Shown here one piece after another: positions 1 through 64,000 of a stretch of 64,000 bases of DNA. Positions within the stretch are counted from its first letter, which is position 1. Each line of letters starts with the position of its first letter. The position numbers and the translations under genes were made by a program. Source of the DNA: Hemileia vastatrix (taxonomy: Eukaryota; Basidiomycota; Pucciniomycetes; Pucciniales; Zaghouaniaceae); assembly GCA_030280995.1 (NCBI GenBank), contig JASXTE010000008.1, positions 27,734,193-27,798,192 of the forward strand, in the 5' to 3' direction. Below the pieces are notes generated by a model that searched no databases, was not told the DNA's origin, and saw nothing but the letters and a program-made list of their open reading frames with translations.

Positions 1-1141
1 GAAGTACTAAATTGCAATGTAAGGGACCCAAGCCAATTTCAAAGGCTTGGGTCATAAATTAAGGTTTCTAAAAAGCAGCCAGTATAAATCTGGCTGCAAT
101 AAAAAGTAAATTTTTTAAATAAAATACATAAAAAAATAAAAATTTGTTCAAATAAAATATACAACACTCTTTCGCCAGTAAGAAACAGCCTTCCATTGTT
201 ACACATAGAAACAAAATCAAATGTTTCTTTCATCAACATTGGCCATGTTTCAATATTTTGAACCAAGTAAGATCAGGAAAAAGGTCACGGCAAAAAAATT
301 GCATAATTAAAAGTCTCCCAATTTAATATGGTGCGGAGGTTCATATTTTAGAAATAGGTGGTGCACATTATAGTTTCCTTTAAAAAAATTCAAAAATGAA
401 TTAATTTTGGCGCAATGTAAATTTAAATGTGATGAGTGTATGTTTTTTAGCTACGTGAAACATGGTAGCTAGAATTATGTGGCGTCAATTTTTTTTAGAT
501 GTGAAATTCAGTGTTCCACAAATGTGCATCTGTACAACATGCAGCCAAGTAAATTCTAGCTGGAATTAGTATATGCATAGGAAAAAATGATCATGCTGTG
601 TAAAGTGCCTTGGCAACATCATTCTTGGAATTTAGATGAAGTTTATCATATGACTTGGAGAGCTGCATTTTTTTGAAAATGTGATCAGTGAAAATTCATG
701 ATATATACATCTGTTTGCCACCCAATTTATTTTTCCTTTCTCTTTCTCACTTACCTTTTTCAAAAATTATCAATCATATTTTTGCTTTATCATTTTGAAT
801 TATTGGTACTATTTTCTTGACCTTATCTGATTACCGGTAAGCAAATTTTTCTTGCTATTGCATTTCATATCATTTTGGTTTGTTACACTTTTTTACACTT
901 TTGACAAGTTAATCTAATGATTCTAATTCTGAATTTATTTTTATGGTATCTTTTACTGTACCCTTTCGATTCATTATAAAAAAATTCTTTTTCAGTTAAC
1001 TTAAAGTTTTTTTATTTGTTTGTCAATTTACTTTTCTTTATTCCTTATCAAAAATGTTCAATTTATTTATCTAACCATTTATTTTTTAAAACAGTGATTA
1101 TAAAATAAACTTTATAATTAATTTTGATCAATCAGCTACAA
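1..1141. other. AT-rich stretch without a recognised gene
   Basis: No reading frame of convincing length, no RNA gene and no transposon end was recognised here. The last few hundred bases before the dioxygenase start codon are T-rich on the plus strand and may hold its promoter, but no specific site can be named. Confidence 0.5.
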
Positions 1142-3053
1142 ATGGAAGAAGATTTTATAGACATGTAAGTTCATGTTTTGCTTATCATTTTTCTATATTT
1201 CTTTAATACTTTCTCAACCATTACATTATTAATATGAAAAGTAAAACATCATCTCGTACTTGCTGAAAGCATACAGGATAATGTTTTGCTTTTCATAATA
1301 ATAATTAGATTGTTTGTACTTTACCTTTAATTTATTGATTTTTAAGTTGTTTCAAAGTCTCGTACTTGCTGAAAGCATACAGGACAATGCTACAATTTAA
1401 AAATTAATAATTTATTGAAGTATAACTTTCTAAGTCAATATATTGATCAGAGCAAGATTTTTCATTTTATATATGTGGATATCATAATTCCGTAAATTTT
1501 TTAATATTACTAGTGTATTGGAGTTATACTTTCATTATATTATTAATATTAAGTGTAGAGCCAAATCTCGTACTTGCTGAATGCATACAGGATAAAGCTA
1601 TACTCTTTATATGTATAATTTAATAAAGTATACCTTTGAAACGCTTTCTTAATATTTGAAATAAAGAAAAAGTATATAAATTTACTAACATGTAGATATG
1701 CTAACTTTTGTATTTCTAATATTGAAGATATGATAAAGTTAAAGGTATCATTGACTGATAATTGAAATTATGTTACTATTTTCTAATTTTTGATTTTTTT
1801 CTATTTTAAATCAAAATTGAATTCTCTTAGGATTGAACCATCAATGAGTAACGATTTGAAAAAAAAAAACGGCCAGGGAAGAACTCTAACAATAGGTGGG
1901 CGAAAGACATTGCTACTGGAATGAAACTTGTAAACGCTCTTGGAATGGATACAAACGGGAAGAAGCCACATTTCTATGCACGATCTTATGCAAATAATAT
2001 GACAGATTGCAATAATTATTACAATTTTTTTCCTGGATGTAGTATTTATAAACCAAAAGGTGTCTTAATACCTAATGTTCTTGTGCAGACTTTTGAAATT
2101 CATGAGCTCAAAGAACTAGATATGTTAGAAGCTACGGTGCGATGCATTAAGGATCTTTCTTACTGCGAACATGAAATTAAAAATAATGGTTGTCATCAAA
2201 GAGCTGGTGGTTTTGGAAAAATGTTTGGTGGTGGCTTTATTTTAGATAGAAAGAAATCTTTACATATTCGTAAGTATCACTTTTTTTAATTTAAATACTG
2301 AATTTTTGAATGCTTTTCCTTGCAGATGAATACACTGATGATATTGTAAAAACGGATGAATATAAAAAACGAATGAAGAGGATTGCAATGTACTTTGAAT
2401 ATTTTTTTAAAAAAATATCATATGTAAAGTACAATGAGGCAACTAATCTTTGCGCAAAACTTGGTATTCCTGGATTTTCAAAAGTTTCTAGTGAAGAAGA
2501 CGGTGTACCGTTTGCTAGTAATTTAACTTGGACATCTGGAGGGAATGGTAATGGGTTCTCTAATGAGGTTCATCTCGATAAGGATGCAAGTGAGTATACT
2601 TTAGGAATATTTTTTCCTAAAGATACAGAAAAAAACACCATTCATATGAAGTATGATAAGACCCAACCACGACAAATAGGTGGAGAACTTATGTTTCCCG
2701 AAATTCGAAGTAAAATCAACTTTGAAGCAACTAATGGAATAACAGTGACATTATGGCCTGCCAATCAACTAAGGCATTTTACCTCAAGATGTCATGAAAT
2801 TCCTGGCTTCACTAGGATAGGTTCTTCTATTCAAATCAGCACTAGACTTTTTCATGCTATAGAAAAGCTTAATGTTTTTGATATTGATATTTCAGAATAC
2901 TTAGAAATTAAAACAGAAAAATTTAGGTTAGAATATTTGATTAGTGCTTTGAGAGTTTTTTTGAAAAGAGATGACTTAATAGAGGAAGAAATAGAATCAG
3001 CAAAGTATTATTTATCTAATGTTAAGACAAATCTAAAAAATCTAGATATATAA
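1142..3053 (+). CDS. TET/JBP-like 2OG-Fe(II) dioxygenase, one-base frame break in an A-run
   Basis: Members of the TET/JBP family oxidise 5-methylcytosine or thymine in nuclear DNA using Fe(II) and 2-oxoglutarate, and are expanded in many basidiomycetes. The best model has three exons: 1142-1164, 1831-2269 and 2326-3053, each intron with GT-AG ends. Exon 1 starts ATGGAAGAAGAT. The C-terminal half shows the family core: HLD (about residues 237-239, the H-x-D iron pair), a WPANQLRHF segment with the distal histidine near residue 304, and FTRIGSSIQIS with the arginine expected to bind 2-oxoglutarate near residue 318. The N-terminal part has a basic KKKRPGKNSNNRW stretch. The three exons sum to 1190 nt, one short of an open frame, because the A-run at 1859-1869 has 11 bases where 12 would fit; everything else is open. 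So it is either newly inactivated or an assembly error. Intron 1 is unusually long (666 nt). Expected length is about 396 aa. Substrate is inferred from the family. Confidence 0.75.
1252..1594. repeat. Three spaced copies of a 29-bp motif inside the long intron
   Basis: The motif begins TCTCGTACTTGCTGAA and ends GCATACAGGA. Copies lie at 1252-1280, 1358-1386 and 1566-1594, the first two nearly identical, the third with one or two changes. Start-to-start distances are 106 and 208 bp, close to one and two times 104, which suggests an old tandem repeat with a decayed middle unit. All three lie in the first intron of the dioxygenase gene. Function unknown. Confidence 0.8.
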
Positions 3054-3852
3054 ATATTAAAAATTTATATTATATATACACAACTTAATGCAAATTTAAA
3101 CATGATAAATACTGGGAGTAGCTGTAACATTTTCAGTTTTGATAATTATAGTATTATCTATTTCTTTTATTTGTGAAATAAAATAATTTTTTTTCATAAT
3201 ATTATAAGAAAATTTGATTTACTTTTGAGGAAATATATAAGTTGTGAAATCTTTAAATGTCATTTTTATTAAATTGGTAGCAAAGGTTCTAAAATAAAAA
3301 AAACTATAATAAAGAATTTGAAATATATTAGCCATAAAAATGTGCTTTTAATGCTACCAAATTAACTGTATAGTATTTTAGGTCAAACAGGCTTATTAAT
3401 AAAAAAGGTAATAATAAAGAGTTGAAGAAAGAATTTTGAATCAATGATAGATTAAATTGTATTTTTTTAAGAATGTACTCATTTAATTATTTAAATTGTT
3501 CTACTTCTGATTAAAAATGTTACAATCAACGAAAATATTTGTAATAAATAATAGATTATATAATATTAAAGGTAAAGTAACAAAACTAGAGCAGTTATCA
3601 TATTTTTATATAAACAATAAAATATTTAAGAATTTAATACAAGTATTTGAAATCATATAAGTAGATTTTAAAATCTTTGTTATTGCTGGACTTACAATAA
3701 TTTTTTTTAATAATTAATTTAGAAAATCATGTCAAAGGTTACTTAATAAATTTCAAAGATGGTCACATTTTTGACGTATTTGAAGGAAAATAACTTGAAT
3801 TATACAAGATATATCATATAGAAAGAACTTTATCTATTTACATGTTGGAATA
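3054..3852. other. AT-rich spacer between convergent genes
   Basis: The dioxygenase gene (plus) and the family A gene (minus) converge here. The sequence is nearly all A and T with no recognisable coding, RNA or transposon feature; it presumably holds both 3' ends. Confidence 0.5.
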
Positions 3853-6285
3853 TTAATTTATTGAAAGGCTATGTTTAGCAAAAAAAGGTGATACTGGCTG
3901 AATGGAGCTCCAGTGATTAAGAAAATCTGCAGAAATAGCCCTAGCAATTCCCGGAGGACTTGGGGTATCAAATTTTAAAGGAAATGGATCACACTTGCCT
4001 ATAAAAGGTTTTATTAATGTTAAAATATAGTTATTTAAATTTTTCCAAATTATTTCTTCCATCAAATGATTTTTTTTTTCATGTAAATTAAGAAACTTAA
4101 CTTCTGATATTACCTCCAAGCAATCAGCTGCTGAAGCCAATCTATGATCTTGAGAGCTCAGAAATAAACCACGGACACCATCAATTATATAGAATGTGAA
4201 AGATTGATATCGGTGGTGGGAGTATTCAGAATTTATTTTGTTTAGTGCAGCCTTTTGTTTCTCTCTCCTTATAGTCAGTTCAGTATTTTCGTTTTTCTCA
4301 CTTGATTGTTGAGCTTCACTAGTCTTGCCACTTGATATTGTTGCAGCACAATATTTTGATTTAAGAATGATAATTGACATAATTATATCAATGATAATAT
4401 TGCTGATTTGAAGAAGAGTTGACATTGATATATCACGGGTTTGAAGTGCAGTGGGACCAACTTCTAAGCCATCAGAAATCGGACTCTTCAGATTTGAAAG
4501 GTGAGCTAGAAGCTGAAGACCACGTTCAATTGGACAATCTGAGTTAATGTTTTGATGTGATGGAAGCTGGCTGAATTCATGTGCGGTCAGATAAAGTGAA
4601 GATGATATAAGAGATACCCATGAAGAACGGCAGTGGTCACTTGGGATCATTAATCTCATGAGCATTCGGATAAGATTGGATTCAGGGTGATCCGTTTTCT
4701 TTGTTGAGGAAAGAATTTCAGTATTTAAACCATCAGGATCACATAAATCTTCCATTTTTTTGAAATCAATATTATCGAGTACCCATAGCTGTGAGCTATC
4801 AATCTCTAAAAAAATATTTGCTACAAAAGGAAAAAAAAAATAAGTAAAAGAACAAAAGTCAAGACTAAAAATTATGGTAACTTACATAACTCAGTAAGTT
4901 TTGAAAGCCAATCTTCTCCACAAGATTTTTCCCAATGAAAAGTAAACATTGGAATATTTGACATGGGTTCTTGGGAATAAGTAGAAGAGCGTAATTCGAG
5001 GAGAGTAACAATTTCCAACCACGACCTTAGGACCTTTGCCGTGCTGATTCTACCTTTATAAAAATTATGAATTTTACAGAATTCCTCCTGCAAATCAGAT
5101 TCTTTTAGAACTGAGGGTGAATAAGTTAGAGGTTTTTTCGATATCTTGATTGGAGTTGATTTCATTGGTAGAGAAGCTTTCAAAGAGGTCAAAGTAGGTA
5201 ATTTAGGAGGTGATGGGTATTGCTTCTTAGAAATGAAGGAATTCGGTGATGAGCTGTTTGAATCATCATCTTTATCAAACATATCAACATGTCTTGAAGA
5301 AGATTTTAAACTTTGCTTTTTTTGATGAACAAGCATAGCTTCATATTCTGATAGTTGATCATCGCTATTTTCATTGCTCTTTTCATCATCTTCATCAGGG
5401 AGAGGGCGTTTATGGATGGAACAATCTACAGCAGGTGAGTTTCTGGTACAAAATATCAAAAGAAAGATAAAAAGTACAATATGTAAGCAATAAAAGAGAT
5501 ATATGATTGAATTTTAAAGATAAAAGAATAACAATAAAAAAAAAAGGAAACAAGAATATACTCATTATCAAAACCTTTGCTTTTTTTTTGAGATTTATTA
5601 TTTGATACATCAGAAAATTCATTAGCAGAAGCCGGTTTAATACGTCGAACAAAAGAGGAGCCTTGGGATAATCTCTTTTTCTTGGAGCGGATAACAGGTG
5701 TTTCAAGATTTTCCTTAGAAGTTGAAGCATGAGTTGAAGCTGATGGTTCATCTGTCTCATCATCATCCCTAATGACAATGACTTCATCAGGAGGAATCAT
5801 ACCCTCCTCATAAGCTACAAATATATATGAAGAAAAAAAAATATTAATAATCTTATCTACTAATTTAAAAGGAGACAAAAAAGGTGATGAACATACATTT
5901 TTCAAGGCTTTTCACATATTGGAGTAATTCATTACAAGGGTTAGATAAATATGAAGGAGAAGGATTATTGTTAAGGATCTTGACAAGCTCTTCTGTTTTA
6001 TCTCTAGCCAATTCAAGTAAATTGCGATACTGAACTCTCGTTATTTCCTGCCTCTCATTGCTAAGTACAGGAGGGTTAGGTGCCATGCCATGTGGCAGAC
6101 ATGGTGCAAGCTCAAAAGCTTCAAAGCGAGTATCAATCAGAGAGTGGGATGAAACACATTTGGGTGCTGGAAAATCAAATTTTTGAAAAAAAAAAGATAT
6201 AGAACATAAGTGAAATATATAAATTAAGAGAGAGGAACATGATATACATACAAAGTGGAGGTGTAGGATTTTGTATACTAGACAT
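3853..6285 (-). CDS. Family A protein, unknown function (693 aa, intact)
   Basis: Five exons join into one open frame on the minus strand: 6285-6252, 6166-5897, 5814-5562, 5442-4886 and 4820-3853, total 2082 nt, all introns GT-AG and about 55-120 nt. The start is the ATG of MSSIQNPTPPL. I do not recognise the protein. Exon 2 encodes a likely coiled or helical segment, exons 3 and 4 are acidic, Ser- and Lys-rich and probably disordered and nuclear (SKKKRLSQ, KRPLPDEDDEKSNE), and the last exon is more ordered, with the motif DGVRGLFL. The same domain order and the GVRGLFL motif recur in the broken gene at 58763-61355, so this is a real family. The palindrome array lies about 1 kb upstream of its start, and family B gene B1 lies beyond that on the same strand. 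It may act with the neighbouring transposase and helicase; that is inference from co-occurrence only. Confidence 0.8.
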
Positions 6286-7319
6286 ATTGATTAATGAATA
6301 TTAAAAAAAAGTATTCGATATCAAAAAATTATGATGTAATATGATGAATAATTATAAGAAACTCTATTCTAGAAAATTGAAGTTGATATTTTAATAGGAT
6401 AAAAAATTGAATAAGATTAAAATTAAAGTGAGGATGAAAGAAACAGAAAACATAAAGAGGGGGATTTTATATTATTTGAGCTTTTTTTAACATGTATTAT
6501 TCATAGTGGGGTAAACTGAGTAACATGCTAAATCACAATCTGTTTATATTGAAGCGAAATTTGATGTAGCTAACAGAAAATACTAGTAATTCTTTGGGGA
6601 CTTTTAGTGTGAAAAACAAATAATAACAAATTTATATCCCATATTCAAATTGCCACGGGTAAATACAAAATTTTTTAAATTAGAATTTACTCCTAAACAA
6701 TGGAGATACACTTAATTAGTATATTATATGAAAAAAAAGGATAATCCTTTATGAATATTTGTTAAATTTAATTTCAGATGACAATGCGAGATTCACATAT
6801 ATACTGATATGCCTCATCAAACAAGAAATGAATTATAAATATAAAATTGGTAACATTAGAATTTAAGATAAGAATTTGTTTTTTAAGTGACAGGAGGAGT
6901 GTCAGGCTAGGGTGTGGGCACCGTGACCAAGCCTTTGATAAACTTGGATACAACTAAGGGAAAAAAAAAAATTGAATAGTTTTATTTTGCAATATATCTT
7001 AGTCTGCACAAGATATTGCATTGTTGTCCCTAACTATACCAAAATTGTTACTTTTCAAAAGTTATAGGACTACTAAGTTGATAAAATATTATTATGAATC
7101 ACCCAATGAAATACCTTAAGCAACATTCAAAATTATTAAAATATTAATATTCAATTTGAGATTTGGATTAGCTAATTTTTCACAACTTACCACAGTTTTG
7201 ATTAATATAATAAAACTTGAAAAAAATTGTTGAGATAACCTAGAAATGGGTGCAAGAAAATGATGAAACATATGACTTGAAACTTAACTCATACACTATT
7301 GATAAACTTCATGGATCCT
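6286..7319. other. Upstream region of family A gene, no gene seen
   Basis: AT-rich sequence apart from a short GC-richer patch near 6890-6960. No gene, tRNA or transposon end was recognised. It should contain the family A promoter at its low-coordinate end. Confidence 0.4.
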
Positions 7320-9262
7320 GATTAATTTCTATCGAAATTAATTTTGAGACTAGCATATTGAATTTTAGCTATGACCAAGTACTGTAAGTGCCATGGTTTG
7401 TATTCAATATATTGGTGTTGAAATTAATTTTGATAGGAATCAACAAGTATCAGATGGCACCATGCATGAAACACTGACAGAAACCATCAAATTTATGAGG
7501 CAATGAACCTCATAATTTCGATCGAAATTAATATAGACCCGTGCATATTGAATACAAGCCATTTCACATGGACTACACAGACATAGATAAAATTCAACAT
7601 GCATGGCTTAATATTAATTTTGATCGAAATTAACCAAGGCATTAAAACATCAATTTTTATATGGTGTACTTGATCAAACCAGTTTATCTAACTGCTTAGC
7701 TTACCTATACTTATAGGAATTTTATGCATAGTCCATGTCCATATTAATTTCGATCGAAATTAATGTTGACTAATACATAATGAATACATGCTATGCCACT
7801 TACACTTTCCAGGCATAGCTACCATTAAATATGCCAGTATCAAAAATTAATTTCGATCGAAATTAATGAGCATGATAATCATGAATTTCTGGAGTCAACT
7901 GCTTATTTTTATGCATGGTGCCTTGCCAACATTAATTTCGATCGAAATTACTTTTGATACTGGCATATTGCATGTATATATGCCTGGAAAGTGTAAGTGG
8001 CATAGTGTGTATTCATTATGTATTGGTCAACATTAATTTCAATAGAATTTAATATTGACATTTTCATATTGAACCCAAACCAGCAAACGACCCAAAAAAT
8101 TCTTCATAAAACTGCTCATTAATTTCGATCGAAATTAGTGAGCACCATATACATATTGAATGGTAGTTATATCTGGTGTGTGTAAGTTGTAAAGCTTGTG
8201 TTCAATGTTTATTGGTCAACATTAATTTTGATCAAAATTAATGAGCATTTTGATCATGAACTTTTTCAGTCAGTTAGTTGTTTCAATGCATAATGGCATT
8301 CCAACATTAATTTTGATCAAAATTAATGTTGAAATGATATAATGCTTTTTTGCATGACATGTAAAGGACGGCAAGTATTTTTAAGTATTGAAATTTACTA
8401 TACATGTTGAGGGTAAATATAAAATTTACATATCCATATTAATTTCTATAAAAATTAATGTTGACCAATACATAATAAATAGTAAATATGCCTGGCTAGT
8501 GTAAGTGGCATAGCTTTTTTTCAATCTGCACTTGGCAACATTAATTTCGATCGAAATTAAGGTTCATGATTATCATCAATTTATTCAGTCAGTTGCTTAC
8601 TGTTATGCATGGTAACATGTCAACATTAATTTTAATAAAAATTGAATTTGACATGCTACCAAGCATTTTTATGTAAGATGAAAAGTAGGGCACTCTATTG
8701 TTAAGTAAACACATTACAATGCATATTGAGCATGTAAATATCATTTACACATTAATATTAATTTCAATCAAAATTAATGTTGACCAATAAACATTGAACA
8801 CAAGCTTTACAACTTACACACACCAGATATAACTACCATTCAATATGTATATGGTGCTCACTAATTTCGATCGAAATTAATGAGCAGTTTTATGAAGAAT
8901 TTTTTGGGTCGTTTGCTGGTTTGGGTTCAATATGAAAATGTCAATATTAAATTCTATTGAAATTAATGTTGACCAATACGTAATGAATACACACTATGCC
9001 ACTTACACTTTCCAGGAATAGACACCATGCAATATGCCAGTATCAAAAGTAATTTCGATCGAAATTAATGTTGGCAAGGCACCATGCATAAAAATAAGCA
9101 GTTGACTCCAGAAATTCATGATTATCATGCTCATTAATTTCGATCGAAATTAATTTTTGATACTGGCATATTTAATGGTAGCAATGCCTGGCAAGTATAA
9201 GTGGCATAGCGTGTATTCACTATGTATTGGTCAACATTAAATTCGATTGAAATTAATATGGA
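7320..9262. repeat. Array of about 20 palindromes with TTCGATCGAA core
   Basis: About 20 copies of the palindrome ATTAATTTCGATCGAAATTA or close variants occur between about 7320 and 9262, for example near 7513, 7741, 7843, 7930, 8117, 8538, 8859, 9048 and 9130. Spacing is regular, mostly about 102, 84-87 and 132 bp; a higher-order direct unit of about 318 bp is visible in the centre (copies near 8304 and 8622, 8436 and 8754). Variant copies read TTTTGATCAAAA or TTTTGATCGAAA, that is, the two CpG sites of the core turned into TpG or CpA. No coding potential. The array lies between B1 (3' end) and the 5' side of family A. Confidence 0.85.
7738..9262. repeat. Large inverted repeat, arms about 505 bp
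   Basis: Reading 9262 down to about 8756 on the minus strand reproduces 7738 to about 8243 on the plus strand with few differences, including unique landmarks such as the CTTACACTTTCCAGG box (plus near 7804, inverted near 7983, and again in the right arm near 9002) and the CAGCAAACGACCC box (8071 and, inverted, near 8905). The arms enclose a spacer of about 510 bp that contains two diverged direct copies of the 318-bp unit. A transcript through it would form a long double-stranded hairpin. Confidence 0.75.
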
Positions 9263-9472
9263 TACATAAATGTGACATAAAGAGGTATGGACCATCAATT
9301 TGTTGAAAATACATTTTTATATCTCATACATTATTTGTTTTTCTTAAATAAAATGTTACTCTCTCTCAATATCACTTTATAACATTTACCAAGCTGCTTT
9401 GAAAAAAAACAGAATACATAAAATTCAATATAAGATAGCTATATTACACAGAAGATCACCGTTATACCTAAG

Positions 9473-11150
9473 TTATGATGATGTTGATGCTCTATTAATT
9501 GATTCCCGAATCTTTACCAGATCAATATCAGCTCCAACCCCAAGTGACTCACGTTCATTCACAGATAATCCTTGCAAAAATGTTGCTGAATAGCAATTCT
9601 TGGGGAGGTATTTGGGAACATTGAATATACCATTTTGTGCAACTGTCCTTTCTGATGACCGTGAATATGTTTTTAATGTTGATTTTTTTTGAGCTGGTGT
9701 ATGGGCTAAGTCCTTTGTCATCTTATCCATTTTTTTAAACAAATCATTGAGTTCAGGATTTCGCCATCCAGGAATAGCTCGGATAGGTGCAGTTGGGGCT
9801 GGTGCTGGGCCTTCCTCGATATCAGAGATGCACCTAGTATCATGAAAAAGCACAACAAAACCTGGCACATCACTGCAGAGATCTCTTGCTAACTTGTAGC
9901 GTGCACTAGCAATCTGAATTCCAACTAAATCAGCTTCATAATAACAAAAAGCAAAGTAAAATTAAAAACTTACCTTGGTCCGATAACGTTTTACTTGTGC
10001 CCTTGCCCTCTTTTCAATCTTTTCTCTTGCTACCCTTTCCTCTTCTTGCCCAAACAACCTTATCATCTCCTTCCCCTTATTAACTACCCATTTCTCAATA
10101 ACACATTGAGTGAACTGAAGCTTTGACTGATCGATTGTATTCAAGGTGGTGAGCCATCTGGTACAGTGGTCGCATACTATGCTTCCCATGACTTGATTCC
10201 AAGTTGATTCTGAAAAATCACGGCAAGTCCAATCAAACGTGAATTTCCGAAAACCTTTTTCTTGCAATTCACGCTCTAAGTTTCTTTTGACAGAAAGTGG
10301 GATCGGTGCTCCTCCTTTTAGTCCTCGAGGCTCAGGTGCTGGAAAAAATTCGGGTAGTCGAATTTTGGATCGCAAGAAGGCTATAGAATTGGTTATCAGA
10401 AATTGTCGATCAGCTGCAGAATTGGCACGGTTAGAAGATTGGACTTGGGTTAGGACAGTTTGAATGGTTTTTAGTTTGAATTGGCTCCAATCTTTCCAAT
10501 TTTCAATCTCCAAAGGTGTTGGGCTCGCAGGATATTTTGATATTTGTGTTGGTCCCCCAAGACAATACTTCAGAAAGTGGTAAATATTTCTATTTAGACT
10601 GTCCGAGCTCCTGGGAACATCATTCCTTCTAACTAAGCCTCTTACAGCCCTTAACCCCCGTTCTCGCTCATGAGACTCTGCTGAATTGAGTCTGTGGTAA
10701 TCACTGATACCCATAATGATTGAGGGATTCACTAACAATTCAAATAAGTTAATTAAATTGGTTATTTTTCAATAAAAGAATACACTACAAATTTTACTTA
10801 CCTGCTCCACTTGTGCTTGCTCCTTGGTTAGGCTGAGCAGATGATGATTGGTCTCCGAAAAATTCCCTCAATACTTCACTAGCCCAATCTCTTCCTAGCT
10901 GATCAGCTTGCTGATCAGCACTTTCAGAAGCAGAAGGATGATTGGGATTAAAATTTCTCGGTTCTGAATGAGACTCTTGGCCTGGATTGGGATTAGGTGG
11001 TGGGTTAGGATTAGGTGGTACAGATTGAGATGCATCTGGAGGTGGATCAGCAGAGGGTGGTGGAGGAGTATTTCCAGTATTAGTATGTTGAGGCGGAAAA
11101 CAATCAGAATCGGTTGGGTCAACAGACATCCCTTCAAAATTATCATCCAT
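9473..11150 (-). CDS. Family B protein B1, unknown function (515 aa, intact)
   Basis: Three exons on the minus strand, 11150-10802, 10731-9974 and 9913-9473, give 1548 nt of open frame starting MDDNFEGMSVDPTD. The first 110 residues are Pro-, Asn- and Ser-rich and look disordered. Exon 2 holds a helical domain with FTFDWTCRDFSESTWNQ (about residues 280-296) and ends in a basic segment (KIEKRARAQVKRYRTK). Exon 3 contains the SDIE box followed by GWRNPELNDLF, and near the end PKYLPKNCYSATFLQGLS. The same three landmarks in the same order occur in three other genes of this window (16031-17152, 52934-54031, 61886-63710). I do not recognise the family. The basic stretch after the WN box would suit nucleic acid binding, but this is only an impression. 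The transposase gene lies directly upstream on the same strand, about 420 bp away. Confidence 0.8.
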
Positions 11151-11567
11151 AATGAACTGTAATAAAATAAAATAAAATAAAAATAATCAGTTGTTAAAAT
11201 TTATACCTATCAAAGCTAAAGTAAAAAAAGATACTATGTATATAGTCTTGTAAACGTGTATGTTCTCTTGTCGAAAAATAAAGTGAATAATATATAGCTA
11301 TCAGCTAAAGTTGGAAGGTCAAACTATTTATAGTAGATGAATGAGCAAGAAGATCATTCATTAAGTAAAAATTTTATCATATTTCTCATTATCATGATTT
11401 TATTTCTTTCATTCTTACATTTAAGATAAAAATGACTCATTGAAAGCATGGGTTCTCTCGCAATAAAAGCAACCAAAGTAATTGTTCACTGGTTTATGAT
11501 AAGGTAAGTTGGATGCATTGCATTTTTTAATCGAGCATTGAATTATTTCTTTCACCATTTACAAATA
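11151..11567. other. Spacer between B1 start and transposase end
   Basis: AT-rich, no gene. It begins with an AATAA-type short repeat next to the B1 start codon. It should contain the B1 promoter and the transposase 3' end. Confidence 0.4.
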
Positions 11568-14500
11568 TCACCAATCCTACAAATTTCCCGAATCCCAAAT
11601 TAACACAAAGATGTTAGTCAACAGAAAATAAATTTGATTAATTTTTTCACTCACTACTGTCTGCAGTCCAATGGCAGTGACAACCTCGTCTTTGATTCCA
11701 AACATTCCTTTTTTGTGCTCGACAGTAGCTGCATGTCCAATTATTGCATCTTTCTTAATCACAATTTGAGTTGCTTTGGCTACTCTTACTAACCGACAAT
11801 GCACTTGTGGGAAAAGCTCATAGGGATCCTTTGATGTTTCTTCTGGACGGAGCTCTTTGAAAGGACTTACTATTAAATATATTTGATCAATCTCTTCCTT
11901 TGATCTGAAAAGATCATCAATTTGCCCAAACTGGCTATCTTTTCCATAGTAGAATTCAATTGTTGAATTAGCAATGTGTCGATGGTAACTAGTAAACCTC
12001 TTTCCATGTATCAATATGCTTGCTACATTTTCAACTACCCGATCCCCACTTTTCTCCGATGGTGTCAAAGCCCGTCTTGAAGTTTCTTTTCCCATTCGTG
12101 CCCTTACCCATTTAGTAAATAATGCCATACTTAGATGGATCCATTTGTTTTGTTTATCGAGATCAATATGGATTTTTTTAGTCTCACATTGATCATTATC
12201 TTCAGCTTCACCAAGATCTAATACCCTAGACTTCCGATACCAATGTTTGAGCATTGTTAGCGGTATCTCTCCTGTGGTAAATATTAATAAATTAGCACAG
12301 CTGAGTTTTTAAATCATTTCTTACAAACATTACATACGTGGATGGTGATTGTTTGGAATTTCAGATAATATATGATTCACCCGCTCTCCAGACCAAGTAG
12401 CTGTACCTGATGGTGGACCAAGACGCTTTATCATTTCAGGATAATGTTGAGTGATATGCAGATTTGGCTTTGCATTAATATTCTTCCAACCCTCTTCAAG
12501 GCACTCACGATACTCTAACAGAAATTGATCTAGATCTTTAAGCTCATTAGTCTGTATATTTTTTAATGTCAAAAAATTGGTGATCGAGCATAATGTTACA
12601 AGTGACTTGAGAAGATAATATTCTCTTGGTTTATCAGCTGAGGAAGCTGAAGATTCAGATTCTTTAAATTTTTCAAACCAAAGGGGTATAAGTGACAAAG
12701 GGAAGTAGAGAGTATACAGCATGTGCCATTCTGCTGCCTTGAGGGATCCTGCCTTTTTAGATCCTACTGATTTTGGAACTCGTGTTAGCCAGGAAGGTCT
12801 TCTTACTTGATCAATCATCTTCCATACAACATGTAGCTCTGCTGCTGTGATTCGTGGATTACTACTACCTTCATTTTCTTTCTCCTTACCTTTCCTTTTA
12901 TTTTCTTCATCTCTAGCTGTCTCATTTGATGAGTGAGATCCTTCACTCTGTGATATGCTAATGCTTCTTTGCCTTAAGTTATACAATGAATTCCTACTGT
13001 CACTGCTTTGAGACTGTACTGAGGCCACATCGCTATATGGAGGAATAAATTTGGAGCTGGATGACCTACTCTGGCTTCTTGATCGATTTGTTCCCAATCC
13101 TTCATTATCTAGTCCATGATGACTTGATGACTGTCTTGAACTCGTACGTCTTTGCCGCTTGTGCTGTCTCGTGTGTCCTGTATCATCATCATCATTATTC
13201 GTGGTGCTTAAGCTACTTCTACGTTTTTTCGAATGTTTGTGCAGTGAAGTATCAGAAAAGAAATCATCATCTTCTTCTCTTACATGCCAATTTTTATCCT
13301 TTTCCAGCTTTCTTTCTAGATCTTTTGCTGCATTTTGGATTTGAAAATAGCTTAGACTGTGATCTTTTAGGTTGCCAAGCATATGTGAATGCATAACATC
13401 AATTGAGCAATATTCAGTTGGACGCCAATATTCAAGGTTATTCAGCTCACTCCATCGTACCCCATGATTTTGAACAATTGATACACGCTCCCAATGTGAC
13501 TTAGAATTTTTCCACTTTGTTGCCCAGCACATATGATCCTCATGATTCCGTAATGAAAAATTTCCCACATTCTTTTCACTAATTTCATCTTTAGAGATAT
13601 TACAGAAAGAGCAGAACATTTTTGCAGAGTGACTCAAAAAGCCAGCCAATTTTCGTATTGCAGGAATGTCACCTATCAAAGAGAACAATGCAACTCTTAA
13701 TTTCCGGCCTCGTGGATAAAGATGTGTCTTTTCAATCAATATACCATCCCATAGAGTTTGTAGATCATTAACCAGTGGTTTTAGAAGGTGATTAAGCTGT
13801 TCACTTGTGGGTTCTGTTGGTCCGGGTATAATAGAATACAAAAAAAGATTTTCCATTTTGTATCTATCTTCTTGAGGTAGGTTCATACACACCATCATAA
13901 TATTGCCTACAGACTTCTGATGACCTCCAATCCTATTGCCACCAGGCCTAAACCAGTCGACATATAAAGTAAACATTAAGTTGCCTGAAGTTATCGTATA
14001 TTCATCATCATTGCTATCCAGAGCTGGAGTGGTTATGGGAAAGTTTTTCCAAATTGAACCATCACAAACATCCTTCATCAAATCACACTCTACACGTTCT
14101 GCCACAGGGGTTTTCTTCTCAATCAGAAGCTCAAATTTGAACAGTTTGATCTTTTCCTTAAGCCAGTCGATAAAAGAATGGTGATGAAATGTTTTAAGAG
14201 ATAAGTATTTTACATGTTCTTGATGTTCCTCCATCAAATACAGCCTTTCATCACATTTAACTGCAATTTGTCCTGCTCCAAACATTTTTAAATAGCGCTT
14301 TGATGATGAAAGAAAGGGTTGATTGCAACATAGTATAGATGGTTGAGATTCAGAGTTATACTCATAAAGAGCAAAGCATTTAGGACAGCATGTTTTAGTG
14401 AAAAATGATTGATTGAGCTTTAATCGACTAAAAACTGTATCTATCGAGCGTGGGACCAGGCGGACAATGCTATCAGAATCCAGTATTCCACTATCACCTA

Positions 14501-14955
14501 GAAGTTTGAGCTTCTTAATTTCTTCATCCAAAAATTGAGTACAACCTTCTTTGCTCAAATGATGAATCAGAGAAAGCTTTGCTGCCTGCCACATAATTAT
14601 TTGGCTATACCGTTCCCCGAGATTTGAGTTTCTAGAGACTGTTGAAGATACTTCTGCCCCCAATAGCAACTGCCCCTATGTAATAAATCATTGAAACATC
14701 ATAAAGACTTTAATTCTCACATTGAACTATAGATATACAGCTTACTGTTTCTGTGGAGCGGGAACTTCCAATGTTAAGTGGATTGTTGGAAGAAATAACC
14801 ATCTGGGCCTTCCTATTTCTTTCCTCTTGATGTTTTGCATAAGAATTAGAGCTTTTGAAAGCCATACCAACTTCAAAGGACCCAGAAGAAGTTTGATACT
14901 TTCTATTGACACATCCAAGATCTTGACATTGACATACATGAAAAAATGGAGGCAT
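11568..14955 (-). CDS. Tnp2/Plavaka-like CACTA-superfamily transposase (about 1057 aa, intact)
   Basis: Four exons on the minus strand, 14955-14746, 14675-12338, 12271-11655 and a 3-codon exon 11576-11568, give an unbroken frame; introns are 66-78 nt with GT-AG ends. The last exon is the least certain. Domains in order: an N-terminal cysteine cluster CQCQDLGC (residues 8-15), a CCPKC cluster near residue 166, then the catalytic region with YVDWFRPGGNRIGGHQKS (about 308-325), IIPGPTEP, LIGDIPAIRKLAGF, CSFC and CSIDVMHSHMLG (near 494). Aspartates of DWF, GD and ID are the candidate catalytic acids. A Ser/Arg-rich disordered insert follows, then the conserved SWLTRVPKSVG and TATWSGERVNHIL segments. 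These blocks are those of basidiomycete Plavaka/Tnp2 transposases, which cut and paste DNA. Lack of stops suggests it may be functional. No terminal inverted repeats were found by eye. A decayed paralogue lies at 36372-52227. Confidence 0.85.
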
Positions 14956-16030
14956 TGTAATTGTGATAATTGTAGGAATAAGTTAGCTATTCGAAGTTAC
15001 CGATTGAAGGTATTCCTTTTTTTGAAAGGCACTAGCTAATATAAGCTACATTTTTTTATCAAAAGAATATGATGGAATATGTGTTGAAATTATTTAAGTT
15101 TAAATGTTTAATTTTTAATCGGATAAATTATATATTAATTTAAAGTTATGCAGTCTACTTTATTTGTATTCTGTATACTCTCTGCATTTGTACAACAATG
15201 CATGCATGTTTATCAGAATATTTTCTATCATAGAAAAAATTCTGTTGTACGCACAAGCATCTTAATTATTTTTCTATCAAATGCCTTCTGAGTTATATCT
15301 AACTACCCTATAATTATTTGATTTTGATAAAAATTCTTAGTTATGGACTATAAGAAAAGTAATCCATATTTTTAACATAATTATTTAAAAAATTACCCCA
15401 AAAATCAAAGTTAAACCCAAAAATAAGTTTAATATTTTGTAAAAAACAATCACAAACATATTTCTTTCAACTTGAAAATTGGTCTGTACTAGGTAGAATT
15501 TTCTATAAAGAAAAAATCAAAAATACTCAAATAATAGATGCTACAAAAGTGTAAACCTTAAAGAATTACATAAAAGCTGAAACCTTGTATAACTTTTCAT
15601 ACATAAATGCGATGAAGTGACACTCTAGTCTATTTATTCAGGTTGAAAAAAATTACTCAAAAGAATATGTATTACTATCATATTGGACCAAAAATAATTT
15701 TTTGGTAATCAAAAAATGAACATAGCCTCACATTTAACAAATTATTTTTGTGGAAGAATTTTTTGAAAAGAAAAAAAAATCCGTTTCTTAAATGAGTCTG
15801 CTTTTATCACATAATCATTCTCTTTATTTTATACCATTCCTTTTGAGTTCAAGTTGCATATAAAAATATAATTTATGCATATTATAATTCCATAAAGTCG
15901 AAATATTTCTTATTCTTAATTTTTGTGATATTTCTCCTTAAATCAACTTTGATCATAAAGTTTTGGAGCTCAACAATTTATCCTTCCTCTTTGTTTAATT
16001 TAATTGAACACTTTCTTAATCTTATTATTT
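14956..16030. other. Divergent spacer between transposase and B2
   Basis: AT-rich, no gene recognised. The transposase (minus) and B2 (plus) diverge from here, so both promoters should lie in it. No shared motif could be picked out by eye. Confidence 0.45.
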
Positions 16031-17152
16031 ATGAACCCTAGTAGCTCTTACTTTCCTCATGGAAACCTGCCCACAAACACAAGAACACTTAATAGAATTT
16101 TTAATGAGACTTTGCCTCCATTCAATTCTCACTTTTGTAGATCTATACACAATTTTTGTCGTTCACTTTTGGATATGTCACCAGAATCAAATGGATGGAA
16201 ACAAAACCCTACTGAAGAGCAATTAGACAGATTTTCATCATTCGACATGAATTCTTGCAACATTGCCTTTGAACTACCTCATCCAGAATCAAATTCAGCA
16301 GTTTCAGAAAAGTTTCCACCAATTTTCCGTGAATCTTTTATTGAGCACCTTCGCATGTGTGGTTTCCCAGGATCAACTTTCGCTTGGAACCTAGATTGGT
16401 TTGACAAATGGAACCAGGTCTTGGCAAATATTCTCATTAAACACTGGGACAATGCCTTAAAAACCAATAATTTGATTGCATATCCAATTGACTCAACTCA
16501 AATTAGCTTCTCAAATCAAATAGGAGTTCTTCACCGTTGGTTTTTAGGTCATGCTGATAGATTAAGACTTGGGAAGGATTCTCATAGCTCTCAAGAAATA
16601 ATCAAAGTGAGAAAGCATAAATATAGAATAAAAAAAAAAGTATGAAAATCCCTTTTTTTTCAACCGTTTTTATTTATGACCTTTATTTCAAATAACAAAG
16701 ATTCTTAGAATTCAGTTAACCGAACTAAACTTCTTAAACAACTTCCACATTGTGAAACTTATCACAACCTTTTCACAAACATCAAATGTTGTTCAGACAC
16801 CGAAATTGATAATGATGGATCGTTAAGACGTATCTTAATGCAATGGAGGTCTGAAGATTTTTCTAAAGTTGCACAATATCTTGACCAACAACACTTTGAT
16901 ATTCGAGATAATTCAACCTACTCTGGCAGTGTGCTAAAGGACTTGGCCTTGTACAAAAGAATCAGTTTGGTTTCAACATTATCCCCTAACCTTAATCCTT
17001 CTCATGTCCCCCGGGGTTTGCCGAATGACTGTTATTCTCCCTTATATCTTGCATCTCTAAATCCTCAACAACTCAGACTTTTAAATCCTCAAAATCCCAT
17101 AAATTTACCTGCTCTCCTTGAAATTCTTTGTTCCTCTAATGTGAGTGATTGA
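16031..17152 (+). CDS. Family B protein B2, unknown function (350 aa, intact)
   Basis: Two exons, 16031-16639 and 16709-17152, join at phase 0 to 1053 nt of open frame. The start is the first ATG of the frame (MNPSSSYFPHGN). Landmarks shared with B1: FAWNLDWFDKWNQ (aligned with FDWTCRDFSESTWNQ), LHRWFLGHADRL, a basic end of exon 1 (RKHKYRIKKK), the SDTE box followed by QWRSEDFSKVAQYLD, and near the C-terminus PRGLPNDCYSPLYLASL. It lacks the Pro-rich N-terminal tail of B1. No signal peptide or membrane segment. Function unknown. It converges with the SNF2 gene, leaving about 130 bp between the two ends. Confidence 0.78.
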
Positions 17153-17284
17153 CAAACTCCCTTAATAATAGGTTTGCACACTCATACTCCTCATTTCCAC
17201 TGTTTGGGACACTTAGCCTTGAAAACAAAAACATAATTTTAATGATTACTATTATCATTAAAATTTATAGAAATGAAATTTGGC

Positions 17285-19564
17285 TTACATTGTTAGCTCC
17301 ATTTTTTTCCTTTGAATCTTATACATGCTGAATTCTATACTTCCTTGTACAAAATAATTCAAAACATTTACTTCATTTTGCTGCCCCATTCTATACAGCC
17401 GATCAACAGCCTGTTGCTCAACTGCTGGATTCCAATTTGGCTCCTATTTCAACATTGAACATATAAAAAATTTAATATTTTTGTTCTTAATATGAAATAA
17501 AAGACATTGAGCTCACCATTATATATACATTTTGAGCACACCTGAGATCTATACCCACTCCTGCAGCCTGAATCGTTCCAACCAAAACTTGGCAATTTTT
17601 ATTAAAATGGAATTCATGCATATTTTTGTCTCGCTTTGTCCGGCTGAGTTCACCCGTAAGCTGGGTATACCTAATATTGTGGTCATCTAAAGCCATTTTT
17701 ATTCTATTTTGAAATATTAGAAAATTGTTTTTAATAAGCCAACACAATTTTGTAAAACAATTCATTATAGAATCACTTACATCTGCAAAAAGTCTGCAAA
17801 GTTGGAGAATATAACAGCTTTTGGAAAATTTATATCCCTTTCACCAGACAAAAAGTTTTTTAAGTGGCCTATAAGATGACAAATCTTTGCGGAATGCTGC
17901 CAGGTGAAATCAAAAGTTGGAGTTTCATCCAGATTTTTGTAGATTGGATGGTTGCAGAATTTTCTTAAAATCATCAGCTCTCTTAGAAACTCAGATGAGT
18001 CCCAAGGGAAGTCAGTGCTCCTGGAGGGCCCATATCGCTCAGTGAATCCTTCTTGAAGCACATCAAGTTTAGACCTCCATGGATCTGCTAATTGAACCGA
18101 TATCCCCCTTTGAATCTTTTTTGGAAGAGACAAAATTGCATCCTTTGTTCTACGTAGGCTTATGACTTTCATTAAGTGATTGATTGATTTAATAGAATTA
18201 GCCTTTCCTTTTTGCAAACCTGGAAAAAGGAAATTCTTCCATAACCAGTCTTCTTGCCACTTTTCGATTCTAAGAAAAAATATGAGACTTTGAAGGTCAG
18301 TGGGCCTGTTCTGAAGTGGAGTTCCAGTCAAGCATAGTCGGTGTTGGGATTCCAAGTCAAATATTGTTTGAGCCCTCTGCGAGTAAGGATTTTTAATGTA
18401 ACTAAAAGAATATTTATAAAAATTGATAATAAAAATTAAGTTTTAAGTTTTAGATATAGAAATGGGCACTAACTGAGCTTCATCTAAAACAACTCTATAC
18501 CAAAAGAGCATTTGAGTCACCGGTATCTTTTTTTGGCTTTGATTTTTTGACATCGTTGGGCTAGCTATTTCATAGGTCGTTAAAACAATAGCAGTGTCCT
18601 GTAGCTCATTGACATTAGTATTTTGACAATCCTTCCCATAAAGAACCTTGAAAGGAAGTGCATTATCTTCAAAGTGCACACTTATTTCATTGATCCAATT
18701 CGATAGTGTTGCCAGGGGGCATATAATCAGTGTGGCTGAACTCCGATTAATACCTTCTTGATTTTCTGATACCTGGAATTGTCTTGCTTCACCTTGAGTT
18801 GCACTTATAAGAGAAAGAGTTGAAAGTGTCTTTCCCAAACCCATATCATCAGCAAGTATTGACCCGTTTCCTTCAGGCGGCAATTGATTGTTAGGAAACT
18901 GATCTTTATAGTCATCGAATCCAGTTCTAAGCCAATGGTTGTCCTGGTGCCTCCACATGATATCCAACTTTTCCTTTAACATTCGTTCATTGTCAATCAT
19001 AAAATTTATTGCTTGAAGTTGATGTGTTTTGAGAACTGTTTTGATTCCTCGGATAAGTTGATCAGCTTTCCAATCTTGAGTACTCTGAGATATTTGGAAA
19101 GAGCCTTCAAAAATTACATGCGGGATATTAAAAAAGATAGTGGAGTCGTAGTTCAGGATTGGACATAAATCGATTTGTGCAGAAGAAAATGCTTCTTTAG
19201 CAAGACTGATTAGTGTACTTGAAGAAAAGAGGCATCCCCAAAGTTGATACTGATTACCAAAAACTGGAACCAAGTAAGCATGAAAATAGAAAGGCTTCAT
19301 AGGATTCAAGGCACTTCTTTGGTTTAAATGGTGAGATCCAGAGCCAATGTCACCCAATAGTGGTCCAATGTGCTGACTCTGCACTTGAGAAAGATTACCA
19401 ACAAGGGTTGGTTTTCTTTCTTCAAATAGTCCAAAAATATGAACATTCGAATGGCCTCGCTGTAAAATTGTGGGGGTCGGTGAGTTTTGAAATCTTGAAA
19501 TTACATTCATATAAATTTGATCGATTGTTATTGAGAACTGTCCAACACATCTGAGACTTGACAT
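17285..19564 (-). CDS. SNF2-family helicase, Rad5/Rad16-like (678 aa, intact)
   Basis: Four exons on the minus strand, 19564-18470, 18376-17781, 17703-17517 and 17443-17285, give 2037 nt of open frame from ATG (MSSLRCVGQF). Such ATPases move along double-stranded DNA and remodel chromatin or repair complexes. Motifs: I, ADDMGLGKT (residues 238-246); Ia, LIICPLATLSNW; II, DEAQ (361-364); III, LCLTGTPLQN; then the C-terminal RecA lobe with KAVIFSNF, QAAGVGIDL and the motif VI region AVDRLYRMGQ. About 180 N-terminal residues are not recognisable. It lacks the RING finger of Rad5/HLTF, and the domain spacing is short for the family. The exon 1 donor (GTGCCC) is weak, so that junction is less sure. 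A frameshifted paralogue lies at 54441-56626, next to another B gene, as here. Confidence 0.87.
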
Positions 19565-20699
19565 ATTAAGTAAGAATAGTATCTGAAGATAGTGGTTGTT
19601 AAAAGATGAATTGAAGCAAAAAATGAAGAATCAGTTTTGAATAAAACGACAAAATAACTTTTTAGCATATGCTATGCTAAGCTCATAATTCTTTCACATG
19701 TATTATTATTATCTTTTTAATAAATATTGGAAGTAAATCAATGATAACTGAAATGAATAATATGTCTTAAAAATAAATCTTGAGCCTATAGAGTAAATTT
19801 TGGTTTGTGGAGGAAGAAAAATTTTCTCAATAAAAATGTGCATTATTGTTACATTATAATCACAAAATAGAATAATTTCACTCTTATTACACTTATTTAT
19901 GTTTCTGTCTAATAGTAAAATGCTTTAGATGTCAGTTCAAAATCCAAATTGAAACTACTACCTAGAACGATATCTTGATACTAACATACTTTTTGTAAGT
20001 CTTTGGAAAGACACTTATGGTGATCTCAATAATATTAAAATTGATTTGAATTGTATGTTTTATCAAATATCTATGTAGTCTAGTGTAATAATTGAGATAC
20101 TACAGTTTAACCTTCTGTTACCAACTTGGCAAGAAAATATATGTAGATATTCTTAGAACGAATATCAAATTTTGCTTTCCACAAGATGGGAAAGTGAATA
20201 TTATGATATGTTAAATGATATGTTCAAGCTTTGCTCAATCTGTGCTCAGCTCAAAATCAAAGTAATCACCAAGCTCCAAGAAACCTGTGATTGAGTTTGG
20301 TTGAACCTAGGTCTAACTGATTACCAAATCTTTGTCCAATTAATTTAAATCTGGTTTCACAATGAACTCCCAACAGCCTTCCAACAGCTTTCCAACCACT
20401 TCCCAACATTTTTAAATGAGGGGTATTGCTAGCAATACCCCCCCAAATTTTCTGTGGTGATTGATTTTCGCATTTGAGTTGAATGGGTTTGTCAAAATTT
20501 CTTAACTCTCACTACTCCTAAAGTGAAATATACCCAATGGGTATATCCTAGTTTGGGTTGGGTATATTTTTTCATCACCATGAAAAAAATAATTCAGAGC
20601 TCTATGCACCATGTAAGATATCAATGATGCACAAGTTGGGTATATTTTAGGGAGTGACATAGGGTTATAAAAAATGTGTCAACTTTTGAAATGATGGTG
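19565..20699. other. Gene-free stretch with a 22-bp palindrome
   Basis: No gene recognised. AT-rich up to about 20200, then richer in C and G. A perfect 22-bp palindrome centred on GCTAGC lies at 20420-20441 and reads GGGGTATTGCT followed by its complement. A related palindrome, GAACTGCTAGCAGTTC, lies at 32752-32767. A short imperfect palindrome (ATATACCCAATGGGTATAT) lies near 20528. Confidence 0.55.
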
Positions 20700-20960
20700 G
20701 CAATGAAATGGCCGCAGGGACTAACTCAACTTGGGCAAAGATGGAGATGGTAATGAAACATGGGGAATAACTCTACCTGAAAAAAGAGATAGACTGGGGA
20801 ATAACTCCACCCAGAAATATGATGAGAAATGGGGAATAACTCTACCCAGTAAAGGTGATGAGGCAGGGAATAAATTTACCCAACTTGAACAATGCAGCGA
20901 GGAGTAACTCTACTCGACTTGGACTAAGTGGTGGTGAATAACTCTACCCAACTTTACAAT
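20700..20960. repeat. Degenerate tandem repeat with GGGGAATAACTCTACCC core
   Basis: About six diverged units of roughly 35-50 bp share the core GGGAATAACTCTACCCA, for example near 20761, 20797, 20830 and 20936. No coding frame runs through it. Related direct and inverted GGTGATGATTGGTRAGCAA boxes follow near 21002, 21111 and 21170. Confidence 0.7.
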
Positions 20961-21419
20961 ATGCTTACAACAGGGGATGGAAGCAAAGGATCTCAGGGCT
21001 GGTGATGATTGGTGAGCAATAAAAAGATCATATATATTTCAATTATTAATAAAATAAGTATAACAAGTGTAGTGAAACTTATAAGAGAAAAATTGATGTT
21101 ACCTGGTGATGATTGGTAAGCAACAAAAGATGGTGTTCAAAAAGAAGATCTCACTATCTTTTATGCTTCCCAATCATCACTAGGCTCATGATAGAAATAA
21201 ACTAGGTCTAAAATATGTGATAGTGCTTTTCAAATAAATAGATATATATATATATGTGTGTGTGTAGATTTTATATTTTATGTATTTGTATGTATTTATA
21301 TAAGAAAGTGTGTTGTAAAAAGTGTCATGAAATGTTATATACCACATTTAATGACAGAAACTAGTCAATAGGAAGAGATGATAGATAGATATAGGTAAAG
21401 TAATTATGGAATAGAAAAC

Positions 21420-21530
21420 TGTTATGGACCTAGTTCCTTATGTACTTAGCTATCAACTATATCTACCTGGAGACATGTCATCACTGGTTCCTCCTGTTCT
21501 ATCCGGAGTCTAGCTGATGCCGTGTCAACA
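21420..21530 (+). repeat. Left LTR of the TRIM-like element
   Basis: 111 bp, TG...CA ends, a few differences from the right copy, several of them C/T. Confidence 0.8.
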
Positions 21531-22416
21531 AGTAAAGTAATACATATATGGTTCTATCCTAAGTCTAGCTGATGCCATTTCAACAGGTTATGGGCTATCC
21601 TGCATGGTAGTTCAGCAGCTCCACTTTGTAACAAAAGTAAAAGTCAAACCCACCAGCTTCTTGAGTCCAACAACATATTGCTGGTTTAACAAACCTTCCT
21701 CTTCCCTTTGATGCCAGATACGGGTGTCATCTCAGGTCTTAGCTGATTCATTCCTGCTTGCTTTTGTGGCAAGAAACAGACTTTTATTCCTCCTATTCTT
21801 CAATTTGCCAAAATTCCCTTTTCCTTGGCCTCACCAGGCTAACAATCTCAAAAACCTGCTCATCAATGTGACCCCAAAAGGTGCAAACAAATTATTCTCT
21901 AAATCTTTTAAATTTGCTATATGTTTGGCTTGAAAGGAAACATTCCCTATTCCTTGATATCTCATTTCTCTGAATTCTACACCATAACAAGAGCAAGGCT
22001 GGAAAATCTCAATTTCGCACCTTTAACTAATTCCAATTTTTCTTGATCTTCATTTTTTTCTCTGACTTCCTGAAATCTAAACAGCCGCTTGTCTTCCCTT
22101 ACTTGTCAAATCCTTTCTCCCTTGTGCTTTAGTTTTTGCTTTAACTTTTTATAGAGTACTGTGTGGTATGGTGCTATCTTGATGGAGGGGAAGTATTTAT
22201 TTTACTTATTTTACTTTCCTTTACTGTTGTTAAACACATCTAACTATTGTACTAGCTTACTTTAGATTTTAAATACTTTGTTACTTTGAAATATTTTCTT
22301 TTGTCTTCATTTTACACACTCTCATTTAATTAGTTATACATTTCTTTTCTTTATTACTTGTTAGTTCTCTTTTCTTAGTTATACTCTGATATAGGTTGAT
22401 AGAAAAGTGGGGGGGA

Positions 22417-22527
22417 TGTTACGGACCTAGTTCCTTATATACTTAGCTATCAACTATATCTACCTGGAGACAGGTCATCACTGGTTCCTTCGGTTCTATC
22501 CAGAGTCTAGCTGATGCTGTGTCAACA
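22417..22527 (+). repeat. Right LTR of the TRIM-like element
   Basis: 111 bp, preceded by a purine run and followed by the target duplication AAAAC. Confidence 0.8.
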
Positions 22528-22616
22528 AAAACAAGTGACCAAAGGAGTCTAACATGACCCTTAAATTCTGACAAAATGTAACAAAAGTAAGTGCAGAAAA
22601 AAGTGAAAGAAAAATG

Positions 22617-23757
22617 TTTTGCAACCATAAGAAATTTTGATTTTTCAAGAAAAAAATCATAATATTAATATTATAAATTACGAAATTATAAAAAAAAGAA
22701 GAAAGAAAAATAAAGAAGAAGAAAAAAGAAGAAGAAAGAAGAAGATAAATTTAAAATTTAAAAAAAAGTAAAAAAGGAAAAAATAGAAAAAAGATAAAAG
22801 ATAAAAGAAAAAAAAGAAAAAAGAAAAATATTTTGCAACCATAAGAAATTTTGATTTTTCAAGAAAAAAATCATAATATTAATATTATAAATTACAAAAT
22901 TATAAAAAAAAGAAGAAAGAAAAATAAAGAAGAAAAAAAAAGAAGAAAAAAGAAGAAAGAAGAAGATAAAATTAAAAGGTAAAAAAAAGTAAAAAAGGAA
23001 AAAATAGAAAATAGAAAAAAGATAAAAGATAAAAGATAAATGAAAAATGAAAAATGAAAAATGAAAAATGAAAAATGAAAAATGAAAAATGAAAAATGAA
23101 AAATGAAAAATGAAAAAAGAAAAAAGAAAAAAGAAAAAAGAAAAAAGAAAAAAGAAAAAAGAAAAAAGAAAAAAGAAAAAAGAAAAAAGAAAAAAGAAAA
23201 AAGAAAAAAGAAAAAAGAAAAAAGAAAAAAGAAAAAAGAAAAAAGAAAAAAGAAAAAAGAAAAAAGAAAAAAAAAATTAGTAAAAATAGAAAAAATAGAA
23301 AATGAAAGAAAAAGAAAAGAAAAGAACAGAAAAGAAAGAAAAGAAAGAATGAAATGAATTGAATTGAATTGAGAGAGAAAGAAGGAAAGAAAAAAAAAGA
23401 AAAAAGAAAAAAAATGAGAAAAAATGAGAAAAAATGAGAAAAAATGAGAAAAAATGAGAAAAAATGAGAAAAAATGAGAAAAAATGAGAAAAAATGAGAA
23501 AAAATGAAAAAAATGAAAAAAATGAAAAAAATGAAAAATGAAAAAAAATGAAAAAAAAATGAAAAAAAATGAAAAATTGAAAAAAAAGAAAGAGCAAAAG
23601 AAAAAGAAAAATAGAAATAAAGAAAAAGAAATAAGAGAAATAGAAAATAGAAAAAAAGAAAGAAAAAGAAAAAAAGAAAGAAAGAAAGGAAATGTAAAAA
23701 AAATTTTAAAAAAGAAAAAAAAAGAATTTTTTTAAAGAAAAATAAATAATAGGGGGT
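22617..23757. repeat. Long purine tract and microsatellites (GAAAAAA, GAAAAAT, AAAAAATGAG)
   Basis: Nearly pure A/G on the plus strand. It begins with a duplicated block of about 120 bp (22617 onward and 22830 onward), then tandem GAAAAAT (about 23041-23105), GAAAAAA repeated some 24 times (about 23103-23272), and a ten-base unit AAAAAATGAG repeated about ten times (23406-23500). Apparent long frames (Phe-rich on one strand, Lys-rich on the other) are artefacts of composition. Confidence 0.9.
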
Positions 23758-24211
23758 CTCAAACATTACCATGCATGCCTAGTGTGTTTCATTTGAAAAT
23801 AACCACACCAACATGCCATGAAACATGGCTGATTTAGTACTTGGGGTCTCAAACATGGGGTCGAATACATCCTACTTTTGTACAATTTTCTTAAAAATAA
23901 TTCAGCCTACAAGTATCCACATCCTCCCAATAAGCTGCACATCACCTTCCTTCCATCCTCACTCATATACCCCATGTCACAAATCTTCACTCCCAGTTCA
24001 TTTCCAAATCAAATTTTTCTCTTTCACACCACAGTAAGTCTATTACATTTTATTTTGTTTTTTAGAAACTTTTACTGCTCACATTTCTATTCTCACAACT
24101 TCTTATTTTTATACAAGGAATCACAAAAATTTAAAATAATTATTAGTTTCTCCTTTTCTTCAACAAAATTTTCTTTTTTCACTAATTTTTTTTGTTTTGT
24201 GATAATTTATC

Positions 24212-25016
24212 ATGCCTTTCCCAAAATCTACTTCTCAAAAATTTACTCAATTGAAACTGTCTGACTTACAGATTATAATTAACTGGCTGAAAATTAAATC
24301 TTTTTTTGATGCCTGTTTTGGCTGTGCAAAGTCCACTCAATATGGTCATCCACCCGCATCAAAATTGAGTGGCTTTAATCAAATGGAAGTGGAGTTGAAA
24401 TCAAAAACTAAAGGTAAGATGAATTTGACAACAAAGCAACTCAGGGAAGGTTTCAAAAACTATCAAAAAAATACAATAAAGCAAAGATGGCTTCTTCTTC
24501 AACTGGGTTTGTAGCTACTAAAGATAAGGAAAATCATGGAATCACATATGTTTCTGAAACACTCAACTGTATGTGTCCTCTTTATGATCAAATGGATGAA
24601 ATCTTTGGAAAAAGGCCCAATGTCAATCCTCAAAAGCCATTTTTTCTGCTTATTGGGAGATTTTTGATAAACACAAACAAGGTTATATTTTTTATTTCTT
24701 TTTTTACTAAAGATTTTTTCTTAATTTATTTCTCTTACTCTTAAAAGTTAAACTTGTTTCAGAAAAAGAACAAGTGCAAATTAAAATAATGGAGATGGAG
24801 TCTCATGAAAAAACTGCAGAACATCAACTACTTTATGAGGATAGGAAGTGGTTACATTCACAGAAAAAAGAAGAAATTTTTCTAGAAATTTAGAAAGATT
24901 GTTTAGATTTGGAGAGGTAGAAGGTTAGGATTCAAAGAGAGGAAAATTAAAAGTTCAAAAATAATCAATTTCAATTGGAAAACACTAAAATTCAGTTACA
25001 AGGCAATGAATTATAA
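24212..25016 (+). pseudogene. Decayed Myb/SANT-like (trihelix-like) protein gene
   Basis: The frame starts MPFPKSTSQKFTQLKLSD and shows a helical DNA-binding-like layout: NWLKIKSFFDACFG, GHPPASKLSGFNQME, MNLTTKQLREGFKNY, then after a frame break ASSSTGFVATKD and CPLYDQMDEIFGKRPNVNP. I know this order of blocks from a large lineage-specific family in rust fungi, but cannot confirm the domain name. The break lies in an A-run at 24465-24471, one base short. After an intron from about 24679 to 24763, a Glu/Lys-rich coiled-coil tail follows (EMESHEKTAEHQLLYEDR), broken by a TAG near 24890. So it is a pseudogene, or its first break is an assembly error. Confidence 0.55.
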
Positions 25017-26957
25017 ATGAGTTATGACAAAATTTTTTTTGGAAATACCCTTCCCTGCTATTAGCATAACAGGGGGTGGAGATTGTCATTTTTTTTCTAA
25101 GTCAGAAAATAATTAATGACAAAAAAAATGGCAATACCCTCCCCTGTTTTTTATTGAAGTATGGGCATAGATTGCCAAAATTTATGTTCATTGCATAAAT
25201 TAACATGTAAAAAAGTCTTATAGGATACTTAAAAAGCCTAAATTAATGAAAACTCAAGTAAAAATATAAATGGAAATTTTCTGTGACCTAAGTCAAATAT
25301 ATAAAACACAAATGTATACATGAACCTAATGAGAAAAAGAAACTTCCTCATGATTACAAGTATACCACACAAAGCCTGATGGCTCATTAGTTTAGGTAAG
25401 TAGAGTATCATATATGACTTGTAAAATGTTAATTTGTGAAATAAAAATAAAAGTTTGCAACCTATATTACACCCCTTTATTTTTTTTTTACCTAATGTTC
25501 TTTGTTTTATCTCACCTTTTTATCTTACCTTATCAATCCTTTTGACCAGAACCCTATTTATTTGAAAAGAACAGCCAAAATGAGTGAATTATTCACAGGA
25601 TTCTAAGGCAGGTGGTGCTTAAGTTGTCTCAAAATTGGATGAAACTTACCTAAAAAGCTCTCCTCAAACTGCCTGAAAGAAATAGTCCCAAAAATGTACA
25701 AAAAAGAGTCCCAAAAGTTCAACAAGAGAGCCTTATAAGTTATCAAAAATTATTCAGAAAAGTACGCAAAAGTGTTCCAAAAGTTTCCAAAAATTTGTCG
25801 TGAAAGTCCCCTAAAACCTCCCCAAAAGTTGCCAGATACATGCCAAAAGGTTTCCAGAAAAGTGCCAAAAAGTCCAAAAAAAAAGTTTTGAAAATTGTCA
25901 AAAAAATTTCCAAAAAAAGCTTAAAAACACCTTAAAATGCTTTTAGAAATGTTTCATAATAGTTTCTGAAGGTTAATGAGCATTTCTAAATTTATCTAGT
26001 GAAAAAATAGACCTAAAATAACCCAAAAACACCTAGAATTCAATTAGAAATGCTTTGAAAATGTTTCTGGAAGTTTTTAACAAAATAAAATACCAGAAAA
26101 AGGGCCAAAAACACCTCAAAGTAAGTGTAAATCTCTTGGAAAACTATTCTGAATCATTTTCAAATGATTCAAAAGCAATTAAGCAAAGAAAAAGGCTAAA
26201 AAGTGAAAATTCCTAAAAATGACCAAAAAACACCAAAAAGTCAATAAATCAAGAATAAAAATTATAGAGAACAAGAAAAAAAGGTGGAGAAAAGGAAATA
26301 AGAACAGACAAATCAGTAATCAAAACAAAAAAGATGATAAAAAAAGAAACAGAAATAGAGATAAGAAAAAAGCCATTTCAATTAGCAATTTAATTTAAAA
26401 AAATGAGAAAGTGAGTTACTTTGAGTGCTTTGAAGTGAGAAGTATCAGAAAAGATAATGAATGATGGAAGTTAGAGATGAAGAGATGATGAAAAATCTTA
26501 GTGAGAAAGAATTTTAGAAATTTTATGCAATTTTAATTCTGGGAGCTGAACCAAAACAAATGAAACTAATGAACTGGGGAATTTCATTGGCAAAAATTAT
26601 TACTCAAAAAAAATTGTAAATCAGTTAAGCGAGAGACTGCAGAATTGATCTTAAGTTGATGATGGACTAAAAGTGGCATGTTATTTTAGTGAACAGTGGT
26701 AAAGATTGAGAGTAAGTGTATGATTATGGGATTGATTAAGTTCTGGTAAGTCATATACCTTGCTCATATGAATATTCCTTTAAGGATTAGATGAAAAAAA
26801 TCTAGATGTTGGCACTTTTGTAACTAGTTTTGGCGTCTTTGTACCTAGTGCTGACTAATAATGATAATGAAGGGAAGTGTTTTGATGACTTTTATGAACC
26901 AAAAAAAGACATTTTTTGGGACAAATACACTGTTGAAATAAACCTGTCCAGGGAAGG
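25017..26957. other. Low-complexity, CCAAAA-rich sequence, no gene
   Basis: From about 25640 to 26250 the sequence is a degenerate series of CCAAAA(G/A) words every 10-20 bases, without a fixed period. Two GG(A/C)AATACCC boxes lie near 25041 and 25131. No convincing gene was found up to the LTR at 26958. Confidence 0.5.
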
Positions 26958-27199
26958 TGTTAAGATTTAGATTGAGAGGTAAGGAGGAGGAGTGCTGTGG
27001 GCGCTATGCATTTTTAAGAGATGGAAGCAGGGATATTGCATTAAGGGGTTATATGGGGCAAGTGCTGTGGAGCGCTCCTCATTGGACAACTTATATAGTA
27101 ATCCAGTTACTCTTTGTCTCACTGCTGTAATAGCATTGTCAGTCCTGTTTCAAGGCTAGCGTCAGAACTAGTAGTAGTCTGCCTTCACAGGTCCTAACA
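26958..27199 (+). repeat. Left LTR of chromovirus 1
   Basis: TGTTAAGATT to GGTCCTAACA, 242 bp; matches the right LTR over its length apart from a small indel and point changes. Confidence 0.88.
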
Positions 27200-27236
27200 T
27201 TTTGTCTGATCTCAATTGGCATTCTACTAAAGAGTA

Positions 27237-28220
27237 ATGAACACTGCAGACCTACCCAATGCAGCACTCCTTGCGGCAATGAAAGAGAAAATGGCATGCT
27301 TTCAGGAACAGAATGCTAGGCTTATGGAGCACCTAGCAGAGTCAAAGTCCTTATACCGCAGCCCCACTGAAGCTGAAGCCAAAGCAAAGGCATCTCACCC
27401 CACACCAGCTCCCCTTGTTAAAGGTCCAAAGATTGCAGTCCCAGAAATATTTGACGGAAAACAAGGCCCCCAGGCAGATCAGTATGTGTTGCAGGTAAAC
27501 CTCTATGTCTGGCTCAATGGACATAAGTTCCCAGAGGAGCAAGCAAAAATTGGGTTTGCAGTATCATAACTCACAGGTGAGGCGGTGCACTGGGCAAGAC
27601 CGTACTCCAAGGAGCTCCTCAAAAACTCTCAGGCAGAAACAACCTTCCATCAGTTTATGGCAGCTTTTGAATTAGCCTTTGGTGACAAAGATGTGGCCAC
27701 AACCTCAGAGCATGTGCTAAATCAGCTGCAACAAAGAAACTTGGTCACTGAGTATGTGTCGGAGTTCCGGGGCCATGCTAGTTACATCACAATATGGGGG
27801 AAGGGGCACTCATGTTTCACTTCAGAAATGGGCCTTCATCAAAAATAAGAAATGCCCTAATTAGTCACCTTCGCCCAGCCTCCCTCCAAGGACTCATGGA
27901 GCTGGACATCCAAGTTGAAAATGAGCTCACCAATCAACAAAAAGACAGTTGGATTGGCGCTTGTCCATGGTGCAATTACGCCTCAAGCAGGGCAAGTGAT
28001 AGGGACCCAAATGCCATGGATATTGACACAGAAAATGTACAAGGTGCTAGTGGGAAGAATAGGTTATCGGATGATGAGTATCAGAAGTGCATGAGCAAAG
28101 GTCTGTGCCTCAGGTGTGGAAGCAGTGGTCACCTGGAAAGGGAGCGCAGAGGGAAAATGAGGGTTAGTGAAGTGGAAGGTAGCGCAGGAAAGGCGCAGGT
28201 AAAAGACAGAGTTTGGGAGT
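27237..28220 (+). pseudogene. gag: gag of chromovirus 1 (broken)
   Basis: Starts ATG with a coiled N-terminus (AAMKEKMACFQEQNARLMEH), continues through a Ty3-type gag domain (PEIFDGK, LTGEAVHWA, FELAFGD, LVTEYVSEFR) and ends with a zinc knuckle CLRCGSSGHLER whose last cysteine is missing. A TAA at 27567 and a frame change near 27800-27850 break it. In the element, gag packages the RNA. Confidence 0.8.
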
Positions 28221-28369
28221 GAAGGTTGTGCCCTCCTTGAGCAGATTAGAGGAAAATGATAAAGGGAATTTAGTAGATGAGTTATCAGCATGTAAGCCGA
28301 TTGAAGTGAATGATAATTGTCTTATACTAAACTTGCCTTTAATGACTCTTAATTCCACAACAAATGTTT

Positions 28370-31300
28370 GAGACCTACTGGACTGTGGGGCCACAGACTG
28401 TTTTATTTCCAACAAGTTTTAACAGTGAAATAAAAAGAAAAAAGAAAAATTAGACCACCCTAAGAGCCTAATTATGTTTGATGGATTGTCAGGTGGGGGA
28501 TGAGAAGTAAGAGAGAAGGTTTTTTGCAGATTTTGGTGTGATGAGAGGGAGTCTCAGTGCAGGGCATATGCAACAAACCTGAAGGACCAGTACAACATGG
28601 TACTGGGGATTAAATGGCTAGAATGCTATAAACCACAAGTTGTTTAGGAGGAAAAGAAGGTGCAGATAGGAAGGAGAGGTGACACTTGCACTAAAGTATT
28701 GGCCCCCTGGCCCCTTCAGGGGTCAGGGGCCCATCCTGGCAAGTCTTCTGATATTTTGTTATCATCAGTTGACTTGCTGCCAGAAATGATGCTTCCTCAT
28801 GATTCCAAGCAGCAGGCTGGGGATGGTTCACCATTGGGGAGCTCCAAAGAGGTCCCAGAAGGCGGTAAAACACATCAAGAACAGGAGAAGGCACAAAAAA
28901 GATGGGGAAAGGCAAAGGATGGAAAGGTGGATGCCACAGAGAGAGCATTTGTCCCCTGGACCATCCTGGAGAGTCTCCTGGTGTTTCTTTATCATCAGTA
29001 GACTTGCCGCAAGAACTGACACTTTCTCTTGATGCTAAGCTTCAGGACTTTGAGGGGGCACTGGAAGAAGAGGAGGAATTGGAATGTGATGCAACAGCTT
29101 GGAACATATCCACTAAGATTGGAGCAAAGGCCCAGACCTCAAAGCAAACAAAGATCCTCAAAGAAATGGTCCCTGAAGCTTATTGAGAATTCTTACAGCT
29201 TTTTGAAGAAGGGGAAGTCAAGACCCTGCCACCTCATCAACCATACGACTTTGCCATTGATCTGATACCAGACGCAACCCCCCAATTTAGCCACATAATC
29301 CCACTGTCAATCTTGGAGTTAGAAGCGCTGAAGGAGATGATTGATAAAAATTTAAAGAATGGGTTCATTAGAGAATCAAAGTCTCCCTGGGCAGCCCCTG
29401 TGATCTTTTCAGGGAAGAAAGATGGTTCACTAAGACCTTGCATGAATTTCAAAAAGCTAAATGCACTGAAAGTAAAGAACAGGTATCCCCTTCCTTTAAA
29501 CAGTGAGCTTCTTAATAGTCTGAAAGGTGCAGAGATCTTCACGTCCCTGGATCTTAGGGAAGGCTACCACAACATATGGTCAAAAGAAGGTGATGAGCAA
29601 AAACTGGCATTCTTCACTAAATTTGGTCATTTTGAATGGTTGGTAATGCCATTTTGTTCAATAATGCGCCTACCACTTTCCAACACTTCACCAATAGAAT
29701 CTTTAGAGAAAGAATAGGAATAGATGTGGTGGTATACCTGGATGACCTCTTGATTTATTCAAGATCAATAGAGGAGCACAAGATACGTGTGAAGGACTGT
29801 TTTCAGCGCCTGAGGGAGGCCCAAGTATGGTTAAAGCCAGAAAAATGTGTGTTTTCAGTGAGTGAGATCCCCTACCTGGGTATGATCATTTCAAAGAATA
29901 AGGTACAAATGGACCAAGAGAAAGTAAAGGCAGTAAAAGAATGGCCAACACCAGCATCAGTAAAAGAGCTCCAGTCATTCCTAGGCTTTGAAAATATTTA
30001 CCGCCGTTTTATTGAAAATTACTCCCACACCTGTCAAGCATTGCACAACCTCACAATGAAGGAAGCCAAATTTATCTGGACAAGTAGCCAGCAAGATGTG
30101 TTTTACTACCTGAAAAGACAATTTGTGACAGCCCCTATTCTTTCCATCCCTGACTTATTGAAGCCATTTTTTCTGGAATGCAACTTCTCATATTTTGCAC
30201 TAGGCACAGTATTATCCCAATACAATGCTGAAAATGTCTTGCACCCAGTAGCATATTTGTCACAAACACTGCTAGGCGCTGAACTAAAGTATTAAATATA
30301 TGATAAAGAGTTATTAGAACTAGTAGAAGCCTTTTGCACCAGTTGCCACTATTTGGAAGGGGGGCCTCACTGGTTACAAGTTATCATTTATACAGATAAT
30401 AAAAACTTGGAAACCTTCCTGACCACAAAAAAGTTAACCCTCCGGAAAGGGCACTGGGCGGAACTGCTAAGTAGCATTAATTTTGTTGTTACATTTTGAG
30501 CAGGAAAGAAAAGTGGTAAACCTGATGGGCTATCAGGACCTCCTGACTGGCATGCAGAACTGGACCAGCTACATACTGTTGGCACAACATAATTGAAGGG
30601 GGACCTTGAAGAGCGGGTAGTCCTAGATGAGATGGAATTGGAAGATGAAGCTTTGATGGAATGGGTAAGGAGGGGGAAGGGAAATGATGAGGTAGTGCAG
30701 GAGTTTTTGAAGGCGCTTTTATCAAAGGAGGTATTAGTAAGGAAAGGATTAGAGGAGTATCACATAGATGGGGAAGTGCTATATTTGAATGGGAGGATAG
30801 TGGTGCCAAACAATGAAGATCTAAAGAGGCAGGTGGTCAAATCAAGGCATTACCCAATGGCAGGACACCCAGGACTGCTGAAGATCATGGAGCTAGTGAA
30901 TTGTAACTTTTACTGGAAGTCCATGAAAGCATATGTCCAGCGCTATGTAGCAGCATGTGACTTCTTCCAGAGGAACAAGGTCAGTCCAACAACAACTCCA
31001 CTGACCCCACCAAAAATTTCAAAGAAGCCATGGAAGGAGCTCTCCTATGATCTTATAGTGGAGTTACCAAAGTCTCAAGGGAAGAATGCTATTCTCACAG
31101 TTGTTGACCGTTGCACTAAGATCAGGTACTTCATTCCAACCACTACCAAAGTCACATCTGAAGGTATTTCAGACCTAATGGTGGCACAAGTTTGGAAGCT
31201 GCATGGTTTTCCTGATAGAATTATATCAGATAGGGGAAGTACCTTTAACTCTAAGTTGTTGAAAGCATTGTATGAGCAACTGAATATTAAGCCCATATTG

Positions 31301-32094
31301 ACAAAAGCATGGCACCCCCAGACTGATGGACAATCCAAGATAGTGAATAAGGCAATTGAACAATACTTACGTCACTTCATCAACTATCAGTAAGATGATT
31401 GGGTGCAACTCCTACAATTAGCTGAATTTTCACACAACAGCTGGCTCAATGTGTCAACAGGCATTTCCCCCTTTTATGCCAACTATGGGTATCACCCAAA
31501 ACTCTCAATTGGCACCCCAGAAACACTGCATGTTCCAGAAGCAGAAGTGAGAATTCAGAAGCTTCAGGCGATACGTGAAGAACTAGAATTGGCGCTCAAT
31601 TTATCCCAACAGGCAATGAAGCGCCACCATGATCAATGAAAGGTGCAGCATTGGGCACTGGGGGTAGGTGACAAGGTCTGGTTAAGCTCATGCTTCCTTG
31701 CTACATTGCACCCAAGTTACAAATTTGATCACAAGAAAGTAGGCCCATTTAAGATCAAACGCAAGGTATCTGACTTGGCTTATGAACTGGAGCTACCAAT
31801 CTCACTGAGGCAAGTACATCCAGTTTTCAACATTTAATTGCTCACAAAGCACAGGGAAGATACAATTCTAGGATGTCCAGAGAGTGGCTAGCACCAATCC
31901 AGGTGGGAAATGAAGAGGAGTTTGAGGTGGAAAAGGTTGTTTCTAAGAGGGTGTATAGGGGAAAGGTTCAGTACTTGGTGCATTGGAAAGGATATGGGGT
32001 TGGAGATAGGTCTTGGGAACCAGTGGAAAATTTGGTCAATGCTAAGGAAAAGTTGAAGGAGTTTGAGAAGGAGCGCAGGGGGAAGGAGGGGTGA
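28370..32094 (+). pseudogene. pol: pol of chromovirus 1 (broken): protease, RT, RNase H, integrase, chromodomain
   Basis: Protease remnant LLDCGATDCFIS near 28378. Reverse transcriptase from about 29190: SLRPCMNFKKLN, TSLDLREGYH, and the active-site box YLDD at about 29737. RNase H near 30140-30540. Integrase near 30790-31400: the zinc motif has lost a cysteine (CDFFQ where the sister copy has CDSCQ), the core aspartates are present (YDLIVEL, SDRGSTF) but the third acid is changed (HPQTDGQSK, Lys where the sister copy has Glu). The end, 31873-32094, is an intact-looking chromodomain ([32 protein letters not shown]), which in this group steers integration to marked histones. Several stops (near 30293, 31392, 31637, 31835) and frameshifts. 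Confidence 0.88.
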
Positions 32095-32106
32095 AAGAGG
32101 GGTTAA

Positions 32107-32368
32107 TGTTAGGATTTGGATTAAGAGGAAATGAGGAGGAGCGCTATGGGTGCTGTAGGGGCGCTGTGGGCACTATGAATTTTTAAGAGACGGAAGAAAT
32201 GATATTGCATTAAGGGGTTATATGGGGCAAGTGCTGTGGAGTGCTCCTCATTGGACAACTTATATAGTAATCCAGTTACTCTTCCTCTCACTGCTGTATT
32301 AGCATAGTCAGTCTTGTTTTAAGGCTAGAATCAGTGCTTGTAGTAGTATGCATTCTCAGGTCCTAACA
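32107..32368 (+). repeat. Right LTR of chromovirus 1
   Basis: TGTTAGGATTTGG to GGTCCTAACA, 262 bp, just after the chromodomain frame. Confidence 0.88.
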
Positions 32369-33374
32369 GCAGGTGCATTTCATTTTTTTAATGTTGGGTT
32401 TGGTACCTTTTTTGTGGCATTTTTATGTGGCCTATTTGGTAATTTTTGAGAGCAATAAAGAAAAAGAAATGATGGTTTTAAAATATTTTCTGGCACTTTT
32501 TTATCATTCTTATTTTTATCTTCCTTATTTTACTTACACTTATTTTTTTTTCTTTATTTCCCTCCCTAGAATATCTCTAACACAAACATGGATATCCCCA
32601 TCAGGGATCTCTTACCTTTTGCAAAGTTCTATTGAGAGGAAGATGAGGATACTAAATTGTAAGCCAAAGGTTATATTTCAGTGGTTTGGGTTTGACTTAA
32701 GATTAGTTAAGGCTGGTTTTTAGGTCTTTTCACCACGGAAACTCTGGGGGTGAACTGCTAGCAGTTCCCTCTATTGGAAACTATCAGGAATTTGTCAGGA
32801 AACTGTTGGGAAACCATCCTGAAACTTTCAGAAATATGTTTTTAAATCTGATGAAAAAACATTGAAAAAATAAACTGTCACAGATTGAATCCAGAACAAT
32901 CCCTCCTTGAGCAGAGCTTAGGAACCACATTGAACATCAGTTAATCTCAGGTTTGGCAAAAGGTTGAACAACATCACTTAGCATACCTTAATATTCAAAT
33001 ATTAAACTTGAGTATATGTTGCATGTATGATATAGATGCATATGCATTTGAATTTGCATGGTGGATACTTATTGCATGTTAAAAATTGATGTGAAATGCC
33101 TATCCAAAGTGTATGCATAATGACTATGAAGAATAAATATGCATAAAAAATATGCATAAAAATATGCATAGTGATTATGCATAAAAAATATGCAGAGTGA
33201 TTATGCATAAAAATATGCATATTGAATATGCATTAAAAATATGCATATTGAATATGCAAAAAAAGGTGCATATATGTATATGAATAAAATATATTAATAT
33301 GCATATAAATCTGTATAATGAATATGCATAAATATGCATAATGATTGAAAAATGCCAAAAAAATGATGCTTAAC
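32369..33374. other. Gene-free stretch between two chromoviruses
   Basis: No convincing gene. A palindrome GAACTGCTAGCAGTTC lies at 32752-32767. The second half is AT-rich and repetitive. Confidence 0.5.
33110..33345. repeat. ATGCATA-type short repeats
   Basis: About a dozen irregular copies of ATATGCATA(A)n with spacings of 10-25 bp. The word ATGCAT is itself a palindrome. No coding potential. Confidence 0.8.
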
Positions 33375-33695
33375 TGTTAAGACCTAAGAAGGCGGACTAC
33401 TACTAGCGCTGATGCTAGCCTTAAACGGGACTGACTATGTTGGGTTACAACAGTAAGACTAACTAGACTGACTATGTTGGGGTTACCAACAGTGAGGAGT
33501 TAAAGGGACTGACTATGCTACTTGGGCAGTGAGACAAGAGAGTAACTAGATTACTAAATAAGCTGTCCGATGAGGAGCGCTCCAAAGCGCTTGCCCCCAT
33601 ATAACCCCCTTATGCAATATCCACTCTTCCGCCTCTTTACAATGCATAGCGCCCATAGCGCTCCTCCTCTCCACCTCACAAACCAAATCCTAACA
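33375..33695 (-). repeat. 3' LTR of chromovirus 2
   Basis: TGTTAAGACC to CCTAACA, 321 bp, complementary to the LTRs of the sister element. It is longer than they are because a GACTGACTATG-containing unit is repeated three times (near 33428, 33469 and 33509). Confidence 0.85.
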
Positions 33696-33707
33696 TTACC
33701 CCCTCTT

Positions 33708-36091
33708 TTACTCCTCCTTCCCCCTGCGCTCCCTCTCAAAATTCTTCAACTTTTCCTTAGCAGTCATCAGATTTTCCACCGGCTCCCAAGACCTATCTCC
33801 AACCCCATAACCCTTCCAATGCACTAAGTACTGAACCTTTCCCCTATACACCCTCTTTGCAACAACCTTTTCCACCTCAAATTCTTCCTCATTTCGCACC
33901 TGGATTGGCGCTGGTTGTTCTTCTGGGCGTCGTGGGATTGTATCTTCTCTGTGCTCTGTAAGTAATGAAATATTGAAAACTGGGTGTACTTGCCTCATTG
34001 AGATTGGTAGCTCCAGCTCGTAAGCCGAGTCAGATATTTTGCGCTTGACTTTGAATGGCCCCACTTTCTTGTGATCTAGTTTAGCGCTGGGACGTAATGT
34101 GGAAAGAAAACGTGAGCTGAGCCAAACCTTGTCACCTACCTGTAGCGTGCGGTGTTGGGTCTTTCCATGATCATGATGACGCTTCATTGCTTGTTGAGAT
34201 AACCTGAGCGCTGCCTCTAGTTCTTGATGTATACTCATTATCTTCTTGATCCACTCTTCAGCTTCCAGGACTTGTAATGTGGATGGGGTACCAATTGAGA
34301 ATGATGGGTGGTACCCATAATTGGCATAGAACGGTGACATGCCTGTTGCAGCATGTGTCCTATTTTTGTACAGGAATTCTGCAAGTGGTCATAGCTGTAC
34401 CCAATCATCCTGATGATAGTTAATGAAGTGGCGCAGGTATTTTTTGATTGCCTTATTTACTATCTCAGATTTTCCGTCAGTTTGTGGATGCCATGCTGTT
34501 GACAATATGGGCTTAATATTCAGTTGTTCATACATTGCTTTCAACAACTTAGAGTTAAAGTTACTTCCCCTATCTGATACTATACTATCAGGCAATCCAT
34601 GCAATTTCCACACATGCGCCACCATTAAGTCTGAAATACCCTCTGATGTAACCTTGGTAGTGGTGGGAACAAAGTGCACCATCTTGGTGCAGCGGTTGAC
34701 TACTGTGAGGATAGCATTCTTTCCTTGTGACTTGTGTAACTCCACTATAAGATTGTAGGAGAGCTCTTTCCATGGCTGTTTGGCAATGTTTAACGGGGTC
34801 AGTGGTGTTGTTTTTGGACTAACCTTGTTTCTCTGACATGAGTCGCATGCCGCTACATAGCACAGAATGTATGCCTTCATAGACTTCCAGAAGAAGTTGA
34901 GATTTACCAGCTCCAAAGTCCTCAGAGGTCCTGGGTGCCCTGCCATTGGGGAATCATGCCTTGATTTAACCACCTGCCTTTTGATCTCTTCATCATTTGG
35001 CACCACTATCCTCCCATTCCAATATAAAACTTCCCCTTCTAGTTGATACTCTTCCAATCCTTTCCTTACCAATAACTCCTTTGATAACAGTACCTTCACC
35101 AACTCCTGTCTCCCTCATCCTTTTCCTGTCCCCTCCTTATCCATTCCATAAACTCCTCATCCGCCAATTCCACCTCATCTAGGATTACCCCCTCTTAAAG
35201 GTCCCCCTTCAATAAAGTAGTGCCAACCGTATGTAGCTAATCTGGTGCTGGGCACAGATCAGGACGTCGTGATAGCACATCAGGTTTGCCACTTTTCTTC
35301 CCTGGTCTAAATGTAACCACAAAATTAATGCTACTCAGCAGTTCAGCCCAACGTGCTTGTCGGCGAGTCAACTTCTTTGTGGTCAGGAAGTTTTCCAAGT
35401 TTTTGTGATCTGTGTAAATGATAACTTGGAGCCTGTGAGTCCCTCCTTCCAAGTAGTGGCGCCAGGTGCGTACCACTTCTACTAGTGCCAATAAATCCTT
35501 GTCATAAATATTATAGTTCAACTCGGCGCCTAGTAGTGTGCGTGACAAATATGCTACTGGGTGTAGGGCATTTTCAGTGTCGTATTGGGATAGGACTGCA
35601 CCAAGTTCAAAATCTGAGCAATCACATTCCAGAACAAATGGCTTCAATAACTCAGGGATAGAAAGAACTGGGGCTGTTACAAATTTCTCTTTTAGGTATT
35701 TGAACGCATCATGTTTGCTACTTGTCCAGATGAACATGACTTCCTTCTTTGTGAGGTCGTGCAATGGCCGACAGACATGGGAGTAGTTTTCAATAAAACG
35801 GCAATAAAAATTTTCAAAGCCTAAAAATGACTGTAGCTCCTTTACTGACGTTGGTGTTGGCCATTCTGTTACTGCCTTTACTTTCTCCTGATCCATTTTC
35901 ACCCTATTCTTTGAGATAATCATGCCTAAATAGGGGATTTCACTCACCAAGAAGACACATTTCTCTGGTTTAAACCACACTTGGGCCTCCTTTAAACATC
36001 TCAGACAGTCCCTCACACGTATCTGGTGTTCCTCCATTGATCTGGAGTAAATTAAGATGTCATCTAGATACACCGTCACATCTATCCCCAC
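33708..36091 (-). pseudogene. pol: pol 3' part of chromovirus 2 (broken)
   Basis: Begins within reverse transcriptase at VTVYLDDILIYSRS, then RNase H (LECDCSDFELGAVLSQYD, VEVVRTWRHYLEG, IYTDHKNLENFL), integrase with an intact zinc motif (CDSCQRNK) and core (SDRGSNFNSK, HPQTDGKSEIVNKA, with the catalytic Glu kept), and a C-terminal chromodomain ([20 protein letters not shown]). A frame change lies between 35100 and 35240 and a stop near 34387. It is better preserved than the corresponding part of the sister element. Confidence 0.87.
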
Positions 36092-37261
36092 AGGGGGGAA
36101 AAAATGAGGACTTGTATGCAAGTTGTTTTTTTGTATTTCTGACTAACCTTGCTGTAACCTGGTTAGAACTTCAAGTGATCCATATTCAAAACTGCTTCTC
36201 ATGAATCAGGGAGTAAAATTTGGAGTTCATACTTTTTAATTTTATTAGTTAGCTCAATCACTGGCAGTAAATATTTTTATATATATTTATTGTCCAAAAA
36301 AAATATATAATTCTAAAACCACATTAAAAATAAGAATAGCTGCTGGCTATATTTTTTAATAATATCATACATCAAGTATTTGAGAAAACATTTGCAAAAC
36401 CACTAGGATGTGTAGTTTTTGAAACATGACCAATAATTTCCTTGCTATTCATAACTACTTTTTTTGACCATTTATCATAACACCAAAAAACATTAAGCCC
36501 AGCTTTTAAATAAGGATTTTCAATTTTAGGATCCACAATGTCATATAAGCCAACTAAAATAAAATTTTGACCTGAAAATGTTGTTGACTGCCACATTTTC
36601 AATATAACCCCAACAACATTTCCTTTTGATGAATTTACCTCAACATTGCCATTTCCTTGATTTTTTGAATATAATGAGTAGGTTTTTCCATCCAGTAACA
36701 AGTTATCTACTTCAATAATTTGAGGTGATAGAATTTGAGATGAAACAGATGGTTGAATTTTCGTAAAAATACTGGAAAATATTTTTTTACCATCAATCAT
36801 GTTGAGATACTCTATCCACAATTCATAGTCTTCACACAGTAGTTGAGATGATTTTGAGGGAATTTTTCTTTTCTCTGAACTGAAGACATTTTTCATTTCA
36901 TTCTCAAATTGATCATTAGTTCTGTCCATTAATGATTGAAGCTGACCGGTCAAAATAAACCTTTTCCTAATGGTCTTGTCCATTTGATCTTTAAAAAAAA
37001 TGAAATTAATAAAGTTAAGTAGCTTTAATTAAGGAAAACATACATGTTTTCTTATTGGTTGGAATGGAGCTTAACATTCCATTTATACGCTTGTGGGCCC
37101 ATGCTGCAGTTGATGGTGCTGGCCCAAATCTTCTCAGAACTTAAGGAAAATGTTTTGCTAAGTGGATGTTTGGCTTTATATTGATATCTGGCCAAAATTC
37201 CTTAAGACACTTCATATAATATTTTAACTGACCTTGAAGAGATGAAATTTGAGCTTCACGT

Positions 37262-38405
37262 TGTGGTAGCCTAAAGTTTAGTATGGCACCTAAGTACATA
37301 AATGGAGTTATTACGGCGTGCAAGATTGGCGTTATTTTTTTATAAAAGGGCTTTATTTAATTTATTGGAGTTTTAAATATGAAGAAATTGGTCAAGAGCA
37401 AATGCCTACGCGAAAACAATTTATTTTACAGAGAAAACTTATTTTTACGGTCTTAAGAGTTTATAAGTATCAAGTCGAGTCACTCAAGAGCCTTGGGAAA
37501 GTTTCCCAGAATTTTTACTATTTTTCTTATATTTTTAAATGAATTTTAAAGCTTTATAGAAATATTTACGTTTTTAGAAAATACTTAACTTTGATGAATT
37601 TTTATAGGGTGATTAGAGCTGCGCAGACTACAAAAATTAGCTTGGAATGTAGAGGGGAAGTGGCTCTATTATGTGTAATTTTTCTAGATTTTTTATTATA
37701 GTTTTAAAGGTTCTAATTGAGTCCGGACAGACTCCGCTTGGACTCCGCTTGGACTCCGTACGGACTCCGTACAGACTCCGCTTCGACTCCGTATGGACTC
37801 CGTACGGGCTCCGGATTGACTCTGGCTGAGCTCTGGAGGGGAAAACTTAGGCACGTGACTAGGAATACTTAAGAGCCTCTCAAACTCGAAATTGAGGGGG
37901 GGGATACATCATACAGCTTAATCTTTAACCACCATGGTCTCATTTTTTTATTACTCAACAAATTAAATAAATTGTAATACCCTTATAACTTTATATTTTA
38001 TATATAACATTTTAGAAATACTACTCAACAATTTAAATCACACTTCATACAGGGTATCTTTAGAAAGGTCTTCATCACTGGGACTTGATTATTGCTGTCT
38101 CATAAAAATTTAAATTATTATAAAAACATAAAAGTCAATCTTTTCAGATCTTTCACTGGTACACCTTAATTGTTGTTATCAGTATTTCTTTCTCAACAGT
38201 CACTTTTATTTAAATCTCAATAAGCGTTAAATATTTTAGAGTTTCATTATTTTTATCAATCAGATCCAGTAGACTGGTTAGCTTAGTGATTTAGAATTCC
38301 CATTTTGTTATTTTTTATTGGAAGGACGGGGTTTTCAGCTAAATCCACATATCTCCGCCGGATTCTGCTTACAGCAAGGCGACTGTAAGAGTTTACCTTA
38401 CCATA
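37262..38405 (+). repeat. Left LTR of the 12.3-kb element
   Basis: Differs from the right LTR by scattered, mostly C/T and G/A changes, often at CpG, and by two fewer units of an 11-bp tandem repeat. Confidence 0.9.
37728..37816 (+). repeat. 11-bp tandem repeat in left LTR
   Basis: About eight units of the type GGACTCCGTAC / GGACTCCGCTT. Confidence 0.85.
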
Positions 38406-38407
38406 GT

Positions 38408-38424
38408 TGGCGCCCAACATGGGG
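38408..38424 (+). promoter_or_regulatory. Primer-binding site
   Basis: TGGCGCCCAACATGGGG begins two bases after the LTR, with the TGG that pairs to a tRNA CCA end. The matching tRNA was not determined. Confidence 0.75.
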
Positions 38425-38475
38425 TTCGATTTCTCTAGCTTTCTTTAAAGACTTACTTGGATCAAGAACGTTCTT

Positions 38476-38540
38476 AGCCTGCAAGAGGCTTATTTTCTGG
38501 AACTCTAATTAGACTTTTGTTATTGGCCTGCAAGAGGCTT
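38476..38540 (+). repeat. Two leader hairpins with GCAAG loop
   Basis: AGCCT-GCAAG-AGGCT at 38476-38490 and GCCT-GCAAG-AGGC at 38526-38538, each followed by a T-rich tail. They lie between primer site and gag start, where retroelements carry packaging signals, and resemble the hairpins found further downstream in this element. Confidence 0.7.
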
Positions 38541-38581
38541 GTTATTTTATCGATTGTTAACGCTTTTCATTACTTATTGGG

Positions 38582-40432
38582 ATGTCTTCTTCTGCTGTTG
38601 CTTCTGGATCTTCTAACCCTCTTACTCCCTCAGTTAGAATTGTTTCTTGGGATGGCCCAAAGTTTGATGGGGAGGAGGTTAAATGGTTCATTAGCAGGTA
38701 TGAAGCTGCTGCTGCTGTTGATGGTGCTTCTCATGTGGACATGGTGAAGCAAGTTAGATTTTTTATTGCTGATAGGGAGATGGAAAAAGAGGTTATTGCT
38801 ATGCAGGCATTCAAGGACAAGGATTGGGTTAAGCTTTCTAAAGCCATGGTTGATAGATGGGGTGTTAGGTTTACTATGATGGACCTCAATAAAATTGTTG
38901 GAGACTGGCAAGCAAAAGGTGGAGTTTCTTCTATGGCTGACTTCAAAAAGCTCTGTGTTTAGTTTGATGAAGTGGTTGAATATCTCATACTGGTGGACGA
39001 GTTAGTGCATGAGAACCAGGCAAAAGATTTGTTTTGGTCAGCATGCAGTAGGGATATTCAAATGGACGTCTTGAAGGATCTTTCAAGAAAAGATTTGATG
39101 AAGGAACTGCCTAATGGTGAGAAGAGACTGCCAGCTCTGGAGGTTATCAAGGACAACATTCAAGCCCATCTAAAGTTATTGGCGTTGGACAAATATCAAG
39201 AGTCATGCACTCAATATGTTAGCAAGGTTAGCGAAGTTTTGGCCAAAAACAACAATATTATGGTCAAAGCCCAGGAGGCCAAGAAGGCTCAAATGGGATT
39301 AACTGCTGCTAAAGTTGAGGGCAATGTAGATAATAATATGGTCAATCATTTGGCCGATTTAACTAAACAGTTAAAAATATTTGTTCAAGAGACTCAGAAG
39401 GCCAATAAAGCCCCAATTGCTTCTTTGTCGACGTCAACTTCTTATCAGTCCAGAGGTTATGAATGTCGAAATTATAATGGCAATAATAATGGTAACCGCT
39501 TCCCAGGCAATGGGAGAAATGGTAGGAATGGTGGTAGTAATGGATATAGAGGTGGCTACAATGAGCCAAAGGTGTGCTCCTATTGTAATAGGAGGGGGCA
39601 CAGAGCAACAGTTTGTTTTGCTCTTGATAAGGATATGGATGCTGGGCGAGTTTTATTTGATGGTAAAGTTTATAAATTTCCTGATGGTTTGTTCATCAAG
39701 CCCAGTGATAGACAGTCTCCTTCTGATTTGGTCAGAAGAAGTTTAACGGCTGAAAGGAGAGCCAGATTTGAAGAGGTGATGGATGAAGATGTTAATGCCA
39801 AGGGTGGCAAAAATGGTAATGGTAATGGTGGTAAAGCTGACAAAGGCAAGGAGAAAGAGGTCAGTAAAGCCACATTTTCTACTTCTTTTGGAGGTTTAGA
39901 GCTGGCAACGGTTGCCCAAGTGGAGGGTAGTTGTATAGCCGGCGAATACAATGTTAATTCTGCTAGAAGAGCAGCTGCTACTAAGGCAAAGAGTAGCATT
40001 CAGAGTCAATTGAGGGCTAATCCTGGCAAGGCCAATAACAAAGTGAACCCTTACTCTAAGGACAAAAATTCTAGCGTTCAAACTGCCGCCAACAAATTGA
40101 ACCGTTACTCTAAGGACGAATTATATGAAATGCAGAAGGGGATTGCTGATATGGGGCCCCCTAGTTATGGCAAGTTTGATTTAAATGGTGAGCCTATGCC
40201 AGAGGATGATTCGGATTCTGAGGAGGACGTACCATTGGCGTCTCTACCCAGACCAAGTTTTAGCGGTCCCATCCCAATGGAGGGAGTAAGAAGGACTAGC
40301 AATGGATCAGGATTAGTGCAAGAAGCTGGTGATGGAGTTAGGGTTATAGAAAGCGAAGATGGCTCGGTTGACCTCAAGAGGTACCCAGGGCCAAGGTTGT
40401 TAAATCAAAGGTCCAGTATGAGCAGCCAGTAG
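38582..40432 (+). pseudogene. gag: gag of the 12.3-kb element (one in-frame stop)
   Basis: ATG at 38582 begins MSSSAVASGSSNPL. The N-terminal part looks like a Ty3 gag helix bundle (VSWDGPKFDGEEVKWF, RFFIADREMEKEV). A Gly/Asn-rich segment precedes a complete zinc knuckle CSYCNRRGHRATVC (about 39571-39612). The tail is acidic and disordered. The only break is a TAG at 38960-38962, as would come from CAG. Gag binds and packages element RNA. It ends at 40432; the protease frame lies in the -1 frame and is open through the overlap from at least 40387, compatible with a -1 frameshift. Confidence 0.85.
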
Positions 40433-40440
40433 TTTCTGGT

Positions 40441-41019
40441 CAAGCTAATGCGATGGACAAAGTTTTGAATAGGGTGAATCAACTGCAGATTCCCTTATCT
40501 TTGGGGGAGTTATTTACGATTAGTCCGGCGCTTTCTGAAAAGCAAAAGAAGCATTTGACGATGCGTCGGGTTTCCACTGGAGAGGTGGAATATATTTGTG
40601 AAAATGCTGAAAAGTTTGGGGAAGATGTAGATACGCATTTTTCCGCTCCCCTGGGTTACCTGGTGGTAACTCTAAATTGTAAAGAAGTAAAGGCCTTGGT
40701 CGATTCAGGGTCTCAAATTAATTTAATTTCATTGGAGCAAGCAACGAGTATAGGCTTGCCAATTAAAAGTGGGACTGGGGGAAACCTCAGAGGTATTGGA
40801 GGGCATGCAACAGAGCTGATGGGCACAGCTGAGCATGTCAGGTTAGGCATTGGTGGATCTGTTGGTAAGGTTCACTTTTATGTGGCCAGAGGAGCAGTCA
40901 AAACTGTTCTTGGTGGTTCTTTTTTGATGGATTTTGAGGCCAGGATAGGGTATCAAGCTGGCATGGGGATTAGTTTGGAAATCACTGGTGAAGATATGCA
41001 GAGGTTACATATGCGGTAA
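40441..41019 (+). CDS. pro: Aspartic protease of the 12.3-kb element
   Basis: Retropepsin-like segment with VDSGSQINLIS (catalytic DSG) and later TVLGGSFLMDF, a plausible flap and second-strand region. It overlaps the gag end in the -1 frame; the frame is open well upstream of its first ATG (40453). It cuts the polyprotein. The frame ends at a TAA at 41017-41019, and about 225 bases without clear coding follow before the linker frame. Confidence 0.75.
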   Translation, partial: QANAMDKVLNRVNQLQIPLSLGELFTISPALSEKQKKHLTMRRVSTGEVEYICENAEKFGEDVDTHFSAPLGYLVVTLNCKEVKALVDSGSQINLISLEQATSIGLPIKSGTGGNLRGIGGHATELMGTAEHVRLGIGGSVGKVHFYVARGAVKTVLGGSFLMDFEARIGYQAGMGISLEITGEDMQRLHMR

Positions 41020-41243
41020 GCGCCTCCTGGAGATGAAGGTTGGGAAACACAGCCAGGGATTACTACTCTGTGCCAGTGTTGTGTTTGCACCAAGAAGCGG
41101 CATATAAAACGGACGGCTTCTGGTGAATTATGTTTGTTGAAAAGGGATGAAGGCCCTCATTTTTTGGGGTAGCAGGGGCTGATCACTCTAATGTTGTAGT
41201 CTCTCCTCAGGATGAGATCCCGGATTGCAATAAGTCAGCTCAC

Positions 41244-41966
41244 TTGGAGATAATTCAAGTGGATTCTCAATTATTTTCTGTTAATATTACTTTGGAGTGC
41301 AAATACGTTTTGGACTTTTCTATATGTTTATTGGATTTACCCTGTTTTTCTATTAAATTTAAAAATGGTGAAAAAGGGAAAATGGGCCAAATTAGGTTGG
41401 ATAAAAATTGGAAGGGTATGTTTTATGACCTCCAGCAAGAGGTTAAACTGCAAGTATCTCCTTCTATTTTGGACCTCCAGCAAGAGGGTAAACTGCGAAA
41501 ATCTTATCAAAATCCAATAAAAAATCTTGGTATAATTAAAACACAAAAAAATAATTTATGTGAAAATGTTATTCCGTACCTCCAGCAAGAGGGTAAACTG
41601 CAAAAATCTTATCCAAATCCAATAAAAAATCTCAGTATAATTAAAACACAAAAAATTAATTTATGTGATAAGGTTGTTCCGGACCTCCAGCAAGAGGTTA
41701 AACTGCAAGTATCTCCTTCTATTACGGTCCTCCAGCAAGAGGGTAAACTGCAAAAATCTTATCAAAATCCAATAAAAAATCTCAGTATAATTAAAACACA
41801 AAAAAATAATTTTTGTGAAAATTTAATTCCAGTTCTCCGGCAAGAGGTTAAACTGCCAACTTTCTTTACGGGTGATTTACTGTTGGATAAGGGAAGCAAA
41901 GGTGTTGGAAAATCTGTTTATAAATTAGACGAGGGAAAGGAGAAAAGGGTAAAATTTAAAATCTAA
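41244..41966 (+). CDS. Repeat-rich linker of pol, made of 15- and 35-residue units
   Basis: Between protease and RT lies a frame dominated by repeats: LQQE(G/V)KL followed by either QVSPSI-type or KSYQNPIKNLSIIKTQK-type segments. Motif starts at 41429, 41474, 41579, 41684, 41729 and 41834 are spaced 45, 105, 105, 45, 105 bp, all multiples of three. At RNA level each LQQE..KL is the hairpin CCTC-loop-GAGG described below. No known domain. Whether it is translated as part of pol is not clear. Confidence 0.65.
   Translation: MEIIQVDSQLFSVNITLECKYVLDFSICLLDLPCFSIKFKNGEKGKMGQIRLDKNWKGMFYDLQQEVKLQVSPSILDLQQEGKLRKSYQNPIKNLGIIKTQKNNLCENVIPYLQQEGKLQKSYPNPIKNLSIIKTQKINLCDKVVPDLQQEVKLQVSPSITVLQQEGKLQKSYQNPIKNLSIIKTQKNNFCENLIPVLRQEVKLPTFFTGDLLLDKGSKGVGKSVYKLDEGKEKRVKFKI
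41429..41856 (+). repeat. Hairpin array 1: six CCTC/GAGG hairpins in coding sequence
   Basis: Six copies of a 4-bp stem (CCTC with GAGG; the sixth TCTC with GAGG, still pairing by G-T), loop CAGCAA (last CGGCAA), tail (T/G)TAAACTG. Starts are 41429, 41474, 41579, 41684, 41729 and 41834. Confidence 0.85.
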
Positions 41967-42161
41967 ATAAAATATTTTTCTAATTTTTCTTATTCCAATT
42001 CTGACAATGAAGAAGATTTATTTGATGAAATTTTTAATGGCAAATCAAAAGTAAATGTTTTACCTCAAGTTTATTTAGATGTGGATGCAGCCAAATATAA
42101 GAAGGTAGAAAATAAAGTTTGACCTATTAATGAACCGCTACCTGCCGAATTAAATCCACCC

Positions 42162-43184
42162 TTGAGAAGACCAAGGTTATCAAGAGATCCTTATGAAAGT
42201 CCCTTGGTTAAGAATCCGCCTGAATTTTCTGAGACGTCAAGAATCACTTTTGAGAGACTGGGTGTTGTTAATTTTGGACCTGATGGTTGGTTGTCTGGAG
42301 AAGAGAAGAAGTTGTTGTTGGATGTGATGGTCAAGCGAGAGAAGGCCATTGCTTTTGTAGAAGAGGAGAGGGGTGTGCTGAAGCATTCCTATGGGGAGCC
42401 TTACAAGATTCCTGTGGTATGTCATGAACCGTGGCAGCAGAAACCGATTCCTATTCCGGCTGCATTAAAAGAAGCCTATATTGAAGTTGTCAGAGAGCGG
42501 ATACGCACTGGACTGTATGAGCAATCAACGTCAAGTTATTCTAGTCCAGTATTTTGTATCAAGAAGCCAAATGGCAAGCTTAGAGTTGTTCATGATCTTA
42601 GGGAATTAAATAGGGTTACAATAAAGGATGCTGGGATACCGCCTAGTGCTGAGGAGTTTGTTGAAGCGTTTGCAGGGAGAGTGTGTTATGGTTTGGGAGA
42701 TATTATGGGTGGATATGATGAGAGAGAGTTACATCCGGACTCAAGGCCTCTCACTACATTCGATACGCCACTAGGACGTTTACAGTTAACAAGATTACCT
42801 CAAGGAGCAACAAATTCGGTTGCAGTTTATCAAGCTCAGATGGCTTGGATCCTTCAAGAAGAAATTCCACAATATGCTGGGATCTTTATAGATGATGGAG
42901 GAATTAAGGGACCAACAACCGACTATGATAACCAGGTGTTGGAAGAGAATCCCAGGATACGCAAATTCATTTGGAAGTTTGCAATTACATTAGAAAGAAT
43001 CTTGTTTCAAATTGAAGAGGCTGGTTTAACTATTTCTTTTTCAAAATTTTCCTGTTGTGTGCCAGCCTTAGAAATATTAGGCCATGTGGTATGTAGAGAG
43101 GGTAGGATTGTGTCCAAGAAGAAAGTTAACAAAATTCAGTCCTGGCCAAGACCCAAGAATACGACCAAAGTTAGAGGGTTTTAG
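42162..43184 (+). pseudogene. pol: Reverse transcriptase of the 12.3-kb element
   Basis: Begins near a conserved RPRLSRDPY and contains KKPNGKLRVVHDLRELN, a first catalytic aspartate in GLGDIMGGYD, the PQGATNS box, and the second catalytic pair in GIFIDDGGIKG. The usual Y-x-DD is here F-I-DD followed by GG. The thumb region ends ILGHVVCREGRI and KIQSWPRPKN. A TAG at 43182-43184, as from CAG, and a one-base loss near 43199 separate it from RNase H. Copies element RNA into DNA. Confidence 0.88.
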
Positions 43185-43204
43185 GCGTTTGCGTATATGT
43201 TAGA

Positions 43205-45571
43205 ATGTTTATCAAGGACTTTTCTTCATTGGCAGCTCCATTAAGACGGTTAATGAGAAAGGATGCAGACTGGGAGTGGGATGAAGAGTGTGAGAAGGCG
43301 TTTGTGAAGTTGAAGGAGGTTGTAGGGAAGGATTTAGTCCTGCACGGGTTGGATTATGGAAAAGATGCTGGTAGAATTTATTTAGCAGTTGATTCAAGTC
43401 AGGTTGCAGCTGGGGCGGTTTTGTCTCAGATGGATAAAGCTGGTTACATCAGGCCAGTTAGGTATGAATCTGTAGTATTTACTGAGGTGGAATCAAGATA
43501 TTCTCAACCAAAATTGGAATTATGTGGTGTGGCAAAAATACTGAAGAAACTTCAGCATATTTTGTGGGGGCAACATTTTGAGTTGCAAGTGGATGCGAAA
43601 TTGTTAATCCAGATGATTAATTCCCCAAGTTTACCGAACGTACCCATGATGAGATGGGTAGCTTTTATTCAACATTTTTCATTTGATTTAGTTCATAAGC
43701 CTGGCAAGACTTTTACTATGCCAGATGGTTTATCAAGGAGACCACCCACTGAAGAAGATTCAGACTCAGAAGAGTTCGATGAAGATATACCTATTATCAA
43801 AGCCAGCACTAAAGGAGCTGAAGACTTTCCATACCTCCCCCATGAGGTTAAAATGGAAGGACTATTGTGTTTAGATTATGGTGATGATGACCTCCACCAA
43901 GAGGATAAACTGGAAAATAGTTTTTATGTTAATAAAGGTGTTGGAAAAGGTGTAGATAAATTCGGTAGAAAGGAGGTAGAAGAAGATGTGGTGTATGTAG
44001 AGGAAGATGGATTAGTAGTGTGGGATAGTAGTAAATTAAGGAATGGTGTATATGTTGGAGAATTAGAGAATTTAAATAAAAAGGTGGATAAAGAGAAAGA
44101 GGTATTTTTGAATACAGTTTATGAAGGATCCAAAGGTTCAGAAGAAAAACGTCGACATAGCTCGATTAAAGATTTATTTAGGGGTCAACGATTATTGGCT
44201 CATTCATGTGCAGGTGATATTGGTGATAGAGAAGTCCCTATTGATGTTATATTAATTGATTTTCAAGATGAAGTCTGGGGTCAGACTGGTTTTTATTTTT
44301 TGTTAGTCAAATATTTGTTGACTTTAGAGAGGCCAGAAGATTGTGAAGACGATGAATGGGTGGCTATCAAGAGGAAGTCAACTACGTTTTACCTATCTGG
44401 TCGACGTTTAATGACGAGGAGGTATCCAAATCCTCAAGTAGTTATAACTCAACAGAAGGGGAAAGAATTAGTTTTGAAATCACTGCATGAAGATCTCGGG
44501 CATAGAGGCGTTGGAGAAACGTTTAGAAGAATTTCTGATCGATTTTGGTGGCCTGGCATGAAAATGGCTGTTAAACAGTGGGTTCAGTCATGCGAAGAAT
44601 GTCAAAGACGAAGTTATTTAAGGCCAAAAGAACCTGGACGGGCGACCGGTGAATATACGCTCTTTGGAAGAGTTAGTTTAGATGCCGTTCATATAAAAGA
44701 GGGACGGTATAAATATTTAATTGTGGCCAGAGATGATTTATCTGGTTGGGTAGAGGCAGCGCCTCTTATTAATTTTACTGCCAAAAATGTGGCAGAATTT
44801 TTTTTGAATAATTGGGTATATAGGTATGGGGTGATGAAGTTGGTAACGGTAGATGGAGGTCCTGAATTTGGGACAGAGTTTAAAGAGGCCGTATTGAAAG
44901 TTGGATCAAAGGTTAGGGTAGCAACCCCATATTATCCTGAAGCTGAAGGAATGGTTGAAAGAGGGCATCAAGTTATCAAGGATGCTTTAGTTAAAATGTG
45001 TGGGACAAGTGCCGAAAAGTGGAGGCACTATTTACCTTTAGTTTTATTTGCTGATCAAATCACTGCCAAAAGGACGACCGGATTTTCACCTTATGAACTT
45101 GTTTTTGGAAAGAAAGCAGTTTTACCGGTTGATTTAGAAGCTGAATCATATCTTGGAGTTGACTGGGACACGGTCAAAACTACTGAAGAATTATTGTGTG
45201 CAAGAATGATGCAGCTAGAAAAGAAAGAAGAATATTTAGAAAAGGCATATTTGCGGATGATGAAGATCCAAAATCAATCAGTTAGATATTGGGATGAGAG
45301 GTTGGCACATTGATTAAGGAAACCTTTGAACCCAGGAGATATGGTCTTGGTGTATAATAGGAGTTTGGAAAGTCAGTGGGGAAAGATGTTTGCAGATAGG
45401 TGGAATGGACCGTATAAAATCAAGGAGCAAGTTTCCGGCGGTTCATATGTGTTAGAAGAGTTGGATGGAGTTGTATTGAAGAAGAGGGTAGCGGCCGATC
45501 AAGTGAAGCGGCTCTATCCTAGAGGCACCAGGAGTGCCGAAGTCTACCTCCGCAATGAGGATAAACTATGA
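43205..45571 (+). pseudogene. pol: RNase H and integrase of the 12.3-kb element
   Basis: RNase H region with IYLAVDSSQVAAGAVLSQ near 43380 and LVHKPGKTFTMPDGLSRRP. A long acidic spacer with two more hairpins follows. Integrase has the zinc motif (HEDLGHRG, then CEECQRR) and the catalytic triad in LDAVHIKEG, VTVDGGPEFG and YPEAEGMVERGHQ, so all three acids are kept. The C-terminus has RWNGPYKIKEQ, a GPY-type module, after a TGA at 45311-45313 (as from CGA). No chromodomain. The final codons overlap the first unit of the 3' hairpin array. Confidence 0.88.
43834..43913 (+). repeat. Two hairpins inside the pol spacer
   Basis: CCTC-CCCCAT-GAGG at 43834-43847 with tail TTAAAATGG, and CCTC-CACCAA-GAGG at 43891-43904 with tail ATAAACTGG. 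Confidence 0.8.
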
Positions 45572-45800
45572 TGTTTATAAAAACCTTATCAACCTCCGCA
45601 ATGAGGATAAACTATGATATTTATGAAAATATATGGATACCTCCGCAACAAGGATAAACTATGACATTTATGAAATTTTATGGATCCCTCTGCAATGAGG
45701 ATAAACTATGATATCGACAAAATTTTATGGATTCCTCCGCAATGAGGATAAACTATGATGTTTATACAAATCTCATCAACCTCGGCAACGAGGATAAACT
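45547..45800 (+). repeat. Hairpin array 2: six tandem 46-47 bp units
   Basis: Units start at 45547, 45593, 45640, 45687, 45734 and 45780. Each has stem CCTC/GAGG (the third has AAGG, one mismatch), loop CGCAAT, CGCAAC, TGCAAT or GGCAAC, and tail ATAAACTATGAT. The first unit overlaps the pol stop codon. The sequence between units is AT-rich and less conserved. Confidence 0.88.
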
Positions 45801-46907
45801 ATCTTCTTTTTATCAAAATACTTTACTGTCGTTACACTGCCTATGGGCAACGAAACTTTGATGAAACTTAACAAAATGCAAGAAAATCTTCTTTGAAATT
45901 TTCAAAATTTAAAATTCTTAAAATATGGGTGAAGATAGTGTTGGAAAATTTTAAAAATTTATTGGAAGAAGTGTTCACAGGGGAACCTTCTTAATTTAAT
46001 ATTGGCAAGTGTGGGGGTAATTGATGGGCTGGCTGCTCTATACACAATTACCCCATAATGTTTGTTTCCAAAATTTTCCCTGTTTCTAGTTGAATCCTGG
46101 CTTTGTCTTTTAATTATAGGAAGTCCACTAAGACTATAAACTGGAACAAATCAAGAGACACTGCTCTCAACGCCGGATTCAATATTTTTTTATATATATA
46201 TTTTGATTTTGATTTTTTTATGTTAGATTGTGATTTCTTTCCTTTAAATATATATTATGAATTATTGCAAAGGTGATGCTCACTGGTGGTCTCTAATCAT
46301 TTTTATAAATTGGAGGGAGCCCACCCAGTGATCATCATTATAAAATTATCTTTTAAAAACTTTCATTTATTTTCATTTATTTTCATTTATTTTCAATTTC
46401 TCAAATTGTGTAACCACATCAAGTTGCACTTGGATGTGGGTATGATGTCGAGGGTACGGCTCATCAAATGGCCGGGGGGCATCTTTTAAAAATTTTATTT
46501 TGAAATTTTTTTATTATTATTACTTTTTTTATCTTTCTTTTCACATTTGTTTATCTTTCTTTAAAAATTAAATTTTAACTTTTATTTCAAAACTATCTTT
46601 TCTAAAATCTTTTATTTTAAATTAAAAATTAAAAATAAAATAAAAAAATAAAAATAAAAAAAATACAAAATAAAAAAATAAATAAATAAAAAAAATAAAA
46701 AAATAAAATAAATAAATAAAAAAATAAATAAAAAAAATAAATAAAAAAAATAATAAAAAAAAAAAATTAATTAAATCAAAATTATTATTATATTTCTTAG
46801 TTTTATTTTTCAGTCTTCATTCTTTTTAGTTTATTCATTTAGTTTAGATAGGAAACAGGGTCTAGGGGAACTCAATACCTATGGGATTTTACTTCAAGAT
46901 ATCTGTT
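45801..46907. other. 3' non-coding part of the 12.3-kb element
   Basis: No coding frame recognised. A single hairpin AGTC-CACTAA-GACT with tail ATAAACTGG lies at 46122-46144. From about 46600 to 46780 the sequence is a low-complexity (AAAT)n/(A)n stretch. Confidence 0.6.
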
Positions 46908-47730
46908 AGTCCTCCAAGACTTTAAACTGGCTACTTTTCAAGACATTCTTTAAGGTTTTTTTATGTGTATTTTGGAGCTGTTAGTCCTCCAAGACTTTAA
47001 ACTGGCTACTGTTCAAGACTTTCCTTAAGGTTTTATACAAATTTTGGAGCTGTTAGTCCTTCAAGACTTTAAACTGGCTAATTTTCAAGACTGTCATTAA
47101 AGATTTTATATTGGAGCTATTAGTCCTTCAAGACTTTAAACTGAATTTCAAGGATGTTCAAGATTTGATGGATATTTTTGGAGACAGATTTTTTATTTTA
47201 TTTTTTTTATAAATCAAATGTTAGGTCCACCAAGACCTTAAACTGGAGTGTTATCAAATGTTAGGTCCACCAAGACCTTAAACTGGACTATTATCAAGCT
47301 GTTGGGTCCACCATGACCTTAAACTGGATTTCTTATCAATCAAATGTCTGGTCCACCATGACTTTAAACTGGTAGTTCATTCATTGTTTAGTCCACTATG
47401 ACTTTAAACTGGAAAATTAATATCTGCAGGATAATTCAACATTCATTGGACCACTATGGCCTTATACTGGATTACTTGTCAATCAAATGTTTGGTCCACT
47501 ATGACATTAAACTGGATTATCAAATTTATTCAATCTTTGGTCAAGCCTAGGCCTTACTTAGGAATATTTCAAGTTATTTATGCACTTAAACAATCTTTGG
47601 TCCACCAAGACCATAAACTGGCAATCGATTATATGTTTGGTCTACCAAAACTTTAAACTGGAATGTCAATCTTGTTTGGATAACTCAATTCAATCTTTTA
47701 ATTTATCACTGTCCACTAAGACTCTAAACT
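46908..47730 (+). repeat. Hairpin array 3: about 15 units with AGTC/GACT or GGTC/GACC stems
   Basis: Four AGTC-(CTCCAA/CTTCAA)-GACT units at 46908, 46983, 47055 and 47122; then GGTC-CACCA(A/T)-GACC units at 47224, 47264 and 47305; GGTC/GACT (G-T pair) at 47350; AGTC-CACTAT-GACT at 47390; weaker copies at 47449 and 47493; GGTC-CACCAA-GACC at 47599; weaker copies near 47639 and 47709. The tail TTAAACTGG (or ATAAACTGG) is nearly constant. Spacing runs from about 40 to 105 bp. Confidence 0.85.
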
Positions 47731-48401
47731 GATTATTCAATCATTCCTGGAATTGGGTGCTGATAAGCTTTAGGAGGTTGAAATTTTAGGTGGTGATGAT
47801 GCTAAGGAAAGCATAATGGTTAATTAGGTGAAATTTGTGGCGCTTTAACATGGTCTAAAGTTAATATTTTTATTGGAAGCCTGGAAAAAGTATTTTATGG
47901 GTTTGCTGCATAGCAAACTTTGAAATTTGTGATGAAGGAATCAGAAGTTAGGATGGTAGTTGGATTTTAGGGAATGATTTTTTTAGTGCCTCATAGTTAG
48001 GCCTTTTTTTTTGGTGTGAAGCTTGGAGGACCTTATGGCGAGATTGGAATCATAGAATTCGGCTCAGTGGGGGGCCCTATGAGGTTGGAATCAGGAGTAT
48101 TCGGCTCATAAGAAGATCCACTCTCTCAATGCTGTGACAAGAAGGAAGACTGGTTAATGGGAGTCTGAAGGGATTCAAACCTTGCTCTCAGTAGTGGATT
48201 GATCACAAGATTTATATTATTTTATTTTATGTTATATCAAGCCAGAGAAGAAGAAACAAAGTTTTTATTATAAAGAATTAAAAGAAGACCAGCTAAAACA
48301 AATTTATCAAATTATTTTATAAGAAAAGATAATTCTTTTGGAATTGCTCAACCACTTATGCAAAGTATTAAGAATGGGGACATTCTCAATTGGAGGGAGG
48401 A
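47731..48401. other. 3' end of the element before the right LTR, with purine tract
   Basis: No gene. Two similar boxes, GATTGGAATCATAGAATTCGG and a GGTTGGAATCAGGAG form, lie about 48 bp apart near 48040 and 48085. The purine run GGAGGGAGGA at 48392-48401 directly before the LTR is the likely polypurine tract. Confidence 0.6.
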
Positions 48402-49567
48402 TGTGGTAGCCTAAAGTTTAGTATGGCACCTAAGTACGTAAATGGAGCTATTACGGTGTGCAAGATTGGCGTTATTTTTTTATAAAAGGGTTTTATTTAA
48501 TTTATTTGAGTTTTAAATATGAAGAAATCGGTCAAGAGCAAATGCCTACGCGAAAACAATTTATTTTACAGAGAAAACTTATTTTTACGGTCTGAAGAGT
48601 TTATAAGTATCAAGTCGAGTCACTCAAGAACCTTGGGAAAGTTTCCCAGAATTTTTACTATTTTTCTTATATTTTTAAATGAATTTTAAAGTTTTATAGA
48701 AATATTTACGTTTTTAGAAAATACTTAACTTTGATGACTTTTCACAGGGTGATTAGAGCTGCGCAGACTACGAAAATTAGTTTGGAATGTAAAGGAGAAG
48801 TGGCTCTATTATGTGTAATTATTCTAGATTTTTTATTATAGTTTTAAAGGTTCTAATTGAGTCCGGACGGACTCCGCTTGGACTCTGTTTGGACTCCGTA
48901 TGGACTCCATACAGACTCCGCTTCGACTCCGTACGGACTCCGTTCGGACTCTGTACGAGCTCCATACGGGCTCCGGATTGACTCTGGCTGAGCTCTGGAG
49001 GGGAAAACTTAGGCACGTGACTAGGAATACTTAAGAGCCTCTCAAACTCGAAATTGAGGGGGGGATACATCATACAGCTTAATCTTTAACCAACACAGTC
49101 TCATTTTTTTATTACTCAACAAATTAAATAAATTGTAATACCCTTATAACTTTATATTTTATATATAACATTTTAGAAATACTACTCAACAATTTAAATC
49201 ACACTTCATACAGGGTATCTTTAGAAAGGTCTTCATCACTGGGACTTGATTATTGCTATCTCATAAAAATTTAAATTATTATAAAAACATAAAAGTCAAT
49301 CTTTTCAGATCTTTCACTGGTACACCTTAATTGTTGTTATCAGTGTTTCTTTCTCAACAGTCACTTTTATTTAAATCTCAATAAGCATTAAATATTTTAG
49401 AGTTTCATTATTTTTATCAATCAGATCCAAGTAGACTGGTTAGCTTAGTGATTTAGAATTCCCATTTTGTTATTTTTTATTGGAAGGATGGGGTTTTCAG
49501 CTAAATCCACATATCTCCTCCGGATTCTGCTTACAGCAAGGCAACTGTAAGAGTTTACCTTACCATA
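48402..49567 (+). repeat. Right LTR of the 12.3-kb element
   Basis: 1166 bp. The tandem 11-bp repeat near 48862-48980 has about ten units, two more than in the left LTR, which accounts for the 22-bp length difference. Confidence 0.9.
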
Positions 49568-52227
49568 ATGTATCTCCAAGGAAGTCAGAATATTGATTAT
49601 TGAAACCAGAAGTGAAAGACATTTAATCAACTTCTTCTCTCGTGCGTCAGAATTTTCAATAGCCCAAACTGGTATCAAAGCTGCCACATAGTAAATTTTA
49701 CGTAGTACAAACCATTCATCAGCTTTAAGATTTGTACCAGCCTCTCCTAGACTACTAGGAACACGGGTTAGCCATGAAGGGGTCTTAGTATTGCTGATAC
49801 AGGTTTGAAAAATTAAAAATTCACTCAATTGTAGACAAAAATTATCTGTTGATGCATCTGGGTTTTGTGCTGGTTTCAAAGTGACTTTGGGTCTTGATAA
49901 ATCTGAATATTTCTGAAAGGTGTGATCTACAAAAATATTTTGAGATACAATTTTCATCTAATAATAGCTCATTTTAACTTACTTGAACTGGAAAAATTGG
50001 ATCTAGAATCATTTCCATCGAAACAGATATCTTTAGGAAGTTGATTGTGACTTTTTGATGGACCAGCCGTTTTTACTTTCTTGACCTGCTCATGAAAACT
50101 ATCTTGATGAGAAAGTTTACGTTTAAAAATTTTTCCCGGAGGTAGAAGTATACAAACAGAACTTTTTGATTTATTAGATTTTCTCAAAGTTTGAGAGGAT
50201 GAATGAGGGTAAGAAGGAGACTTTGATTTTTTCTTTTCAGTTGAAAACGAATATATGAAATTACTAGAGGCACTAGAAAATGAATTTTGGCTTGATATGG
50301 AAGGATTTGGATCGAAATCATTAAAGCCTCTTTTAGATCTATTTTTCTTTTGTTTTTGAATTCTTTCTCCAGCCACATGTATCTGAAGGTACGTTTTGCT
50401 GAAGTCCTTTGCCATTCCAAGAAGTAAGCAGTGCATTAACTCAATTCCAACAAATGAAATTGGTTTCCAATATGGAAGCTGAAGAAGTGATGAATATCGT
50501 AAACCTTTACTCTCCAAGATTTCTTTCCTTTCTTGTGCACTGGAAGCAGTTTTCCATTTGAGAGCATATGTGCAATGGTGAGAATCAGTCCAAGAAAGAA
50601 ATTCAGAAGGAGTTTTGCCAGATTTCAGTTCCTCCTTTGAAATATAGCAAAAATGGCATGGGATGTTAGAGCTATAGCTGGAAAATCCTGAAAGCTTCTG
50701 GATAGCTGGAAGATCGCCAATCAAAGGAAATATTTCTGCACGGATTAACCGTCCATTTGGGTGATTATAAGTCTTGGAGAAAAACATCCTTTCCACAAGG
50801 CAAGAAGTTTGTCCAAAAGTGGTGTAATAACGTGATTACAATGGTCCAAACTGGGTTCATGAGGCCCAGGTGTAATTCCGGCCAAAAGACATGTTTCTTT
50901 TTATATTGTAAATGAGGTGGGAGATTGAGACAAATCAGTATTATTGAACCAAATGATACCTTATTATGACCACCAATTTTGTTCCCAAATGGATTAAACC
51001 AATCCATATACAAACTAAAAACCAAATTCCCACTTTTTTTTGTAAAACAACCTCCACTAGAATCTTTAAATTCTTTCCACACTGACCCATCCCATGCATC
51101 ACACATTTTTCCATGTGTCTGCCGTGGTCTTCTCAAAGAAGTGTCAAGATCATCCTCAAATCCAGGAAAAAGTAGAAGATGTGCAAGCCAAGATATAAGG
51201 GACTGAGTTGTATAAGTTTGTGCTGGTAAGGATTTATTATTTTTCACTTTGAACAAGGGGTAGTTTCATATCAGCAAATCTTCATCCTTCTTAGGAATGG
51301 GATTTAGTAGAAGTTGTTTGCAGTGACTATGATCATAGTTGTACTCATTGACTGATTTGAAAGGTTGATGAAAGCAATTCGGACAACAGAGTAACATTTT
51401 TAAAGGGGCTTTGAGATTAAGTCTCTGGATAATAGTGTATATATCATGCGGGAGTAATTGAGATTCTTGTTCAAAACTAGCAGGATTTCCAAAACTTCTG
51501 GAAATTAGTCGAATTTTGAAAAATTCAGCTTTAATTCTTATTTCAATTTGGTCCCTAGATAGGCTTTGTACCAAGTGGCCATGAGCAATTTCAATAAGGG
51601 TAAAGAAAATATAAGGTGAGAGATGGGCAAGAGCAGGTGGAGAAAAATCAGAGGAATCAACACGTGTGAAATTCGAGTTTGACAAACTAGATGATTTTGA
51701 GATATTAGATTTTTATAAAATAAGGGTAGTTGAGTCAGTATTCAAAGTATCAGGTGTTAAAATGGGTTGGTGGGTTGGCTATGATGATAAAAATTATTTT
51801 GGTGGTTAGAAATGATATAAAATTAGAGAATAATTCAATTTCATACCTCTTCTGAGAGGGGGATTTTTTGTTGTGAAGTGCTGGCAATTGGACGTGAACT
51901 CAAAGTTACTTCAGGATGGGAGGTTGAAGGAAGAGAGGATGGAATGTTGGAAATTGTTGGTGATTGTCTTTCTTGATTTTTTTTAAAGAGTAAATTTTTT
52001 TGTTGATGTTTATAAAATGTTGTATAAGACATTGAAACACCTCTTTCAGTTTCACCATTAGGATTAGTAAATGTCTTTTTATCACAGCCAAGTTCAGAGC
52101 AAATGCAAATCTTGTACTTAGTTGGAATTTTTAAATGGCTTATAAAAATATAATACTTAGGATGGTGGTGATAGAGGAACAAGGTGGAAATGAAATTTGA
52201 TGTATTCCATGCCAAAATATGAATCAT

Positions 52228-52933
52228 AACTGATTATTCAATTTGAATAATATACTAAATTGAATTAAAAAATTTTCAAGTTTCATGGGTTTAATATTAA
52301 AGGTGTAGGAGCATGAATTTGCATGAACTGCATGGTAGAAGATACAGATACAAGTAAAAAATTCTGTACCATAATCAATCAGGGATATTGAACATACATT
52401 TATAAGAAATGGTTGACAAGATACTAAACTTTTTTCATTTAAAAATTAGAGTACTTTTTGTTGTACTGCATGATTCTCTGAGTATTTTGGTCAATGAAAA
52501 AAGGAAGTACAATTTAAAATTTAAAGACTGTAATTTATATTTTTAGGAAAATGAAAAAGGAAAATTTTGTTCAAAAATCATATTTGTATATTCAGCTTAA
52601 CCATAGATAATGAACCATATAATTTATTTCTAAAATCATGTTTATGGAGTGAATAGAATTTAAATGAAAGAAGTTATGAATTTAAAATGATATTTAAGCA
52701 ATGACATGTCAAAATTTAAAAATTATACCATTCAAAGGTAATCTTTTAGGTGCAATTATGAAAAATGATATTCAGTGTTTTTTTTAAAAATTTTTTCATC
52801 ATTCAAGGAATTCTTGTGAATGGATGAAATTAAAAATTGCAAAATTCATTAATACAGTGAAATAATTTTTCTTGTTGCTATTTGATGTACACATATTTTA
52901 AAATAAATAAGGTTATAAATAATAGAATAAATA
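52228..52933. other. AT-rich spacer, no gene
   Basis: Lies between the start of the broken transposase and the end of B3, both on the minus strand. Nothing recognised. Confidence 0.5.
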
Positions 52934-54031
52934 TTATAATAAATGTAAAAGAGAGGGTATTTTAAAGGATTGATTCCTGCATAGCAATAAAAACTGTGAT
53001 GTAGTTAATGAATCAGTATTATAGCAACACAGTGGAAGATTACTTGGAAAAGATGATGTTTCTGACATAATGGATGATTCTTTTCTAAGTGAAACAACAT
53101 TTTTATACAAAGATTTACATTTTCTGGTTCCTCTTAACTTGTTCATAGTAATCTGATCAATCTGGGAATAAAAATTGGAAATTTCATCTGATCGCCATTT
53201 CAATTTTCTCTTCCAAAGATTTCCTTCCTCATCCTGCTCAGTGTCAGAGTGATAATTCGGGTTATCAAATAAGAAGAGATATTCTTGATCCAGTACATAT
53301 ATCGCAGTATGGAGCCCAGATTTTTGTAACTGAAGTAGAGTTTTAATGAAAGTTCCTCTAGAAAAAAAAACTTGACTCACTTTTCTTCTAGTTTCCTTAT
53401 TTTTTTTCCAGGACAGAAATTTGGAGGTGATCTGGACTGTCCCTGTTGGGTGCGGAGCCATCGTTCTATTATGAGTGGCACAAAATCCTCTTGGTACTCA
53501 TTATGATCAAAGACATAATATTGAAATGCCTGGTTTTTGAAGGCATAGCAATAGTGCTTTGTCAGATGAGAGATAACCAATTGATTCCATTCTGTGTCAT
53601 CATTCATAGAAAAGCATAGTCAAGGTATTCCAACTGCTTTAGCATCATCATGACAAATATGATGAAAAACAAGTGGAATTGTTTTTTGCCGCCCAGAGGG
53701 AAATAACTGCAGTTCCTCCATGGTTTCAGTTGTTTCGGATATTGTTGGAATGGAAGTAGAAGGTAAAGGATTTACAAGAGAAGAGATTTCAGAAACAGTC
53801 GGAGAAGATGGATAAGTATCTTCTTTCTTGCATTTCCCAAGGATAAGCTTTATAAAATCAATTATAGAAGCTGTTGAGGTAGCCTTGGAGTTGGGAACAC
53901 CTATTTCAGCAAGAATTTTATTGAATGCCCTAGAACTTTTGAAACTTGTTGCTGGTATTAAAGTAGAATCTAAAATTTTACATTAGTGAAAAAATTATAG
54001 CCTATCGAATAGGAAACTTACATGAAGACAT
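52934..54031 (-). pseudogene. Family B copy B3 (340 codons, one in-frame TGA)
   Basis: Exons 54031-54022, 53969-53381 and 53357-52934 on the minus strand sum to 1023 nt in one frame; the first exon has only ten bases (ATGTCTTCAT), followed by a GTAAGT donor. The frame is interrupted once, by TGA at 53620-53622, where the intact copies have a variable residue next to the FxW box. Family landmarks: DDTEWNQLVISHL, SDTEQDEEGN followed by KWRSDEISNFY, and near the end PSNLPLCCYNTDSL. The rest is open, so a single deamination (CGA to TGA) may have silenced it, or the stop is read through. It lies between the broken transposase and SNF2-2, matching the order transposase, B2, SNF2-1. Confidence 0.75.
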
Positions 54032-54440
54032 TGTTTGTGGTAATTAAAAATATGTACAAATGAGGGGAAATGGGGGAAAAGAAGTACACCTTATATATCA
54101 AATTTTAACATTTTCCCCTTGTTAATAACTTTGAAAGGGCCTAATAATTTTTTTTTCCTTTGTGTACTTGTGAGCCTAAAAACATTTTTTAATCAAACTA
54201 AGAAAATCAAACATTTTATTAAAATTACATGTAATTACAAGATGATTATGAAGATATTTTCGCCCATCTAGATGCTTCTCTCAGGAACAGCCAAGCTAAA
54301 AGTATTTCAAATTCAGTCTCAAAGAATCACAGTTGAAAATAAAAATAGCTTACTCAGCCAAGTACAGTTTTTTTGATTGAATCTAAAATTTTAAATTATT
54401 GAGTAATAATATTGATAAAGATTCTTGGAAAATTACCCAC

Positions 54441-56626
54441 TCATGTAATGTTTTCTTCTATTGTAGAGGAAACAATATATCTGTAAACATGGACCTCTTT
54501 AGTTTGACCTATCCTGCAAACTCTGTCAATGGCTTGTTTCTCCATCAAAGGGTTCCAGTAAGGTTCCTAAAAATAAAAGTTAGATTAATCATAATTTGAG
54601 AAATTGAAATCTTACAATTAAGAAAACATGTGATGCCATTGTCAGATTAAGACCTTCTCCTCCAGCCTTCAAAGACACCAAAAGAACACCAGAATCTATG
54701 GTAGAGAATAACTGGAGGACAATTTCCCGTGCACTCATGTCAAGTGAACCATCAAATCTGAGATTTCGGATATTGTACTCAGAAAGAGCAAATAAAATTC
54801 TATTATTTTGAAGGTTAGTTTTAATATTTTTTCATTGAAAGAAAAACTTACAATTTGAGTGTGTCAGTCCACTCAGAGAAAATGACACATTTCATTTCTT
54901 TTTCAATAGAGTATAATTTGAGAAGGAAGTTGACCAGGTGGACAAATTTTGGACTCTCCTTCCAGTCCATTTCTTCCACCACAGATATTTCTGAATTGTG
55001 TGGGAACTGAGGGTGATTGCAGAAACGTCGCAATGCTGATAGAGCCACAAATCCAGAAGGATCTTTAGCAGGTAAGCTGTTTTCATCCATGTTGAGCTGC
55101 TTGAATAAGGTATTATGCTGCATGATGTACATTTCTGAAAGTTGACCTGTCAAATTGATAATGAAGTTTTGATATTTCACTCTATTTATGAAGTTAACAT
55201 CCCCTGATCCAGACATATAGAATTCTTTGTCCTTCGAATCATTATGTCCCCTAAGACTTTTTGAATAATCTTTTTGACATTGGTAAATTGGCCTTTCTTT
55301 GCTGGAGTTCCAACGTATTTATTCCATCCTTCAGAGGTTGATAGTGGCTCAAGACATAAAAATTGAAAGATAAGAAATAAATCTTCGACTTTGTTCTGGA
55401 TGGGAGTTCCAGTTAGACTAAGACGGCGAGATGTCTTTAGTGCAGTAACAGATATGGAGGACTTTGAAGATGGATCACGTATCTGACTATAGGAAAATGA
55501 ATCAAATTTATTAAATCAATAGTAATTAAAAACTTACTGTGCTTCATCCAGAATCACACGAGACCATTGAACATGGAACAAACCTTCCTTTTCTAAACTT
55601 CCTAAATCATTTATCATAATATGATATGATGTTAAGACAATGTCAGCCTCATAAAAGCTTATGAAATTTTCACTTCTGCCCTTTCCATGATGAATAATAA
55701 CTTTAATCATCAAATCAGGATCAGTATGTTGTAAAATTTCGTGATCCCATTGTTTCAATAAAGTTGAGGGTACCAATGAGTGTTGCCTTCACCTTATTTG
55801 TGCTTGATGAAGGGTTTTGAAGACGTGAAAATTCAGCAGCTTCATTTAAAGTACTAAAAATCAGAGCAATTGTTGACACTGTCTTCCCAAGGCCCATGTC
55901 ATCTGCTAATAGAATTGATTTTGGAAGTGTGTTGGTAACTCTTCCACTCAATTCATTTTCCCAAGTCGAATCTCCACAGCACCTCCATAAATATGTTTCA
56001 GTACGCCTTTCCTGAAGTAGCATAAATGCAAGAGCCTGGCTTTGATGGGGTAAAAGGCATGTTTTCAAATGTTGGGGTTGAGCCATAGAAGCTGGGTGAC
56101 TGAATTTGATGGAGAGGAGCTCCTGTATGTGAATGAGTGAGCCGTCAAGCTGAGTTGAAAACGGATATTGAACTTCACAGCCCAAGTGAAGAGAGGGTGT
56201 ATAGTTAGTTGGTTCAGAAATATCCTCTTTGATAGGAAGAAGGAAGGTGTAGAGGGAAGAAATATGTGCTGGTAAACAGAAAATTAATATATTGATTGTT
56301 GGAGGAAGGGTGAGATCTAGGTGAGGAACAAGAAGAGTCTCAATGACTAGAAGAGGTGTTTCTTGACCAGATGTCCAACCACCAACTGGAGCTATAGTTG
56401 TTGAGGAGGATGGTTTTCCAAGAAGAGTGTAGAGCACCTTTGCATGTGTAGAGATAAGATTTCCCACACAAAACTTTGGCTTCTGTGAAAATATTTTGAT
56501 AATATTTTCAGTTTTAGATAAATAAATAGAAACATGCTGTTTCTGAACTGAAGCTGTATTGTGACTAGTTGTGGTGTAGGACCTCAAGATGCCAATACAA
56601 ATGGGTTTGATAGTAGAAACATCCAT
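54441..56626 (-). pseudogene. Second SNF2-family helicase (SNF2-2), frame break after motif I
   Basis: Starts MDVSTIKPICIGIL at 56626. Motif I is ADDMGLGKT, followed by a one-base frame change near 55780 inside motif Ia (KATLI then VPSTLLKQWDHEI). The next exon junction yields DEAH for motif II; then LTGTPIQN, ALRRFCNHPQFPHN, CVIFSEWTDTL, SLKAGGEGLNLT and the motif VI region KQAIDRVCRIGQ. The stop TGA is at 54441-54443. Exons are separated by short introns (about 55470-55530, 54800-54850, 54570-54620). N-terminal 200 residues are unlike known domains. Apart from the frame change it looks complete, so it decayed recently or the break is an assembly error. Confidence 0.82.
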
Positions 56627-57417
56627 GATGGTAAAGAAATAAAAGATGGGACAATTTTTTGAGGAAGCAGAGCCCTATATATAGGACTTGATATTTTGGG
56701 AACAAAGAGACTTTTTTGTTTGGAAGTGGTTTAATTTAATGCAGAAGTATAAAGGGCTAAATTAATAATGTAAATCCTTCAATTATATATAAAAACTACA
56801 TGTACTACATAATAAATCTTCATTTTTAAATATTAAAAACTTTCAAGGAACTTTATTTTTAATTTTTTGGAGGTGCATTTAATAAATTAAATTCATATTT
56901 TGTAAAAAAAGGTCATCAAATATAGTTTGAGAGATCAATAATTAAATAATACTGATTTGCCTGTATTTACTTTAGCTTACAGCTTCTTACATAAATTAAT
57001 AATGATTATATTTTTTCATATTTCACTTGAATAATCATCTTGCAACATTCTAAGAACCTGTTTCCTAGAAATGGTATTAGATTTGAAGGCTAGATTTGTT
57101 CAGTGTATAGAATAATATCACAATATATTTTAGTACATTTGATTAAATTTTACCTTATGAAATAGCCTATTAAAATTCAAAAACAGCTTTTAATTTCCCA
57201 ATGAAATTTTAAGGAATTTATATGTACCTTGATATTGGGAATATTGAAAATTGCTATCTTCAACACCAAAAAATTATACAAAAAATTTGACATAAAAAAT
57301 TTAATTTTATAAAAACCAAAAAAAAAAAATTATTATTTTATATTTTAAGAACAGTATATTATTAATTTTACCTTCATTACCTCTGACTTACCCCTTTGAA
57401 TCACTTATTTTAAACCT
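56627..57417. other. AT-rich spacer upstream of SNF2-2
   Basis: No gene recognised; should include the SNF2-2 promoter next to 56627. Confidence 0.45.
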
Positions 57418-57498
57418 TTGAAGCCCCCCTTTAGCCCCTCTGTCACCCCCAGTGGGGCCCCCCTGGGGCCAACTGGGGGTGGAAAAGGGGCTTAAAAA
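57418..57498. repeat. GC-rich inverted repeat of about 80 bp
   Basis: Left arm contains TTTAGCCCCTC and CACCCCCAGT; right arm contains ACTGGGGGTG and AGGGGCTTAAA. Arms of about 25 bp pair with a few mismatches around a GGGGCCCCCC-type centre. It stands out in very AT-rich surroundings. Confidence 0.8.
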
Positions 57499-58039
57499 GT
57501 GCTAGGAAAGGCTGTGCAAAGGTGTTTCTCTCTAGTAAAATTCTGTTAAACCCCTCATAAAAACCTTTCTCAATTCCATAAACTTAAAATCCATAACCTT
57601 ATATAAATATTATGTTTAATCTCTGTTTACTTTTTTTCTCTCTCTCCATGTTGCCAGTCACGAATTTATATATATTTTATTTCCAATCAAATATGTAGTA
57701 AAATGTAGTTGAAAAAAATAAATTTTTTGTTGATTTAGTCCTATGAAACTCCCCAATTACTCATTTTTCACATTGAAAAAAGAATTACCTATATACTTAT
57801 TTCAAAGTCATCACCTGTCCCAGTTCCCTTATTCATGGTTTGATGGACCATAATGTTTAAATTATGGTGCATTGAACCTTTTTTTAAACTCACATTCTCT
57901 CATCCCATGAAAAAAAATCCCACAATTATTTTTATTTTCATGGGACCACAGTATTTTAACTCACGTATTTTTGCTATATTAATCAAAAATTCAATTTCTT
58001 ATGGCTCATTTTTGAGCCAGGATTGGTGCCTGCTACTTA

Positions 58040-58084
58040 GTTACGTGCAGAAAAGTATCTCTGCGACACTTTGCTGCATGTGAC
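58040..58084. repeat. 45-bp palindrome, degenerate copy
   Basis: Same sequence as the palindrome at 58173-58217 with several point changes (for example GTTACGTGCAG against GTCACGTGCAG at the left end). Confidence 0.8.
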
Positions 58085-58172
58085 CAGCAGCTAGCCACCA
58101 AAAGCTGGGTCAAATTAATCATATCTGTTTTATGATATGGTCCATTTGACCTGGCCACCTAAACCATTACTT

Positions 58173-58217
58173 GTCACGTGCAGCAAAGTATCGCTGCGAT
58201 ACTTTGCTGCACGTGAC
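58173..58217. repeat. 45-bp perfect palindrome (22-bp arms, 1-base centre)
   Basis: Left arm GTCACGTGCAGCAAAG then TATCGC, centre T, then the exact complement. Distance to the degenerate copy is 133 bp start to start. Confidence 0.92.
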
Positions 58218-58247
58218 CTAGAGGTGAGAAGCGAAAAAAAATGGAAA

Positions 58248-58284
58248 TAGCTAGATGGACCAGATATTCTGGTTCATCTAGCTA
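58248..58284. repeat. Inverted repeat, 17-bp arms
   Basis: TAGCTAGATGGACCAGA, spacer TAT, then the complement with one mismatch. Confidence 0.85.
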
Positions 58285-58305
58285 TAGTGTGAGAAAAAGA
58301 AATGA

Positions 58306-58346
58306 CCATATGAAAAAAAGTATCAGTGATACCTTTTTTCATATGG
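58306..58346. repeat. Inverted repeat, 20-bp arms
   Basis: CCATATGAAAAAAAGTATCA, one base, then the complement with one mismatch. Confidence 0.87.
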
Positions 58347-58762
58347 CTAAAAAAAGAAAATAAAAAATAATAAAAAATTTAAATGTGCCATTATGCAAAA
58401 TAAATAATAATATAGAAAAATTGAGAGTTAATAAAAAATTAAAGAAAAATTCAATTAACTTAAGTATATGTTAATTTATAGTAAGCTCAAGTTAATCACA
58501 AAAAAATCAAAAACATTACAAAGAAAAAACAAAATCAGGCAGGCTGTGAAATAACATGGCTGTGCTATGCACATATGAGTTCAATTTAATTTTTATAATA
58601 TTATATTTCAATTTAAATTAATATATATAAATTTGTGCATAAATTAAAATGTATTGTATTCAACTTCAATGTGAATAATGAATATGGGATGACCTTCACA
58701 TTGAGATTCATGCGCAATTACATCTGCAGCTGCTTCTTTCTTCCTTTAACCACAATCAGGCT

Positions 58763-61355
58763 CAACTCTCTCAACTCATTCAGATATTATTCCTCCCCAG
58801 ACTTCAACCCCTAGCCAAGCCCCTCCAAGCTCTCCCTCTGTGGCTGAAGAATCAGCATTGCCTGTACCTGCTACAGCACAAGTTTCTACTCAAGATAAAG
58901 ATAATTCTGGAACAGGCAAGTCTAATTTTTTGTGTAATTTTTACCTCTTGAGTTCTTTTTTTTTACTTTGGTCTCTTCTTGTATCAATTAGACTCTGGAA
59001 AGTTTTCTAAGTCCACAGATATATCTAGCCCTCTCTCCTCTATAAAATATTCTCAAGAATCAGGTGGAGGCTCTGGTGAGTTTTTTGTATCATTATTAGT
59101 TTTATTTTGAGTTAACAAGCTCTACTTCAGATGGTGCTTCAGATCACGCTCACAAAATGGAAGACTTTGAAGAGCACAAGGACAGAATTTTGAAGGATGA
59201 AGTCATTCAAGTCTCAAAGGATGATTTCCTCACATCTGTATCTGAGTTTCAAACATCAGTGGAGAAACTTGCTGGTAAGAAGATTCTTTCAGGCAAAATC
59301 AAGAAAAAGGTTCAGGAGCTTCTACTTGCATGTGAAAAATCCAAAAAAAGTATGTATTCTAGTATTAATTATTTTTCAAATAACTAATTTCTTCAATTTT
59401 AGCTGTTGCTAGTGGAAAACAGCTTCCACCAAATGATCAAACTGTCATCATTGATCTCATGAACGAACCTGAAAGAAGGGCTTCAAAAAGAAAACAGACC
59501 ATTAAAGTTTCCAGCCATCCTGTTCTATCTGACTCAGAGGATGACTCCCAGCCTCACTCAAAGCCACGTTCACTATACAAAAAGGATGCACCCAAGAGGC
59601 AAAGGATATCAGCTAATCTAGATTCTTCACTACCACAAGCCTCAACCTCCGAGATACCTCCTCCCCCAGAGGAAACTTTATCAGCTCCCTGTATCCCCAA
59701 TCCTTCTGTCTCTATTCCTGAACCTGCTAAAAATATTAAAGCTCCATCACTCCCTTCAAAGAAACCTGCTGGTTCTAAAGCAACTGTTACCAAATCTATC
59801 ATCCAATTAACCCATTCTAAACCTCCCACTTCTAAACCTCCCCCTGCTAAATCTCCCACTGCTACATCTCCCCCTGATCCATCTCCCCCTGTTCAATCTC
59901 CTTCTCAGTCCCCCTCAACTCAAACTCCTGTTAATGCTCCAGCTGAACAATCTATCCCTGATGAATCCTCAAGACCCTTATCTGCTTCAACTTCATTGCA
60001 ACTGGCTGGCCCTCCAGAATCTTCTTCAACTCCAAAAGAACAAAGTTCTATCCCTGCTTCCTCTACATCTTTACCTCCCCAACCCACTTCAGCTCCCATT
60101 GCCTCATCTTCAACTGCCGTTCCTTCCACTGCCCCAGCTTCTACATCCAATCCAGATAATGAGGCATCATCATCTACTGCTAAATCAAATTACTGCTTTG
60201 TCTAGGCCCAGCATAGAGAATCTGTGGAAAAAATTTGTTCCACATTTTCAGGTAGAATGGATCGAGATTCCTGGAGGAAAATGGCATTAAATTCTTACAG
60301 TATATTGGAGTATCATCACTCTATCAAGGTTGATTCCTCTAGTGAAACGAATAATTCAACAAACTGTGCATGGCAGCAAGAAAGCTGCTCTATAGGAAAA
60401 TGGCTTCAGCAGGTTTTGACTTTAGATATGTTATTTCATATTTTCATCTGAATTATAATAGCAGTTGTTGAAATTTTTTACAGCACCTTCTTACCTCCTT
60501 CCCTCAGAATCTGAACTATGGTATCAACATGACATCTTCCATACAGGCTTTATCAACAGTAAATTCAAGAATTCAACCTACTCATTTACTGCTCTTCTCC
60601 AGCTAAATGAGCCATCCAAGAGTCAGAAGAATTTTTGGGCTCATCTTATAATGGAAGCAACCAGTTTATCCAGACCCCGATTGAATTCTTCAAGAGAAAC
60701 TTTTCAGACTGGCAGCACTGAAGATAGTGTCCTAGATGCTATCTCATACTTGGAGAGATTGAAGATACAGAAAGATGTCAACAATGAAGAGAAATCAGAT
60801 GCACTGTCAACTAGTAAGAAGGTTTCTATTGGACATCTCACTCTTCTTCATGACTGAATCCTTGTGATGCTTCAATGTTTGACTATGTTGAAGGGATACT
60901 CCAAAAAACCTGACTTTTTGTTGGAAGAAAAAACTGGGGATACTTTGGTTAAATCAAAAACAAACACAGAACTTCAGTCAGAAAAGCAAGATAAAAACTA
61001 TTCTTATCTAGCTTTTTTCTTAGCTGGTGGGGTAAGAGGTTTGTTTTTGTGCAAGGATGATATCAGGAAGGCAAGATATGTTTTTTGTGCTGAGCTAATT
61101 GAGGTCACCAATTGGCTCAAGAAGAGTCACAAAAACAGGGATAGAGTCAAGTGGCCCAGGACACATAAATACATTGTTGATATTATTTTTACCTGTCTGG
61201 GTTCTGACAATGTTTTCAATAAGTTTAATATGAGTATTGAAGACATTTCAATGGCTATTGTTTTAGATTTTTCAGAGCAATGGTCTGTAGATACTAAAAA
61301 CCAGGAATTTCCACGGATTGGAAAGCAGGGAAAAAAAATCAGCCTCCTAGTATAA
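58763..61355 (+). pseudogene. Family A copy A2 (two in-frame stops)
   Basis: Exons about 58763-58915, 58991-59074, 59132-59347, 59403-60412, 60463-61355 join in frame; the first exon and start codon are unresolved, and the first intron seems to use a GC donor. Matches the intact gene at 3853-6285 in order: a helical segment (KDDFLTSVSEFQTSVEKLAG), acidic and basic disordered parts (SDSEDD, KKDAPKRQRIS), a long Pro/Ser/Thr-rich stretch absent from the intact copy (about 59650-60170), then SWRKMALNSYSILEY, SESELWY and GGVRGLFL near 61025. Stops: TAG at 60203-60205 (as from CAG) and TGA at 60855-60857 (as from CGA). Frame is otherwise open. The cluster of short palindromes lies just upstream. 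Confidence 0.75.
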
Positions 61356-61885
61356 GCTTGAAAATACATTGCTTTATTTTTTTAAATAAATATGATCTGA
61401 TTATCTTTTTCATGTTTGCTTGCGTGAATCTAAAATTTTTTCCATCTTAATATATTTTATAAAAAGATCAATTGATGGCTATGAATTACTAATTTACATT
61501 TCCATGGAAGAGTGAAATACATTTTACAAATTAATAATATTGAGTAAAAGTTCATATTTTTGACCAGAAAGAATCAATTGCAATTTTTTTTACCTAATGG
61601 TTATCTTATTATGGATGTTTTAAAATTCTTACTATAAATTTATTTCTTTTTGTCAGATATAATGAATAATGCATATTATAATTATTTTGTTCTAAGAAGG
61701 TTCTATGATATTTCAAAACTTGCCTTATTTCCTAATAACAACCACATTCAACATCTACCTTCAAGAGTATCAAATCTTTTTTTTTACTAAGCCAAGTTAT
61801 CCTCAAAAATGGACATCAGTACAGATGGTAATTATTTTTCATGTTTGTGATCTCAACTCTTGTACTCAAAGGAAAAAAAGTTCCA
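61356..61885. other. Spacer between A2 and B4
   Basis: AT-rich; no gene recognised. Likely contains the B4 promoter. Confidence 0.45.
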
Positions 61886-63710
61886 ATGGTTGATTCTCCA
61901 AGAGATAGTAGAGACAATTCCCCCCAACCCAACTCATCACATGCATCACCAAATAGACAAGAAGAGGAGAGTCCGGCACCCCCACCTTCTTCACCCTTGC
62001 GTGAGAAATCACAAGGACCCAATCCTGAACCTGGAGAGAGTGAAAGAAGTAACCCTTCTGCAGGTAAATAGCTCTACCTTATAACAACATGATATTACAT
62101 GTTTTATACTCAAAATTTCATCAATATTTATTTTTTTCAAATCCATTTTGTGGTGGTTGTAGCAGGTAAGTAAATGGGAAATCCAAAATTTTCATTTGCT
62201 TATTTCAAATGATTTTTATTTAACCAGAAAAAGAAAAAGGGAACATTGAGGATTTTCTTCAAGTTTCATCTGGTGATGATGATGGTAAGTACAAATTCAT
62301 ATATTTATTGTTTCATTTTATCTTTATTAATTGAATTTACAGTGGAATCAGCTTTGGATCCGGAGTCTTATATTCAATGGCATCAGCACAAAGAATCACA
62401 GGCAAAGAAGAGAAAGTCTGAAATTCCTCCAGGAGACAAGTCACTTCTTTAGAGAAAAAGAATCAAATTCCATCTGCATCCTCTCCCTTACGACAATCAG
62501 TCATCATGTTTGCAAGATTTCTTTAGGCTTTGACCCCTCAAAGCAAAAATTTCCGCCGTGCCCTGAACCAGGGCTAGTCAACAAATGGAGAAGCCTGCAC
62601 CAGAAAAGGGAAAAAATGATTCAAGAGATTCAAAATAAGCCCTGTCCTAGCCTGGATTTTTCTCAAAAAACATTATTATCAAATTGGAACTTGATCAGCT
62701 TGTTTCTACCTTCAAAAATCCTACCTTTACACCCACTTCTGACTACCCCCTTCCACCAGGCCAGAGCATTAAAGTTGTTTGGAAACGTCAAGCTGAAGCT
62801 AAATTGGCTCAAACTGGGATCTCTTGCTTCTTGTATGACTGGGGAAAAAGTGATGATGATGATTGGAACTCAACCATCCTCACTCAAATTGTCTCTGGAT
62901 GGATGGCTTTTTATCAGGGCAAAGGTTTCCAAAATTTTCCAATTTCTCAAGCCATTGTCATTAATGAAGCAGTTTTAAGTATTCTTCAGTGATGGATATC
63001 TGGACAGGCCAAAATTTTCAGGGATAAAGCCAAAAAAAAACAATCTGATTTTGATCTTTCCCAAGTGCAGAAGATAAAAAGTGTGAAACACCAGACTGCT
63101 AAAATGAGAAGAGAGGTAAGTGAACTACTTTATCACAGTAGTATATAAATAAACTGATTCTTGACTTATATAGTTGTGTGACCGTCAAATTGAGATTGCT
63201 GCTTCATTCTTGGTTCCTGATAAGGCTGGGCTTTTCAAAGATGCTGAGCTTCATTCAGACACAGAGGTAAGTGCTAGTGGAACTCACACTAAGAGAATAA
63301 TTCCTTGGAAAAGTCCAGCACTTTTCCGATGTTTAGATTCACTCAATGAAGGCTGGGTCAAGAAATCAATGATGAAAGCAAAATCATCAACAGCCAAAGC
63401 TTCTGTGAGGGCCAAGGTCACTCGTCCTCTAAAACAAGTTTTACCACCAACAACTGAGGGAAATCAACCTGAAGCAGGGCCTAGAAATTGTCCCACTAAA
63501 TATGAAATTGATGATAGACCTCTTCCCAATGGTATTTCTAAAGCTAATGTTTATGATGAATATTATAGCAAACTCAGTGTAATAGAAAAATCGTGTGTAG
63601 ATAATAAAAGTGATATTGATTTGAAGGAGTTGGCTGAAGTTATTGAGTATTACTGTTCTGGAAGTGAGATTATGTTAACTCCTAAGCAAATAGAATATCT
63701 GAAAAGATGA
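61886..63710 (+). pseudogene. Family B copy B4 (frameshifts and one stop)
   Basis: Starts MVDSPRDSRDNSPQ with a Pro/Ser-rich tail like that of B1; an in-frame ATG 15 codons upstream is also possible. Small exons follow (ends near 62064, 62228-62283, 62342 on). Family landmarks: LTTISHHVCKISLG, FLYDWGKSDDDDWNS, WISGQAKIFRDKA, the SDTE box with PWKSPALFRCLDSL, and RPLPNGISKANVYDEYYSKL near the end. Frame changes near 62450 and 62680 and a TGA at 62990-62992, at a place where B2 has arginine (LHRWF), break it. The last exon (63174 on) is intact to its stop. Confidence 0.7.
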
Positions 63711-64000
63711 TTTTTTTATTTTAGTGATATTTGAATAATTTTTACTGCATTGGAAATGTGCTATTTAAAATTTTGTTTTTTATTTTTTGAAAAAGATGGA
63801 TATATAGTATATACAAGGGCTAGAGACATTAGTTTGAAGAAATACAAACATGGATATCACCAATATACAATTTATTTTACTATCTCTATCATCCCTCATT
63901 AGGCTCCAATCATTTTCCACTCTCTATTTACAATCATTTTCTCCCCATCTCTTAATTTTTTTATATCTATATTCCACTATATAATCTATGGTGGGTTAAA
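63711..64000. other. End of window, no gene seen
   Basis: AT-rich sequence after the B4 stop; nothing recognised. Confidence 0.4.

What the first reader, a model, noticed from the sequence alone, without database searches (positions are those of the whole stretch)
41429..47730. About 30 copies of a covarying hairpin motif in one retrotransposon
Directly visible: a 4-bp stem, a six-base loop (CNCCAA, CAGCAA or CGCAAT type) and a fixed tail (T/A)TAAACTGG recur in gag-pol coding sequence, at the pol stop codon and through the 3' non-coding region. The stem changes from CCTC/GAGG to AGTC/GACT to GGTC/GACC on both sides together, with G-T pairs in transition copies (TCTC/GAGG, GGTC/GACT). Loop and tail hardly change. 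Such compensatory change points to a structured RNA element under selection, or to DNA cruciform sites. A role in packaging, Gag binding or translation is inference. I know of no described motif of this kind.
Basis: partly seen in the sequence, partly recalled or inferred. Interest (0 to 1): 0.87.

Follow-up and report, generated by a model that had tools for sequence, protein, structure and literature searches.

The report
Repeated RNA hairpin inside a retrotransposon
A jumping gene in what looks like a rust fungus carries 29 copies of one short sequence whose ends stay complementary while changing, which suggests a small RNA fold used many times over, perhaps as a handle for packing the element's own RNA.

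Summary
One Ty3/gypsy element (LTRs 37262-38405, 48402-49567) holds 29 sense-strand copies of a 23-nt motif between 41429 and 47732; nothing else in the window comes close (24.2 bits or more against 10.8). The TAAACT tail alone finds 27 copies: 23 have all four stem pairs and 4 have three, against 0 of 45 tail matches elsewhere with four. Stem pairs 1 and 2 change on both sides. In three arrays the motifs are more alike than the spacers. Nine copies lie in open frames (protease-RT linker, RNase H-integrase linker, end of pol), all in one phase; 20 are non-coding and irregularly spaced, so a peptide is not the common cause. I add that loop bases 7-9 can pair with tail bases 21-23 in 22 of 29 copies, a possible compact pseudoknot: suggestive, unproven. 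Compensatory events are few, only one element was available, and in-context folding does not favour the hairpin. Best reading: a multi-copy RNA recognition element in the genomic RNA, most likely for Gag binding and packaging; function is inferred. The host-genome search did not complete, so relatives are untested.

The parts
37262..38405 (+). 5' LTR
   Evidence: 97.2% identical to the 3' LTR over 1143 aligned bases, 32 substitutions, 26 of them transitions; repeats D3, D4, D8
38582..40432 (+). gag region in two open frames (38582-38962, 38972-40432); no motif copy
   Evidence: ORFs; no Pfam match; a CCHC-type zinc knuckle (CSYCNRRGHRATVC) read by eye in ORF 38972-40432, motif type recalled
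40453..41019 (+). protease
   Evidence: Pfam Asp_protease_2 1.3e-8, gag-asp_proteas, RVP
41429..41858 (+). motif array 1: six copies (starts 41429, 41474, 41579, 41684, 41729, 41834) in the PR-RT linker ORF 41244-41966; stem CCTC/GAGG (TCTC in the last), loop triplet GCA, tail triplet TGC; spacings 45 and 105
42162..43184 (+). reverse transcriptase
   Evidence: Pfam RVT_1 2.2e-11
43205..45313 (+). RNase H and integrase frame with an enlarged linker
   Evidence: Pfam RT_RNaseH, RT_RNaseH_2, Integrase_H2C2; rve below its cut-off; linker 253 aa against median 118 in the 63 of 120 homologues where both landmarks were found
43834..43913 (+). motif copies 43834 and 43891 in the RNase H-IN linker; stem CCTC/GAGG, loop CCA with tail TGG
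45547..45802 (+). motif array 2: six copies (starts 45547, 45593, 45640, 45687, 45734, 45780), 46-47 nt apart; the first overlaps the pol stop codon; stem CCTC/GAGG (CCTC/AAGG in 45640), tail CTAT; lacks the loop-tail pairing
46122..46144 (+). single motif copy, stem AGTC/GACT
46908..47144 (+). motif array 3a: four copies (46908, 46983, 47055, 47122), stem AGTC/GACT, 67-75 nt apart
47224..47732 (+). motif array 3b: ten copies (47224, 47264, 47305, 47350, 47390, 47448, 47493, 47599, 47639, 47710), stems GGTC/GACC, GGTC/GACT, AGTC/GACT and forms with one broken pair
48402..49567 (+). 3' LTR
   Evidence: a purine-rich run lies just upstream

Best explanation
The motif is a small RNA recognition element in the sense (genomic) RNA of a Ty3/gypsy element: a 4-bp hairpin with a 6-nt loop and a constant NTAAACT tail, possibly closed into a compact H-type pseudoknot by loop bases 7-9 pairing with tail bases 21-23. 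It was multiplied by tandem duplication and sits at six separated places: two pol linkers, the pol end with the bases after it, and three stretches of the 3' non-coding region. The likeliest use is multivalent binding by an RNA-binding protein, first of all the element's own Gag, to select and condense its genomic RNA for particle assembly. Shown: the copies, their one orientation, the constant core, compensatory stem states, motif more alike than spacer in three arrays. Inferred: that the RNA folds, that a protein binds, which protein, and packaging as the purpose.
For: Tail-only retrieval still gives stems: 23 of 27 with four pairs, 4 of 27 with three, 0 of 45 elsewhere with four. Stem: 94.8% of cells paired against 27-50% when slid, 22 both-side-changed cells, 0 of 500 shuffles; pair 1-14 0 of 1000 and pair 2-13 4 of 1000 in a tree-aware null. 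Among the 13 of 15 copies 46122-47710 with A or G at column 1 and T or C at column 14, the one non-pairing combination (A with C) is absent, Fisher p 0.02 (table counted by hand, copies 47493 and 47710 left out, copies not independent). Motif identity 0.95, 0.97, 0.95 against spacer 0.68, 0.75, 0.60 in arrays 2, 3a and the first part of 3b (the last unit of each was left out, and array 1 and copies 47448-47710 were not measured). Loop-tail register 7-9:21-23: 22 of 29 copies fully paired in five letter combinations, the next of 56 registers 6. [quoted passage not shown] PMC4974528, section '7. RNA Packaging'). About 3.2 post-insertion changes are expected in stem bases against 5 broken pairs, so breaks may be decay.
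Against: Few independent events (about three double changes at two pairs). Non-stem column pairs 14-23 and 2-14 also reach 0 of 1000 and 13-23 2 of 1000, so the null underrates common descent; two of the five shuffle measures do not exceed shuffles. Loop-tail pairing alone is not significant with the tree (helix score 63 of 1000, paired cells 331 of 1000), was looked for after seeing the data, and fails in array 2 (six copies) and 47710. In-context folding favours the hairpin in 10 of 29 copies, antisense 11 of 29; of nine isolated copies one had z below -2 and one preferred another fold. For Ty1, packaging sequences map to the 5' end and a packaging role of its pseudoknot could not be shown (PMC4974528, same section). 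No relative carrying the motif was found; the copy itself is broken in frame. No binding data.
Confidence: 0.42

Rival explanations
1. Satellite-like turnover: a repeat that happened to contain a short quasi-palindrome was amplified and moved within the element. The stem states reflect common descent or template switching that copies one arm onto the other, not selection for a fold.
For: Tandem arrays of 40-150 nt units. Retrotransposon-derived tandem repeats are a frequent satellite source (PMC7004042, title in listing). Template switching can create and repair stems (PMC8794818, abstract). Covariation rests on few events.
Against: The loop and tail core is constant across arrays with unlike spacers, and motif is more alike than spacer. 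Three G-U cells in the stem suggest stepwise change; template switching would give Watson-Crick pairs directly (inference).
Confidence: 0.27
2. A control element for translation, stability or localisation of the transcript, bound by a host protein, and not for packaging. Repeated 3' UTR stem-loops of an alphavirus and (recalled) exoribonuclease-resistant pseudoknots act this way.
For: 20 of 29 copies lie 3' of the pol stop. A motif of three repeated sequences in the Sindbis virus 3' UTR takes part in translation in insect cells (PMC4709744, listing).
Against: Nine copies sit inside open frames, where ribosomes would displace bound factors (inference). No Rfam family at gathering score in the window; best loose match in the region E 0.23.
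Confidence: 0.2
3. A DNA-level site: a repeated binding sequence for a transcription, silencing or replication protein, or a cruciform.
For: Sequence alone does not separate DNA from RNA. Stem wobbles fit the sense RNA (three G-U) about as well as the antisense (two C-A cells, which read G-U there) (inference), and in-context folding shows no sense preference.
Against: A base-reading DNA protein should not tolerate double changes at two positions that hold complementarity (inference). Four base pairs are too few for cruciform extrusion (general knowledge).
Confidence: 0.08
4. A peptide repeat (L-x-x-E-x-K-L) in pol, with the 3' copies as its remains.
For: All nine coding copies are in the same codon phase.
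Against: Non-coding spacings such as 46, 47, 47, 47, 46 and 40, 41, 45, 40 are mostly not multiples of three. Of the 120 listed homologues 18 match a loose form of the peptide, none more than twice (many are fragments). With TAA in one phase only two phases are stop-free, so agreement at three places is weak evidence.
Confidence: 0.03

Closest known systems
Ty3 genomic RNA cis-elements (Saccharomyces)
   Same: Ty3/gypsy element; UTRs and POL needed for localisation and packaging (PMC11381356 passage; PMC4974528 section 7)
   Different: Packaging sequences there are not precisely defined; the passages I read name no repeated motif
Multiple dispersed packaging signals of RNA viruses
   Different: Those are degenerate and scattered (recalled); here the motif is nearly fixed and partly in tandem arrays, and no coat-protein contact is known
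Tandem repeats within LTR retrotransposons
   Same: Tandem make-up (PMC7004042, title in listing); location in the 3' non-coding region recalled
   Different: Here arrays of different unit length and unlike spacers share one 23-nt motif with compensatory stem changes, also inside pol
Repeated elements in the Sindbis virus 3' UTR
   Same: Repeated structured sequences in a genomic RNA (PMC4709744, listing)
   Different: Three repeats, in the UTR
Compact H-type pseudoknots, such as those at viral frameshift sites (recalled)
   Same: Short stem 1, 2-nt loop, 3-bp stem 2, 1-nt junction, A-containing third loop
   Different: 29 copies, 20 of them non-coding; stem 2 unproven and missing in array 2

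Membership tests
Ty3/gypsy LTR retrotransposon | Two LTRs flanking the internal region | tested here: met
   37262-38405 and 48402-49567, 97.2% identical; a possible 4-bp target duplication ACGT/ATGT with one difference
Ty3/gypsy LTR retrotransposon | Order protease, RT, RNase H, integrase | tested here: met
   Pfam
Ty3/gypsy LTR retrotransposon | Open gag-pol frames in this copy | tested here: not met
   Seven ORFs in three frames; a decayed copy
Dispersed packaging signals | Many copies of a shared motif in the genomic RNA | tested here: met
   29 copies, sense strand
Dispersed packaging signals | Motif shown on a stem-loop | tested here: inconclusive
   Covariation for, in-context folding not
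Dispersed packaging signals | Binding by the coat or Gag protein and effect on assembly | not testable with these tools
   needs experiment
H-type pseudoknot | Loop-tail helix with compensatory changes | tested here: inconclusive
   22 of 29 copies fully paired, 5 combinations; 87.5% of cells against 6-33% when slid, score 2 of 500 and both-side-changed cells 33 of 500 in shuffles; with the tree 28 of 1000 for pair 7-23, 497 for 8-22, 63 for the helix
Any Rfam family | Match at the curated score | tested here: not met
   0 matches in the window
Peptide repeat of pol | Frame kept in all copies and peptide in homologues | tested here: not met

The most novel reading that the evidence does not exclude
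A 23-nt minimal pseudoknot, repeated 29 times along one retrotransposon RNA in pol linkers and 3' non-coding region, forms a multivalent address code read by Gag: a natural array of near-identical packaging signals in an LTR retrotransposon, evolving stem by stem while its core and AAAC tail stay fixed.
Probability: 0.18. Interest if true: 0.82.

Novelty: new variant of a known kind. Interest (0 to 1): 0.58.

Why it matters
How Ty3-type elements pick their own RNA is not precisely defined even in yeast (PMC4974528 section 7; PMC11381356 passage). A near-identical motif in 29 copies is an unusually easy handle: one synthetic 23-nt RNA tests folding and binding, and an array tests behaviour in a cell. 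If true it would also show an element making room for RNA signals by enlarging linkers in its polyprotein.

Tried and rejected
Relatives by protein: the RNase H-integrase frame gave 559 hits among the 7988 candidates scored, 120 listed, but proteins only, without DNA. The PR-RT linker gave none at E 10, gag none at E 0.001. Loose Rfam search of 41400-47800: E 0.23 and 0.96 only. A Pfam Rox3 match in the linker ORF is below its cut-off and was taken as chance. A fifth stem pair and an alternative loop-tail pairing for array 2 were looked for by eye and not found. The hairpin model found no further copy in the window (it was built from these copies). A decayed copy near 47539 (GGTC/GGCC, 7-nt loop) was left out of every count. 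Literature: ten answered searches; their titles and abstract starts showed no motif of this kind, but most subscription papers are not held. The pair counter collapsed identical rows (24 distinct of 29). R-scape was not available; the tree-aware null is my own script.
Full report
The element. Two LTRs (37262-38405, 48402-49567; 1144 and 1166 bases, 32 substitutions in 1143 aligned columns) flank gag-like frames, a protease, RT, RNase H and an integrase. The order is that of Ty3/gypsy elements. The copy is decayed: seven open frames in three phases. Window G+C is 34.6%, close to the 33.8% given for A. psidii (PMC8063080, passages), but no call identified the host.

The motif. A search by TAAACT alone, blind to the stem, gives 27 sites between 41429 and 47734 on the + strand; 23 have four pairs at the expected place and 4 have three. 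Of 45 TAAACT sites elsewhere (both strands) none has four and 6 have three. Two more copies (43834, 47448) differ in the tail and were found by a combined score. A covariance model built from the 29 separates them: 24.2 to 38 bits, next 10.8 (the model was built from these copies). Constant or nearly constant are C4, A9, T3, G11, A12 and TAAACT; the 30 flanking columns on each side carry mostly under 0.6 bits, at most 0.83 (on the 27 copies).

Arrays. Four tandem groups (6, 6, 4 and 10 copies) have different units, and three copies stand alone. Within three arrays motif identity is 0.95, 0.97 and 0.95 against spacer 0.68, 0.75 and 0.60 (last unit of each left out, array 1 and copies 47448-47710 not measured). 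Nine copies are in open frames, all in one phase, at two linkers and the pol end. The RNase H-integrase linker is 253 residues between two landmarks against a median of 118 in the 63 of 120 listed homologues where both were found; the largest of those is 194. So this linker is enlarged, and two motif copies sit in the extra sequence. The other 20 copies are 3' of the pol stop, at spacings that mostly are not multiples of three.

Stem. In 24 distinct rows 94.8% of cells pair; sliding the partner gives 27-50%. Pair 1-14 shows CG 9, AU 5, GC 5, GU 2, UG 1, other 2; pair 2-13 shows GC 14, CG 10. Pairs 3-12 and 4-11 depart only by unpaired cells (1 and 2). Of the five measures, three are reached in 0 of 500 shuffles (cells paired, both-side-changed cells, covariation score); two are not exceptional (pairs changed on both sides 500 of 500, further types 456 of 500), and a slide by +1 keeps 15 both-side-changed cells. 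I wrote a tree-aware null that keeps each column's number of changes and places them at random on a FastTree tree of the same 25 columns: pair 1-14 was reached in 0 of 1000, pair 2-13 in 4 of 1000, the combined score of all seven pairs in 0 of 1000. This null is too lax, since column pairs 14-23 and 2-14 also give 0 of 1000 and 13-23 gives 2. In that tree the double changes reduce to one at pair 2 and about two at pair 1. Five copies have one broken pair, where neutral decay since insertion predicts about 3.2 changes in stem bases.

Loop and tail. Columns 7-9 and 21-23 pair completely in 22 of 29 copies, in five letter combinations; of 56 registers tried the next has 6. The states are GCA/TGC in array 1, CCA/TGG in most others, TCA/TGG then TCA/TGA in neighbouring copies 47055 and 47122, and CTA/TGG. 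That is the layout of a compact H-type pseudoknot: 4-bp stem, 2-nt loop, 3-bp stem, 1-nt junction, 6-nt third loop (NTAAAC in 27 copies). But array 2 breaks two of the three pairs in all six copies and 47710 breaks one. In shuffles the score is reached in 2 of 500 and both-side-changed cells in 33 of 500; with the tree it is not significant (pair 7-23 28 of 1000, pair 8-22 497, helix score 63, helix paired cells 331). I looked for it after seeing the data. I give it about 0.4.

Energy. Nine isolated copies fold at -2.3 to -8.2 kcal/mol; one had z below -2 and one preferred another fold. With 60 bases of flank on each side, 10 of 29 sense and 11 of 29 antisense copies have mean stem probability above 0.5. 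So, if it folds, it probably needs a protein or the second helix.

Function. One orientation, spread over pol and the 3' non-coding region, absent from gag and LTRs, repeated and highly uniform: this suits a multivalent protein-binding RNA site. Ty3 needs its UTRs and POL for retrosome localisation and packaging; against this, Ty1 packaging sequences map to its 5' end and its pseudoknot has no shown packaging role. Multi-site packaging signals are described in RNA viruses (PMC6281560, abstract). Gag-directed packaging is my first choice, at about 0.42 for the whole statement. The main rivals are neutral repeat turnover with template switching (PMC8794818, abstract) and a transcript-control element.

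Limits. One element copy; the host-genome search was unreachable in eleven tries; the collections that could be scanned hold viruses and prokaryotes, so their silence says nothing about rusts. In two rust transposon papers a word search found no 'hairpin' or 'tandem repeat' (PMC12210899; PMC8063080).

Noticed in passing
7319-9262: Nine copies of the palindrome TAATTTCGATCGAAATTA, 85 to 422 bases apart, with further near copies, much of it inside a large inverted repeat with arms 7738-8242 and 8757-9262 (97-98% complementary).
   Followed up: partly
37730-37822 and 48862-48975: Both LTRs carry an array of an 11-mer of GACTCCG type; the LTRs differ by 22 bases in length, probably two units.
   Followed up: no
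46014-46054: A 9-bp inverted repeat GGGGTAATT...AATTACCCC in the 3' non-coding region, seen by eye.
   Followed up: no
46619-46782: A long A-rich tract within the 3' non-coding region of the element.
   Followed up: no
47539-47562: A possible decayed thirtieth motif copy with a 7-nt loop, seen by eye and left out of the counts.
   Followed up: partly
22688-23746 and 33112-33344: A long A/G-rich simple-repeat tract and an AT-rich 13/26-nt satellite of TATGCATAATGAA type.
   Followed up: no
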